From contig WHUZ01000136.1 in assembly GCA_015179045.1 (NCBI GenBank), positions 1 to 64,000 on the forward strand: a stretch of DNA of 64,000 nt, written 5' to 3'. The notes under the pieces were generated by a model that was not told where the DNA came from, searched no databases, and saw nothing but the letters and a program-made list of their open reading frames with translations. The stretch's first letter is position 1; each line of letters starts with the position of its first letter. This DNA is from Kalaharituber pfeilii (lineage: Eukaryota > Ascomycota > Pezizomycetes > Pezizales > Pezizaceae). The position numbers and the translations under genes were made by a program. Positions 1-64,000 of the stretch are shown one piece after another.

Positions 1-127
1 CAATACTTATATAAGAGCAGTACAGCCAAATATGTACTGAGTACATGTATGTAATAAGATGGTCATATATGATAGTCGTAGTTATAAATTGTGTAGAAAA
101 CTAGCAGACATTGATAGCTGACTATCT

Positions 128-182
128 TTTTTTTTTTTTAATATTATTACTTATATGCTGCCCTATGGGCTATAGTGAGGTT
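128..182 (-). mobile_element. LINE family A 3' end, decayed
   Basis: A T-run is followed by a decayed version of the family A 3' module (GCCGCCCTATGGGCTAT becomes GCTGCCCTATGGGCTAT, and the flanking cg bases become ta/tg). The T-run marks the poly(A) side, so the element lies on the minus strand. The surrounding 1-300 is AT-shifted and I see no gene in it. Confidence 0.7.
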
Positions 183-299
183 CTAAATATATAAGATATA
201 AGTTAGAACAGAACAAAAAAATAAATAATAGAATAATAGATTACTACATCAGCAAGAAAATTATTTACGTCCCAAGGCATTAATTATATGCGTCAGACG

Positions 300-690
300 C
301 GCTAATGCCACGGGACGTCAACCGCTTTGCACAGTGACACACCCTTTTTACTCGCAGGGTCTGGATGCCACTTTGAGTCGGCTCACCTCTGCAACGGGTG
401 AGTATTTACGGTGGCTTCCGGACTTTGGCTCAATTTCACTTACACCCTCAACTACAGCCTGATATTTACTACCTTATCAACTACAGCCTAATATTCACTG
501 CGTTATTAACTATAGACCCATATGCCCTACGTTATCAAGTACAGACCACGTTATTAAGAATAAACTGTGTTCTCAAGTGTGACCTGAATTAGCAGTTAGC
601 TTCTCGCGCCTACGGCGCTTATTGCACAAATTTTGTTTTACCGCACCATAATCATGTTTGACAATCAATTGTTTATTCATTCATAACTAG
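300..690. other. no recognisable feature
   Basis: I see no gene, RNA or transposon end here. A 64-codon open frame at 398-592 has no recognisable motif and I do not call it. Confidence 0.5.
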
Positions 691-1890
691 CTATCCCGGT
701 CTATATACAGGTGCCCTTTCATCCTTCCACTATTTTACTATTCCATTCCATCATCTATCGTGCTACTGGTCCTGTACCCGCAGATTACACCCTCAATCGA
801 CCTGTTGAACTGTGCTCCTATTCCCTCATCATGCACCGTCGAGGGAGACCTGCCATACTTGTCAATTCGACCCCGTACTATTATATCGCACGGTAGAAAT
901 GGACCTGACATACGTATTAAATTGAGCTCATTCTGCTATATCTCGCGTGGTCGAAATACCTGTAACTTGAGCCTATTCTACCACATCTCGTGTCGTCGTG
1001 TAGGACCTGCCGTACCTGTTATTCAGCTCATGTTGCCATATCTTGTACCGTCGTGTAGGACCTGATATACGTGTTAAATTGAGCTCATTCTGCCACATGT
1101 CGCGCGGTGGATATACCTGTAACTTGAGCCTGTTCTACCGCATCTCATGCCGTCGTGTAGGACCTGCCATACCTGTCATTCAGCTCATGTTGCCATCTCT
1201 CGCGCCGTCGTGTAGGACTTAACATACGTGTTAAATTGAGCTCATTCTGCCACATCGCGCACTGTAGAAATAGACCTAAATAACGTATTAAACTAAGCTC
1301 ATTCTACCACATCGCGTGCCATCAACAGGGACCCGTCATACCTGTAAAATTCAGCTGATGTAGCCTCATAGCTTGCTGTCGAGAGAGGCTTGCCATACCT
1401 GTTAAATTGAACCCATTCTACCACCTCTCGCGCCGTCAAGGGAGATGTACCATACCTATTAAATTGAGCTCATGTTGCCTCATTGCGCGCCGTCGAGGGA
1501 GACCTGCCACACCTGTCAAATTTAGCTCATGTTGCCACATATCGCGCCATCGTATAGGACCTGCCGTACCTGTCATTCAGCCCATATTGCCACATGTCGT
1601 GTCATCGTGTAGGACCTGACAACGTGTTAAATTCAGCTCATTCTGCCACATCTCGCACCATCGTATAGGACCTGTCATACCTATTAAATTCAGCTCATTC
1701 TGCCACCTCTCGCACCGTGGAAGGAGACCTTCCATACCTGTGAAATGCAGCTCATCTCCCGCCATTGAGTGGTACCTCATACCTGTTAAATTAAGCTCAT
1801 TCTCCCACAACAGAGGGAGACCTGCCATACCTGTTGAATTCAGCACCGTCGTACCTGTAAAGTTGAGCTCACTCTGCTGCATCTGCGGCA
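690..1890. repeat. minisatellite array, unit about 51-57 bp
   Basis: Roughly twenty imperfect units share the core GACCTGCCATACCTGT, then a TTAAATTGAGCTCATT-like stretch and a CGCGCCGTC-like stretch. The spacing between successive GTAGGACCTG cores is about 51-55 bp (for example 1000, 1055, 1157, 1212). Open frames inside it on both strands are by-products of the repeat. Confidence 0.9.
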
Positions 1891-2035
1891 TGGAAAGGGG
1901 TCTGTTGATAGGAGTCTGTAGTACTTCTCAGGCCATCTACTTCTGCCGCACTTGTTGCAATTTTGGCATCAAAGAGCACTCTGTTATTTTCAGCGTGTGG
2001 GCACATTGTGCAATTTGTGGCCACTGAGGTCTCAG

Positions 2036-2097
2036 TTTTTTTTTTTTTTTTTTTTCTTATATCAATACTCGCGTGCCGCCCAATGGGCTATGGCGAG
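2036..2097 (-). mobile_element. family A mini-insertion (62 bp) with 13-bp TSD
   Basis: The insert is only a T-run plus the family A terminal module. It is bounded by perfect copies of ACTGAGGTCTCAG at 2023-2035 and 2098-2110. Poly(A) and a TSD show target-primed reverse transcription that stopped after copying about 40 nt of template. Confidence 0.95.
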
Positions 2098-2110
2098 ACT
2101 GAGGTCTCAG

Positions 2111-2375
2111 TAGTGAGCGGCACGAGCCGAGCCGGCTCGAGCCAGCTCGCTAAAATGCTTAGCCAGTGCAAGGTTTCATAAACTGTAAATACTTAATATA
2201 GTAATAATTAGAGACTTGGAGCTCATTCTGACCTACCAGCAACTTCGAAATGCACAATTTACCTGATAGTAGTGAGAAAGATGAAAATTTAGCTTAGTTT
2301 AGTTTCGTTTGTCAATATTATGTATATAATCAATCCAGGCTCGAGCTAGCTCGAGCTAGCTCGTGCCGCTCACTA
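2111..2375. mobile_element. hAT-like MITE, TAGTGAGCGGCACGAG family
   Basis: The termini are TAGTGAGCGGC and GCCGCTCACTA, followed by GAGCTAGCTCG-type subterminal repeats. The AT-rich middle is shared with the copies at 6376 and 29776. It abuts the TSD of the mini-insertion at 2036. I find no matching 8-bp TSD here, unlike the other two copies. It has no coding capacity. Confidence 0.85.
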
Positions 2376-2596
2376 GACCGTCTCAGCTCAGGCCTCAGAC
2401 CATGAGAGGTAGTTCCAGAGTGTGGGTAATTCCGGCAGTATTAACTGGCAACCTGGAAGCGTACTGATCAACCGTTCATCATGCTCAGTCTGGTTGCATC
2501 ATCCCATTGTAGTTTTCCAGCTGACTGGTGTAACGTACTAGTAACCTTCCGACGGCTGGGGTGGTCCAAGCGACCTCTGAGTTTAACTTTTTGTAT

Positions 2597-2626
2597 GCGT
2601 GCCGCCCTATGGGCTATGGCGAGATT
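2597..2626 (-). mobile_element. family A 3' module fragment without poly(T)
   Basis: The core GTGCCGCCCTATGGGCTATG is intact but no T-run precedes it, so the tail was lost or the fragment was moved by another route. No TSD was found. Confidence 0.6.
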
Positions 2627-2639
2627 TGCAACATCTCAA

Positions 2640-3175
2640 TTCAGCAATGTTGCCAGGTTGAGATAATTGACCACCGTAAGCACAGTGAGCATGCGCATGA
2701 GATATACACCATGTGGGCACGTTTGGTCAATTGAGCATATCGAGCACATGGAACGTGAGCACATAAAGCGTGAGCATATTGAGTGCACGCATGAGATATC
2801 CACCATATAGGCGCATTGCAAGTATTAAGCAAATTGACCATGCATATCAGATATTGGGAATTGAGTGTATTGAGCATATCTAGGACATTGAGCGCCAGTA
2901 CATTGAGCACGCCTATTGATCACGTGCCACATTGAAAGTGTTAAGCAAGTTGACCGCGCGCATCAGATATTGGGTCAATTGAGCATATCGAGCACATTGA
3001 GCACGAGCACATTGAGATATACACCATGCAGGCATGTTGGAAGTATTAAGAAAATTCACTGCGCGCATCAGATATTGGGTAGTACGCGCACCGGTCACTG
3101 CAGTAGTTAACTACTGTGCAAGCTATTAACCACCGGGCAGGCCATGTAGAAAGTAGACCATTTTGTACATGTTAA
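2640..3175. repeat. minisatellite array, unit about 107-115 bp
   Basis: Units start near 2820, 2935 and 3042 with AAGTATTAAGCAAATTGACC-like sequence, followed by CATCAGATATTGGG and runs of GAGCACATTGAGC. The array is split from its continuation at 5574 by the LTR insertion at 3181-5573. No gene is visible. Confidence 0.75.
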
Positions 3176-4017
3176 ATACGTGTAATAATCTAAATCGGAC
3201 CCCTTGCCCAAGACCCTCCCGCTCCAGTCCTATACTGGCAACCAACATACGACTCGCCAGTACTCGTACACGTGCAGCTGACTCTGACACTGTTCTGGCC
3301 TACCGACGAACATTGCGGTTCGCGAACCGGCCAGGCCCATTCGCAAATAGGCCAATTCGTCGGTGGGCTGGCCGATTCGTGAATGGGTCAGCCCACGCGC
3401 GAACTTTTTTTTTTACAAGTACCACTAGGTACCTCTGTGTGCTGCTAGGAATAAGTATAGAGAAACGTTCTGCTACCAAGGATAATCGATAAGCCAGTTA
3501 CTGTGTGCTTGCACAGCCCCATTGCCACTGACAGGTTGCAACTTGCAAGTTGCCACTTGGAAGTTGCTGTCGGTAAGGTTACTAATATGACTCTCAAGTT
3601 GCCACTTCCTACCCACATGCTTAGAAGATAATAAGGACAACATAATTAAAAATTTCCTGCGCTTCTTCTACAGTAACACTGCTGTAGTAAAGAATATAGA
3701 TTTGTTATCATAGCTAAAGTATTATTAATAGAATAACTAAAAAAAAAATTAGTAAGTAGACTTCTAGTATTCTTCTTGCTCTAAGTGAAATTTTGGAGTA
3801 ATCTTCTTAGGTAGAGATATCTGGATTCCTCTGCCGTTTCTAGTAATATCTTGTGGTAGTAACAAGGATTGCGTTGATGCCAAGAATTAAAATTTTGGTG
3901 GTTGTATTGCCAGAAATGGCACTTAATAGAATCCTTGCAAGCGCCACGCATCCACTTTAGGCTCGTACTGGCAGGACTTCAGCTGTTCTCGTGCCCAGAC
4001 TATTATTTTCGGCCTAC

Positions 4018-4430
4018 TTTTTTTTTTTTTTTTTAATCATTAATCGCTTGCCGCCCTATGGGCTATGGCGATGTCCTAGATACATAAGAAAAGATAAAAC
4101 CATGACGAGTAAGTAAGATAGCCCTCCCCTTGTCGTCCCCTCTACTACATGAGAAAAATTCTCCGTCACTCCCCCAACATACTTATTTTTTTTCGGCCTA
4201 CGCGGCCATAGGACTTCAGCCATTTCCTTCCTAATCTCACTCTCGCTGGTATTGAATTCTGCTCCGTGTATACTTTGCTCCTCTAGGTATATCACAACTG
4301 TGTTGGTGATTTTTTCCTCAACCCCCGGCCCCTTTATTACATATCTTAGGCCCAATTCATATGTAACTAAATCGCCATATAGCCCCCAGGGCGGCACGCG
4401 ATCAATAATATAAGAAAAAAAAAAAAAGCC
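4018..4430. mobile_element. nested family A LINE fragments in opposite orientation
   Basis: 4018-4188 is a minus-strand family A 3' end with TSD TTTTCGGCCTAC on both sides. The next stretch, up to about 4390, reads on the minus strand like a decayed ORF1 C-terminal domain (motif TVVIYLEE, compare SVVVYLE in the intact ORF1 at 59688). It then meets a plus-strand family A tail (4372-4428). ORF1 in one orientation joined to a tail in the other is what twin priming during LINE insertion would leave. Confidence 0.6.
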
Positions 4431-4496
4431 AATTCATGAATCATGTGCTGGCCCACTGACGAACAATGTGGTTCGCAAAACTGGGCATATAGGTAG

Positions 4497-4765
4497 AAGA
4501 AGACAAATTGGTGGAGATACTGGAATGGGCGAGTAAAGAGTCGGACGTCTCATGGGTAATTTCCTGAATTTCCTTTTAGAACAGACGGAGACAAAGACAA
4601 ACTGGTGGAGATACTGGAATGGGCGAGCAAAGAGTAGGACATTTCACGTGTAATTTCCTGAATTTCCTTGTACAAACCTCACATGCACCTAAAAACCCTC
4701 GCCATAGCCTACCAGGCGGCACGCGAGTAATGAATTTAAAAAAAAAAAAATAAAAAAAAAAAAAT
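4497..4765 (+). mobile_element. family A LINE 3' end with an 88-bp tandem duplication
   Basis: The last codons of ORF2 (motif KLVEILEWA then stop) occur twice, near 4502-4588 and 4590-4680. A 3' UTR, the plus-strand family A module and an A-run follow. The duplication covers the ORF2 end and the start of the 3' UTR. Confidence 0.75.
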
Positions 4766-5573
4766 TTACATATAGGTACATAGAGGTACATTCATGTTCG
4801 CCGCTAGGCCAGGTGTTCGTGGCAGGGCTGGCCCCGTGAAAAACACCATATGTTTTTCACCGATTCGCGAACCGGAAAATGTTCGTCGGTGGGCCAGAAC
4901 AACACCCTTGCAATTCGCCGCACTCCTTCTAGCACTCCAATATATATCCCTGCACCTGTGAGCACGCTTAAGCGACATGGCCGCCACCATCCCAGTCATC
5001 GCTTAACAGCCCGAACCCGGAGAACCTGCCAGGACCTGCTAGAAGAACCCGGATCCCCGGAACTCGCCAGAAAGCCGCAGAACCCGCCGGAAAGCCGTAG
5101 AACCTGCCGGAAGCTATAGAACCTGCCAGAAAGCCGTAGAATCTGCTGGAAACAGGTATCGCCGAGCTTATTCCCGGATATTCCTGACGCTTCTACCCGC
5201 TTCCAGTCATTCCTTGGCCATCCATGTACTTCCTGTTGTTTCCTTTGTTTTCCATGTACTTCCAGTCGTTTCTTGCTTTTCCATGTACTTCGTTTGTTTG
5301 CTTGTTTGCTTGTTTGCTTGTTTGCTTGGATTTCCCACCGAGGGTTTTCTATAAGGAGGCCCTCCTCCCTCCTCCCAGTCCCTCTTGCTTCTCCATGCAA
5401 CAACTTGTATCCTACCCAAGTTGTGTATTTAGCTTTTAATACATCTACCTCTCGATATCATATAGCTCCGACCGCCTCTGCCTCTGCCTCCGCCTCCAAT
5501 GTGAAATCGCCTCGGCGCCCGCCGCCCACCTCGTACCCAGATCTTGTACCTTGACCCGGACCCATTCATCACA

Positions 5574-5870
5574 ATACGTCAGAAAATTACCACCTCGCCC
5601 ATGTATGACATAGGCTACATTGCGCGTTGAAAATACCCTCGTCGCGCATATATGCCATTTGGTGCATGCTAAATGCGTTGAAAATACCCTCGTCGTCCAT
5701 ATATGCCATTTGGCGCATGTTAAATACGTCGAAAATTGGCCTGTCACGCATGTAAAAAATAGGTCATTTCGCACATGTACAGAATAGGCCGTTTTGCGCA
5801 TGTTGAATACATCGAAAATTGACTCCGCGGATATGTAAAAAATAGGTTATTTTGCGCGTATTAAATACGT
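5574..5870. repeat. minisatellite array of CATGTTAAATACGTCGAAAA type
   Basis: Units of about 55-60 bp share AAATACGTCGAAAAT and CGCGCATATATGCCATTTGG. The same repeat type recurs at 62600-63960, so it is a dispersed array family. Confidence 0.75.
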
Positions 5871-6375
5871 CTTTTTTTTTTTTTTTTTTTAATTTCATTA
5901 ATCGCGTGCCGCCCTGTGGGCTATGGCGATGTTTAAGTACATGGATAAGCAGAAACTAACCTTTAAAACCTTATATATCTAGTCCCCCCAGCCCATTCCA
6001 ATATCTCCACCAGATTCGTGTCTTTCTCCACCTGCCTTATACCTTCTGCCCCTTTGGTATTCTTTCGGTTCCAGGCGATGCAGTCACTCCGTATATGTTC
6101 CCAGCCTGGCCACACCATCGGCATTCCGGTGAATCCACCTTCCCTATCTTGTATCTCCATTCCTTAAGGCCTTTGTTCCCCAGAATTCCGGCCAGCGTAG
6201 CCAAGTAACGACGCTTGTCTGCTCGTTGTGTCGGTCAGTAGTTCAGCCCTGCCTGGTTTCTCTCCGCGGCTCTCCTCGCGTTGTAATCCTGTCTTATCCC
6301 CGCCTCCGTTATGATCTCATTCTCGCACTGTAGGGCTGTGCCGACCTTTGCAGCTCGGTCCGCTTCCGTGTTGCC

Positions 6376-6666
6376 TAGTGAGCGGCACGAGCCGAGCCAG
6401 CTCGAGCTCAAACGAGCCAAGATCATGCTAGTGTTTTTCTTGACAGCTCGCTAAAATGCTTAGCCAGTGCAAGGTTTCATAAACTGTAAATACCTAATAT
6501 CGTAATAATTAGAGACTTGGAGCTCATTCTGACCTACCAACAACTTCGAAATGCACAATTTACCTGATAGTAGTGAGAAAGATGAAAATTTAGCTTAGTT
6601 TAGTTTAGTTTGTCAATATTATGTATATAATCAATCCAGGCTCGAGCTAGCTCGTGCCGCTCACTA
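6376..6666. mobile_element. hAT-like MITE with 8-bp TSD and empty site in the window
   Basis: The perfect terminal motif TAGTGAGCGGCACGAGC appears inverted at the other end, and TSD GTGTTGCC lies at 6368-6375 and 6667-6674. The paralogous LINE near 61430-61450 carries the uninterrupted target, so the borders are confirmed. The terminal YAGNG pattern and 8-bp TSD fit the hAT superfamily. It has no coding capacity. Confidence 0.95.
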
Positions 6667-6955
6667 GTGTTGCCTCTGATTCCCTTGTGGCTTTTAACCC
6701 AGATGATGGCAAGGTCTAAGTCCCCTTTTGGCCGCTCGTTCTTCCCACCGTCTCCTCACCATGTTGGAAGCTCTGTCGGCTGTAGGTCCTACTCCCGCTA
6801 TCTTCTGTAACTTTGTGATCGCCGTTTGTGAGTCGGTGACAATTAGTAGCTCCCCCGTTAGCTTTAATGCTTCGCTTATTGCTATGAGTTTACCGTCGTT
6901 TACCGTACTCCTTCTCCCCAAGTAAAAGGACTTTGTCTCGTGCCGGTGGTGTACC

Positions 6956-7295
6956 TAGTGTTTGCATTGGTTACAAGTACTTGTCAGTTTAACTTGTCAG
7001 TTTTTTGGTACAAGTCGGGTTTTCTTCCAAAAAAAAACTGACTTGGCCAGCAAGTCGGTTTTTTCTATATTAAAAAACTTGGACCAACAAGTTGAAACAG
7101 ATACAAGTTGAAAATTATATGTTTCACCATACAAATAATCCCTGTCCAAGTCGGTTTTTGGCTCTATTTTCAACTTGTCGGACAAGTTTTTCCAAAAAAA
7201 AAAAAATAACTTGTTGGAACAAGTTGGTGTTAATCTAAAGTGAAAACTTGTACCAAAAAACCGACTTGTACCGACTTGGACCAATACAAATACTA
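6956..7295. mobile_element. hAT-like MITE, TAGTGTTTGCATTGG family, 8-bp TSD
   Basis: The TIRs begin TAGTGTTTGCATTGGTTACA and, at the other end, TAGTATTTGTATTGGTCCAA. The TSD GGTGTACC is at 6948-6955 and 7296-7303. The interior is built of repeated ACTTGT/ACAAGT words such as GACAAGTT and AAGTCGGTTT. A second copy with its own TSD is at 53158-53496. Confidence 0.95.
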
Positions 7296-9934
7296 GGTGT
7301 ACCTCTGCTCCTATCGTGCCCTCTATTCTACTTCTATCAGTGTACATTCCGTTCCACCCTTCATCCATTTCTTTCTCTATGATGGCCTCCCACTCGTTCC
7401 TGCTCATATCACTCAGATGCATGAAGAAGGTGTGTAATAGTAATGGGTCTCTATGTCTTAGGTTGCCTCTCAGGTATGTGGTGTCTGGTTCTGGGTTGGC
7501 AATCCTTTCTTGGGGGAATTTCAGTACCCGAGCCTCAACCCTCTCCCCTTCTCCTACTACGAACGCTTGTACTGACTCCAGGTTGACAATCCCCTTGACT
7601 ATCGCCCTCCTGTTGCCCCATGGGGCCTCCGTGATATTTCTTACTATGCTATACTGCCATTTTTCCAGCTCCCTAAGTTTCTTCTCTGCTGGTGCCCTTC
7701 TCGCGTAGTTGAGCCAGGCCCAGCTCCCGTATGTTGCGATCTTTCTGGCTATACTTGTGTATAGTTGTCTTCTTTTGCTCGGAAGTATTTTGATGAGCCT
7801 GGACGCCATGTTCCAAGCCACTTTCCCTAGCCGCATCTACTTGTCGAAGTGCTCATTGAAATTTAACTCCCAGTCCACCGTTAGGCCAACCAGTCTGTAA
7901 CTCTTTCCCTTCACTCCCACTATCAATGTCTCCGCCTTGTGTGGGTCTATCTCGAAACTCTCCTCCCTAGCTTCCTGGGTTAGTATGTATCTGTATTCCT
8001 TGATGTCTTTCCCTAGCTAGCTCAGCGATTTTCTGGCTATTATGCTGTGAACATTGTCGACATCTATCCATGTGTACTGCCATTTCTCCATTTTCTTCGT
8101 GAGTAGTACCACTCCTACCAAGAATAGGATAGGGGAAAGTGGTGATTCCTGCTGGACCTCATCCATTATCTCGCCTTGTCCTCTTTCTTTCCCATGCTAT
8201 AAGAGGGTGAATTTCGTCGGTTCTATAAAGCCTTATACGAAAGCCGCGATGTTTCAGTCCTCCTTCTCAATCCTTTGAGCTACCTTCTTACTCCGAACGT
8301 GATTAAAGGCTGCCTTTATGTCGTCTCCGACCAGTGCGGTTCACTTTTCTTTCCCCAGTTATGTGTCTAACTTCTTTAGGACTTGTCTCTGTAAGTCCTC
8401 GCATCCCCTGTGGTGGCTGCCTCCCAGTTGGGTGTCACTAAATAGTACATCCATCCGCTGTATTCCGTTTGCTATCACTTTTTGCCCCAATTTGGCTACT
8501 GTATTCAATAGCTTTATAGGATGCCAGCTTCCGGGTAGGTCATACGGTCTGTCTCTTTTCAGTATTATTATCATGTTGAAGCTCCTTATGAATTCGTAGT
8601 CTCCATTTATATATTCGACTACTTCTTCTCTCAGTAGCTCCCATAGTTTTGTTTTCCGGATAATTTTTAGGATGCCATATTGGATTCCACCTGGGCCCGG
8701 TGCGGATCTTGTCTTAGTGTTCAATAGCACTCTCTCTATCTCTCTCTTGGCTTTCTCTCGTTTCACGGTGAGTCCCTGTGGTCTCCTTCGTTCCGTGTTG
8801 TCTCCCCAGGCCTCGGTGATGAAGTTGTGGGATATAAGCTCTTGTGTTATCTGTTGGTCGGTACCCCTTATCCCCATCATTTCCCGGCTTTGGAACGGAT
8901 TCTGAGCTATCCTGAAGATGTCCCATAGAGATTCGATCCAGTCCTACTCAAGGAAGTTCTCCCAATAGGTCTTTTTCTTTTCTCTTATGAGATCCCTATA
9001 CAACCTCCGGACCTTGGTCCTTTATTCTTTCGGAGAGTTTTGTAGTATGTATTTTGTCATCTTCTGGGCTTTCTTAAGATCCTTGTCAAACCATCTCTTG
9101 GATCTGTCCATGATGTGAATCTGCTTGGTGTATTCCTGCGCAAGTCTCTTCATCATTTCATATCTACTCTCTCCAGGGTTCGATTGGAGCTCCTTATTCT
9201 CTTTGGTGTATTCCTCCCACTTCTCCTAGTCAGTTACCCTTAGCATTATTCCGAGGTTCGTTCTTGTAGGTGTCCTTTCGGTTTTCATGTGGTGGTCTGT
9301 ACCCGCTATCTTTTCTGTTTTCCAGTCCCTCTCTCATGCAAATACTAGGTCTAGTAGCGCTGTTCGTATTTCCCCTTCGATGTTTCTTGTCCAGGTTACC
9401 GTTCCTTTGCTCATCTATTGTCTCATCCTATGCATATCCACATGAGCCTTCAGCATTTCCCATTCTACTTGTTAGACTAGTTCATATAGTAACTATTGCA
9501 GTCCCCAATTAGGACATTCGTTGGTCCGATCTGTTCCAGAATTGACTTGACTTCTATGTGTTTGTTTTAGTATACTCCAGTGCTGTCTCTTGCTCTAATG
9601 CTGCTTGTCACAAACCTCTCCCCCCCCTCACCTTGACCTTGAGTAACAGGTCTTTCCTCACGTATGCTGCAATATCCCCTATCTTCCTTGGAGTAATAAC
9701 TGTTATGTACACCGGATGAAACATTGTTCCCCTATGGGAGCTACCCAACTCTCCTCTATAAAAATGATTCCTGCCTTCTTTTCTGCTCCTTCTTGCAGTA
9801 TTATATCGGTCGCAATCATCCCCCTACCCACATTCTAATATATTGTTCTGATCATTGTTGGGGTGCAACCTTCTTTGTTGCCCTCTGGGGTCGTATAATT
9901 GGTCTAGAGCATCCCCTCATGTATTCGCCTCTTC

Positions 9935-10400
9935 TTTCGCATCTGTGGCATGTCTGCGCGAATCCTCCATTTAAGTAACCTCCTTCCTCTGCTTCCTTAC
10001 TTCTCGGAGACCGTTGTAATCCTTCTGTTAGATTTTTTTGTCAGGGGACCCATTCGATGACCTGCCCTATAGTGAAGTAGTGGCAGTATCCGTTGAAGTC
10101 TGTGTATCTGTATCTTCTTGCTTTGTCTGATTTCTCCTTCCCCAGGCCTGCCTTCAAATAGCATTTGATAGTGTCTCCTCTGAACTTCAGGCCTTTCCTG
10201 AGGATCATGATAATGTTATCTGATATATACATCATCACTGCCGGTTTACCATTCCTTGCCAGAATCTCCTTCGTAGTCGCTCGTCTTGTGTTCCTGTAGG
10301 TGATTTCTATCAGGTTGTCAATCCTAAGATCCCAGTCCACTTTTCCTATCTGTTCTTGATGTCCTATGTCAAACGTCACCATTTCTATGAGCCTGCTATC
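9935..10400 (-). pseudogene. LINE ORF1 (gag-like) relic with zinc knuckle
   Basis: A 113-codon frame (10041-10382) is followed, in another frame near 9935-9960, by CHRCERRGEYMRGC. That matches a C-x2-C-x4-H-x4-C gag knuckle with Tyr in place of His. It suggests that complete family A ORF1 proteins end in knuckles which the half-LINE ORF1 proteins (59688, 55002) lack. Nucleic-acid binding is the usual role of such proteins. Confidence 0.55.
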
Positions 10401-10690
10401 CTAGTCTACCCTCACTTCAGGATATATTCGTTTGACCGCCCTAGTGAGGTGTCCGATATGTCTCGGTACTGTTCCTTCTTCTGTGTTGGCCATTAAGAGT
10501 ATTCTTCTAGAAATTTTATATCCAGAATTACTCTTCGGATCTGGTAAGATGTTTTAACCCCTAGTAAGGTATCTATTCTTTTCTGCATGATCTCTATATC
10601 CTTGTTTCCCTATCGAGGTTCAGACCACTTTCTCCTCCATCTGTTGTCATTGTGTATTCTTGCTTGCAACAGCTTCTCCTTGGGTATGAC

Positions 10691-10852
10691 TGTTACGGTG
10701 TCTGCGATTGCAGCAAAGTGTAGGTGTAACTTAGGATAACGCTTGAAACTTGACCTTTGTATAGATGCTGTGGAGGCCTCTATATATAGGCGTCCAGCGT
10801 GTCGGTTATTTGTATTATTCTATTTAACATTAAGTGCTAACTAACAAGCTAT
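10691..10852 (+). mobile_element. LTR fragment, TGTTACGGTGTCTGCG type
   Basis: It matches the first ~160 bp of the LTRs at 20371-20624 and 46081-46333, including GGCCTCTATATATAGGCGTC. The right part is missing and no TSD is visible. Confidence 0.8.
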
Positions 10853-10901
10853 ACTAGAAGATAGGTAATGCTGTTCGAATTGTATGCTCAACTATTTTAT
10901 T

Positions 10902-11096
10902 ACCTGTCCAATAGCTTTCCTTTCTATATCCAAAAATTCAAGTACTTCATAAACAGGTTTACTGGTTGCTGAATTTGTTGGCCACATAGAATTGCGTAAA
11001 AGCTTATCATCTGAAATATAATTAGAAACATATAGAATTCTACCTAAAGTAAGAAAGCCAGAAACTATAATATCTTTACCTTTACCTTTAGGTTAT
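10902..11096 (-). pseudogene. fragment of a possible DDE-type transposase
   Basis: A minus-strand frame of about 64 codons without a start codon runs to a TAG stop. It begins PKGKGKDIIVSGFL and continues with NSMWPTNSATSKPVYEVLEF. The KGxGxxIxVSxFL pattern recalls a motif I associate with DDE-superfamily proteins widespread in fungal genomes; the assignment is from memory and tentative. An in-frame TAA precedes the fragment. It could belong to any of the TIR elements in the window. Confidence 0.35.
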
Positions 11097-11378
11097 AATA
11101 GTTGTTTTTCATCTTTCATCTAGAACATTTAATGCTAATGATGGCAAGTTAGGGTTAAAAGAATTTACTTATGCCCCTACTTGAAAAGAGTACTTTATGT
11201 ATAATAAGAGAACTCCAATCCAGAACTAATTCAAGCCAACACTTTGTTATGTAGGTATCACCATGATTATATTACTATACTATTTAGTTTCCAGAGTGCA
11301 GTGTGTTCTGGTACCTAGACTCTATTTATATATTAAAATATGTCTACAGAAATGATACTAGTAAATATAATCCCTTAA

Positions 11379-11440
11379 CTATTTTTTTTTATTTCATATC
11401 ATTACTCGTATGCTGTCTCTTAAGGCTATAACGAGAGTGC
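11379..11440 (-). mobile_element. family A 3' end, decayed
   Basis: A T-run and the diverged module (ACTCGTATGCTGTCTCTTAA) mark a minus-strand LINE end. The adjoining 11440-11640 could be its 3' UTR or ORF end, but I cannot assign it. Confidence 0.65.
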
Positions 11441-12049
11441 AAAAGGCTTGCTATCTACAACTACAAACCAAATGAAGGAAATAAAAGGGCCCCTCGGTGA
11501 GAATCTCACCACCTCATCTCTCTCACCTACTCTATGACTCTGTCCCTCTCTCCCTTCCCCAGTTCCTTGATTTTCTCTATGTACTCCCTTGTGTACCCTT
11601 TCAACCTCCACAATTAACATCTCTCTAGCACGTGCGTCATCGTCCCATAGTAGTAGTGGTGGTGGTAGTAGAAGTAGTATTAGTAGTAGAAGCAGTTATT
11701 GCTACGAACATGACCATCAACCTATTACCACCCGGGACCCTTCCGCAAGTTCCTGCCGAGGTGCGTACGAGGCTAGGGTTCAAGACTACTAGTACCTTGA
11801 GAGGAAAACAATGCGGTTACGTAACTTTAGTCTTTTCTGGAGGTCTTGCCGTGACCCAATCTTGGCATTGCCCAGAGGCCCTGCGTCTGTCCCAACCCAG
11901 CGCTGCAGCGCAGCCTTCAGCTTCAACACAGTCTCAAGACGCCCAGTCACCGCAACGTCCGAGTCGCAACCTGTCCAACACGCCTGCTCCCTGCTCGACG
12001 TTAACCTGCACCTATCCCGAATGGCGGATCAGCCTGGCCGTCTCCCTAG

Positions 12050-14149
12050 CTCTCCGAGCGCCTGCAGCGCACCCGCATGCCGCTGCGCAAGCCCTCACGT
12101 GCCTCCAGGCACGGGCATGCGCTTTCCCTGCACACGTTTGGCTCCGAAGCGCCACCACCGCCACCGCCGCCCTCGGCATCCCCGCCGGCCCCGGGGCCCT
12201 CTCGATGCACGGTATCCCGGCGCGAGCGCCAACCACGCCCCCCCGCAACCGTACCGCCAAAAAAAAAGGCGCCGCCATCCTCCCCACCAAAGGACGAAAT
12301 CAGCTGTGAGTGTCCTTCCTCCCTGTTTTGAGACTACCTTGCTCCTACAATCACACCCTGCTCTGTTCTGCGCGCATCGGCTAACAGCCCCGCAAGCGTT
12401 CTGGGCGCGGCGTGAGCTACTTGTCGCTGGCCTCTTCGCCCGCCTCCGCGCCCTGCGCTTTATCCATGTGCGCGCTCCACCGGCAACCGGCAAGTCCACC
12501 CTGATGAAGCTTCTCCACCAGCACATTGCCCTCCATGATCCTGGCACTCCGATCTTTGCGGCGAGTAGCTGGTACCTTCCACTGTCAGAAGGCCCCCAAA
12601 GACGAATTTTGTCACTTGTTCCCCGATATTCCGGCCAGGCAGCGCTGGAGAACATACCTCAACCACCATGCAGGATGGGATACCGATGTCAAGAAGTACT
12701 ACCTTCTCATCGACGAGGCCCAAATGACCTACCATGACACTGTGTTTTGGAACGACTACATCAAACCCATAGACCGCAGTTCCACAACCTACGTCATCAT
12801 GTTCTCCAGCTACGGCTCTCCCGGGGCCCAACCCCCTCGAGCTTCCGCGTGCCAACCGCCAGACTCCTCTCACCATCAATCCCGAGCAGCGAATCTCGCT
12901 ACAGCCGCGCCCTAGCGAGTACGATGAAGGACTCGGTCTGTTGTTAACATACGACGAGTACTGCGACGTGGTTGCGCTCTGGAACCAGGCCCGAGAGCGC
13001 CCTCTTAACATCCACGAATCCCTCCTCAGTGGCCTGTGGCACTTTACCCAAGGCCACGCCGGCGTAGTGACGCCGTAGTCCATCTACTTCTGAACCAGGT
13101 GGCTCAGCATCATGCGCTACGTACACATGTCCAGCAAAACCGCTCCCTGACGCTGCAAGACCTCCAAAACGTGGTGTTGCAAGACCGTTTACTGTGGAAG
13201 ACCTGTGGAAACATGGAGGGCGCAACACGTGGACTGCCACCCATAGCTGCGCTACAGAACATCGCAATTGCCTCTGTCTTTCGTCATGTCATCATGAACA
13301 AATACATATTGGAACCATCGGACGATACCACAAAACTGGTCGACCAAGATGGCCTGAATACATGCTTCGAGAGGGGATGGTTGCATGCTGACCTCGCTCC
13401 AGGGATTGACCACCTCGACCTTGAGGAACCTATTACAGCTGACTCCTCACCAACCCCCAACCGCCGTATCTATGTGTTCCCGTCGCGTTTCCACGAGTGG
13501 TATGTCTCTTGCGCACTCGCGCGTCAATTACCGCCACCTCAGTCCCCCATAGCCCGGTATGGCACCCCGCTAGATCTGGCTCTCTCCGTTGTCCGGGGTT
13601 TTAGACCATCTCAGCTTCAGCCAAGCATGTCGGCCATTGGTCCTGGATCCGCCCTCCGCCCGCTCGAAGCTACGTACCGAGACGAGTGGTACCGAAGCTG
13701 CATGGCCCTCTTTCCCAGCTGCGTACAACTGACTCCCGAGTTCGGTGGGATTATTGCTGGCGCTCAAGCAACTCAAAACCGACAAGGACAAACTGAGAAC
13801 GCTGCTACTGGCGACATTGCTAGAAATGATGGCACCAGCTTCCTAGACTTCTACCTTGAGTCCTGCAAATGGGGTTTTGAGCTTGTACGGGAGGGCACTC
13901 TGCTCAATAGCCACCTTGAGAGGTTCATACCTGGGGGACGGTATTTCCCATGGATCCCTGCAGTCCTCTCGGAATGGTTGGTGATTGATTTCCGCACTAC
14001 CAGTCCGCGGCGCCCTAGGCGACGCCCTAGGCCGCAGCATCAGGGCAGCTTAGTCCATTTTTGTTTTGCCCAGGATTACCGGAAGGTGACAGTCCGAGAT
14101 GCGGAGCTGAACAAAATTGATGAATGGATATTGTTGGAAACAGCTTGAT
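12050..14149 (+). pseudogene. Crinkler-like P-loop NTPase/nuclease gene, frameshifted
   Basis: Fungal Crinkler-RHS-type proteins join a P-loop NTPase to a restriction-endonuclease-fold domain; some act as secreted effectors and some resemble transposon-encoded proteins. Visible here are a proline-rich linker (about 12130-12300), an intron from GTGAGT at 12306 to CAG at 12387 (an alternative acceptor at 12396 is also in phase), Walker A APPATGKST (about 12473-12500), Walker B YYLLIDEAQ followed by FW (about 12696-12740), and a C-terminal 13036-14148 frame of 370 codons. That frame has LDFYLESCKWGFELVREG and EWLVIDFR near its end, the expected nuclease region. Reading needs frame changes near 12575-12600, 12820 (a C/G run) and 13068, so it is broken or mis-sequenced. 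Upstream coding (from ATG 11710) is uncertain. Confidence 0.75.
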
Positions 14150-14224
14150 GTTGACCTAAGGTCATAGTCCGACATGCGGAGCTGAACCAAATTGATGAAT
14201 GGATGTTGCTTGAAACAGCTTGAC
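14085..14224 (+). repeat. tandem duplication of the Crinkler-like gene's 3' end
   Basis: About 75 bp, carrying ATGCGGAGCTGAAC and ATTGATGAATGGAT and ending at the stop codon, is repeated once immediately downstream with about 10% divergence. The copy lies after the stop, so it does not lengthen the protein. Confidence 0.85.
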
Positions 14225-14229
14225 GTTGT

Positions 14230-14500
14230 CTTTGAATGTAACATACCATATTCCATAGTCGAATTAAAACTTTTTTATATGGTATCGCGTCCTGTCCCAA
14301 GTTACTATTCTTTCATGTAGTCCACTCATGCTTAGTTGTTGCACTATTGCTCTACATGAGCTTATAAAAGAAGACGATGTGGCAGCCTACCCTATGAGGA
14401 TTAGAATAGCAATTGTGACGCTAGGTCTGTATGCTTTTGTCCCATGGCCGTTGGTTTCTAGGGTCAGATCGGGATTCCTTCAATATCAGGAGAGTATCAG
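14230..14500. other. no recognisable gene
   Basis: An 80-codon frame from 14328 runs into the transposon end at 14500 and has no recognisable motif. I see nothing else. Confidence 0.4.
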
Positions 14501-14573
14501 AACCTCTCCGGACAGGCAGATTCTGCCTGCCGCTCTCGGACCACATCAGACGATAAACTTTACGCCATGACAC

Positions 14574-15652
14574 TGTTCTGGCCTACCGACGAACATTGCG
14601 GTTCGCGAACCGGCCAGGCCCATTCGCGAATCGGCCAATTCGTCGGTGGGCTGGCTGATTCGCGAATGGGCCAGCCCACCGACGAACACTAGTTTAGTAC
14701 AAGTACCACTAGGTACCTCTACGTACTACCAGTGATTGAGTATAGAGAAACATTCTGCTACCAGCGTTAATTGATAAGCCAGTTACTGTGTGCTAACACA
14801 GCCCTATTGCCACTGACAAGTTGCCACCTACAAGTTGCCACTTGAAAGTTGCTGTCGGTGATAAGTTGCTACTTCTTACCCACATACTAGAAGATAATAC
14901 AGACAGTTTAATTAATAATTCACTACGCATCTAGACTGCTATAGTTAAGAATACCAATTTGTAATCATAACTTAATTATTGTTAACCGAAACACTAGAAG
15001 AAAATTACTAAATATGCTTCTAGTATTCTTCTTACTCTAAGCAAAATTTTGGGGTGTTATCTTCATAGGTAGAGATTTCCGGAATCCTCCGCCATTCTGG
15101 TATTATATTGTGGCAGTAACAGAGATTGCGTTGATGCCAAGAATGAAAAGTTTGGTGGTTGTATCACCAGAAACAGTAGATAATAAGAGCCCTGCAAGTG
15201 CCAAGTACCCACTTTAAGCAACCTCATCATGATAAAACTTGTCAAGACAAAATTTCATGTTCTTGTCTAGGTACCTGTTCTTCTCTTCGTTGTACATGCA
15301 TACATCAAAAGGTTAAATGTTCTTATTCTTGTAATAAAAGCAATGCTGGTCAATGTACTAACCAGGAGAATGAGAGTGAACATAGTGATGTATATAGTAC
15401 TATTGTTTGTACATAGATGACTGCATAGGGGGATAGGAGACTGTGGAAATTGCTTAGCTGGCTGTATGATAGATCATTATTGCATTAAATCATAAGCGAG
15501 TATATATATTACATATAGGTACATCGAGGTACATTCATGTTCGCCGCTGGGCCAGGTGTTCGTGGCTGGGCTGGCCCCGTGAAAAACATATGGGTTCACG
15601 AATCGGCTGGCCGGTTCGCGAACCGGAAAATGTTCGTCGGTGGGCCAGAACA
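14574..15652 (+). mobile_element. TIR transposon, TGT...ACA termini, 4-bp TSD (copy A)
   Basis: TGTTCTGGCC...GGCCAGAACA with TSD ACAC at 14570-14573 and 15653-15656. It is 1079 bp and the least interrupted copy in the window. The interior has short repeats of GTTGCCACTT type and, near 15240-15370 on the plus strand, a cysteine-rich frame (CSCLGTCSSLRCTC, then KCSYSCNKSNAGQC) resembling Tesmin/TSO1-like CXC domains that occur in some transposon proteins. No full transposase is present, so it is non-autonomous. Confidence 0.9.
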
Positions 15653-16016
15653 ACACTGTGACACAGGTACCAACATTGTGGGGTAGGTAGATCAAATGTT
15701 GGTACTTGTTACCAGCATTTAGTGATGCAAACTAGAGGCTGGGCATAGTCCGTGCGAGAGGTCAGTGACCTGGTGTGGCAATAGGGTATCTTCTCTGTTG
15801 AGAGGGCAGTTTTGTAGGGAAAACAGTAGCGTTTCTCTTGGGGGCCTGGGTAAATAGCGATGTAGCCGCAGCCTGTCAACCAACGCATGCTATTACAGCA
15901 ACAAATGCTGGTAACGAGTAGTGTTACTTACTGTACCAATACACGTTTCCATGTCACAACAAGCTTGGACCATTGTTTAAATTGCAGACAATTCCAATCA
16001 CTTTAATTCATCCTAG

Positions 16017-16190
16017 ATGGCTATTAACTACATCAACCAAACCTACAGCATCAATGTCTCAAGCTGCCGGATTGTGATCATTGCGAACGGCTGGAATATT
16101 GACCCATGGCCAAACGGCACCAGCTGGATTCTCAACTTCACATATTCTAGTGAGGTAACCTATTTTTTTTTGTCTCTACCATAGGGTTGT
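16017..16190 (+). CDS. short hypothetical ORF inside the long-TIR element
   Basis: An ATG opens 46 codons (MAINYINQTYSINVSS...) up to a possible GTAACC donor at 16155; reading through gives about 57 codons with a stop. Three N-glycosylation sequons (NQT, NVS, NGT) and one Cys are visible. A splice to the AG at 16184 would make a 30-nt intron, which is unusually short. I recognise no family. It may be captured host sequence or noise. Confidence 0.3.
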
Positions 16191-16825
16191 AGCTTCTATG
16201 CGGAACAAAATTATTTAAACAGAGCAATATCATACCAATCTTTCTAGCGAAGCATTCAAGCCTGTAAAGCGGCGTAGCTCATCCAGCAGTTTCAAAATTG
16301 TCAGGCTTTGCAGGATATCTTAAAGCTTTTACTACATACACGTGAACCTGAATTGCACACCCTCAAAATGCTCTGCACTGCAAATGAATAAGCTCTTGTC
16401 CATCTGGAGTAGTGTGCTCCAAATGTAAGATCCTACGAGCACGAGACAGCGCAAGACGAAGCCTACCAGCAGTGACCGAACTGATGAGCAAGTAATATGA
16501 CAGAGTGAGGTACTACAGGAAACTCAAAATTTCATTTTTGTTTCTTCATCTGCGCATTCATTCAGATCTATTTTTCTATTTTTCATTTTTTACTTAACTG
16601 AGTAATCATGCATTCAAACTAGTAGATCACAGCATGGGCCGACATTTGGTAGCCAGTGCCAGTGGGCACGGTACGCACTTACGTCACTAGTCCACTGTAA
16701 AACTTGTCTTGCCATATGCCTGTACCAACAATTGATCATACCTACCCCACAATGTTGGTACCTGTGTCACAGTGTCATGGCGTAAAGTTTATCGTCTGAT
16801 GAGATCCGAGAATGGCAGGCAGAAT

Positions 16826-17156
16826 TGTTGGAATGGTACATCCGTTGCATTTATGTTGCAGTTTCCTTTAATAGTAATTCACCCCGTTATCACTTGTTTC
16901 ACTTGATTATTTCATGCATATGAACCATGTCTGGCGCTTATAGTGTTTCGGTTATTATTAGCGTTGACTCACACACCTCTCGGTTGGATTATGTTTTCCT
17001 TTTCTGTCATGGTATTGAAGTCACGTTATATCTCACTTTCTGTGTATATAAGTTGGGCAATTCTGCCACTTCTTAATAGATCAGACTCAACGAGCTTGCC
17101 TTTCATTCCCTTCGTGAATACAAGCATTTACCAAAAAGACTCCGCTTATTTTGATA
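16826..17156 (+). mobile_element. solo LTR (331 bp), TSD AGAAT
   Basis: It starts TGTTGGAATGGTACATCC, contains a TATA-like GTATATAAG (about 17037) and is flanked by AGAAT at 16821-16825 and 17157-17161. The 3' end reads TTGATA rather than the usual CA, probably mutated. It interrupts the right TIR of the 14500 element, which defines its borders. TGTTGG starts are common in Copia LTRs. Confidence 0.8.
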
Positions 17157-17189
17157 AGAATCTGCCTGTCCGGAGAGGTTCCGGGTGCC

Positions 17190-17402
17190 GGGAATGGGGT
17201 GTTTCAGCTGGCGCTGGCGAACCTGAATCGCCCTCTCCTGCGCCCTCCCTCAAGTGAGGTCAAGATACTGAGGCTATTGCTGAGCGCAGGCGCGGACCCG
17301 TATGCGGTTGACCATGAGGGGGTGTCGCTATTGGTCGGGTTCAGGACGACGAACTCGAACAGGCACGCGTTGCTGGCCATGCAAGGGTGGGTAAGGCCGT
17401 GA
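17190..17402 (+). pseudogene. ankyrin-repeat protein fragment
   Basis: The frame reads FQLALANLNRPLL, then EVKILRLLLSAGADPYAVDH. LLLSAGADP-type helices followed by D-x-x-G are typical of ankyrin repeats, which mediate protein binding. The frame starts at the border of the transposon at 14500-17181 and stops at 17402, so only one or two repeats survive. The rest of the gene is not visible on the other side of the transposon. Confidence 0.6.
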
Positions 17403-17479
17403 GGACGCTGCTATTATGGACAGCTTAAATATATCCCATACAGTAGTTAAAACAATGCCACAATGTTGACCTTTGAATC

Positions 17480-17955
17480 AGGGAAATCAACAACAGAATG
17501 ACACCTTGGTCGCAAAATCAGCTCTCTATCCACCTCATCCGGTGTGATGACGGCTCAACAGCATCCACTGTTTCGCACGGGTACCGGTATCTAGAGCTGG
17601 CGGAACGAAGCCTCAAGGGCGGCCTCAATAATCAAATGTCAAGAAAAGAGTCTTCAATCGTCTTGTCTGTGCGTGTCCATATCTGTCCATGTCTGTATAT
17701 CTCCGTGTATGTCTGTCCATGTATGTCTGTATCCATCCCTTGCTGCTTGCTTTCCTGCTTCCACAGTCCTATCTACGTACAATTTATAGACCACCTTCGC
17801 CTTCCAACTGAGCCTATACATACATATCTCGCTTCTTAATCATAATTTTCTTCGCTCATCCCATGCATGTGTCATCATGTGGCCCTACCGCTGAGTACCG
17901 CTCCGGCCCGCGTATGGCCTTATTCTTTCCATCGGTACCGTGGTTACCACCACAC
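17480..17955 (+). repeat. dispersed duplicate of 36430-36840
   Basis: The two stretches share GGCTCAACAGCATCCACTGT, GGTACCGGTATCTAGAGCTG and AATTTATAGACCACCTTCGC, with a common frame reading GYRYLELAERSLKGGL. They diverge by roughly 15-20%. I do not know whether this is an old gene or a repeat; both copies end at transposon borders. Confidence 0.6.
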
Positions 17956-18597
17956 CGGAACTTCTCCGGGCAGGCACATTCTGCCTGCGGCTCTCGGACC
18001 GCATTAGGCCATAAACTATGGTTGTAAGACTAAGTCTACGTAGATCGATTGTGGGAATGTTGCACGGTCTGTCTCAATGATTGGTTGCTACTATGCATAG
18101 TATTGCATAGCTGCTGCATTTTGGACTATCTTTGTTTTTCTTTTTAATACAGTACATCATTGTTCACATACCACCCCTTCTACTATTAGCAGGGAATGGG
18201 TGGTGTGGACCGTACTATTAAAAGTAACCTTTACAGATGGGATGTCTTGGGACAGTCTGTGCAGACTGCTGTGTAAGAGGGTGCTGGAAGTCAGTTACAG
18301 TCGTGGATGCTGCACGTGCTGCGGATGCACGAGACAGGGGAAGGCGAGGCACGGTATGACAGAGAATGAATATATGTTGACCTATGAAGACTACATACAA
18401 ATGAGCATGTGGAGGGGTATATATAGATGAGAAAGTGTGAACACGAGTGAGTATATATGAATAGATCTGAACTTAGTTATGATGATAAAAATGAACTGCA
18501 GAATTCAATATGAGGTTCTGCAGAGCTCTCACTGACTGCTTCTCTTGCGGCTATTGGCACTGTCTAAGCGGTTACCATAGCAGTTTCCATTGATATT

Positions 18598-18665
18598 CTT
18601 TTTTTTTTTTTTTTTTTCCCTTTTTTTTATTAGCACTCGTATACCGCCTCATAGGCTATGGTAAG
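18598..18665 (-). mobile_element. family A 3' end, minus strand
   Basis: A T-run is followed by ACTCGTATACCGCCTCATAG, a mutated family A module. Confidence 0.7.
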
Positions 18666-18819
18666 ATTAAATACACAGGAAATAATAACAAGAAAATTTC
18701 AAAAAGGCAATTTTGGTGAAAATAAAACATAAAACATGTAGTTACCTGTAACGTTACCTCCCTACCCATCTCACCAGTTCTACTAGGTGGTCTGGTTCAT
18801 CTTCGCTTCGCTGTTTGCT

Positions 18820-19500
18820 GTCGGCCTCTTCCTTCCCAGACCTTCTGGGGGGCAAGGGGCTGAGAAGGTGGCAACACGCAATCGGCAAAGTAGAGAGCCC
18901 GGAATGCCGGTGGTGCGGAGAAGAGGTTTTTTTTTTTCTTTTTTTTTCTTTTTTTTTTTTTTTAATATCGTTACTCGCGTGCCGCCCTGTGGGCTATGGC
19001 GAGGTTATGTACATAACGATAATAAGAGATAAAATGAAATAAAATAAGTGAAAATAAAAGGCAGAGGGGATAACGGAGATGATCATTTATTCCTCCATCC
19101 ATTCCATCAGTGTTGCCGGGTCCTGATCCGGTTTGGTCTGAGTAGTGCAGCTGGCCATCGTTCTTTCCATGTCCGACATCTGTCTAAGAGGTCGTCCGTA
19201 GCTGGAGAAGAGCAGGAATCCACCACACACGTGCTCACCAGGTACAGGACATGGAAAACATAATGGCCAGGGGGGATGGCAGACCTGATCAAGCCACCCA
19301 AGTGCAAGGACAAGGACCCTCTGATGGATATATTAGACTGGGCGGGAAGAGACGGACTACTATAGGCAGGGATGACGAGGATTATTTCTTACCATTTCCT
19401 TTTACATGCATTCATTTCTTACTTATTTCTTTCCTCTCTGTACCTAATCTCGCCATAACCCCTAAGGCGGCACGCGAGTACTGATATAAAAAAAAAAAAA
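18820..19500 (+). mobile_element. family A LINE 3' end, plus strand, with nested copy
   Basis: ORF2 C-terminal codons (IGKVESPECRWCGEE) are split by a minus-strand family A insertion and resume at about 19204 (STTHVLTRYRTWK, then DPLMDILDWAG). The plus-strand module and A-run end at about 19500. C-x2-C...H-x4-C is the LINE zinc knuckle. Confidence 0.85.
18926..19203 (-). mobile_element. nested family A insertion, TSD GGAGAAGAG
   Basis: T-run, family A module, 3' UTR and a short ORF2 end (motif CRTWKERWP) on the minus strand. TSD GGAGAAGAG lies at 18917-18925 and 19204-19212. It cuts the zinc-knuckle codons of the host LINE. Confidence 0.9.
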
Positions 19501-19856
19501 AAATTATTCCCAGACCTCGCACCTGGACCACACATGTGTGCAGAGGTCTCCTCTTCCATACCAGCGATATCCGTAAATCAGCCTATTTTGGTCACTAAGC
19601 ACTACTATTATTGCGGTTATCTTCCTATTACATAGCAGGTATACTGCAGGACATTTTCAATGGTAGTGGTACATCAGTGTCAGTGACTGCGACTGCTTGA
19701 AGTCCCTAGTGATCTCAAGAGCATGATAAAAATTCTTTATGCAAACAGTCAAGACAGCCGATTTGCCATAATTATGCAATGTTTGGCAATTCGTACAGAC
19801 AGCTCTCATCTGTAAAAGGCAATACTATCTATAAAAGGTAATTATACTAGTATGGT

Positions 19857-20128
19857 CTAGGGAAAAGTGACTAGCTCAGCCGTGGTATACTTGGAGGAAG
19901 AAAGTGAAATACAGAAAGTGCTATTGGGAGGGAAATGGTTGAGGGTATCTAAGTACGAGTCATATAGGAGCAGGAGAGAGGACTCGTCTTGTTTTGGCCT
20001 GTCACCCGCATCATCATCACATACCGCGGGCTCTACTGTAACTTCCTTTTTATTTTCCTTCTTCATCTACTTAAATCGCCATAGCCTAAAAGGCGGCATG
20101 CGATAAGTGATATATATAAAAAAAAAAT
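19857..20128 (+). mobile_element. half-LINE (family A) 3' fragment
   Basis: The ORF1 C-terminal domain (TSSAVVYLEEESE, GGKWLRVSKYE) passes straight into the family A 3' UTR and poly(A) with no ORF2 sequence between. This is the junction seen in the full-length half-LINEs at 54730 and 59527. Confidence 0.8.
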
Positions 20129-20264
20129 AGTGCGGTCTAGACGAGTGTGTTACTGTCGCAGCTATGCAATAGCAGATAATTATTAAGACAGGCCGTGCGA
20201 CATTCTAACAATCGATCTACGTAGGCTTTGTTTCGTTGTCTGCGATGGCAGCGAAGTGTAGGTG

Positions 20265-20322
20265 TGCCCTGCCATGGCGAACAGCTACAAGCGGGGTCAC
20301 GTGAAAAAAAAAAAAAAAAAAA
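20265..20322 (+). mobile_element. family B mini-insertion
   Basis: CCCTGCCATGGCGAACAGCT and GGGGTCACGTGA plus an A-run, flanked by AGTGTAGGTGT on both sides. Only about 40 bp of LINE sequence was copied. Confidence 0.9.
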
Positions 20323-20370
20323 AAGTGTAGGTGTAACTTAGGTAAAAGGTAAAAAGGTTCAGCGTTGTAA

Positions 20371-20624
20371 TGTTACGGTGTCTGCGATTGCAGCGAAGTG
20401 TAGGTGTAACTTAGGACAACGCTTGGAACTTGGCCTTTGTATAGAGGCCGTGGAGGCCTCTATATATAGGCGTCCAGCGTGTCGGTTCTTTGCATTATTC
20501 TATTTAACATTTGAGTGCTAACTAACAAGCTTCTCTCTCTTCACCATCATAACTATGAATGGCGTGATTATCATGCGTCATCTCTCATCGCTTATCATTG
20601 ATACTTTGTTGGGTCACCCTGACA
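20371..20624 (+). mobile_element. LTR, TGTTACGGTG...CACCCTGACA
   Basis: 254 bp, matching the solo LTR at 46081-46333. A palindromic GGCCTCTATATATAGGC lies inside. No matching 5-bp TSD is present; LTR-like debris at 20230-20370 suggests recombination between LTRs. Confidence 0.85.
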
Positions 20625-20739
20625 GACTTAGTCTTACGACCATAGTGTCAAAGTTTATGGCCTGATGTGGTCCGAAAGCCGCAGGCAGAATGTACCTGCC
20701 CAGAGAGGTTCCGCACCTCACCAACTGTCCCATAGCGTC

Positions 20740-22880
20740 CTCTTCTCCTTCTCTTGCTGCCAGGGGCCTGTATATCGCCTCCAGGCCGCCTGGCCACTTG
20801 CTCCTCCTAGTCCATACCATCTGTATTCCGGGCTGTCTGCTTTACCTATTTTATGTCCCTATGCCCTAACCTTTTCCTCCTAGGACACCTGCTAGGGCAC
20901 CTACTGATCTGCCCAGTTTCTGCAATAGCCTATAATCCATGCTCAGTCTGGTTCTTTCTTGAGCTCACTGTGCTTTGGCCACGATGCGCATCACGGCCTC
21001 TATGACCACCTCATCCTGTTAGTATAGGAGAGTTCCTATCTTTACTGTCTTGCCTGCCTTTTCATTGCCCTTCAGTCCCTTTAACTACATTATCACTACG
21101 TCCATACCTTCCCATACTATTCTTCCATCCTAAACTTTCCTGCACATTTGGCCAGCCTCATGCGGAGTTGGTTCCCTCCCATAGGCGTATAGCTTATATG
21201 AGGGGCTATAAAAGGGGAGTTGGATTTTCCTCTGTGATCCACTTTTGTCTATTAATTGCTAAACATGTGAGTCCCAAAAAATCAAAATCTTCTCATCCCC
21301 TCTCTCTAGGGCTTTTGCCATGAGTATTCTACATCATTGACTGCGGTTTTAAATCCTGGATAGGTAGGTTCTGACTTGCCATCCTACCAGTTTTCTGCCT
21401 CAGTCTGCTCCTCAACTCTGCTGCCATTTGTATATACTGCCATCCAGTCTTTGTTTTCTGCATCTGTATTTTTCTTTCCTACTCTCCTCTGTTGAAGATA
21501 GTAGCATTAATAGTATTACTAATAGAAGCAGTTCCTTCCAGTGCAAAGTACTTCTCAAGTAGCTGTGGCTCTTTTTCACATTCTCCCCCCTCCAGATTGC
21601 AGTGTCTTGCTCTCTACCCTGACTCTTTCTTCTTCTGTAAATGTTCGGACTGCCTCTAAGTTGGCCAGACCCGCAACTATATTCCGCCATATATACACCA
21701 TAGAGAATACTAGTTATCGATCTAGCCACTGTATATTGCTATTATTCTAATTTCTTAAGCTTCCTATCTACTATCTCTGCTGCATATCCTGTCTAGGCCC
21801 AGCTGCCTAGTATGTATTTGGTTCTATTATGCTCATGTAGATTTGTCTCCTCCGGCCGGGGCCCAAGTCTATCTAGTCTATCCGCCACCATATATATAGT
21901 TTCCCAAAGCTTAATCTCTTTTTGAAATGGGTATTGAACTTTAATTCCTAGTCCCACAGTGGGCCAACAAGCCTAGATGCTAGCTTGACTCCAATAATAA
22001 GTATCTCCCTCTTCTCTACATCTAGGTTGAATTCTTCCTTCTTTGCTTCCTTCTCTAGCTGCTGTTGATGCTTCTTATATATCTATCTAAGACCGACAAT
22101 TGTTCTATAGGATATTACTACATGTATATTCTTTATATAGAACTAGATAAATACTCTTTAACTGACTCTTGATATAACATCCCATACCCTTACTAGGAAG
22201 AGAACTAGTAAAAATAGAGAGTTCTGCCGTATCTTATTAGTCATTATAGTAGAGGTTGTCTTTTTCTTATTCCAACTTAGATTAAAGATTGCAGAGTGTA
22301 GAAATCCATCTACAGTGTTACGGGTTCACCGCGACCGTAGTGTGGGCGGCCGGTGGAGCGCGCGAAAAGCGAAAAATGCAAGCGCATACGAAATGCGCAT
22401 ATGCGACGTAAGCGACATGCGACAGCCAGAAAGGCGCCGCAGTCGCATAATGAGTACTATATGAGCTACGCAGAGGACTAGCGAGTATCGCTAGTCAAGT
22501 GTCTTTTTGACCTGGCGGACGGTAACCTTCTGCGTTTACCACCTCCGTAACATACAGAGGCTGCAACATTCTTATCAATTCTCTCTAAGTATGCAATTAC
22601 CTTGTCTCTTCTTATCAGGTTGAATACTAATCTAATATTATCCTCTTATAAAGATCCGCTCCCAGTCCGCCCATTCCTGTAATGTAGGATTTATCCCTAT
22701 TACCGACCTTGCTACATTCTGGTATACAATCTTTAACATCTATCCTCCTGGTTCCCTGGTACCCTATCTTGGGGTCGATCTGCTCTGCCACAATTTGGAT
22801 GATGGGAGCCCTTCTGACTACAGCATAGGCAGGTTTTTGAAAATAGTCCCTCATTGAGTGTCAATTCCATCCGTTACCTT
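20740..22880 (-). pseudogene. LINE ORF2 relic, heavily mutated
   Basis: The minus strand parallels the 7700-9200 part of the LINE at 5873-10690 (for example the 21950-22080 stretch versus 7890-8010) but is saturated with transitions towards A/T and with stops. A solo LTR (22316-22552) interrupts it. No frame over about 105 codons survives. Confidence 0.65.
22316..22552. mobile_element. solo LTR (237 bp), TSD TACAG
   Basis: Termini TGTTACGG and CCGTAACA; perfect TSD TACAG at 22311-22315 and 22553-22557. It shares about 100 bp near its right side (CGCAGAGGACTAGCGAGTAT, CTGGCGGACGGTAAC) with the LTR at 62851-63065. Confidence 0.95.
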
Positions 22881-22890
22881 TCATATGTCC

Positions 22891-23068
22891 GGGTTGTCTC
22901 ATAGGTTTTATTTCCTCTATTCCCTTTTGAATGTCGGTGTATATAGTGAGTTGTTGTTTGTTTTTAGGTGCCTGTCTCCGGGCCATAAGGACTTCGGTCC
23001 AGGGACCCTGCCATGGTGAACAGCTGCAAGCGGGGTTATGTGAGATTTAAAAAAAAAAAAAAAAAGAA
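22891..23068 (+). mobile_element. family B LINE 3' end, TSD ACCTTTCATATGTC
   Basis: The 3' UTR (CAATGTCGG-like then GGTGCCTGTCTCCGGGCC) is shared with the half-LINE at 41412, followed by the family B module and A-run. The 14-bp TSD lies just before 22891 and after the A-run. Confidence 0.85.
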
Positions 23069-23500
23069 CCTTTCATATGTCACAACGTTTGACACTCTTC
23101 CCACTGCTCAGGGAATGTTTTTTGCTGGAGTTCCAGCCATGGTAGAATCCCAGAATACCAGGAAAAGCTAGACTTCAACGGCTGCATAGGCATCTGACAG
23201 CCACATGAGAGGACTAAATATCTAGCTCTACCCATGATCTTTGTGCTCGGCAAACGTATCGTTACCCTCAGCGATTGACAAGTCCATAGATTTGGGAAAG
23301 GGTAATCTGAGAACTGTAGGAACACAGAACTATAGAAAGTGAGGGTTAGTCGTCGTGTTAACGCGACGTACGCGGAGTATGACTGCGTCCCTAAAATTCA
23401 ACCCTGCTCTTGAATGTATCGGAAGCCTGGATTAGCACGTGAGCTCGTGTGTAGCCTGCCGATGTGGGAACTTTTGTATAGCATGGAGTGATGCACTACT

Positions 23501-23560
23501 TTTTTTTTTTTTTTTTAAAAATCACATAACCCCGCTTACAGCGCCAAGCCATGGCAGGGT
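23501..23560 (-). mobile_element. family B mini-insertion, minus strand
   Basis: T-run plus ACATAACCCCGCTTACAGCG and CATGGCAGGG. TSD GTGATGCACTACTT on both sides. Confidence 0.9.
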
Positions 23561-23940
23561 GTGATGCACTACTTGTACTCCCCAATTCGCCAACTAAGCG
23601 GCGGAACTAAATTTACTATAATCACCCATAGTGCATCTTCAATCTCAGCCCGATTAATGCCAATTTGCAGCAGAGGAGGGTATCGTATAACTTCCGGAAG
23701 TGTGAATAACCCGGAAGGGCCCCATGTTCCAGTGAAATACGTTAATATCGACCAGAATGATAATTATTCAAGAGCAAAGCTCAAAAAAAAGAACATATAA
23801 GTACGTCTAAATTCCCCTCTTTCTCACATGCTATATTCCATTGCATGGATTCTTAGGAACAGTATATATACAACTGAGCTACGAGTGATCGCTAATATGC
23901 CATGTTCAGATTGTGATCTAAAGGGACACAAAGAATTCCC
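23561..23940 (+). other. intergenic, one unassigned 79-codon frame
   Basis: A frame at 23561-23800 (ends NDNYSRAKLKKKNI) has no recognisable motif. It lies 150 bp beyond the 3' end of the F-box gene on the opposite strand. I see nothing else. Confidence 0.3.
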
Positions 23941-23947
23941 CCCTCGT

Positions 23948-25540
23948 TCAAAAACTCAAAGGTGATGGAAACCAGTTCGCAGCGTACTCCCTTTCAACAA
24001 CTTCCACAGCGACTCCCTTCCTGTTCGCCATCTGCACCAAGTCCTCGCATTCTGTTTCTGCCATTGGCCAGATTGCATTCTTCCAGCTTTCTTCAGTGCA
24101 CCATACAGGCATCCTCATTCTCCTAGTCCAAGGGGTTGGCTTGTCTCCTTCAAAACCCACCACCTTCAGCTTTGGTGCAATAGCCTCCTTGTTCAGCACA
24201 TACTCTGTCAGAAGCGGAAGCACGTTCTTCCGTTCCCAGCCCCATTGCGGTTCAAAATCCTTAAAATCCTGGGCCAACCAGAGACGCTCTAAGCATCGCG
24301 GCAAGGCCTCCCCTAGCGTCCAGCCAGTCGAATTCCCTAAGCCCAATAACATCGCCGGGGCTATCGTCAACGTGCGGAGTTTTGGGAAGGTGTGTAGCGC
24401 CAACAAGCTGTGGTCGCCTTGCGGCCCGCACTGCAGGCCCAGTAGGTACAGCCTCAAGTCATCGTAGGTGCTGAACGTAAATACGTGGATTGAGAGATCC
24501 TCAAGAGTGTCACGGACATGAGAGAGTGATTCCGATAGATCACGGCAGCGGAAGAAGCGAGAGGTGCGAAATTCAACAAGGAGGTTGATAGTGTAGTCTA
24601 AGGAGCGTAAATAGGGACATGCCTGTAGGAGATGACCGAGGGACTCCACCTTGCTGTTCGCTAGTGTTAGTGAAGTAAGCGGGGATTTTGACGAGACCGC
24701 AAACTGGCTGGCCATGTAAAAAGCGACTTGTCGAGCACGAATATCCGGAGGCGGCGTATAGACGGGAGGAACAGCAACGGCACTAGATCCCGCAGATCAC
24801 TATCGTACCTATCCAAAGACATGCGCCAACTGTGAGTTGTGGTGATCGACACGTCCCTTAGTCGCCCGAACTGGCTCAGACCCTTATTGACCAGCAGGTG
24901 CCTGAGGACCCGCCACAAGCACACTGGATGCTGATTTTCTCGCCCGTTGTCAATCTTCAGCGTTAGAGTCTCCAAGTTTTCGAACATGGGGAGCAGGACT
25001 GCCGCGGTGGCGTCAGCAGACCCCATGACCATGTTATATATCCACCACGCACCTCCCTCTGGAAATTCAAACTTCATCCGCCGTATCAGTGCTTCTAGCT
25101 TCTCGGTCTGCCGCTGGCCAAAGATACGCCGGAACATCTCAGTGGCGTTTGCGTCGCGATTAGGCATGTTCCATCGTTCCAGTCGGAGGTGCCGGACATG
25201 AGACGCAAGAGATGGACGGGAAACGAGCGTGCGCAGGAGGTAAGTAAGCCGATGTTCATACTGGTGAATGTAGTTGGATTGGCCAAAGGTGGTACTTGGC
25301 CAGGTGCCGATGATGGTGTGGTAGAGAGTCGGCTCGACGAAATCCCGGAGGAAGTGGCAAGTGGAGGATAGAGAGGCAAGGTCTGGCGATGGGTTGCGGG
25401 CAGAGGTCCGTAGATAGTTGAGGATATGAGAGAGAAGCTCTGGAGGGAGGATGGTGAGGGAGGGCGTCGGCCGCAGTCGAGGTTGAGGAGCAACAGTAAC
25501 TTGCGAGGTAGGACTGCCGAGAGCCCTGTGAGGAGCACAC
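23948..25540 (-). pseudogene. F-box/leucine-rich-like protein, one frameshift
   Basis: F-box proteins recruit substrates to SCF ubiquitin ligases. On the minus strand the frame shows an F-box-like start, LTILPPELLSHILNYL (about 25430), then LASLSSTCHFLRDFVEPTLY, followed by leucine-rich stretches (ETLTLKIDN, LRSLDYTINLLVEF, PKLRTLTIAP) and a C-terminus ending NWFPSPLSF at 23948. The frame changes once, near 24720, in a run of five T; six would restore it. That is a one-base deletion or a homopolymer sequencing error. No in-frame ATG lies between the upstream TAG (about 25555) and the F-box, so the first exon is unresolved. Its 5' side adjoins the foldback element. Confidence 0.75.
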
Positions 25541-25727
25541 CGTCGAGACTACTTTGCAGGGAAGGGACCTCCGATAACGTCGTAGTCGCTGTTGGCTGCA
25601 TGGAGCGAACCTCGGAGCTTAGTGTGATCTGCACCTGAAAGATATCTACGATTGTCGATAAAAGCGCCGAGAGCGAATAATCAAGAATTTTGGGAAAGAC
25701 AAGCAAGGTTAACGTTATAGGGATATA

Positions 25728-27472
25728 GAGTGCTTCACCTAGAAACCGATCATCACCGGGAAACCGATCAAGTCCATTAACTTACATACAGAGCTGCTGT
25801 GAATGCAAATGACACTCAAGTGGCCTCAAATTAAAGCCAGAGCATGGGAGATCATAGTAAATTATTTTCTGCACTTTCTTTTCCCAGCTTGTCGCATCTG
25901 AGGGGTGATATATACTGGAATATATGCAACCCTATTCTAGCGTATACTTTTGAGTCACCATATGTGAATGAGATTACCTGAGGCCTTTGCATCTCAATAT
26001 ATCCTCTATTGCTTATGCTAAGTAAGTATACCAAGTTTTGTGATCATTGGACTTATCAGTACAGAGTTACTGCCACGTCAAAAAATACATTTTCGCTTAC
26101 TTAGATTGCTAGCCGTATTGAGGTATTATTTGATGAGAAAGATGCACAGAGACTCTGTAAAGCTATATAATTGTAATACACGCATAGGGAAATGTTTTCT
26201 GAATAGATTGCAGCATTGACAAATAGTCGGGGTAGTTGAGCACTACAAGATATACATATATGTAAAATCCTAACCTCCTCACATAGTACGTAGCAGTGTA
26301 TGCCCAATATGAGTCGCTAGAGGTTTAGAAACATGCCTTAGCACTGTCATGCTATTCCTTGTAAGCTTATATAGGATATACATGACTCCATTAGATCCTA
26401 TAGGACTACTATAACCGCACCAGTGAGTAAGTATCGAATGTGTATTATAAGCAGTGAATAATATACATATTATACTTATAGAACTAATACCTATGAGATA
26501 CATGGCAGTAGAAATAAGTTTAGTAGTCAAGTCTCATATTGTCCTTAATGTAATATAGTTCCGTATAGTATAGACCCTTATTAGTATAGAAATGAATACT
26601 TCAACAGTATAAGTAATAAAGATAGTACACACAGAGAATTAACCTCTACCAAGTGAAAAAGAAACTTGACTAGCAATTCTAACTAGTTCTTCTTAGCAGT
26701 TCATATCACCTTTATGATAGCAACACATTTTACTGCTGTCACATAGCGCATGCATGGTATATACATATGCATATATATTCGATATGTAGTGCTCATTCTG
26801 AGTCAGCCCTTTAGTACCCCATCGAGTAGTAGCAGTGCCGGTGATAGTACATGAAGATAGCAGACTATGTTTCCGAACCTCTAGTGACCCATATTGGCAT
26901 ACACTACTACGTACTATGTGAGGAGGTTAGGATTTTACATATATGTATATCTTGTAGTGCTCAACTACCCCGACTATTTGTCAATGCTGCAATCTATTCA
27001 GAAAACATTTCCCTATGCGTGTATTACAATTATATAGCTTTACAGAGTCTCTGTGCATCTTTCTCATCAAATAATACCTCAATACGGCTAGCAATCTAAG
27101 TAAGCGAAAATGTATTTTTTGACGTGGCAGTAACTCTGTACTGATAAGTCCAATGATCACAAAACTTGGTATACTTACTTAGCATAAGCAATAGAGGATA
27201 TATTGAGATGCAAAGGCCTCAGGTAGTCTCATTCACATATGGTGACTCAAAAGTATACGCTAGAATAGGGTTGCATATATTCCAGTATATATCACCCCTC
27301 AGATGCGACAAGCTGGGAAAAGAAAGTGCAGAAAATAATTTACTATGTTCTCCCATGCTCCGGCTTTAATTTGAGGCCACTTGAGTGTCATTTGCATTCA
27401 CAGCAGCTCTGTATGTAAGTTAATGGACTTGATCGGTTTCCCGGTGATGATCGGTTTCTAGGTGAAGCACTC
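25728..27472. mobile_element. foldback transposon, about 610-bp inverted arms, TA target
   Basis: GAGTGCTTCACCTAGAAAC at 25728 returns inverted at 27472, with TA on both outer sides (25726-25727 and 27473-27474). The arms extend inward to about 26340 and 26870 and differ at only a few positions; the ~520-bp spacer is AT-rich and noncoding. A diverged single arm lies at 38430-39460. The TA target recalls Tc1/mariner elements, but no transposase is visible. The 60-67 codon frames in the arms look fortuitous: they are not kept in the diverged copy. Confidence 0.9.
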
Positions 27473-27475
27473 TAA

Positions 27476-27808
27476 TTGTTGATCGATGTACAAATATCGG
27501 GCGCCGTTCTTGTGTATAATCTAGTGGAAATGAAAAGAAAAAAAATCCTTTCATCGACTGCGGCGATTTGCGAACGGGAGAATCTACGTTGTTATTATAC
27601 TTATATTTTAATTGCCGCTAAATCTATCATTACGCTTAGCAGAATCTTGATGCGGTTGGCCCGATGGCGACTCAATATAAATCATGCGATTGGTAGCTTA
27701 GTAATACCTCGTGAGCTAAAAGTGTTTTGCCCCAGCCGCGCTAGTGCAGCGATGGTGGGTGTGCGTAGTCCAGTGTTAGTCTTGAGAATGTTGGGGAAAG
27801 GTAATTAG
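27476..27808 (+). CDS. hypothetical ORF, 110 codons
   Basis: It starts two bases after the foldback element's TA and reads MLIDVQISGAVLVYN through RVLRMLGKGN-like basic sequence. No motif, signal or repeat is recognised. No splice sites or homologue are visible within the window, so it may be noise. Confidence 0.2.
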   Translation: MLIDVQISGAVLVYNLVEMKRKKILSSTAAICERENLRCYYTYILIAAKSIITLSRILMRLARWRLNINHAIGSLVIPRELKVFCPSRASAAMVGVRSPVLVLRMLGKGN

Positions 27809-27809
27809 T

Positions 27810-28063
27810 AATATGTACTGTAACTGGTCTACTTAGTAATACGACATGTGACCGAAGAGACGGTACGCTTGTCCAACTGGGAATAAGATTGTAGTAACGC
27901 ATGTCACTACATACAAAACCTTAAACAAATAATCAGTTGATAATAATAAAACACTATAAATAACAGAGTAAGGAAGTGAAAAAGCAAATTTAGAAGTAAG
28001 TAACATAGAGGTACTGTAAATAATATTATATTACAAACCTCAATGAAGATAGTTTAATAATAG
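27810..28063. other. no recognisable feature
   Basis: AT-rich spacer between the hypothetical ORF and the TIR element at 28064. Confidence 0.4.
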
Positions 28064-28650
28064 CAGTGGTTATCAGTTATGCGTTACGTTACGTTACGTT
28101 AGGTAACATGACATAAGCAAATGCTCTGATTGGCTGATTTCGTTACCTGAAACCACCGATTTTCGTTACGCGACGTAACGGTGATCACGTTGCCAAATCG
28201 TCGCGTAACCGCCATAACTTCACGTAACTCTGGGTAACGACAAGATTTGAACAACAGATGCATATGCATGACACGTCTTTAATCTACCATTTCATGAGCA
28301 TATTCAATCAACTGAGAGCTCGCTAGCTTCTATCACCATGAGTCAGCAAATGTCCGCTACAACAGCAGCAAGTTCACACGCTGCTACTTCACGCTCTGCT
28401 ACTCTGTGCTCTGCTACTCCCATGAGCAAGCAAACTAGTAACCTTGCATGGGCAAACGACGAAATTGAGAGACTAGTTATTTGGATGCTGGAAACGAGGT
28501 GCGGGGCATGGTGATGTTACGGATGTGACGATATGGAACAGTAACGTGAGTTACGTGGGGGAAATCAGCTACTCCGCTCTCACTTAGGCTTAGTTGATTG
28601 ACATGGGTTACCTAACGTAACGTAACGTAACGCATAACGGATAACCACTA
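28064..28650. mobile_element. TIR element with ACGTTACGTTACGTT ends
   Basis: The ends CAGTGGTTATCAGTTATGCG and (inverted) TAGTGGTTATCCGTTATGCG continue into four ACGTT units and TAGGTAAC. Further GTAACG words inside could be transposase binding sites. CAGTG/TAGTG ends fit the hAT pattern, but I found no 8-bp TSD, so the superfamily is open. It encloses the short ORF at 28338. Confidence 0.8.
28338..28514 (+). CDS. truncated transposon ORF, SANT/Myb-like start
   Basis: 58 codons: a Ser/Thr/Ala-rich start (MSQQMSATTAASS), then NLAWANDEIERLVIWMLE, then a stop. The W-x5-E-x-L-x-x-W pattern is like the first helix of Myb/SANT-type DNA-binding domains found in several fungal transposon proteins. 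It is probably the 5' remnant of an autonomous parent's gene. Confidence 0.4.
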   Translation: MSQQMSATTAASSHAATSRSATLCSATPMSKQTSNLAWANDEIERLVIWMLETRCGAW

Positions 28651-28879
28651 GCATATCTATTAAAGTTAGGTACAGCGCCAACTTCCAAGGTCCTTACGTG
28701 GATTCACGTGGTATTTCTGTTGCTATAGGCAAAGGAAAAGTAGTGTAAAAAAGTACGAAGAGTCTGTAGCAATTTTTATATAAGAACCTTATAAAATTTT
28801 CCTATAGATTTAAAGTATAGTAAAAATGCTATATATAAATAATACTAAGATAGAAAAAAGGCAAATTTCATAAAACAAG

Positions 28880-29041
28880 TCAAATGATAATAATAATAAT
28901 AATAATAATATAAAAATAAAAAATTAAAAAATTAAAAAAATTAAAAAATTAAAAAATTAAAAAATTAAAAAATTAAAAAATTAAAAAATTAAAAATATAG
29001 TGACTATAAATTTCTCTGAGAAACTCGTAACTTGTAAGAGT

Positions 29042-29085
<44 letters not shown>
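28880..29085. repeat. low-complexity AT tract and 42-bp A-run
   Basis: (ATA)n near 28890-28910, then about ten copies of AAAAATT (28918-28997), and a long A-run at 29043-29084. No LINE module precedes the A-run. Confidence 0.9.
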
Positions 29086-29086
<1 letters not shown>

Positions 29087-29149
29087 ACCTAGCGATTAAA
29101 CTTCTATACTATAAGTTTAAAATTAATAAGGCGTTACCTCTCCATTAAC

Positions 29150-29500
29150 TTGAATTACAGCTTCTAACCAATGCCAATAGCCTTCCAAGTCATTTAGTGT
29201 ATATTTCTATCTCTTGTCACAATGGTCCGCAATCTCTCTTTTTCTGCATCATTAAAAATAGTTTACCTTCTACCTTGTTTTCGACTGCTAGGAGAGTTGA
29301 TTATATCTCTTGTATATGGCATTGCAAGTCTGGTATTTATATCTACTTCTGCTGCAATTTCCTGCCACTTCATTCCAGTATCTCTTCTTAAGTATAACAA
29401 TTTGCAATCTGGTCATTTTGTGTAGTTTCTCTATTTGGAAAATTTGCATCAAAGTGTGCTTTTCGCATCCCTCATATCTTCATATTAAGGTGAAGTACTG
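29150..29500 (-). pseudogene. Tc1/mariner-like transposase N-terminal relic
   Basis: The minus strand reads, with several stops, LYLRRDTGMKWQEIAAEV, then DINTRLAMPYTR, then TIFNDAEKERLRTIV. The helix-turn-helix style GMKWQEIA plus a following R-rich stretch is typical of Tc1/mariner DNA-binding domains. The interrupting TGA/TAG codons could come from CGA/CAG by C-to-T change. No catalytic DDE region is visible downstream. Confidence 0.5.
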
Positions 29501-29775
29501 CTGAGGTGGAGTACTAGTTAGTAGAGTTGTTAATATACTAGTAGAGAGATTATTAAGTTAGCTATTAAGTGAGCAGAAGAGTTATCAAACCTACCTATCA
29601 AGCTAAAAAGCTGTCAAGTTGATAGAGAGCGGTCAGTCAATTGTCAAAAGCTAAGACACGAGAACAGAAGCTACCGATACTAGGCTTTACATGATCTACT
29701 TTTATTTCCTGTTGCAACTGCATGCACTTAACATGGCACTGCTTGTTTACTGTCTGGTCAGTCATGACCCCTACC

Positions 29776-30240
29776 TAGTGAGCGGCACGAGCTAGCTCGA
29801 GCCGAGCTGGAGGGTGAGCTCGAGCCAGCTCGTGAGTAAGTGAGCTTGGCTCGAGCTGGCTCGAGCTGGCGTGGCATGAGCTCGAGCCTGGATCATAATA
29901 TTGACAAACTAAACTAAACTAAGCTAAATTTTCATCTTTCTCACTACTATCAGCTAAATTGTGCATTTCGAAGTTGTTGGTAGGTCAGAATGAGCTCCAA
30001 GTCTCTAATTATTACTATAGTAGGTATTTACAGTTTATGAAACCTTGCACTGGCTAAGCATTTTAGCGAGCTGTCAAGAAAAACACAAGCATGATCTTGG
30101 CTCGTTTGAGCTCGAGCCAGCTCGAGCCCATGCCAGGCCAGCTCGAGCCAGCTCGAGCTCAAGATCAGTCGAGCTCGAGCTAGCTCGCGCGAGCTCGGGC
30201 TCGAGCTGGCTCGAGCTGGCTCGGCTCGTGCCGCTCACTA
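29776..30240. mobile_element. hAT-like MITE (465 bp), TSD CCCCTACC
   Basis: The ends TAGTGAGCGGCACGAG and inverse are perfect; TSD CCCCTACC lies at 29768-29775 and 30241-30248. It is the longest copy of the family at 2111 and 6376, enlarged by extra GAGCTCGAGCCAGCTCGAGC-type subterminal repeats. It sits in the 3' part of the BTB gene and supplies its present stop codon. Confidence 0.95.
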
Positions 30241-32002
30241 CCCCTACCACGTGAATCCACGTGACACCAGCGCCCGCTGGCCTTCCTGCATTTCTCCTCT
30301 TCGTCGCATTCAGATTTAATTTTTCAATTTCATCTCTGGGCTTATTCCTTGGATTAAAGATACAAATCCCCTCGTTGGTTGCACCAATGGGCACGAAGTC
30401 CTCTAGAGGTAAGCCGAAAATTTCACCTGCAGGTAAACGCTTTATCGACTCCCGCATTGTTTCCAGGGCAAGCTTCACTCGACAATCATTGTGGCCTTGA
30501 CTCAGTATGTTGTGGCCAATATGGGTTCTCCTCTTTGACAAGGCTGTAGTAACCGCTTCGTGCACCCTTCCGACGGATCGAAATAAAGGTTCCCCAGGTA
30601 ACTCAGATGCAGATCTTGGGGTGAACCTCCATGATGTCTGTGATGCAGCTGTGTTGCGCTTTTGCTTATAGGACCTGTGTAACGAGCCGATCGCTGTTTC
30701 GATACACAGGTCGCCGTCCCCGATGTTACAGACAGTGTTACAGAGGCGGTCGTCCATTTCGGCAACCCGGTCCTTAAGCATACGTGTGTAGTCCTCCTGA
30801 GCCTTGCGTACCTTCTCTAGGTGGGGGCATAATCGTCATTAGCGGTGATATTAAGAATCTATTTCGAGCTCCAAATTGGCCCTAACATTGGAAAGACGCT
30901 TACCCATGAAAGGCGGGCCCAATACCAGTATCTCGTCATTCGCCGGATAGTGATATTCCAATGCTTTGTCGAGATTGGTATAAATTTGTATGCCAAAGTA
31001 GATGTACTTCCGCGACATGAACCGAAAAGTGTGATGGTCATGAAACACGTAGGATAGAACTAGCAGTGGTTTTACATAAACGCTGGATCCCACCCTGGTG
31101 CTCTCCCAGATTTTTAGCCGATTCTTTGCAGTCCACCGCCTCATGAAAGGACGCAATCGTGTTTCACAACCGAAAAGGTTTATGAAGCTGGCAAGCAACC
31201 CCATATGCCGCACGTCAATCTCGACCTTGGTCTGAATACCATTAACTGCATGGGGATCCAAACAGTACTTATCATCGTGTATACACCGCAGTACCTCGTA
31301 GATTACACACACCCTCTGATCGTTCCCTTTCTCGTCGATGACTGGCCCGAATGGACAGAAGATGGAGATTATTGGCCATGGCTCAAGTACTCCTCGCAGT
31401 TGTACAACCCCTAGACGTGGTTTCAGGATGTGCTTGAAGCCAGATGCGGCAAGTGCATTATTTAAGAAAAGCACGCGCTCGAATAAGGGGCTGTGTGACC
31501 GTAGTAACTGTTTGTTCACTCCGAACCAGCGGCTGTTCAGGCCTTGTAGTTTTTCTGGCACGTCAGCGTAGACAACTTCCAGAATGAGGTCAATTGAGTG
31601 CGGGGGAATTGCAATTTCTGAAAACGTTCTGTACTGCTCATCTTCATGGAAGCGGGGCATCGGTTGTTGGTGCCATGTATCTATCTCCGGGGGCGGATCA
31701 TTTGTTGAATGCTTATCTTCCCCAATGTGAGGAGGGGCATCCTCCATCTGGACCGACGGTGCATACTCGGTGCCTATTCCTGCCGACCGCATCTCCACAT
31801 CCTCAGACAGCTGCCCGAGGAGATCCTGTGTAAGGGGCATATTGGGGCGGTGGATTGATGGTGAACCATGAACTATGCCACTCCCTCCTAGCGTGGGGAC
31901 AGGCCTATGAAGCGGGGCAGTGTTTGCCCCGGAAGCCACACTTTGCCTTCGATAGATAAATCCTTCATAGCACTGCGGACGGCGTGGTGTAATTGAGGCC
32001 AT
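30074..32002 (-). CDS. BTB/POZ-domain protein, two exons
   Basis: BTB/POZ domains mediate dimerisation and cullin-3 or chromatin contacts. Exon 1 runs 32002-30904 (from MASITPRRP); the BTB core is near residues 140-200, with LILEVVYADV and FGVNKQLLRSHSPLFERVL. The intron 30903-30817 (87 nt) has donor GTAAGC, a CTAAT branch-like site and acceptor CTAG, and joins in phase to EKVRKAQEDYTRML. Exon 2 continues to about 30241 (NATKRRNAGRPAGAG) and then reads through the MITE for about 57 codons (SRASSSQLEPELARAS) to a stop at 30074. The original C-terminus would have continued at about 29767 and is not certain. No frameshift is seen, so the gene may be functional. Confidence 0.7.
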
Positions 32003-32700
32003 GATTCATAATCAGTGAACTAGATATCGACAGTCGGAAATGCACTTGAGAGGAGTTTTCTATAAGCAGTGCGGAGAAAAAGGACGATGAAATGCCCCGT
32101 CAAATTAAACGGACGTACTTACATAATATACCTTTTAGAAAAAAAATTTTACGCGGAAGCGCCGGTGAAGGATCGATGCCTCCAGTGCATGAAGACGTGC
32201 AGTAGCGTATTTACGTGAGGGATACCCGACCAATGTCTGGGATTCGGGCATAGCTACAGCGCCAGCAATCTAGAGAACTTCATTGGACGAATGCGCAGCC
32301 TTGGTGGTGGTCGTTATGCTACTGGTATGTGGAATACATGTCATGGTGGAGGAATAGTGACGCAGCTGCGTGTTGGCAAGTGAATGAACCCAAGCACATG
32401 TAGTTACGCGGATCGACAGGGATTACCTGTTTCCATCTGGACGACCGGGACTCCAACCATCACCCACCAACATACTCCCAAAAGGGTATTTGAAAAAACT
32501 AAAGAATGGTATCCGCCCATGCTGGGCCAGAGCGAGAGCTAGAGTGTGGCTATGCTATTTTGCAAAGGACAGAAGGACAATATACTCGCTGATTCGGATA
32601 CTGGACGTTGCATACGCGCTATGTGCTTTTGGGCATAGCATTATATGCAACGTTTGCTTGCATGCAAGTATACTAGTAGAATTCAAATGTGTCTAGGTTA
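32003..32700. other. upstream region of the BTB gene
   Basis: About 700 bp without a supported gene. The first part should hold the BTB promoter, but I see no clear TATA or CAAT element. A 68-codon frame at 32490-32696 has no motif. Confidence 0.4.
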
Positions 32701-32714
32701 CGACGAAACACCTT

Positions 32715-32787
32715 TTTTTTTTTTTTTTTTCAATATCAGTACTCGCATACCGCCCTAAGGGCTATGGCGAGGAGGTAGCGTCTTGGT
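32715..32787 (-). mobile_element. family A mini-insertion, TSD CGAAACACCTT
   Basis: T-run plus ACTCGCATACCGCCCTAAGG and about 15 bp more; TSD at 32704-32714 and 32788-32798. Confidence 0.9.
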
Positions 32788-32799
32788 CGAAACACCTTG

Positions 32800-33280
32800 A
32801 AAACACTGCTGATAGCGAAATGAAGGTCCTCATGTCCACTATTACAGTCTTGTATGTTCCTAATTTTCTTGGCCATCATTTTAAACTCACTCGTTACCTA
32901 TCTCATGAGCAGGAGCTGCATGACCATTCCTTTATACAACGTAATAGTTGTCCTTCCATGGCTTTTCCCCATTGCATAAATACCATCAGCTAAAATTTCT
33001 ACTGGTAATGCCGGTATCGCACCTGTGCATAAATTTAAAGGAGAATTCTAACTGGGCGGACTGGACATGCAGCTGAAGTGACACCCAGATGAAACAAAAT
33101 CTAGAAATTAATTTCCAGCTGGCAGCGAATTTAGCAAAGCCACGTTGTCTCCTTGGTTCGAAACGGCAAGTGATAGGTAGCGAAAGCGATAATTCGCGAA
33201 ACACTATTATGCCGATCTTCCGCCAGTGCAGTTTCTAGGGTGCTGTGGCAGCGGAAGTGGAGGAGTCAGTCTGTGGCGGT
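32800..33280. other. no supported gene
   Basis: I see no motif on either strand; the frames present are short. Confidence 0.4.
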
Positions 33281-33282
33281 GT

Positions 33283-33340
33283 ATATGACGGGCATGGGGG
33301 GTGGGGGTGGGGGTGGGGGTAGGGGTGGGGGTGGATGCCT
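33283..33340. repeat. GGGGGT microsatellite
   Basis: About eight 6-bp units of GGGTGG/GGGGGT type. On the plus strand such G-runs could form a G-quadruplex. Confidence 0.9.
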
Positions 33341-33576
33341 GAATTGGGTTGTTGCTGACGGGGGAAATACGTATTGTAACAGGGCGGGTCAGGGCAAGCG
33401 TCCTGCTCCCTCCAAACCTACATTGCACTTGAAAAGTTCTCTCTTAAGTTCCCATCTCTTGAGAGTTAAAGTGCCCTCTCACAGTGCTAGAACTAGGGAG
33501 TGTTTAAGAAATACAACTTTGAATATTCCTATCCAACTGTTGGGGGAAGTATAACTCTCGCTCACACTGCACTGTT

Positions 33577-33578
33577 TA

Positions 33579-33609
<31 letters not shown>

Positions 33610-33947
33610 TTTAAATACTCGCATGCCGCCCTATGGGCTATGGCGAGGGTTGTTTAAGTACATAATTATATCGGTTATAAAAGAAATAAAAGAAAGAAAG
33701 GAAATAAGAGGAGAGAAAATTTCATATGCCCGCTGTCCCTGTCTCCCTCTATCGGCCGTCAATGCCCCTATCATTCCGTCCATTCCAGCAATTCCATTAA
33801 AGTGTCTCTGTCTCCCTCCTTAGGGGGATTTCGAAGGTCGGTCTCTCCTCCCGGCCATTTGCGTTTCCATATTCGACATTCCGTCAGGATGTGTGCGGTG
33901 GTTTCCACGTCTTCTCCGCACCATCGACACTCCGGACTTTTTCTTTT
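33577..33947 (-). mobile_element. family A LINE 3' end, minus strand
   Basis: T-run and module at 33577-33650, 3' UTR, then ORF2 C-terminal codons (SPECRWCGEDVETTAHIL, then RIWKRKWPGG) to about 33940. A second minus-strand family A tail follows at once. Confidence 0.85.
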
Positions 33948-34957
33948 TTTTTTTTTTTTTTTATATATATCATTAATCGCGTGCCGCCCTATGGGCTATG
34001 GCGAGGTTTAAGTACACACTGGGAAAGATGAATTCAACGAAAAAGAAAGAAATATGTCTGAGAACAAGGAAAAGGAAAAGGGAAGTATGTCTGGGAGTGA
34101 GGAAAAGAGAAGTGTAGTATGTCTGAACGCTGAACCGAAGTAAACGTCGGAGAAATGAAATGTCTCTGTTCTGGCCTACCGACGAACATTGCGGTTCGCG
34201 AATCGGCCAATTCGTCGGTGGGCTGGCTGATTCGCGAATGGGCCAGCCCACCGACGAACACTAGTTTAATACAAGTACCACTAGGTACCTCTACGTACTA
34301 CCAGTGATTGAGTATAGAGAAACATTCTGCTACCAGCGTTAATTGATAAGCCAGTTACTGTGTGCTAACACAGCCCTATTGCCACTGACAAGTTGCCACC
34401 TACAAGTTGCCACTTGAAAGTTGCTGTCGGTGATAAGTTGCTACTTCTTACCCACATACTAGAAGATAATACAGACAGTTTAATTAATAATTCACTACGC
34501 ATCTAGACTGCTATAGTTAAGAATACCAATTTGTAATCATAACTTAATTATTGTTAACCGAAACACTAGAAGAAAATTACTAAATATGCTTCTAGTATTC
34601 TTCTTACTCTAAGCAAAATTTTGGGGTGTTATCTTCATAGGTAGAGATTTCCGGAATCCTCCGCCATTCTGGTATTATATTGTGGCAGTAACAGAGATTG
34701 CGTTGATGCCAAGAATGAAAAGTTTGGTGGTTGTATCACCAGAAACAGTAGATAATAAGAGCCCTGCAAGTGCCAAGTACCCACCTCATCATGATAAAAC
34801 TTGTCAAGACAAAATTTCATGTTCTTGTCTAGGTACCTGCTCTTCTCTTCGTTGTACATGCATATGTCAAAAGGTTAAATGTTCTTATTCTTGTAATAAA
34901 AGCAATGCTGGTCAATGTACTAACCAGGAGAATGAGAGTGAACATCGTGATGTATAT

Positions 34958-35332
34958 TTAGGGAAGGTCCGGAAATGGTTGGAGTCCGGGAATGATAGGC
35001 TAGGCAAGACCGTGGGGATAAGGTGGCTGAGACGAAAGACCGCGCTACTGGAAGAAGGAAAAATGACCAGCTCGGTCGTGGTGTACTTGGAGGCAGCGAC
35101 GGGCGTAGACAGAGTTAGGTTAGGTGGGAAATGGTTGAGGACCACTCAATACGAGCCGGACAGACGGAGGAAATAGGCTGTATTGACCAGTGTGTACATT
35201 CTACCCGCACCATGTATGAGCATTGCGGGCACCACATGTATTTAGTGACGGTTAATTTTCTTTCTTTAATAAATACCTCGCCATAGCCCATACTGCGGCA
35301 TGCGAGTAATGATATATAAAAAAAAAATAGTA
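34958..35332 (+). mobile_element. half-LINE (family A) 3' fragment nested in copy B
   Basis: ORF1 C-terminal codons (VRKWLESGNDRLGKTVGI, TSSVVVYLEAATG, GGKWLRTTQYE), stop, about 110 bp of 3' UTR, family A module, A-run. There is no ORF2 sequence. The matching position in copy A (about 15390) is uninterrupted. Confidence 0.85.
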
Positions 35333-35426
35333 CATAGATGACTGCATAGGGGGATAGGAGACTGTGGAAATTGCTTAGCTGGCTGTATGATAGATCACTA
35401 TTACATTAAATCATAAGCGAGTATAT

Positions 35427-35600
35427 AGGGGGGGGAGAGAACGTTGGCGGAGGTGATGGACTGGGCGGCGGAGTAACCGGTCATATTTTCACTTTATCTC
35501 CTTATCTGTTACTTATTTTTCCGTTGATTATCATTCATGTATCTAAACCCTCGCCATAGCCTGCAAGGCGGCGTGCGAGTAATGATATTAAAAAAAAAAA
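35427..35600 (+). mobile_element. family A LINE 3' end nested in copy B
   Basis: The last ORF2 codons (VMDWAAE, stop), 3' UTR, module and A-run. TSD ATAAGCGAGTATATA on both sides; copy A has the same target once, near 15485-15505. Confidence 0.9.
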
Positions 35601-36317
35601 AATAAGCGAGTATATATATTACATATAGGTACATGAGGTACATTCATGTTCGCCGCTGGGCCAGGTGTTCGTGGCTGGGCTGGCCCCCTGAAAAACACCA
35701 TATGTTTTTCACGGGGCCGGCCGGTTCACGAATCGGCTGGCCGGTTCGCGAACCGGAAAATGTTCGTCGGTGGGCCAGAACATCTCTTGAAATATCTCTT
35801 GCTTCAATCGTCGGAACACCAGTCTAGAAGTTCTACCAGGGTGTCTCTGTCTCTGTGTTTTGGGGGATTCCGTAGATCTACCTCCCCCCCCCGGCCATCT
35901 CCGCTTCCATACCGCATGCGGTCATGATGTGCGTGGTGGCTTCCAGTCCCTCCCCGCACCAGCAGCACTCTGGGCTATTCTCTTTACGAATCTGGTGACT
36001 CCAGTGCCTAAGTCCCTTGTTTCCAAGTATTCCAGCTAGGATGGCGACTCTGGGGCCTAGCCTTTGTAGTGGTCGGCATCCGAGGTTCAGCCTGTTCCGT
36101 TCCGTGGCTCTCCGTGACTTTGCGAGTTGTCGCATTCCTGCTTCGGTGACTGTTTCGTCCTGATATTGGAGGTAGTCTGTTTCGTTCTCCGGCTCTCTGT
36201 GACCTTGCTAGTTGTCGCTCTGTTATTTGCTCAACATGCATAATATTCTTACAGTTCTTTCCTAACTAACGAGCCAATTCATGCTGTTATTCTTTAATCC
36301 ATATTACCTCCGCAACC

Positions 36318-36420
36318 ATGGCTCCAACAATTTTCACAACTTCTATCTATGACGTTGGAACCAAGACCCTATCAACATCGGGTGCTATGAAGCAAGTCAG
36401 TCATACATGCAAATTTAAAT
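36318..36420 (+). other. possible first exon of an unknown gene
   Basis: An ATG opens MAPTIFTTSIYDVGTKTLST and then SGAMKQ, with a GTCAGT donor-like site. I cannot connect it with confidence to downstream sequence, although the frame shared with 17480 begins soon after. Confidence 0.25.
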
Positions 36421-36429
36421 AATGAAAAA

Positions 36430-36840
36430 TACGGTGTGAAGAAGGCTCAACAGCATCCACTGTCTTGCAGAGGGTACCGGTATCTAGAGCTGGCAGAACG
36501 AGGTCTCAAGGGCAGTCTCAATGGTCAAACATCAAGAAAGGATCCTAAAGGAAGAATAGCCAAGTGCATTGTCCGTGCATGTCTGGTCTGTCTATCCGTC
36601 CATCCTTGCCTGTCTCTGCTGTCTCTGGTGTGCCCATACCGTCCTATCTACATACAATTTATAGACCACCTTCGCCTTCCAACCGAGCCTATACATCCAC
36701 ATCTCGCTTCTTAGATAGAAACTCGTTTCCTAAATAATATGTATGCATCATCATATGGCCGTACCGGTGAGTACCGTTCCCGGTCGCGTTTGGACTTATT
36801 CTTCCCATCGGTTCTGTGGTTACCACCACGACGGCAGTGC
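36430..36840 (+). repeat. dispersed duplicate of 17480-17955
   Basis: See the entry at 17480: the same frame (RYLELAERGLKGSL) and the same downstream ATACAATTTATAGACCACCT. The family A LINE at 36842 is inserted in its right end. Confidence 0.6.
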
Positions 36841-36841
36841 T

Positions 36842-37083
36842 CACTAGGTGCAGGACATGGAAACGAAAGTGGCCAGGGGGCATGCAAGACTTGGTCACTC
36901 CTCCGAAGAGCAAGGACACAGACCCACTAAGAGACATCTTGGAGTGGGCAGGGGCATAGGAGACACACAGGATCTTTTCTTATTCCTTTTCTTCTACCTT
37001 CATATGTATCTAATCTCATGTAACTAATCTCGCCATAGCCCCCAGGGCGGCACGCGAGTAATAATATAAAAAAAAAAAAAAAA
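36842..37083 (+). mobile_element. family A LINE 3' end, plus strand
   Basis: ORF2 end (RTWKRKWPGG-like CRTWK, then DTDPLRDILEWAGA, stop), 3' UTR, module, A-run. An imperfect TSD CCAC(G/A)ACGGCAG flanks it. Confidence 0.85.
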
Positions 37084-37563
37084 CCACAACGGCAGTATAT
37101 TATTTCATCAACTTACCCCATCCACCATTCACACCAACAATTCTCACTGGATTCCCGCTTTCCCGCATTCAAATTGGCTGAAAAACTCGCTACTCCGGTG
37201 ACCTGTCCATTCGCGCCAGGAACAAATACCACCCTCTGCGTCTGCCCATTGAGTGTCACATTTGCTATTCTCTGGCTGTTATCACAGTTTGTACAACGCA
37301 TGCGGATGATAGTGCGGGTTGTGGCACTAGATGCGACGTTATTAAAGGTGAGCGTACCGCCGAGCTGCCGCCGAGATAGCCGATTGCAGTACCGCCGGAG
37401 CAGTCGCTGCAAGAGGTGGTGCGCGCGTTGTTGTGCGAGGACGATTCGGCTTCGTAAGAGTTATCTGAGGGCGGGAAGGACCAGGTGCCAGCTGCGGCGT
37501 TGGGGACCCAATTGTAGTACCGTGACTGCAAGGGAGAGGATATCAGTCAAGAGCGGAGAAGGG

Positions 37564-38024
37564 ATTTATTTATTTACTTATTTATTTATTTATTTATTTA
37601 TTTTTTTTTTATATCATTCGTCGAATTCGTGCCTATGGGCTTCGGCGACTTTTAATTACATATGAGAAAAGGTGGAAGAAAAAATGAGGAGAAAGAAAAG
37701 AAAAGCAAAAAGGAAGAAGAAGTGTAATCTTGGCCTTCCCGCCTGTGCGTTCCCGGCCGTTTGTCCCTTATTGTTCCATCCACTTCATCAACGCCCTGAG
37801 CGGGTCCCCTTCCCCTTCGTCCCTTTTCGAGGGGTTCTGCAGCGCGTCCCTCCCCCCTCGCCACCTTCTTTTCCACACTCGGCATCTGCTCACGACGTGT
37901 GACATTGTCTCTTCCTCCTCGAGCTCCCCGCACCACCTGCACTCCGGTCCGTCGGACTTGCCTATTCTGTATTGCCACAATCGCAGGCCCTTGCCGCCCA
38001 GCAGGCCGGCTAGCGTCGGAAAAG
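37564..38024 (-). mobile_element. variant family A LINE inside the galactanase intron
   Basis: A TTTA/T-run and a diverged module (TTCGTGCCTATGGGCTTCGG) precede a 3' UTR and ORF2 C-terminal codons on the minus strand (YRIGKSDGPECRWCGELEEE, then RCRVWKRRWRGG). TSD AAGGGATT on both sides. The module differs from other family A tails, so this is a subfamily. Confidence 0.85.
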
Positions 38025-38063
38025 GGATTGGAAACTGATGTTCTCAGTAGAGACGTACCAAGG

Positions 38064-38065
<2 letters not shown>

Positions 38066-38099
<34 letters not shown>

Positions 38100-38144
38100 C
38101 ATATCAATACTCGCATGCCACCTCGTGGGCTACAGTATGGCGAG
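38066..38144 (-). mobile_element. family A mini-insertion (79 bp) at a splice donor
   Basis: T-run plus the module. TSD GTACCAAGGAA at 38055-38065 and 38145-38155, which is the exon/intron junction of the galactanase relic, so the donor GTAC is duplicated. Confidence 0.92.
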
Positions 38145-38662
38145 GTACCAAGGAAGCAGCCGTGCCGGAGAGTTCAAGTGGGAGCCAGATGTAGGTTGAA
38201 GACATCAGCTTTCCTGGCACCCAGCGGTCACCCATGAACATTGTGAAGTCATTTCCCACAGGAAAAATAAAAGCACTCTGGGAATTCTAAGTGTTTGATC
38301 CAGAGGGTGTAGCTGAATTGAGCCGATATATCATGTCAGGATTCTGCGTGTCTTCTTTTGCACTCGTGCTCTTAACTTCCAGTTCTGCCAGCTCGACCAT
38401 AGTCCACTCATGCTTGTAGCAGTGGAGTAGAGTGCTTCACCTAGAAACTGACCATCACCGGGAAACCGATCAAATCCATTAACCTATGTACAGAGCTGCT
38501 ATGAATGCAAATGACACCCAAGTGGGCTCAAATTAAACCCAGGGCATGACAGAACAGAGTAAATTATTTTACACATCTTCTTTTCCCAGTTTGTAGCACA
38601 TGGGGAGTGACATATACTGGAATATATTCTAGGATATACGTTTGAGTCACTATATGTGAATG

Positions 38663-39086
38663 TGTAACGGCGGACGTGGTCTGGGGCCCGTGGGTGACGG
38701 CGATCTACGGAGCGCAGGCAGGAGGCGGCAGGCAGCAGTTCAGCAGTTCGCGGCAGCAAGGCGGTTCAACGGTTCACAGCGGTACAGCAGTTCAGCGGAT
38801 CGGCACAGCAGGTAACCACTCTACTTAGTAGAAACTAAATACAAGAGGTTGCGTAAAGAGAAAAAGGAAAGGAGAAGACACAGCCATGAACACCACTTAT
38901 ATACACTTTTGAGACTGCAATACGCACTCAGGTCACATCCCTTTTACCCATATATATTGTACCGACATCCTGAAATGCTTGTCAGAGGTCATCTTTTAGC
39001 GTGAAGCTATCATCCCGAAATGCTTGTCAGAGGTCATCTTTTAGCGTGAAAATATTTACCCGGCTCGCTATAAATATCCCGTTACA
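38663..39086. mobile_element. solo LTR (424 bp), TSD GAATG
   Basis: Termini TGTAACGG and CCGTTACA; TSD GAATG at 38658-38662 and 39087-39091. The intact foldback arm near 25960-25985 carries the uninterrupted target. Inside, a ~43-bp unit (GAAATGCTTGTCAGAGGTCA) is repeated in tandem at about 38968-39054. Confidence 0.95.
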
Positions 39087-39230
39087 GAATGAGATTACCT
39101 GAGGCCTTTACTTCTCAACATATCCTCTATTGCTTATGCTAAGTAAGTAAACTAAGCTTTGTAACTATTGGACCTACAGTATCAGCACAGAGTTACTGTT
39201 ATATCAAAAATACATTTTCACTTACTTGGA

Positions 39231-39297
39231 TTTTTTTTTTTTTATTTAAAAAAAAAATCACATAACCCCGCTTGCAGCACGTAGCCATGGCAGGGCA
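39231..39297 (-). mobile_element. family B mini-insertion
   Basis: T/A-run plus ACATAACCCCGCTTGCAGCA and CATGGCAGGG, in the foldback arm; CTACTTGGATT-like TSD follows. Confidence 0.85.
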
Positions 39298-39458
39298 CCT
39301 ACTTGGATTGATGGCAGTATTATTTGATGAAAAAGAAGCACAGAGACTCTGTTAAGGTATATAATAGAAATACATGCATAGGGAAATGTTTTTCGAATAG
39401 ATTGTAGTATTGACAAATAGTGGGAGCGGTTGAACACTACAAGCACACCGCAGGAGGA

Positions 39459-39519
39459 TTTTTTTTTTTTTTTTTTTTTCACATGACCCCGCATGCAGCT
39501 GTTCGCCAAGGCAGGGCAA
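39459..39519 (-). mobile_element. family B mini-insertion
   Basis: T-run plus ACATGACCCCGCATGCAGCT; TSD ACCGCAGGA flanks it. It lies at the broken end of the foldback arm. Confidence 0.85.
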
Positions 39520-39599
39520 AAAAACCGCAGGATGAGCTGGGCCCCTTGGTGGGGTTGATGATGTAGGTGGAAAGATGACACTGCATTGTACGAATCTTC

Positions 39600-39985
39600 G
39601 CGTTGGGGTTTCTGTGGTTCGCTAATTTCTTTTCTTGATCCCTTTTGTGTGTAACCTCGTCTAGCGCGGCGATATACGAGCAATGATATTACCAAAAAAA
39701 AAAAAAAAAATAAATAAATAAATAAAATAAAAAAAATAACAAAAACTCGGAGAAGGTCGATCAGAACATAGGACGTTTTGCCCATATCAACCGCCAGAAA
39801 GAAATGCAGCTCCTGAGGAATAGACCATAAAAAAACCCAGACCTTCGGCCAAGGAGAATCGAGTAATCGTCAAAGTCCCGTCCCCGAGTCAATACTTTTA
39901 ATTCTTCCGAGCGTTAGATATCTCGCCATAGCCCCAAGGGCGGCACGCGGGCAATGAAATAAAAAAAACAAAAAAAACAAAGGAG
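39600..39985 (+). mobile_element. two family A 3' ends in tandem, plus strand
   Basis: A diverged tail (about 39648-39710, CTAGCGCGGCGATATACGAG, A-run) is followed by a regular one (39918-39985, CGCCATAGCCCCAAGGGCGG). The sequence between has no ORF2 remnant I can read. Confidence 0.6.
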
Positions 39986-40182
39986 TGTTACATATATCAT
40001 GTACCGCCTACATTACTGGCTTGGAGGTCGTGGGGTCTATTTTGGCCTCTTTACTGTATGTTTCTTTTATTTCCTTTTCGATTTGGCTTTGGCTTTGCTT
40101 TCGACATAGTCCTGAGGGCAGTCTCGATAAATGAAGAAGAAACATTAAATGAATAAATCAATGAATAAAAACCCACGCAGGG

Positions 40183-40434
40183 TTACTCCGCGGGAAAGAT
40201 GCACATGGTATAGTCGATGAGGGGCGTTTCATCTCCCGTTCCAGCTTGCATAAGCAGAGCTTTACAGGCGGGTGAGGAAGTGAATCCATCATCTGTGCAG
40301 CAAGCTGAGAATTCCAGAGAATTCCCCCATATTAAGAGGGTGCATGTATAAGCTGAATGCTGACAGTTTGTGGTTCCTCCTTGTATGTTACCACCAGACG
40401 ACGCACATAACCCAACCCAAGGTTTACACCAAAG
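40183..40434 (-). CDS. cysteine-rich terminal exon, possible secreted protein
   Basis: After a CAG acceptor-like site (40435-40437) the minus strand is open for 83 codons to TAA, starting LWCKPWVGLCASSGGN and containing TTNCQHSAYTCTLL, EFSACCTDDGFTSSPACK and YTMCIF. Nine cysteines in 83 residues, including a CC pair, suggest a disulphide-rich extracellular protein such as a small secreted effector. The 5' exon with a signal peptide was not found; frames at 40500-40600 do not supply one. An ATG-based search misses this exon because it has no start. Confidence 0.45.
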   Translation of the reverse strand, partial: LWCKPWVGLCASSGGNIQGGTTNCQHSAYTCTLLIWGNSLEFSACCTDDGFTSSPACKALLMQAGTGDETPLIDYTMCIFPAE

Positions 40435-41270
40435 CTGACGACGGAGGCGAGCATAAATTTATCTCAACACCCGTCATGTATGTTAGAACAGTATCACGTA
40501 ACCACCCCGAGTAATTTAGTTCGGGAACCAGGCCGCCAATACAGCCCTATTTGCGTATATATTCCAATCCTCCTTAGGCGCTGAATCATGAAAAGCGGGC
40601 CCGGATTTGCCCCTCATATAAAGTGTCATGAGGATGCAGGTATTCTTTTTTTTTTTTTTTTTTTTTATTCACGTAACCCCGCATACAGGCTACCAGCCTA
40701 TGGCAGGGACCCATATACCCGGGCCAGGTGTGGAACAGCTAACTACAGAATCTACATACACACCTTGAGCACCCAGTGCCCTCCGTCCCCGGCTACCCCA
40801 GATCGAGGCAGGCAAACCAGTGCTCGACCGGGTCGCCCTCCACGCCTTCTTGCTTCCACCCTTTCTCCTCCCAGGACTGCCAGGTGACATGCGCCCCATC
40901 TTTTGCCTTCCTCTGGGGCCGCTCCAGTTCGGTGCATCTGAACACCACATGCTCAGCACTCCATGCCTCACCACATGTGCATTGTACCTCCTCGCCACTG
41001 ACCATCCTCCTCCACATAGCACCACCTTTTCCAGTCCGCAGCCATGTGGAATTTGTGAGTGCTCTCCTGCCCCACTTCACGAATTTGCCCTTCCCAAACC
41101 CTGCTCGCTCCCTCCCCTCTTTTCTTTTTCGAACTAACTCCCGACGCAGCCCGCCCTCAGTGGCCTGCCCATCATACCTCATGCACTTGGCCCCCTCTTT
41201 GGCCAACTCATCTGCCTTTTCATTGCCCTCTATACCCACGTGGGCCTTGACCCATTGGCAGCTTCACTGC

Positions 41271-41360
41271 ATCCTTTATTTTTTCCTTTAATAAACCCTC
41301 GCCATAGCCCATAGGGCGGCACGCGAGTAATGATATAAAAAAAAAAAAGAAAAAAAAAAA
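41271..41360 (+). mobile_element. family A 3' end, TSD TTCACTGCATCC
   Basis: A short 3' UTR, the plus-strand module and an interrupted A-run. TSD TTCACTGCATCC flanks it within the family B RNase H region. Confidence 0.9.
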
Positions 41361-41411
41361 TTCACTGCATCCGCCTCCCTTAGCCTCCGCCGCCTCTCTG
41401 CAATCAGCTCT

Positions 41412-42780
41412 TTTTTTTTTTTTTTTTTTTTATTTTCACATAACCCCGCTTGCAGCTGTTCGCCATGGCAGGGTCCCTGGACCGAGGTCCTTATGGCCCG
41501 GAGACAGGCACCTAAAAACAAACAACAACTCACTATATACACCGACATTCAAAAGGGAATAGAGGAAATAAACCCCATGAGACAACCCGCTATGCCGTCA
41601 AGTCCATTTCCTCCACCTCCCTCCCCTTCCCCTTTCTGTCCACCTTTGAATTTCTATCCCAGTCATACAGGCACGAATCGTACCACTTGCCTGACAACCT
41701 CACCTTCGCTGGTGTTTGGCTATCCGATTCCACCTCCCCTCCAGGTAGATGACAACCGAGCTAGCCTTCTTTCCATCCCTCCTCTCTTTCTTCACCAACC
41801 ATCTTGCCGCAACAATCTTTCCCATCCATGGGTTCGCATTCTCCATCCAATCTCTTACTTTCCCGAGTTTCTTTGTCACCGCAATTCCATGTACTACGAT
41901 CGCACGACCGGATTGCGGGAGTGTCCTTTCCTTTGGGATTGGCTTCGGAGATGGTGCTGGAGATGGTTTCTTGGACATTTTCTGCTTGGGGGGACTGGTA
42001 CTCTGTCCCCTTTCACTTTTTTGGACTGGAAAGCAGTGGACTTTGTTCGGCTTTTGGGTGATGCCACCGGAGGTCGGTCAGAATTGTCCCCTTCCGGGGG
42101 TGTGCTTGGCGGGATGTTCTGGGAGACAACTGCTGCATATGACAGCTTTGGTGGTTTCTCCGGGTCAGTTTGTGATTCCCCTTCCTTTGAGGGTTTCCTC
42201 AGGTGCATATTGTGTATTTCTGTGCATGACTCCGTCTTCACCGCTAGTGCAAGAGCAGCAATGACGCGATGCACACTCCTGATTTCACACAGGAACCTGT
42301 CTGTTGGTTCAAAGTTTGGTCTTGTCTTCTGGTCTTTTATGCAAGCATATATGTGTTCGATGACATCCCCACGGCATCAAGCATATCGGACATATTGACT
42401 CCGCCGAGCCGATCTGCGATAGACTTGTGCAGTGGGGCCTCGAGACGGGTGCTCTTGGCCAGAGTTGTTTTGGCACCTACGGGCATGTTTTTTGGTGCTG
42501 GGCTGCCCAATGCCATGAATCTATTGGTCGGATCCATGGTGGGAATGCCAAGAAGTCAGGGATGGTGGTGTGCTGGCAACGGAGTAAGGAGCTGAAAATT
42601 TCCTCAAAACTTAACCCCCAAGGGGGAAACTTGAGGAGTTGTGTTTTTGGAATAAAAATTAGATCTAAAGACTCAGCGCACTGAGAGCTTTCGATCTATG
42701 TAGGTTTCGCTGGGGGGACGCTGTGGTTGCGGAGTGGCTTCCGAGCGCTCGTCCTGTCGAAGTGGTTGTCGCTGAAGTCG
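41412..42780 (-). mobile_element. full-length family B half-LINE (1369 bp), 13-bp TSD
   Basis: TSD TGCAATCAGCTCT lies at 41399-41411 and 42781-42793. From the 5' side (42780, minus strand): leader with hairpin GATCGAAAGCTCTCAG.../GCTGAGTCTTTAGATC (about 42665-42700), a second hairpin around TTTCCCCCTTGGGGG (about 42620), ORF1, a long 3' UTR and the family B tail (41412-41475). No endonuclease, reverse transcriptase or RNase H is present. It needs a partner LINE for movement. Confidence 0.9.
41700..42540 (-). pseudogene. family B ORF1 (RRM-like C-terminal domain), frameshifted
   Basis: The frame starts near 42537 (MDPTNRFMALGSPAPKN), continues in another frame (KPPKLSYAAVVSQNIPPS, 41894-42274) and ends in a third at 41700 (AIVVHGIAVTKKLGKVRDWM, KASSVVIYLEG). 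The C-terminal VVHGIAV...ARWL...SSVVIYLE pattern matches family A ORF1, suggesting an RRM-like RNA-binding fold. PKLSYAAVV is typical of LINE ORF1 N-terminal halves. No gag knuckles follow. Confidence 0.75.
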
Positions 42781-43358
42781 TGCAATCAGCTCTATCACCC
42801 GCGCTAGGTCTGCGGTCCTTGCCTTGCCAGTTTTCCCTGCTTTCTGGACTGCACTGATAGCTGCCTGAGAGTCTGCCAGTAGTAGCACTTTTGCACTGCC
42901 ATCAACAGCTTCAAGGTCACCCTTCATTCCTGAGGCCTCGCCGTCCACACAGTTGCTTTTGTGCCTACCCACCGGGACCCTTCTGACTCACCTGCCACCA
43001 CCTGCCTCCAGCACGATCCGCCACCAACACCGCCTTCCTCACTGCGGCTGCCATCTGTGAAAATAGCCACCGAGTCACCCTTAGCCTCATTGATGGCCTT
43101 TTCCCATTTGGCTGGGGCGTCTTCCTTGCACAGCTTGAGGTCAATCCGTCAATGACCTCAATGTCTGCCTGCAGTAGGTGTACATCTCATCCCCAGAACA
43201 CTCTCTCCTCCTCATCGACCTCGAGAGTGCTGGCAATCTTTCCGGCTACCGACTCAAACCCATCATTTTTGTCTGTAGCAGGTATTCGGTATTCGAACTC
43301 ATTTTGCACTAGTGATAAATCGCTCAGGAGAATTCGCTCACTTCATTGGGATGTTTGA

Positions 43359-43398
43359 CGACCCTGCCATGGCGAACAGCTGCAAGCGGGGTTACGTG

Positions 43399-43429
<31 letters not shown>

Positions 43430-43432
43430 TAG
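43359..43432 (+). mobile_element. family B mini-insertion, TSD GGGATGTTTGA
   Basis: CGACCCTGCCATGGCGAACA, TGCAAGCGGGGTTACGTGAA, then an A-run. TSD GGGATGTTTGA on both sides. Confidence 0.9.
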
Positions 43433-43439
43433 GGATGTT

Positions 43440-43800
43440 TGATCGCTAGAGGAATAGAGGTGTACTTGGCACCAATGGTGAAAAAGAAATAGAGAAGCAA
43501 AGTGGCCTGGAACAAAGTACTTCATAATGTCATCAGACAATCGGAAAAGGAAATGGCCTCGTATTAGATGCCTCTGATGATTGAGAAGGGTCTTGAGAAG
43601 ACATGCTAACGTTCGCGAGCATGGAGAAGTTAACCAGCAACCATGATTATCCCTCCAATTGCTTTTAAAGACCCGAACGATGCAAAATCCGCCTATCTGG
43701 AAGCAGCCAAGTACTTGTCGGGTAAGTAATGGCTCAAACCTGTAAAGAAATTTGTACGGAGTAACAAGGTTCTCCAACTCCCACTGGCGAATAGAACGGA
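43440..43800 (-). CDS. hypothetical ORF fragment
   Basis: A minus-strand frame of about 115 codons (ENLVTPYKFLYRFEPLLT, then HLIRGHFLFRLSDDIMKYF) enters the family B insertion and loses its natural end there. Its composition looks protein-like (W, C, H spread evenly), but I recognise no family. The LINE insertion may have truncated a real gene. Confidence 0.35.
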
Positions 43801-43897
43801 ATTTCGACGTGTGAGAGAGTTTTAATCATGCACTACATTCATATATATCACCGAATTGATTGTTCATTCACAGTTTAGAATTTGTAAAAGTAAAATA

Positions 43898-43955
43898 TGT
43901 CGTCATAGCCCCTGGGGCGCTATACGAGTAATCAATCTATGGAATAAAAAAAAGT
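43898..43955 (+). mobile_element. family A 3' end, diverged
   Basis: CGTCATAGCCCCTGGGGCGC, TATACGAGTAATC and a short A-run. Confidence 0.75.
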
Positions 43956-43978
43956 GTAAGAGCTTTTGCGTATCAAGT

Positions 43979-44051
43979 TGCTCACACTGTGATTCGAACA
44001 CAGGATCTCGTCATTACTAGTGTCGCGCTTTACCAACTAAGCCATGCGAGC
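43979..44051 (-). tRNA. tRNA-Thr (anticodon AGU)
   Basis: Read on the minus strand, a 73-nt cloverleaf forms: acceptor GCTCGCA/TGTGAGC (one G-T pair), D arm with GCTTAGTTGGTAAAGC, anticodon loop CTAGTAA with AGT, T arm CTGTG-TTCGAAT-CACAG and discriminator A. A box TGGCTTAGTTGG and B box GTTCGAATC are good. A T-run (about 43950) downstream could stop polymerase III. One A-A mismatch in the anticodon stem leaves open a pseudogene. No intron. Confidence 0.88.
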
Positions 44052-44299
44052 AAGATTTAGTGACAAGGGAATAAAAAATTGAGTAAGGACCTTTTTGCAT
44101 GCGTTTTCGACCGACAACACATACTAAACTCACCCTATAGTCGTGGTGACCCCGTGCCACTACCAAACTTGCTATACTTCTTCAGCAAAGGTAAAGAGAG
44201 TACATAAAGATGAATAAGATCTCAGGTAGGATCATTGATACAGTACGTGGCCGCTCAGAGTTTGTCCGGCAGAGGATTTGCTATATACCAATTAGGTCA

Positions 44300-44598
44300 C
44301 ACTCATATCCAGAAACCACCGTCCATGTCCTACATGTCCTATCGGAGTGCAGAGTATGGAAAAGGAGGTGGCTAGGAGGCGAGGCGGATCTCCAGAGACC
44401 TTCGAGGAAGGAAGATGGCGACGCGCTAATTGAACTGTTGGTTTGGACGGGACTATAGGGATCACTATTCTTGAGACATCATTTCTTTTCCATAAGTTAT
44501 TTTCATTTTATCAGTCCACATGTACCTAGATATCGCCATAGTCCATAGGGCGGCAAGCGATTAATGACAGTAAAAAAAAAAAAAAAAAAAAAAAATCA
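44300..44598 (+). mobile_element. family A LINE 3' end, TSD TCACACTCATA
   Basis: ORF2 end (TTVHVLHVLSECRVWKRRW, then DALIELLVWTG, stop), 3' UTR, module and A-run. The TSD occurs just before 44300 and right after the A-run. Confidence 0.92.
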
Positions 44599-44979
44599 CA
44601 CTCATAGACTAAAAATTGAGTATGCGGAAGATAATTCACTATATTCTGCCACGCTGTGGCGTCAACTTGCGCCAACTTAAGAGCTATTTGCACTCATATG
44701 AATTTTTTTTTGTTTGGTATCCGGAAAACGCACAATACCGAGCTCAACGTTATGATACGTTGCGGACCAAGTTAGGATCCAATGCACTGTATTTAATGAC
44801 TGGAATCGTCTACCTTTATGTACTGAGTACATGAACGTGGTACTGAAGTTCTAGCCTGGCCACGGACATTGTTGGTTCACGAACAGACTAGGTTCCTGAG
44901 AAATACTTAGTGTTCCTGGGGGAACACCGTCTAGCCGGGAACATCCAGTCTAAGAAATGTATGTAGCTAGAGGTGCCTA

Positions 44980-45394
44980 CAGTAGACTCTCGATACTAAC
45001 ATGTCCGACATAAGAATATATTTGATATAAGGAATATTCTTAACTTTTCTGCTTAGTCACCATATATATTCTTATTGAGTGGAGACTAGGCCTATTAGAG
45101 TAAGCTTATCGATAAGAAATCCCGGGTCGTGCAACCAGACTAAGAAAACCCCAAGTTACGGCACCGAACAACCCTCCTCAACTCCTCTTAGCACTTTTCC
45201 GGACCTTAAGCTCGTTAGGTCTAGGTATCTTGTCTTTCGTGTACTTCCCTGAACCTGTTTTGCACCTCTCTTATATTACGCACCTTTCCCGTATCGCCTA
45301 CATCCTTTCCTGTACTTAGTTCTATATAAGAATATATTTGATATAAGAATATACCCCCCCTGCCCAATGACATTCTTATATTGAGAGTCTACTG
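44980..45394. mobile_element. pogo/Tc1-like MITE (415 bp), TA target
   Basis: CAGTAGACTCTCGATA at the left and its inverse near 45380-45394, with TA on both sides (44978-44979 and 45395-45396). CAGT...CTCTC ends and TA duplication fit pogo-type elements. TAAGAATATATTTGATATAA recurs inside. Confidence 0.85.
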
Positions 45395-45661
45395 TATATA
45401 TATCGCTTATGACTAAAGGTCGTAGTAAGCTACCACAACTATCTATGAGACAACAATGGTGCTATATACATCAAGATCATTACTCTCCTCCACCTGATTA
45501 GTACGATAAAGTACCAGTATTGCCTTTATGACAACAATTTGAACATGTAACTTGTTGGCATATACATTTGCAACGAGGAAAAGTACATGAGCCTGACATG
45601 AACATGAAGTATAATATTGATTAATGTTAGAAAGGCTTGCACTTATTCGATCTTGAGGCTT

Positions 45662-45712
45662 TTTTGTTTTTTTTTATGTCAATACTCGCATACCGCCCTA
45701 TGGGCTATGGCG
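45662..45712 (-). mobile_element. family A mini-insertion (51 bp)
   Basis: T-run plus ACTCGCATACCGCCCTATGG; TSD GATCTTGAGGCTT at 45649-45661 and 45713-45725. Confidence 0.93.
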
Positions 45713-46080
45713 GATCTTGAGGCTTGCTTTCTAGTACGCTTTCTAGTCCTTGGCTTAGTTCTAGTACCTTTTCTGCTACTGCTTCTGACATTTGTACAAT
45801 TGGTAGTACTTGTAATGCTGGTGCCGTTTCTGGTGCTAGTATTGATGCTGGTCTTGGTGTTTGTATGGATGCCGGTGGTTTTGCTGCTGTTGGCAGTATG
45901 GCAAGGGTATACTAACTACTCTATGTAGGCTAACATCCTTAGCATCAATGCAATCCCTATTATTTCCATAATTATATATCTAGAAATGGCGGAGGATTTC
46001 GGATATCTCTACCAATGTAGGTATGACCCTAAAATCTTCTTCAAATGTAAGAGAAATATCTATAGCACTTTTAGAATTTT

Positions 46081-46333
46081 TGTCAGGGTGACCCAACAAA
46101 GTATCAATGATAAGCGATGAGAGATGACGCATGATAATCACGCCATTCATAGTTATGATGGTGAAGAGAGAGAAGCTTGTTAGTTAGCACTCAATGTTAA
46201 ATAGAATAATGCAAATAACCGACACGCTGGACGCCTATATATAGAGGCCTCCACGGCCTCTATACAAAGGTCAAGTTCCAAGCGTTGTCCTAAGTTACAC
46301 CTACACTTCGCTGCAATCGCAGACACCGTAACA
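46081..46333 (-). mobile_element. solo LTR (253 bp), TSD ATTTT
   Basis: TGTCAGGGTG...CACCGTAACA with TSD ATTTT at 46076-46080 and 46334-46338. It is the inverse of the LTR at 20371. Confidence 0.93.
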
Positions 46334-46849
46334 ATTTTCACTAACAGAATATAGTTTACTGAATAGAAATTTGAAAAGCGCAGTAAAAAAAAAAAAGGTT
46401 TATTAAAATTAGACTCTAGTATTTGCACTAATACAGTAGTAGGAGCAGTTACTAGTAGTCAGTAGTGCTTTACCAGTAGCGATATGATAGTGGCGAGGAG
46501 GCAGGTAGCAACTTGTGTAGCGCGGCGACAGTGACAATATAGCAATGCAGTGGCAATGGGGCTGTGCTAGCGGGCAGTAACTGGTAATAGTGTCTCAGCC
46601 ATACTTGTCATGCACACAATATGGAGGTACCTACTGGTACTTGTGTTGGGGCGTTATTCCAGTCAGTTCACCAGTTTATTCAGGAGTCAGTCCATTCGCG
46701 AACAGACTAGTCGGTTCGTGAACCAACAATGTTCGTGGCCAGGCTAGGACACTTTCCCGAGGTCGATTATAACTTTTTTTCAATTGGTGCATACTGCTAC
46801 TTAGGTACTGGTATATATGTGCTGTGGCTGAGAAAGAACTAAACATTAG

Positions 46850-46892
46850 CACAGGGCGGCATGCGATCACTGATAAAAAAAAGAAAGAAAAA
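46850..46892 (+). mobile_element. smallest family A insertion (43 bp), 9-bp TSD
   Basis: Only CACAGGGCGGCATGCGATCA, CTGAT and an A-rich tail; TSD AAACATTAG at 46841-46849 and 46893-46901. The copy lacks even the left half of the terminal hairpin. Confidence 0.9.
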
Positions 46893-46904
46893 AAACATTA
46901 GACT

Positions 46905-47800
46905 GGACATTTGATATCTTAATTTCATTGTGTGCGTAATAGTTTGTATGATTCCAATGGACACGATTCAAGATAGTGATCCTTGTCAAATTCATAAAAT
47001 TTTTCCGGTCGCACCCACCAGTGCAAGGAACTATTACTCCCTTTTGAGCCTCAAAGTCAAAACATTACCTGTCGACAGGGCAACCAGACTAGTGGACCAG
47101 TGATCGCCAGGAAACCCTGTCACGAAGACAATGACACGCACCAATGGCCTTAACGCCAACGTCTAAGTCGGCACATCGCGCATCACTTACCACCTCTGTG
47201 ACCATTCCCGCTGCAATCATTATCCACGTTACCTGCCCACATGATATCTACCTACAATGCGTGGCAAGGCTAGAAATACAATAACTCTGCTTCGGAACCA
47301 ATTACAACACAAGAGCAGAAATTGTAGCAAAGTTCATCCGCTAACAACGTTCAATGTGCATGTCACCGATAGCTAAGCCCGGCGGCTGAGCCCTGCAACG
47401 AGACATGATAACGCCAGCCAAGCAGGGACAGAGGTTGGCACGGTTTCGTTAGGAGGATATCATTGATGTAATGAAGCAGACTGACCCGAATATTGCTGTA
47501 AAGCGACATAATAAGGCTAATATTGGAATATCAGTGCCACATTAATAAAGAGTATAGCGAGTGATAGTGACTTATTAGGGGCACTAGTAACAAATTTTAG
47601 GTGCAAGAAAGAGTGCTGATCATAAGCTTGCGTCCGAAGCCTCTGCTGCGCCCGAAGCCTCTGCTGCGCCCGTGGTGATGAAAATGCATCGCGCACATAT
47701 AAACCTTCCAATGACCCACACTGGCCATGTTTTAATGATGTCTATTAAGTACCTCGCTCTCTGGACACTTCGGCAGTAAAGACGTCAAGCATAACACCCT
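46905..47800. other. no supported gene
   Basis: Mixed-composition sequence with no long frame, repeat or transposon end that I can identify. A short direct repeat, CCTCTGCTGCGCCCG, lies near 47640-47675. It should contain the promoter of the gene at 47873. Confidence 0.4.
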
Positions 47801-47872
47801 GTGCATTTCGGTAGGGATTATTACTCGGATACTTACATCAAGAGGTTCAGGATTGGCAATCAGGAAAGAAAA

Positions 47873-48670
47873 ATGTCTCCTCGCTCCCCGCTGTCCCCCT
47901 TGCACCCTGGCAAGATTATTTCCTTGCTCATTTTCGGCAATATCTTCGCCTTCTGTGGCACACTAGATGAAACCCCACCTTTGCGGACAACTCCATATTT
48001 AAAAAACATCGGCAGCGGCGCCAGATATCACTCTAACGGGCGCTCTCCGAAACGCAAGCCAGCATGGAGATATTGGGATATATTTTCCTCAGCTTCTCGT
48101 TCTGCCAGATTCACACCGACTAGCGCATATGATACCCCGTTCTCAACGGTCTCTGGCGGTAACCCCAGCCCGTACATATACGAATCTGCCGAGTGCAGCC
48201 TAATTCACCCCGCAAATATCCTGTCCCCTGCAGTGTCCATCGGCCGACACGCGGATCTGTTTGCCAGCAACTCGATCATGGAGAGCAGGTGGCGATACCA
48301 TGTCATGGCGGCCAGAGATCCGAGCAAGAGATCTAGGAAGACGGCAGCACAGGTGAACAGGGGCCCAAGGGAGATCAAGTTTACAGGCATCTATCAGAAT
48401 GAATTGGTGCCGCAATACGTGCTGTCGAAGGGGAGGGCGCTGCCGCCAACGCATAGGCACAAAAGACATCTAGGGAAAGAGAGCGCGCGGCAAGTAGAGG
48501 CTGGGAGTGTGAGAAGTGGACCGCATCAAGGGCGCAATGGGGCCATGGCAGGGCAGTTGGAGCTGTATAGGTGGAACACAAGTGAACGGGATGCAGTGAG
48601 GAGGACTGCCAACAGTATTAACATGGGTGCTGTCATCAGGAAGCCGCACCATGCGCGAAGGTTCACATGA
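47873..48670 (+). CDS. hypothetical basic secreted protein, 265 aa
   Basis: I recognise no family. The ATG at 47873 starts MSPRSPLSPLHPGK followed by the hydrophobic IISLLIFGNIFAFCGTL, a plausible signal peptide with cleavage near the CG; an upstream in-frame ATG at 47801 would bury it, so I prefer the later start. The remainder is rich in Arg, Ser and Pro (SNGRSPKRKPAWRYWDIF, ARDPSKRSRKTAAQVNRG) with very few cysteines. The frame is intact to the stop at 48670, without introns, and is not part of a repeat I can see here, so it may be a live orphan gene, possibly an effector. Confidence 0.5.
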   Translation: MSPRSPLSPLHPGKIISLLIFGNIFAFCGTLDETPPLRTTPYLKNIGSGARYHSNGRSPKRKPAWRYWDIFSSASRSARFTPTSAYDTPFSTVSGGNPSPYIYESAECSLIHPANILSPAVSIGRHADLFASNSIMESRWRYHVMAARDPSKRSRKTAAQVNRGPREIKFTGIYQNELVPQYVLSKGRALPPTHRHKRHLGKESARQVEAGSVRSGPHQGRNGAMAGQLELYRWNTSERDAVRRTANSINMGAVIRKPHHARRFT

Positions 48671-49039
48671 TGCCTAGGAACTGCAAATATAGTAAGATCT
48701 CTAACACGCACCAGTTCTACTGGATTCAGCTTCTGTCTCAAGTAACTAGCGTCAAAATGCCAACGCCGTAGCTATGCAGTACTGAGGCTGTCATTTCATG
48801 AACTCCTCAGGCAGAGTTCCCCAACCCGGGCACTATACATGTGGAGTCATGCCTGGCTATATAGAAATTCGAGGCGTTCAGTAGTTATACAGTATGATAT
48901 GTCCCTGTTATAGCAAGTATATTTGCTCCTATCTCGGTGTGGATCTAATTATGGAATTTCTATAATTGAACGTTTTTTCGTTGATGGTTGGCAGAGTTTA
49001 GTGGATCTGTGGCAGTGGGTATGCGAAATGGCTTTAAGA
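48671..49039. other. no supported feature
   Basis: 3' flank of the secreted-protein gene; no gene or repeat seen. Confidence 0.4.
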
Positions 49040-49576
49040 AGTTTTTTTTTTTTTTTTTTTTTTTTTATATCATTACTCGCATGCCGCCCTATGGGCTATG
49101 ACGAGGTTTAGTTGCATGTAAAAAAAATAAAAAAATTTACTAAAGGAAATAAAAGAATTAACCAGATAACGTGTCAGGGTGAATTATAGCCGTCTAAGCG
49201 CCCACCCCCGAATCCATTGCCCAGTCCAAGATTTTTGTCAGGTCCTCGTCTTCATCTCCTGTAGGTCTGCACAGTCCTTCCATCCCCCTCGGGCATTTCC
49301 GTTTTCACACTCTGCATTGCGTTGGTACGTGTAGGGGGGTCTCATAGTCTTCCCCGCACCACCGGCATTCTGGGCCGTCGGCGGTGCCTATTTTGAATTT
49401 CCAGTGTCGCAGTCCTTTGCCCCCGATGATGCCGGCCAGGGTGGCGACTCTGTTCCCGAGCCGCTGTAGTGGTCTGTATGACAGGTCTAGTCTGTTCCTT
49501 TCTATGGCTCTTCTAGCTTTGAGCACGCCATAGTGCAGTCTACCCCGTCACCTCCCGGGGTGAGTCTTGGTCTCGC
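49040..49576 (-). mobile_element. family A LINE 3' part, minus strand
   Basis: T-run and module (49040-49108), 3' UTR, then ORF2 codons (LDLSYRPLQRLGNRVATL, DGPECRWCGEDYETPLHV) up to about 49530. The knuckle is intact. Confidence 0.85.
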
Positions 49577-49776
49577 TGTTGAGGACCACTCAATACGAGC
49601 CGGACAGGCGGAGGAAGTAGGCCGTATTGACCCCCGCATCACACACGAGATCCGCGGGCCCCACATGTATTTAGGCATCAGTTAGTTTTTGTTTTTTCTT
49701 CTCAAATATACACCTCGCCATAGCCCACAGGGCGGCATGCGAGTACTGAAATAAAAAAAAAAAAAAAAAAAAAAAA
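49577..49776 (+). mobile_element. half-LINE (family A) 3' fragment, TSD TTGGTCTCGCT
   Basis: The last ORF1 codons (RTTQYEPDRRRK, stop), the 3' UTR of the half-LINE type, module and A-run; the 11-bp TSD is perfect. Confidence 0.88.
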
Positions 49777-50054
49777 TTGGTCTCGCTTCTGACACTTAAG
49801 GCTGAGACGGCCTTATATACCCCTTTCAGGGCCACTATGTGGATTGCGCCTTTGCACCTTAAGCCCCTTCGCTAAGCTTCCGCTCCCTTGAGAACCAACT
49901 GCCGATAACTACACCCGCCGAGTTGCAGTCCATGCCCTCACCTATGCCCAGTGGCATTTCGACTCCTAGGCCCCCCACAGGACTCGAAGCACAGGTCTAA
50001 CATTTCATGACTAGAGGTTCTGTAGCATAGCGGTGAGTGGTGATCCCGAAGCTT

Positions 50055-50812
50055 ACACGAAGCGACTACGAACGACGCAGAACTGCTGGCGATAAGCGAG
50101 GCGATGAGAAGGGAAGGGGAGATCATGATACTGACGGACTCGAGGGTCGCGATCACGAATCTACGCAAGATCGCAGCGGGGTCCCGACCCACCTCGGAGC
50201 GAGCCAGAAGGTGCGGGAGGCGTGGGAAGAAAGAATAAGGAGAGGGGAGGAAGACATAGCGGTAATGTGGGTGAAAGGTCACAAGGGAATCCCGGGGAAC
50301 GAAGAGGCGGCGAAGATAGGGACAGCATTACAGTACGAACCGGAGGTAGTGACGGAGCCAGGCATCATCCAGAAGGCGAGGAGGGAGAGGGCAGTCGAGA
50401 GAGACAAACTAGGGATGAACTACGGACCGCTCCAGAGAGTAGGACACGAGGTGTCGAAATTGGCGGGACTTTTGGGCCTCAAGGCGTGGAGGCATAGGAT
50501 AGGGAAGACGACGGACGTGGAGTGCAGATGGTGCGGGGAGGGGGAGGAGACGTTCGAGCACGTGATGGAGAAGTGTAGGGTGTGGAAGAGGAGGTGGCCA
50601 GGCGGGGAAGAGGAGATGCGGAGAGCGAAGAAGACGGAGGAAGGAGATCCGCTGAGGACGGTTCTAGACCTCCTGGGGGAGCCGGAGGAGGGGAAGTAGA
50701 CAGAGGGGGAGCAGATACAATGTAAGGAAGGGTATGCAGAGTAGATAGTACACCTCGCCATAGCCCGTAGGGCGGCAAGCGGGTAATGAAATAAAAAAAA
50801 AAACAAAAAAAA
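50055..50812 (+). mobile_element. family A LINE 3' part (758 bp), TSD GATCCCGAAGCTT
   Basis: TSD at 50042-50054 and 50813-50825. It encodes the C-terminal part of ORF2: RNase H (EIMILTDSRVAITNLRK, then after a frameshift near 50215 VMWVKGHKGIPGN) and the knuckle ECRWCGEGEETFEHVMEKC, stop at 50699. The 3' UTR and module follow. Confidence 0.92.
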
Positions 50813-50819
50813 GATCCCG

Positions 50820-51466
50820 AAGCTTTGAGCATTGAAACCGCTGGGACCGACACCGGCTTTAGAACCGTCCTGTCGAGCCCTCTAAGCCCCCGCACCTTAG
50901 AGACTGCCGCCCAGAATTTTTCAGGCTTCCTTCCGGCTACCAAGGCTAGTCCACTGCTCGATCAAACTTGTAGCTTTCCAGGCCCTCGAGTGTGATCTGA
51001 TTGCAGTTGTGACTACCATGGCCCAGTGTCTCGCCAGGTATCCTAATCCTAAAAGTAGTCCTCTTGGATAGAGGTGCACGTACTCTCAGTGACCAGTCCT
51101 CTACCCAACTAACGAATGGGTCTGCGGGAGAGCTCCAGCTATGCAAAGTCGGTGCTGCACATTCCGGACATCAGAATAGTGCCACACATTCTGGTGACGC
51201 CCAGCTATGCAAATCCATTCTGCCCTGGTTATGCACACCCAATCCTGCACATTCCTGTTACTCGACCTAGCCACTCCTGTGACTGCCCACGAGGGATGAC
51301 CTCTCACGCTAGCACTTGCACATTTGGGCCAGTTCGTTAACCTGGTAGCAGAGAGTCGGTTGGTTTTAGGAAGTATGTCCACGAAGGTTACTCCCTCTTC
51401 CCTTGGTTGGATCGCTCCCACCAGGGCTCCTTCGTGGGTGGCGGGCTCCGGCTTTGCCGGTCGCAC
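50820..51466 (-). other. unassigned antisense frames around a LINE insertion
   Basis: Minus-strand frames (RKPEKFWAAVSKVRGLRGL at 50820-50943; PFVSWVEDWSLRVRAPLS at 50946-51146; IQPREEGVTFVDILPKTN at 51101-51466) look protein-like. The first continued through the LINE target into ITTHRYATEPLVMKC. I recognise no family and there are stops between them. It could be a dead gene or an unknown retroelement. Confidence 0.3.
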
Positions 51467-51493
51467 CCGGCACTGGCTTTAGGGAGTGATATA

Positions 51494-51541
51494 TATTTTT
51501 TATATCATTACTCGCTGGCCACCTATAAGGCTATGGCGAGG
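51494..51541 (-). mobile_element. family A mini-insertion (48 bp), 13-bp TSD
   Basis: A short T-run plus ATTACTCGCTGGCCACCTAT; TSD AGGGAGTGATATA at 51481-51493 and 51542-51554. Confidence 0.9.
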
Positions 51542-51559
51542 AGGGAGTGATATAGGGAC

Positions 51560-52500
51560 ATCGTATAAGAGGAAAGAGAGCAGGGTTGTATTGAGGTAGA
51601 AGGACCAGTAGGGAAGGGCATGGTTTATTTAGTTTATTTGATTATATGACGACGTTTGCTGATTAGCTTCTGTGCTCTTTTTCTTCGCTGAGAGGGTTCA
51701 GCATTCTGCTGGGGGGGAGTGGGTACTCAAGATTCTCAACTGTCAGCCATGCTTGAGTTGGGAACTCAAGCAGGGCTGAGGGGAGGAGCTGTAGGGGATC
51801 TTAGTATTCCAAGTGCTACGGTGGATGAACATAGTCTAAAGAATGGGGGGGAGTGGTAATTACTGAAACGGGAAGTGGTACTGCCAGGTTAAGGGTATTT
51901 CTTGAGGTGAGAAGAGGGGGAGCCTGAGAAGAAAATGACCATAGTCATCATTAAGAGTTATAGTATCACTAGGTTTTTAGTTTGTTAGATCTTGTAGTTG
52001 TTCCATTATGTTCTCAAGGTATAGTAAACTGGTTCTCTTCTTACATCCCGATCTCTATCCTTACCACTCTCCTTTTACTTTTGGTATTCTTCTTCCCCTT
52101 TGTGAACTTTTCTCTTAATTCCTCTTACAGTGCCTACATTAAGTACCTGATCAGGAGTACTCTTACCACACTTAGTATATACTTTCTGTATTTTTTATCA
52201 AGTGAGTAAAGGCTATCAGTTGTTTCGATTCATCCCTGCATTATGTAATCAAATAACCTCAGTTAGCCTATTTCTCTCAATTGTCTATTAATAGTTAATA
52301 TAAAAATTAAATAGAGTAGAAAGGTTACAAACCTGACTCTACCTTAGGAGATAAGTCAATTTTTTTCACCTCTTTATAAGGCTGACTAGCTATAGTAGAA
52401 AATACGTATATTAGTACTATATACTGGATAAAGTAGAAATATTAACAAACTAGTACCTGAATTAACAGCTAAGTACTATACTAGAATGTATAATTATAAT
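51560..52500. other. no supported gene
   Basis: A 75-codon hydrophobic frame (51982-52209, SILTTLLLLLVFFFPF) is probably an accident of T-rich sequence. The composition becomes AT-rich towards 52500. Confidence 0.4.
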
Positions 52501-53157
52501 AATTTTTTTCTTTTTTTTTCTAATATTATTAGTTGCATACTATCCTATGGGCTATGGCAAGACCTAGTTACATCAAAACAAATACAAGTATAGAAAAATA
52601 AAAGTAAATCTATTATATATCTATCTCTAGAACTAATCTCTTGCCTATTCTAGGATTTCTATTACTCTTTGGAGATCTTGTTATTTATATTAGTTATATA
52701 AAGATCTATATAATCTGTCCTAGCCTCTTGAGTATTTCTCTTTCCAAACTCTATATTAGAACAATATATATTGGGTTATTTCTTCAGCTTTGCTGTACTA
52801 CTAACAATTCAAGCTATTAGCTATTTTTTTTTTATATATATATTTTTAATCATATACTGTCCTATATGCTGTAGCAATATTTAGTTACTAATAGGAATAC
52901 CAGAATAAATGAAGATAATAATATAGAAATAACTATCTTAAAAAGTATCTAATCTATTAGTCTTATCCTATCCATTCTAATATTTCCTTTAATCAGTCTT
53001 CTTCTTCTTAGTCTGTTAGACTATATTGACTTTAAATTTCTAGTACTAGAAGTCCTTACTTCTAAAGATACTAGCTAGTATTATGACTCTATTATCGAAT
53101 CTATATAGTAGCTTATATAATATATTTAGTTTATTCCTTTCTACTACTCTCCTTACT
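52500..53157 (-). mobile_element. AT-shifted family A LINE relics
   Basis: Two minus-strand tails (52502-52565 with ACTATCCTATGGGCTATGGC, and 52827-52875 with ACTGTCCTATATGCTGTAGC) and decayed 3' UTR/ORF2 sequence. Nearly every C in the module has become T and many G have become A. Confidence 0.7.
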
Positions 53158-53496
53158 TAGTATTTGTATCAGTTACAAGTACTTGTTAGTTTAACTTGTC
53201 AGTAGTTTAGTATAAGTTAGATTTCCTTCTAAAAAAAAAACTGACTTACCTCCTAAGTCAGTTTTATCTATATTAAAAAACTTAGACTGACAAGTTAAAG
53301 CAGATATAAGGTGCAAATTTTATATTTCACTATATAAATAATTCCTATCTAAGTTAGTTTTTAGTACTATTTTTAACTTATCAGATAAGTTTTGCTTAAA
53401 AAAAAAACGACTTGTTAGAGCAAGTTGGTATAAGTCTAAAGTGAAAACTTATATTAAAAAACTAACTTATACTGACTTGGACTAATATAAACAGTA
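53158..53496. mobile_element. hAT-like MITE, AT-shifted copy, TSD TCCTTACT
   Basis: It aligns end to end with the MITE at 6956-7295. TSD TCCTTACT lies at 53150-53157 and 53497-53504. Most differences are C to T or G to A in this copy, as expected after RIP. Confidence 0.93.
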
Positions 53497-53504
53497 TCCT
53501 TACT

Positions 53505-53850
53505 TTAGTCTCTTGTTTCATCCTATCTTCTTTTAAACTAGTTTTAAGATTTTCTAACTAATTATAGGATTTACTAAGTTTGAAGTTACTTAAATTAGTT
53601 TGAGGTTATATAATTAAGTTATTCTAATTATTTTATAAAACTATTTCTACTAACTCTTGTAAGCAATAGCTGATTGCTAAACTTATACAAATAATTTAAT
53701 AAGCTTAATAGATTCTTTAATGCATGGTCTAATAGATAGCCAGACATAGGTGTCACAGCCCACGCCCTACAGTCTCCGCACATCAAGCCACGACCGCCGG
53801 CAAGCTGTGACCGCCTCCTGCCAACAGCCGGCAAGCTCATAGAACCGGCT
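53505..53850. other. no supported gene
   Basis: AT-rich sequence followed, from about 53740, by a sharp change to GC-rich sequence. Confidence 0.4.
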
Positions 53851-53852
53851 AG

Positions 53853-54190
53853 CAACCTGCCAGTATAGCCCGCCTGCCAGTACAGCCCGCCTGCCAGTAT
53901 AGCCCACCTGCCAGTATAGTCCACCTGCTAGTATAGCCCGCCTGCTAGTACAGCCCGCCTGCTAGTATAGCCCGCCTGCCAATACAGCCCGCCTGCCAGT
54001 ATAGCCCGTCTGCCAGTACAGCCCGCCTACTAGTATAGTCCGCCTGCTAGTATAGCCTGCCTGCCAGTATGACCAGTCTGCTAGTATAGCCCGCCTGCCA
54101 GTACAGCTCGCCTACTAGTATAGCCCGCCTGCCAGTACAGCCCACCTGCTAGTATCGCCGCCTGCCAGTATCGCCCGCCTGCCATGAAAA
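53853..54190. repeat. 17-bp minisatellite CCCGCCTGCCAGTATAG
   Basis: About twenty units with variants CAGTACAG and TAGTATAG. The 98-codon antisense frame across it (53628-53924) is a by-product of the repeat. Confidence 0.95.
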
Positions 54191-54194
54191 CTCT

Positions 54195-54729
54195 GCCTTC
54201 ACCACTCTGTTCTTACTTCTGCCCTCGTCGCTGCTTCTACCTTTGTATTATGCTTCTCAGGTAATGAACCTATCATGTATATATAGGCTCTATCTTGCCC
54301 TCATGTAAATAGTTCCTTCTCTCCTTGTCTGTTGTCTTGTCTTCTTAATAGACCCATATGGTTCCTCGCAGTCTATATGTTCTTGTTATTCTTGTCAATC
54401 CCTAGATCCAATTCAGTACTTGGTCTTCTCTGCCTTTTCACCATAGCCTGCCATCGCCGTTGAACTGGAACCTCTGAACTGCTCCTGTCAAGCCTCTCCT
54501 GTCAAGTTTGTCAGGCCTCTGCCATTCAGCGCTTGCAAAACTACTGTTACCCTGAACCGGTCGTATCCCTTAGCAGCACCAGCTTGCCGCCGCGTGACAA
54601 TAGGGTCCAATAAGTATACAATTAGCAGCCTAATGTATGACTGAATTCAATTACAGCTACTCCACTCTACTGGTGCTCCATGCCAAACAGCTGCCCTTCC
54701 AGTCCACCATACATACACCTCCGTGGCCA
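54195..54729. other. no supported gene; left flank of a minisatellite
   Basis: Pyrimidine-rich sequence. The last 90 bp match the start of the 33-bp array at 58560-58640 (GCTCCACGCC, AACAGCTGCCCTTCC). Confidence 0.5.
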
Positions 54730-56123
54730 GCTGACCTCACACGGACAACAACCACCTCAGGACGAGCGTTTGGAAACGACTCCACAACCACAACGTCCCC
54801 CCCAGCGAAAATCACATAGATCGAAAGCTCTCAGCGAGCTGAGTCTTTTGATCTAATTTTCATTTCCAAATACCATAACCCACAAGTTTCCCCCCGGGGC
54901 GAAACTTTGAGGAAATTTTCAGCTCACCATCGTGTTGCCACCACACAAACCCCACGCCAAGACCCCATAGGAGACCGCGAAACACCGCCCTCCCACCAAT
55001 CAAATGCCGAAGGGAAAGAAAAAACAAACCACCACCTCCACCCGCCGAGAGGACTGCCTCCTCTCCGCCGATGAGGATCGCATCCCCCCCTCCGCCACCG
55101 CCACACGCCGAAAGGACTGCCTCCCTCCCGCGCAATATATGGGGAAGACTGCAAGATGCGGGCATCGGATGGTACGAAGTAGTCGAAGCGATATGGAAGG
55201 ATAAATCCGGAGACAATGAACCCCCGAAAAACGGCGCAAAATTAATTATACCGTTCTTAGACGACAGCGTGCCCACGGAACATATCCTGGCACTGCGACC
55301 GGACCAACTCCCTCCAGGCCTCCAGCCCATCGCACCGCCACAGACCCTGGGGCTCAGCCCCATCACCACGATCGAAATAACACCAGCACCTCCGCTACCT
55401 CAACCACTAAGGCTCAGCCCAATGACGGCAGTCGACACCACGCCACTGTCGCCACCCCCACCACCAACTATGAGGCTCAGCCATATCACGTGTCTAGACA
55501 CGGAGCCGGAGGAAACAATACAGACAGCCCCGGCACAAACACAGAAGAAGAGGAAGAGAAAAGACGGGAAAAAAGTTTCCTCTTCCCCGGCGGCACTCCC
55601 AGCTGCCCCCACCACATCGACCCCCGACCCACAGACGAACCCCGGGCTCCGCCCCCGCACCCGACCCCAGACATCACCTCCGCGCCCCAGGACCAGATCT
55701 CCGACCAGCAACTACGGCATTGTCGTTCACGGCATTGCATTGAGAAAAGACCTAGACAAGGTTAGGAGATGGCTGGAGACAGCAAACAAGGAAATAGGCC
55801 AAACGAGAGGAATCAGGTGGTTAAGAAAAAAGGCAATGCTAGCGGAGAAAGGCAAAAAGACGAGCTCCGTGGTACTATACCTGGAGACACAGATAGACGT
55901 CGAGAAAGTTAAACTCGGGGGAAGATGGTTGCGAGCGGAGGTCTACGAGCCGAGCAGAGGAAGGAAATAGGAAGGCTTGGTAGACCCCTCCTACACCCGC
56001 ATCACGGAGGACTAGCGGGCAATACCTGTACTTAAAGTTCATCTTCTTTTTTCTTTTAGATATAACACGTTCTCTACAATATATAAACCTCGCCATAGCC
56101 CATTGGGCGGCATGCGAGTAATG

Positions 56124-56156
<33 letters not shown>
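54730..56156 (+). mobile_element. full-length family A half-LINE (1427 bp), 15-bp TSD
   Basis: TSD ACACCTCCGTGGCCA lies at 54715-54729 and 56157-56171. The 5' leader (54730-55001) contains CAACCACCTCAGGACGAGCG, a hairpin GATCGAAAGCTCTCAGC/GCTGAGTCTTTTGATC (54818-54853) and a second hairpin AAGTTTCCCC/GGGGCGAAACTT (about 54881-54907). ORF1, a 120-bp 3' UTR, the family A module and an A-run follow. ORF2 is absent. It is inserted in the 33-bp minisatellite. Confidence 0.95.
55002..55970 (+). pseudogene. half-LINE ORF1, one frameshift
   Basis: It starts MPKGKKKQTTTSTRRED and changes frame near 55070, then is open to 55970. The middle has repeated LSPIT-x-I-E-x-T/P motifs separated by prolines; the C-terminal domain reads GIVVHGIALRKDL, RGIRWLRKK, TSSVVLYLETQ, GGRWLRAEVYE and stops at RGRK. 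RNA binding is the usual role of LINE ORF1 proteins; this domain order suggests an RRM-like fold. CCHC knuckles are absent. Confidence 0.85.
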
Positions 56157-56158
<2 letters not shown>

Positions 56159-56660
56159 ACCTCCGTGGCCATGCCGGCGAGCAGCGTATACACTTCTGTA
56201 GCCATTCCAGGCCATAGCATATACACCTCCGTGACCATTCCGGCCCGCAGCATACATACCTCCATCACTCTTCTGCCCCGCATCATAGTCACCTCCATAG
56301 CCATTCTAGCCTGCAGCATATACACCTCCATAGCCACTTCGGCCACTGCATGTATACCTCCGTGGCCATTACTACTTCCCACTCATAATATATGCACCTT
56401 CGTAGCCATTCCAGCCTGCAGCATATACACCTCTGTGGCCATTCGGGCTCGCAATATACACACCGTCATAGTGACTTCGGCCCGTCGTATATACACCTCC
56501 GTAGCCACTTCGGCGTGCCGTATGTACACCTCCATAGCTATTACTAATTCCCCCTCGAAGTATATACACCTCTGTAGCCATTTCGCCCCATAGTATATAC
56601 ACCTCAGTAGCCATTTCGGCCCGCCGTATAAACTCCTCCGTAGCCATAACATCCAGTACC
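56157..56660. repeat. 33-bp minisatellite (CCTCCGTAGCCATTCCGGCC)
   Basis: About fifteen units of 33 bp, ending GCAGCATATACA. Because 33 is a multiple of three, both strands stay open: VAIPARSIYTS repeats on plus, MATEVYILRAG repeats on minus. The half-LINE at 54730 is inserted at its left edge. I do not call the frames genes. Confidence 0.93.
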
Positions 56661-56689
56661 TTCCAACACCTACTAGAGCCTAGCCCCTC

Positions 56690-56837
56690 ACTCCTATAAC
56701 ACGCAATGGCTGTACATCTTCGCAGTGCAATGGCAGTGCATCTCGGAATGTAATAGCAGTATATATTCGCAGTGTACCTTGGCAGCAACACAATGGCAGC
56801 AGCGCAATCGCAGTGCACTTTCACAGCATACTAGCAG
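56690..56837. repeat. GCAATGGCAGTGCA-type degenerate repeats
   Basis: Short units around GCAATGGCAG and TTCGCAGTG, also seen at 57584-57660 and 59050-59210. They follow each block of the 33-bp array, so the two form one composite repeat. Confidence 0.7.
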
Positions 56838-57578
56838 TGTTACGGCTAAGGTGGAAACTTGCCTACCACTGTGGCAAGGGGCAAGGGTTCCACTACTATT
56901 AGCTGTCATGGCTAAAGGTGAAGACTTACCCGCCAAGGGGAAAATGCTGACCCTGTAATCGAACATAAGACCAATGCTGATTGACCGGACTGATCACCCA
57001 TTAGGCTTGGCTGTTGATTCTCGCATCGTTTAGATAGGGCAGTACTACGGAAGGGTGTGTTATCCGGAATGCAGCTTGATGCATACACTTGAGTTACGGA
57101 AGCTTTATTCATATACACACATGCATTAGTACATTCGTTATCTTTGTCCCGTACTATTTTTGCATGTTTTCGTTACGTATGCCTATTACTACGGTATTGG
57201 CATTGATAAGGAATCGCCGTGGGGCCAGCCAATTATTCATTTGTTGACTACTCATGTATGGCTGCGCTGAAGTCTATATAAGCACCGGCTGGCGATAGCA
57301 TAGTTAGAAGAATCAAGACACTAGCGGTGTTCTCTAATTTCTCTATAACTCTGAACCTATCGTTCCCTCAATACGCCCATGAATCGCTCCGCTCCGCTGC
57401 GCGCTCCCCGCCGAGTAGCTGCCCTTCCGGTCCGCCGTATATACGCCCCGTAGCCATTCTGAACCGCCGTATACACACTTCCGTGGCGACCCCGACCCGC
57501 CATATTCACCCCACCGTAGCCGTAATATCCGGTGCCGTCCAGCGCCCACCGGAGCCAGAGCCCCTCACGCCCGTAACA
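56838..57578 (+). mobile_element. solo LTR (741 bp), TSD AGCAG
   Basis: Termini TGTTACGG and CCGTAACA; TSD AGCAG at 56833-56837 and 57579-57583. A TATA-like CTATATAAG lies near 57270. It includes a few units of the 33-bp repeat (about 57420-57545) near its right end. Confidence 0.95.
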
Positions 57579-57658
57579 AGCAGTATATATTTGTAGCGCA
57601 CCTTGCTAGGAGCATAATGGCAGTAGCGCAATGGCACCACAGTTTCCCAGTGCAATGG

Positions 57659-58491
57659 TGTGATGAATGGGTCCAGGTCAAGGTACAAGATCTGGGTACG
57701 GGGTGGCCGCCGGGCACTGAGGCGATGTCACAGTGGAGGCGGAGGCAGAGCCGGTCGGAGCTATATGATATCGAGAGGTAGATGTATTAAAAGCTAAATA
57801 CACAACTTGGGCAGGATACAAGTTGTTGCGTGGAGAAGCAAGAGGGAGGAGGGAGGAGGGCCTCTTTATAGAAAACTCTCAGTGGAAAATCCAGGTAAAC
57901 AAGCAAACAAGCAAACAAGCAAACAATCAAATAAACGAAGTACATGAACAACCGAGAAGCAACTAGAAGCACATGGAAAACAAAGGAAACGACAGGAAGT
58001 ACATGGATGGCCAGGGAAATGATTGAAAGCAGGTAGAAGCGTCAAGAATATCCAGGAATAAGCTCGGCGATACCTGTTTCCACCAGATTCTACGGCTTTT
58101 CGGCAGGTTCTCCACGGCTTTCCGGCGGGTTCTGCGGCTTTCCGGCTAGTTCTGGGGATCCGGGTTCTTCTAGCAGCTTCTGGCAGGTTCTTCGGCTTGG
58201 GGGGCTGTTAACTGATGACCGGGATGCTGGTGGCCATGTCGCTTAAGCGTGCTCACAGATGCAGGGATATATTTTTTTTTTTTTTTTTTTTTATCACATG
58301 ACCCGCTTGTAGCTGTTCGCCATGGCAGGGCATGCAGGGATATATATCGGAGTGCTAGCAGGGGTGCGGCGAATTGCAAGGGTGTCAGGGTCAGCTGCAC
58401 GTGTACGAGTACTGGCGAGTCGTATGTTGGTTGCCAGTATACGACCGGAGCTGGACGGTCTTGGGCGAGGGGTCCGGGTTGGACTGTTACA
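57659..58491 (-). mobile_element. solo LTR, inverted relative of 3181-5573
   Basis: TGTGATGAATGG...ACTGTTACA; it matches the LTR at 3181 along its length but lacks the 1.6-kb transposon, giving that transposon's empty site near 58383-58400. No clear TSD (AATGG against GTAAT). A family B tail is nested at 58273-58331. Confidence 0.85.
58273..58331 (-). mobile_element. family B mini-insertion (59 bp), 14-bp TSD
   Basis: T-run plus ACATGACCCGCTTGTAGCTG; TSD ATGCAGGGATATAT at 58259-58272 and 58332-58345. The related LTR at 3181 has the target once, near 4945. Confidence 0.93.
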
Positions 58492-58639
58492 GTAATGCCA
58501 CGTGTGGTTTAATGAATGGCCGAATACAGGTCCCAGAATGTAGCCTGATGTGCGGCCCAATGCATAACTGAAATCAACAACAACTGCTCCGCTCTGCTGG
58601 CGCTCCACGCCTAACAGCTGCCCTTCCGGTCTACCATAT

Positions 58640-59060
58640 ATACACCTTCATAGCCATTCCGCCCTATAGCATATATACGTCCGTGGCCATTCCGGCCTGC
58701 AGATACACCTCCTAGCCATTCCAGCCTACAGCATATCCACCTCCATAGCCATTCCGGCCCACAGCATCTACACGTCCGTGGCCATTCCGGCCTGTAGCAT
58801 GTATACCTGCATGGCTATTCCGGCCCGCAGCATAAACACCTCCGTCGCCATTCCACCCCGCAGCATATACACCTGTGTGGCCATTCTGGCCCGCAGTATA
58901 TACACCTCCGTAGCCATTCTGCCCCGCCGTATATACACCTCCGTAGCCACTTCGGCCCGCTGCATATACACCTCCGTGGCCATTACGAATTCCAGCTCGC
59001 AGTATATGCAACTCCGTAGCCATTTCTGCCCGCCGTATACATACTTCATGGCAGCGTGCA
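58640..59060. repeat. 33-bp minisatellite, second block
   Basis: About twelve units of the repeat seen at 56157. The GCAATGGCAG-type repeat follows at 59050-59210. Both strands are open because the unit is 33 bp. Confidence 0.93.
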
Positions 59061-59214
59061 ATGGCAGCCCGCAATGCCAGCGCACGTTCGCAATGCAATG
59101 GCAGCATACATTCGCAGCGCACCTTTGCACCGCACCTTTGCAGCGCACGTGTGCAGCAGCACAATGGCAGCACATCTTCGCAGTGCAATGGCCGCATATA
59201 TTCATCTCAAACAG

Positions 59215-59516
59215 CACGAGATGAGGTGAATTTGACACGTATAGCTAAGCTGACCTTGACAGGGATAGCAGGTACTGCCAACCGGTATGCGATGAGGTCA
59301 ATTTGACAGCCATGAGAGGTCCACCCTGCCAGCGTGAGATGTAGTGAATCTGACACATGGCCCCCTAATGTGACGTTGCGAGATCAGACACCAGGCGCTA
59401 AATTTGACAGGTATAGCAGGTACGGCCCGATGGCATCAGATCTGGTGAACTTGACAGCTATGGCCTTCCCATGAGACGAGGTAGAATTACCTGAATTTGC
59501 CACGTATGACAGCCCC
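59215..59516. repeat. degenerate array, GAGGTGAATTTGACA type
   Basis: Units of about 55-60 bp share AATTTGACAGCTATGGC-like and GAGATGAGGT-like words. In inverse orientation they resemble the array at 690-1890 (GCCATACCTGTTAAATT), so they are related. The half-LINE at 59527 is inserted in it. Confidence 0.75.
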
Positions 59517-59526
59517 GACCCGGCGG

Positions 59527-60950
59527 TTTTTTTTTTTTTTTTTTTTTTTTTTATTTCATTACTCGCATGCCGCCCTATGGGCTATGGCGAGGTTTTATTT
59601 CAGAAAAGAAAGTAACTAACTAAACTTAACTACATGGGGCCCGCGGGTCTATATGTGTGTTGCGGGGAAAACGGCCAGCAATCTGTCTCATCTCCTTCCT
59701 CTCTCCGCCTCGTACTGGCTCGCCTTGAGCCATCTCCCTCCAAGTCGCACCCTGTCAATGTCTTGAGGGTCCTCCAAGTAGACCACGACGGAGCTGGTCT
59801 TCTTGCCCTCTCCGATGAGTATGTCTTTTTTCCGAAGCCATCTAATCCCTACTACCTTCTTCAGGTCCTTGTTGTCCTCTTTCAACCATCGTCGTACGTT
59901 GCCCAAATCCTTCCGAAGGGCTACTCCGTGTATGACGATACCGGTTTTGGTGGGGGTGGGGCGGTGCCTTCTCGGTCTCGATCTGGCTGGGGCGGGGGCG
60001 GGGGCGGGTGCCGTGGTGGGAGTTATGGCTGGTGTGGGGCCCGGTGTCGCAGTCGCGGAGGGGGCTGGGTGGGTTGCCGAGGCAATCTTCCTTGCCTCCT
60101 CGTCGCTCAACTGGCGCTTTAAGGCATACGCGTCTTGGGGGGACGGCGTCTTGCCCTTGCGCTTTCTGCTTGGGGTGGGTGCGACGGTCGGGGGTGTTGC
60201 TGCTGGAGGGGAGGTCGATCTCTTCGGTGGTGGCGGTGGGACTGTCGGGGGCGTCTCTATGCACGTGATGGGGCTGAGCCCCATTGGCTGTGGTGGTGCT
60301 GGTGGCGCTTCCACCGGCTCCGTCTGAATGCACGTGGTGGGGCTGAGCCCCAGTGACTGTGGTGGTGGTGGTGGTGGTGCCAGCCATTGAGGGAGCGGTT
60401 GGCCTGGTTCTCTTCCCACGACCAGCAACGAGGTCCCCTCGGCAAACTGTATGAGTAGGCGTGATCCTAACTTCGGGTTGTCGTCGCTTCGGGTTCTGAG
60501 TTTCCACAATGAGACTAGTATCGCGCCCCACTGGATACCGTGGTCTCTCAGTGTCTCCGTTAGGGTATTCCATTCTGGTATGTCTTCTGCGTCCCAGCCT
60601 TGGGGAGGGTCCTCCGCCGCTGGGGGAGGGGGCGGCGGGGAAGAAATGGTCGACTGTTTCTTCTTTCCCTTCGGCATTTGATTGGCGGTGGACGGTGTTT
60701 CGCGGCCTCCTATTGGGTCTTGGCGCGGGGTTGATGTGTTGGCAACGGCGGTGTTGAGCTGAAAACTCCTCGAAGCTTCACCCTGGGGGGAAACTTGTAG
60801 GTTGTGGTTTGGAGGAATAAAAATTAGATCAAAAGACTCAGCGCGCTGAGAGCTTTCGATCTATGTAGATTTCGCTGGGGGGCACGTTGTGGTTGTGGAG
60901 TCGCTTCCAAACGCTCGTCCTGAGGTGGTTGTTGTCCTGACAGGCACCTG
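59527..60950 (-). mobile_element. full-length family A half-LINE (1424 bp), 10-bp TSD
   Basis: TSD GACCCGGCGG lies at 59517-59526 and 60951-60960. The order on the minus strand is leader with the same two hairpins (about 60825-60862 and 60775-60800), intact ORF1 (60677-59688), 3' UTR and family A tail. Its length is within 3 bp of the copy at 54730, and no ORF2 is present. Confidence 0.95.
59688..60677 (-). CDS. half-LINE ORF1 protein, intact, 329 aa
   Basis: LINE ORF1 proteins coat the element RNA and assist reverse transcription. The start MPKGKKKQSTISS is preceded by the conserved leader. Residues about 95-160 hold LGLSPTTCIQTEPVE, MGLSPITCIETPP and PPPPPKRSTSPP, a repeated LSPxTCIxT/proline motif. 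A basic stretch (SRKRKGKTPS) and an Ala/Pro-rich linker follow. The C-terminal ~85 residues (GIVIHGVALRKDLGNVRRWL, VGIRWLRKKD, TSSVVVYLED, GGRWLKASQYE) look RRM-like. It stops at ERGRR, without the CCHC knuckles expected of a complete ORF1. The frame is undamaged, so this copy is recent. Confidence 0.85.
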   Translation of the reverse strand: MPKGKKKQSTISSPPPPPPAAEDPPQGWDAEDIPEWNTLTETLRDHGIQWGAILVSLWKLRTRSDDNPKLGSRLLIQFAEGTSLLVVGREPGQPLPQWLAPPPPPPQSLGLSPTTCIQTEPVEAPPAPPQPMGLSPITCIETPPTVPPPPPKRSTSPPAATPPTVAPTPSRKRKGKTPSPQDAYALKRQLSDEEARKIASATHPAPSATATPGPTPAITPTTAPAPAPAPARSRPRRHRPTPTKTGIVIHGVALRKDLGNVRRWLKEDNKDLKKVVGIRWLRKKDILIGEGKKTSSVVVYLEDPQDIDRVRLGGRWLKASQYEAERGRR

Positions 60951-61012
60951 GACCCGGCGGTAGGACATGAGGTAGAATGAGATAAATTTAACAGGCATGG
61001 CTGGCCCTAGCC

Positions 61013-61244
61013 ATTTCAGTAGCCATTTCGGTAGCCATTTGGGTTGCCATTTCAGTGGCCTTTTCAGCTGCAATTTCGGCTGCCATTTCAGCATGCATTT
61101 CGGCTGCCATTTCAGCTGCCATTTCAGCTGCCTCTTCAGCATGCATTTCAGCACCCATTTCGGCTGCGATATCGGTAGCCACTTCGGCTGCCATTTCAGC
61201 ATGCATTTCAGTAGCTATTTCGGCTGCCATTTCAGCTGCTAATT
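61013..61244. repeat. 12-bp minisatellite GCCATTTCAGCT
   Basis: About nineteen 12-bp units with variants GCATTTCAGCAT and GCCATTTCGGCT. Both strands are open (AISA repeats on plus, MAAE repeats on minus) because the unit is a multiple of three. Confidence 0.95.
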
Positions 61245-61970
61245 AAAGCTAACGGGGGAGCTACTAATCGTCACCGACTCACAAACGGCGATCACAAAGT
61301 TACAGAAGATAGCGGGAGGAGGACCTACAGCCGACGGAGCTTCCAACACGGTGAGGAGACGGTGGGAAGAACGAGCGGCCAGAGGGGACTTAGACCTTGC
61401 CATCATCTGGGTTAAAAGCCACAAGGGAATCAGAGGCAACACGGAAGCGGACCGAGCCGCAAAGGTCGGCACAGCCCTACAGTGCGAGAATGAGATCATA
61501 ACGGAGGCGGGGATAAGACAGAATTACAAGCCGAGGAGAGCCGCGGAGAGAAACCAGGCAGAGCTGAACTACCGACCGACACAACGAGCAGACGAGCGTC
61601 GTTACCTGGCTACTCTGGCCGGAATTCTGGGGAACAAAGGCCTTAAGGAATGGAGATACAAGATAGGGAAGGCGGATTCAAGGGAATGCCGATGGTGTGG
61701 CCAGGCGCCAGAGAGCTGGGAACACATACGGAGTGACTGCATCGCCTGGAACCGAAAGAACACGAAAGGAGTAGAAGGTATCAGACAGGTGGAAAAAGAC
61801 ACGAATCTGGTGGAGTTATTGGAGTGGGCCGGGGAGGACTAGATATTTAAGGATTTAGTTTCTGTTCTAAGTTTTCTTTTCCTTTTCTCATCTATGTACT
61901 TAAACATCGCCATAGCCCACAGGGCGGCACGCGATTAATGAAATAAAAAGAAAAAAAAAAAAAAAAAAAT
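61240..61970 (+). mobile_element. family A LINE 3' part, young copy
   Basis: 5'-truncated in RNase H; ends with the family A module (CGCCATAGCCCACAGGGCGG) and A-run at about 61970. It is closely similar to the minus-strand LINE at 5873 and gives the empty site for the MITE at 6376. No TSD was found. Confidence 0.92.
61249..61842 (+). CDS. LINE ORF2 C-terminus: RNase H end and zinc knuckle (5' partial)
   Basis: Open for 198 codons. RNase H motifs are LLIVTDSQTAI (catalytic Asp) and IIWVKSHKGIRGNTEADRAA (His and final Asp). Then comes a basic region and the knuckle ECRWCGQAPESWEHIRSDC (C-x2-C...H-x4-C), ending LLEWAGED. The 5' four-fifths of ORF2 is missing, so it cannot act alone, but the frame is undamaged. 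Confidence 0.9.
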   Translation, partial: LTGELLIVTDSQTAITKLQKIAGGGPTADGASNTVRRRWEERAARGDLDLAIIWVKSHKGIRGNTEADRAAKVGTALQCENEIITEAGIRQNYKPRRAAERNQAELNYRPTQRADERRYLATLAGILGNKGLKEWRYKIGKADSRECRWCGQAPESWEHIRSDCIAWNRKNTKGVEGIRQVEKDTNLVELLEWAGED

Positions 61971-61974
61971 ACTG

Positions 61975-62510
61975 GCAGCTTGCTAGCTACCTATAGCTAG
62001 CCGGTTCTGTGAGCATGCGCGTCTACATAGCCAAAGGGTAGGGTTAGGCAGCGAAAGTTGGGCTTTTTCACGGCCCGGTAAGACATACAACTTCGTATCC
62101 CCGCCGCAACACGCAATTTTGCTCCGATTATCTTCAAACCGGCCTCAAATGAAAGCCCTACGCCTCCTCTATATTTCTATGTAAAAAAATAATACATTTC
62201 GTACTCTAAATCTTGCTGTATATATAGTGAAAGATACCGAGTTTTGAGTAAATTTTCGCACTAGTAGGCTATCCCTGTCATATCCTTGCCATGCTATAGC
62301 TTGGCAGCAACGGCCAAAAAACTCCATAGAAAATAGACTCAGTAGTTTTCAGAATGGTCTATGCCAAAAAGACATGACTTTTCGTCGACAACCTATCCCA
62401 ATTCAGATGACTTTTCATCGACAGCCCATACAAATTTTTACCCTAACGTTACACACCACTGTACTTCTCATCACAAACCTCCGGCAACTACAACTACCCT
62501 AACTACCTTG
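61975..62510. other. no supported gene
   Basis: No motif or repeat end recognised apart from short AT-rich runs. Confidence 0.4.
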
Positions 62511-62512
62511 TT

Positions 62513-62571
62513 TTTTTTTTGTTTTTTTTTAAATCACATAACCCCGCTTGTAGCACTTGGCCATGGCAGGG
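62513..62571 (-). mobile_element. family B mini-insertion, TSD CTAACTACCTTG
   Basis: T-run (interrupted by one G) plus ACATAACCCCGCTTGTAGCA and CATGGCAGGG; TSD on both sides. Confidence 0.92.
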
Positions 62572-62599
62572 TCTAACTACCTTGTTAAGTAATAATCCC

Positions 62600-62850
62600 A
62601 ATTAGCAATACACATTTTCAACACATTTAACGTGCCGAAAATGACCCATTTTCTCATATGTGAAGCGGTCATTTCCAACGAATTCAACATGCCAAAAAGA
62701 ACCTATTTCCCACATCTGCAAAGAGCCTATGTGTAGCGTAGTTAACATGTGGAAAATGAGCCATTTTCTCCATGCGCTATGAGACTATTTAACATGTGTA
62801 AAATGGTCTATTTTCCACATGCGCCATGAGAGCTTTTGTAATGTATTTGC
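62600..62850. repeat. degenerate 57-bp-type array
   Basis: Units with ATTTAACATGTGTAAAATGG and CCATTTTCTCATATG-like words. It continues after the LTR at 62851 as the regular array. Confidence 0.7.
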
Positions 62851-63065
62851 TGTTACGGATTCACTGCAACTGTAGGGCGGGCGGTCGGTGGATGTGCGCA
62901 CAGTATACGCATATGCGACGGAGGCGATATGTGACACCCGGGCGCCGGCATCGCAGTTATAAAATGTGCTATATGAGCCACGCAGAGGACTAGCGAGTAT
63001 CACTGGTTAAGTGTCTTTTTGGCCTGGCGGACGGTAACTCTCTGCGTTTACTATCATCCGTTACA
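62851..63065. mobile_element. solo LTR (215 bp)
   Basis: TGTTACGG...CCGTTACA; near-TSD TTTGC/TTTGG at 62846-62850 and 63066-63070. It is related to the LTR at 22316 through CGCAGAGGACTAGCGAGTAT. Confidence 0.88.
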
Positions 63066-63790
63066 TTTGGCATGTGCAAAATGATTTATTTTATACATGT
63101 GTGAGGAGCCCATTTAACGTGTGCAAAATGACCTATTTTCTACATACGCGACGAGGACATTTTCGACGTATTTACTATGCGCAAGATGGTCTCTTTTCCA
63201 CACGCGCGGCGAGGGCATTTCCAACGTATTTACTATGTGCAAAACGGTCTGTTTTCCACATGTGCGGCGAGAGCATTTCCAACAGTCTGTTTTCCACATG
63301 CACAGCGAGGGCATTTCCAACGTATTTACTATGTACAAAACGGACTATTTTCCACAAGCGCGGCGAGGGCATTTCCAACTATGTGCAAAACGGTCTGTTT
63401 TCCACATGCACGGTGAGGGCATTTCCAACGTATTTACTATGTGCAAAACGGTCTACTTTCCACATGCACGGCGAGGGCATTTCCGACGTATTTACTATGT
63501 GCAAAACGGTCTACTTTCCACAAGCGCGGCGAAGGCATTTCTAATGTATTTACTATATGCAAAATGGTCTGTCTTCCACATACGTGGCGAGGGCATTTCA
63601 GACGTACTTACTATGTGCAAAACGGTCTACTTTCCACATGCACGGTGAGGGCATTTCCAACGTATTTACTATGCACAAAATGGTTTATTTTCCAAAATGG
63701 TCTATGATGAGGGCATTTGTGACGTATTTACCAACTCTATATTCAACATGCGCGACGAGGGCATTTGCGACGTATTTGCCACGCATGCTA
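63066..63790. repeat. 57-bp minisatellite (GTATTTACTATGTGCAAAAC)
   Basis: About twelve units share GTATTTACTATGTGCAAAAC, GGTCTACTTTCCACA and GGCGAGGGCATTTCC. The unit is 19 codons long, so frames up to 175 codons (repeating FTMCKTVYFPHARRGHF) stay open. I treat these as repeat by-products, though translation cannot be excluded. Confidence 0.93.
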
Positions 63791-64000
63791 TTTTACCTAC
63801 CCTTGGCAAACTGGGGCCGGCTTCTTACCTGACATCATACAGGTGCGGTAAGCCGGTTCTTTAGCTAGGTGGAAATCACATTGCGGCCCTTGTATCATGG
63901 GTAAGGGTATCAAAATTGCCTTCGTAGCACATGTATGGAATAGACCACTTTGTATGTATTCAATACGTCGAAAATTGGCTCCTGACGAATGTAGAAACAT
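63791..64000. repeat. end of window, degenerate array unit
   Basis: The last 100 bp contain CAATACGTCGAAAATTGGCT, the repeat type of 5574-5870. The stretch 63795-63900 has no recognisable feature. Confidence 0.5.

Follow-up and report, generated by a model that had tools for sequence, protein, structure and literature searches.

The window considered here (the whole stretch of 64,000 nucleotides of Kalaharituber pfeilii DNA) contains three elements, E1, E2 and E3, each with a leader, a single ORF1 and a 3' hairpin followed by poly(A). It is likely that these elements belong to one lineage of non-autonomous, gag-only non-LTR retroelements, which use the enzymes of LINE helpers in trans. Two of them (E1 and E2) had been described in a sequence-only reading of this DNA as fungal half-LINEs, a name that is retained here for the ORF1-only elements, whereas E3 and its different helper tail were absent from that reading.

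Three ORF1-only elements and their copies

The anatomy of E1 (54730-56156, + strand) is as had been claimed, viz. a leader, one ORF, a short 3' UTR, a hairpin and poly(A) between flanking direct repeats, and the element at 59527-60950 on the - strand (E2) is likewise ORF1-only, with an 11-bp target-site duplication (TSD; ACCGCCGGGTC) and poly(A) and without ORF2 (Table 1). However, the end proposed for E2 at 60950 takes in 13 extra nt beyond the conserved 5' start at about 60937; in E1 there are 10 nt between the TSD and the conserved start at 54740, and due to these 10-13 extra nt the conserved E1/E2 unit is about 1.41 kb long. The TSD of E1 is present as a 15-bp direct repeat on both sides, but as it is located inside a 33-bp minisatellite, it provides on its own weaker support than the earlier reading had assumed. 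An E1-free paralogous stretch at about 58552-58800 continues, when compared by eye, without the insert, and its upstream sequence is 81% alike. Minisatellite arrays are seen around the elements at 53806-54227, 56124-59048, 60974-61280 and 63112-63715 (units of 17, 33, 12 and 58 bp), and elsewhere in the window the stretch 25726-27474, with 579-nt inverted arms that are 99% complementary and 591 nt apart, looks like a different element.

Table 1. Positions in the window of the half-LINE elements and related features
Feature	Position	Strand	Remarks
E1 5' TSD, ACACCTCCGTGGCCA	54715..54729	+	in 33-bp minisatellite
E1 conserved 5' leader	54740..55003	+	begins CACGGACAACAACCACCTCAGGACGAGCG; holds CTCAGCGAGCTGAG hairpin
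E1 ORF1 as open here	55071..55970	+	299 aa and stop
E1 ORF1 C-terminal RRM-like domain	55701..55967	+	structure modelled for E2 homologue
E1 3' hairpin, tail A (CTCGCCATAGCCCATTGGGCGGCATGCGAG)	56089..56118	+	common to LINE A
E1 poly(A)	56124..56156	+	
E1 3' TSD	56157..56171	+	first base ambiguous with poly(A)
E1-type copies	window, C168:33387, C157:364196, C157:188646, C308:232168		
E2 TSD, copy at 3' side	59517..59527	.	last base ambiguous with poly(A)
E2 element	59527..60937	-	poly(A), tail A hairpin, ORF1, leader; conserved 5' start ~60937
E2 3' hairpin, tail A	59562..59591	-	
E2 ORF1	59688..60677	-	329 aa, intact from conserved MPKGKKK start to stop
E2 RRM-like domain	residues ~244-325 of ORF1		
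E2 TSD, copy at 5' side	60951..60961	.	
E3	41411..42774	-	leader, RRM-like ORF1 (frame-broken here), tail B
E3 TSD, AGAGCTGATTGCA	42781-42793 and 41399-41411		first base ambiguous with poly(A); found by reading
E3 3' hairpin, tail B (CCCTGCC...AAGCGGGG)	41444..41473	-	common to LINE B
5'-truncated half-LINE	19861..20108	+	ORF1 end, 3' UTR, tail A; imperfect TSD by eye
5'-truncated half-LINE	34958..35310	+	ORF1 domain, 3' UTR, tail A; no clear TSD
5'-truncated half-LINE	49577..49776	+	last ORF1 codons, 3' UTR, tail A; TSD TTGGTCTCGCT by script
Decayed LINE A copy	5872..10687	-	ORF1 remnant 10687-9861, ORF2 remnants 10009-5984, tail A

The leader of E1 is 83-92% alike in the half-LINE subfamilies compared (L009-L013, L015, L020-L028), which have the same layout. 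The conserved ATG of E1 (55004, MPKGKK start) is shifted by one base relative to the frame of the ORF beginning at 55071 and its N-terminus is therefore frame-broken; a break relative to the conserved start is found (partly by reading) in all five E1-type full-length copies, and an uninterrupted ORF from this start is kept in E2, L009 and L012. The leader of E3 is about 81% like that of E1 over approximately 205 nt, and its ORF1 domain is clearly homologous to the half-LINE domain (69.3 bits, a score reached by 0 of the 294 shuffles scored). The 3' end of E3 is unlike that of E1 and E2.

In the Kalaharituber pfeilii assembly (78.03 Mb, 360 contigs), scoring of 40 of the 1395 candidates for E1 yielded at least 5 near-full-length copies, itself included, which differ by 0.8-1.3% substitutions between pairs and have different flanks and TSDs. 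For E3, at least 27 full-length copies, itself included (i.e. running from query position <=10 to >=1365), were present among the 40 scored of 1708 candidates, and these are 93-100% identical. A TSD of 9-15 bp was found for 18 of the 21 half-LINE copies (17 by script and that of E3 by reading), the chance control of the script giving 0 to 0.05, although this control is not clean, as random positions may land on a true site. The three copies for which no TSD was found are L025-L027, and as their flanks are common to all three, they look like one insertion that was duplicated together with its surroundings. Flanks are also common to L021 and L022, and there are therefore fewer independent insertions than copies; further, the TSDs of E1, L013 and L023 fall in tandem repeats. 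An 18-nt leader pattern (<=2 mismatches) and a 16-nt tail A pattern (<=1 mismatch) have 248 and 5361 matches genome-wide, respectively, with 0 in the reversed control for each, and both signals are far above chance.

The 5'-truncated copies reported earlier at 19857, 34958 and 49577 are real, and all of them end in the same hairpin and poly(A). The common ORF1/3' UTR junction that had been attributed to them holds good for the layout, whose spacing is conserved; the 3' UTR sequence has diverged between subfamilies. In 34 of the 37 tail A sites, 107-147 nt separate the ORF1 domain from the 3' half of the hairpin, the distances in the rest being 189, 189 and 256 nt. One E1-type copy on C2 is split, with query 213-1415 in minus orientation beside 11-203 in plus orientation, which suggests that its 5' part was inverted by twin priming.

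No ORF2 match was detected inside E1, E2 or E3 by tblastn with two ORF2 queries, one from LINE A and one from LINE B (described below). The loci examined and the window together contain 47 ORF1-domain sites (three duplicates of the window being left out), 43 of which are followed by at least 1 kb of sequence, and in 0 of these 43 does an ORF2 match on the same strand occur within 3 kb before a poly(A). In several cases an ORF2 piece does follow, but only after the poly(A), as part of an adjacent element. A poly(A) is present no more than 420 nt downstream in 41 of 46 sites, and by tail the 46 divide into 37 with tail A, 1 with tail B and 8 with neither pattern, in a set of loci that were mostly picked by similarity to E1 or E2 and are not an unbiased sample. 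Based on the number of E1 and E3 copies and on the lack of an ORF2 match before a poly(A) at these 43 sites, the claim that the ORF1-only form is a mobile lineage, and not a one-off deletion, is upheld.

The ORF1 protein

ORF1 is proline-rich and has a conserved C-terminal domain of about 85 residues. Pfam searches with the E1 and E2 ORF1s gave nothing at E <= 0.1. In an AlphaFold2 model of E2 ORF1 (25 sequences), the mean pLDDT is 66, with values of 84-95 per block over residues 241-320, and the top two Foldseek matches of the model in the PDB are both RRMs (probability 0.99 and 1.00; E = 0.031 and 0.039), with none at E <= 0.001; the lower ranks include many more RRMs and also unrelated folds. 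Based on this model and its weak PDB match, the C-terminal domain can be described as RRM-like. Word-based protein searches (26, 1 and 22 matches, all from K. pfeilii; the first search covering 7996 candidates and the second giving only its own query) found no ORF1 relative outside this species, and no single-copy host gene for ORF1 was found among the protein matches, which look like element copies.

The dN/dS of the domain was estimated from 25 full-length, stop-free copies out of 49 matches, with 144 of the 300 pairs being saturated. In the closest bins the medians are 0.30 (dS < 0.05, 20 pairs) and then 0.12 (4 pairs), and in the bins with dS > 0.15 they are 0.17 (4 pairs), 0.20 (11), 0.14 (27) and 0.11 (69); between the E1 and E2 domains, pN is 0.27 and pS is 0.90. 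As judged from these ratios, the ORF1 domain is under purifying selection, and because dN/dS is low across subfamilies, the source elements kept it.

Putative helper LINEs, shared hairpins and hairpin-only insertions

Two autonomous LINEs of this genome share their 3' ends with the half-LINEs. LINE A (L047-L050) has ORF2 frames of up to 1151 aa with endonuclease (EN), reverse transcriptase (RT) and RNase H and ends in tail A; its ORF1 differs from that of the half-LINEs, and its similarity to E1 and E2 is limited to the last ~65-90 nt, i.e. the hairpin and poly(A). In L047, the additional matches to E1/E2 come from a piece of a half-LINE that lies upstream of LINE A and ends in a tail and poly(A) of its own. 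LINE B is an insertion within a half-LINE in L014 (TSD TTCCCAAAGCCA) and ends in tail B, to which the 3' end of E3 corresponds; it encodes an ORF1 of 991 aa with zinc knuckles and an ORF2 of 1220 aa with EN, RT and RNase H.

The hairpin of tail A has two helices, and 97.3% of its cells are paired in 71 sequences, a value reached by 0 of 500 shuffles. Two of its pairs change on both sides, from C-G to A-U in 18 and from C-G to U-A in 12, and both the number of cells changed on both sides (30 versus 7.9 in shuffles) and the covariation score (0.155 versus 0.066) were reached by 0 of 500 shuffles. The number of pairs with a change on both sides (2 versus 1.9; 464 of 500 shuffles reaching it) and the number of further pair types (6 versus 6.6; 485 of 500) are not above the shuffles. 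If the partners are slid by 1-3 columns, then pairing falls to 15-47%. Tail A is thus a conserved, covarying stem-loop, for which three of five measures exceed the shuffles, in statistics that ignore the relatedness of the 71 sequences. The predicted fold of tail B is similar.

E2 itself is a mosaic, whose nearest relatives differ along its length (leader, 97% to C20; 580-915, 95% to C340; 914-1417, 91% to C348). This suggests that these elements have recombined or switched templates with one another and, if this is the case, such events would offer a route for the exchange of tails.

The loci and the window together contain 20 distinct tail B copies; 14 of them are without the usual upstream sequence, and in 10 of these 14 a TSD of 10-17 bp is found within 4 nt of the hairpin start. 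These hairpin-only insertions consist of about 38 nt plus poly(A) and begin at the base of the hairpin. Of 18 tail B copies followed by poly(A), 10 are flanked by a TSD of 11 bp or more, and 7 of the 10 begin no more than 4 nt from the hairpin core; the corresponding numbers for tail A copies are 38 of 87 and 6 of the 38. Hairpin-only tail B sites are located in the window at 20267 (+), 43362 (+), 39295 (-) and 23559 (-), and also in L047, L006, L010, L013, L017 and L019; that in L006 (C2:663455-665298) lies between the two parts of the inverted E1-type copy and no TSD was found for it. Hairpin-only sites of tail A are seen in L017, L024, L028 and L035 and in the window at about 51538 and about 2095 (-). 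As hairpin-only insertions with abutting TSDs occur for both tails, nothing upstream seems to be needed. These insertion structures suggest that the hairpin with poly(A) constitutes the mobilisation signal, and the tail is probably enough for mobilisation. Genome-wide, a 30-nt tail B core has 4203 matches, and 1622 matches with GGGA in front (both <=2 mismatches), which would allow for a hairpin-only tail B class of up to about 2,600, an upper-end estimate, because the longer pattern spreads its mismatches over more letters and the TSDs are verified only in the loci. The hairpin-only insertions are possibly among the smallest retroposons.

Proposed mechanism, possible origin and relation to known systems

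If these elements are mobilised in trans, then each would be transcribed as an RNA of about 1.4 kb comprising the leader, ORF1, short 3' UTR, hairpin and poly(A), and the ORF1 protein made from it would presumably coat this RNA. The RT and endonuclease would be provided by autonomous LINEs sharing the 3' hairpin, viz. LINE A for E1 and E2 (tail A) and LINE B for E3 (tail B), and insertion would take place by target-primed reverse transcription, leaving TSDs of about 9-15 bp and 5' ends that may be truncated or, occasionally, inverted. The two tail types would then mark a past switch of helper. We give roughly even chances to the complete scenario, in which a long-lived gag-only lineage switched its helper by exchange of the hairpin, and bare hairpins (about 30-40 nt, followed by poly(A)) are mobile by themselves.

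A true HAL1-type origin, i.e. that an autonomous LINE lost its ORF2 but kept its leader, ORF1 and 3' end, and that this parent is still in the genome, is somewhat doubtful, but it deserves serious consideration. In addition to the 3' tail, LINE B shares with E3 a 5' end of about 32 nt, where the resemblance is good (score 34; reached by 0 of 1000 shuffles), the shuffles reaching the score being 0 for L020 and 1 for E1; however, the leaders of L009 (8), E2 (13) and particularly L025 (324), where the resemblance is poor, fit this 5' end less well. The distance from a LINE B-type leader to RT is 4.73-4.85 kb in 19 of 22 pairs (from 40 leader matches) and 6.8 and 7.8 kb in two, and at C59:71268(+) such a leader is found just 2.65 kb before an RT match. 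This gap leaves room for an ORF1 of half-LINE size and, going by this spacing, the locus is possibly a short-ORF1 LINE and a candidate parent. The residue pattern of the RRM-like region of LINE B ORF1 is also alike by eye, and hhalign of the half-LINE ORF1 with two LINE ORF1s together gave P = 0.005 (26 columns), and with LINE B alone 0.29; a single-sequence structure model of this region (mean pLDDT 42) was set aside. On the other hand, no LINE examined has the half-LINE ORF1. The ORF1s of LINE A and LINE B had no tblastn match to it, and the hmmsearch scores of the LINE ORF1s lie within the shuffled range, toward its upper end, being reached by 18 of 300 shuffles for LINE B, 11 for an L033 relative, 44 for L048 and 13 for L049. 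The sequence-only reading had likened these elements to HAL1, and this comparison is justified with regard to an ORF1-only mobile lineage, but its extension to descent from a LINE by loss of ORF2 is somewhat doubtful, as LINEs A and B share little with them beyond the terminal hairpin. Because ORF1 is not detectably derived from that of either LINE, a HAL1-like deletion derivative is unproven, and the observations agree better with a gag-only lineage that uses the tails of two helpers.

It is unlikely that the lineage began as a retrogene, viz. as the mRNA of a host RRM-like protein that acquired the 3' tail of a LINE through a template switch and turned into a coding, SINE-like retroposon. 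This would agree with an ORF1 that has no detectable relative outside the species in the searches made, and no clear match in the LINE ORF1s tried. However, the host gene expected did not turn up as a single-copy gene, the 5' end of E3 is common to LINE B, and the RRM-like fold is in any case common in LINE ORF1 proteins. Lastly, the frame breaks in E1 and other copies, and the richness of this region in nested repeats, could be taken to indicate independent internal deletions of LINEs or assembly artefacts rather than a lineage, but this is highly improbable, as the same leader, layout and 3' end recur in many copies with different flanks and TSDs, and purifying selection extends across subfamilies.

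The gag-only lineage with LINE helpers, which we favour, resembles several known systems in part. HAL1 elements also show poly(A) and TSDs and, similar to them, the elements described here are ORF1-only non-LTR elements that were amplified without a reverse transcriptase of their own, with ORF1 present, ORF2 absent, and TSDs, poly(A) and 5' truncation all observed. However, HAL1 descends from L1 and keeps the L1 ORF1, whereas here ORF1 is untraceable to either partner LINE examined; further, the partner LINEs have RNase H, and the link with them is a structured 3' hairpin of two alternative kinds. Their combination of EN, RT and RNase H corresponds to an I/Tad1-type layout, unlike that of L1. 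According to PMC5753468, the HAL1 (half-L1) of mammals is a non-autonomous L1 derivative that encodes ORF1p alone and arose several times. The HeT-A element of Drosophila telomeres is comparable in being a Gag-only non-LTR element that needs reverse transcriptase in trans. HeT-A inserts at chromosome ends in head-to-tail arrays, whereas here scattered single insertions with TSDs are seen.

SINEs encode no protein and their head is derived from tRNA, 7SL or 5S RNA, whereas the elements here have a leader and a conserved protein-coding ORF. The likeness to SINE/LINE pairs is that the RNA of the parasite ends like the LINE by which it is copied, often in a stem-loop, and in this genome tail A is shared with LINE A and tail B with LINE B. 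These elements should not be interpreted as SINEs, as their coding ORF has a domain under purifying selection and E1 and E2 have no Rfam match up to E = 5; an Rfam search of 54700-61000 for a ribozyme or Pol III-type leader gave one chance-level match, outside the elements. Tail-sharing pairs in fungi include Mg-SINE/MgL and SINE2-1_BG/Tad1-24_BG, as described in PMC3747384. The members of the ORF1-derived EKA gene family of a powdery mildew are described in PMC4641428 as co-opted truncated copies of two LINEs without the C-terminal half of ORF1; the likeness is that in this fungus, too, sequences derived from ORF1 but lacking ORF2 are very numerous, and the difference is that here the C-terminal RRM-like half is conserved and the unit itself is mobile. 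No fungal ORF1-only or non-autonomous LINE was recognised among the matches listed in the open-licence literature. A survey of mycorrhizal genomes that mentions Kalaharituber counts I elements (non-LTR) with the families that are abundant in Ascomycota, and its parts covering Kalaharituber and Ascomycota make no mention of ORF1-only elements (PMC7550596).

Why a retroelement keeps a gag-like ORF1 yet loses its polymerase is, in our judgement, an open question for HAL1 and HeT-A. As the ORF1 domain is under purifying selection across subfamilies, it is suggested that ORF1 serves the RNA that encodes it. The hairpin-only insertions resemble a naturally occurring deletion series, from which the lower size limit of the RNA copied by LINE enzymes could be read and, with two tails on related elements and two LINE partners in one genome, the choice of helper and the switching between helpers are directly testable.
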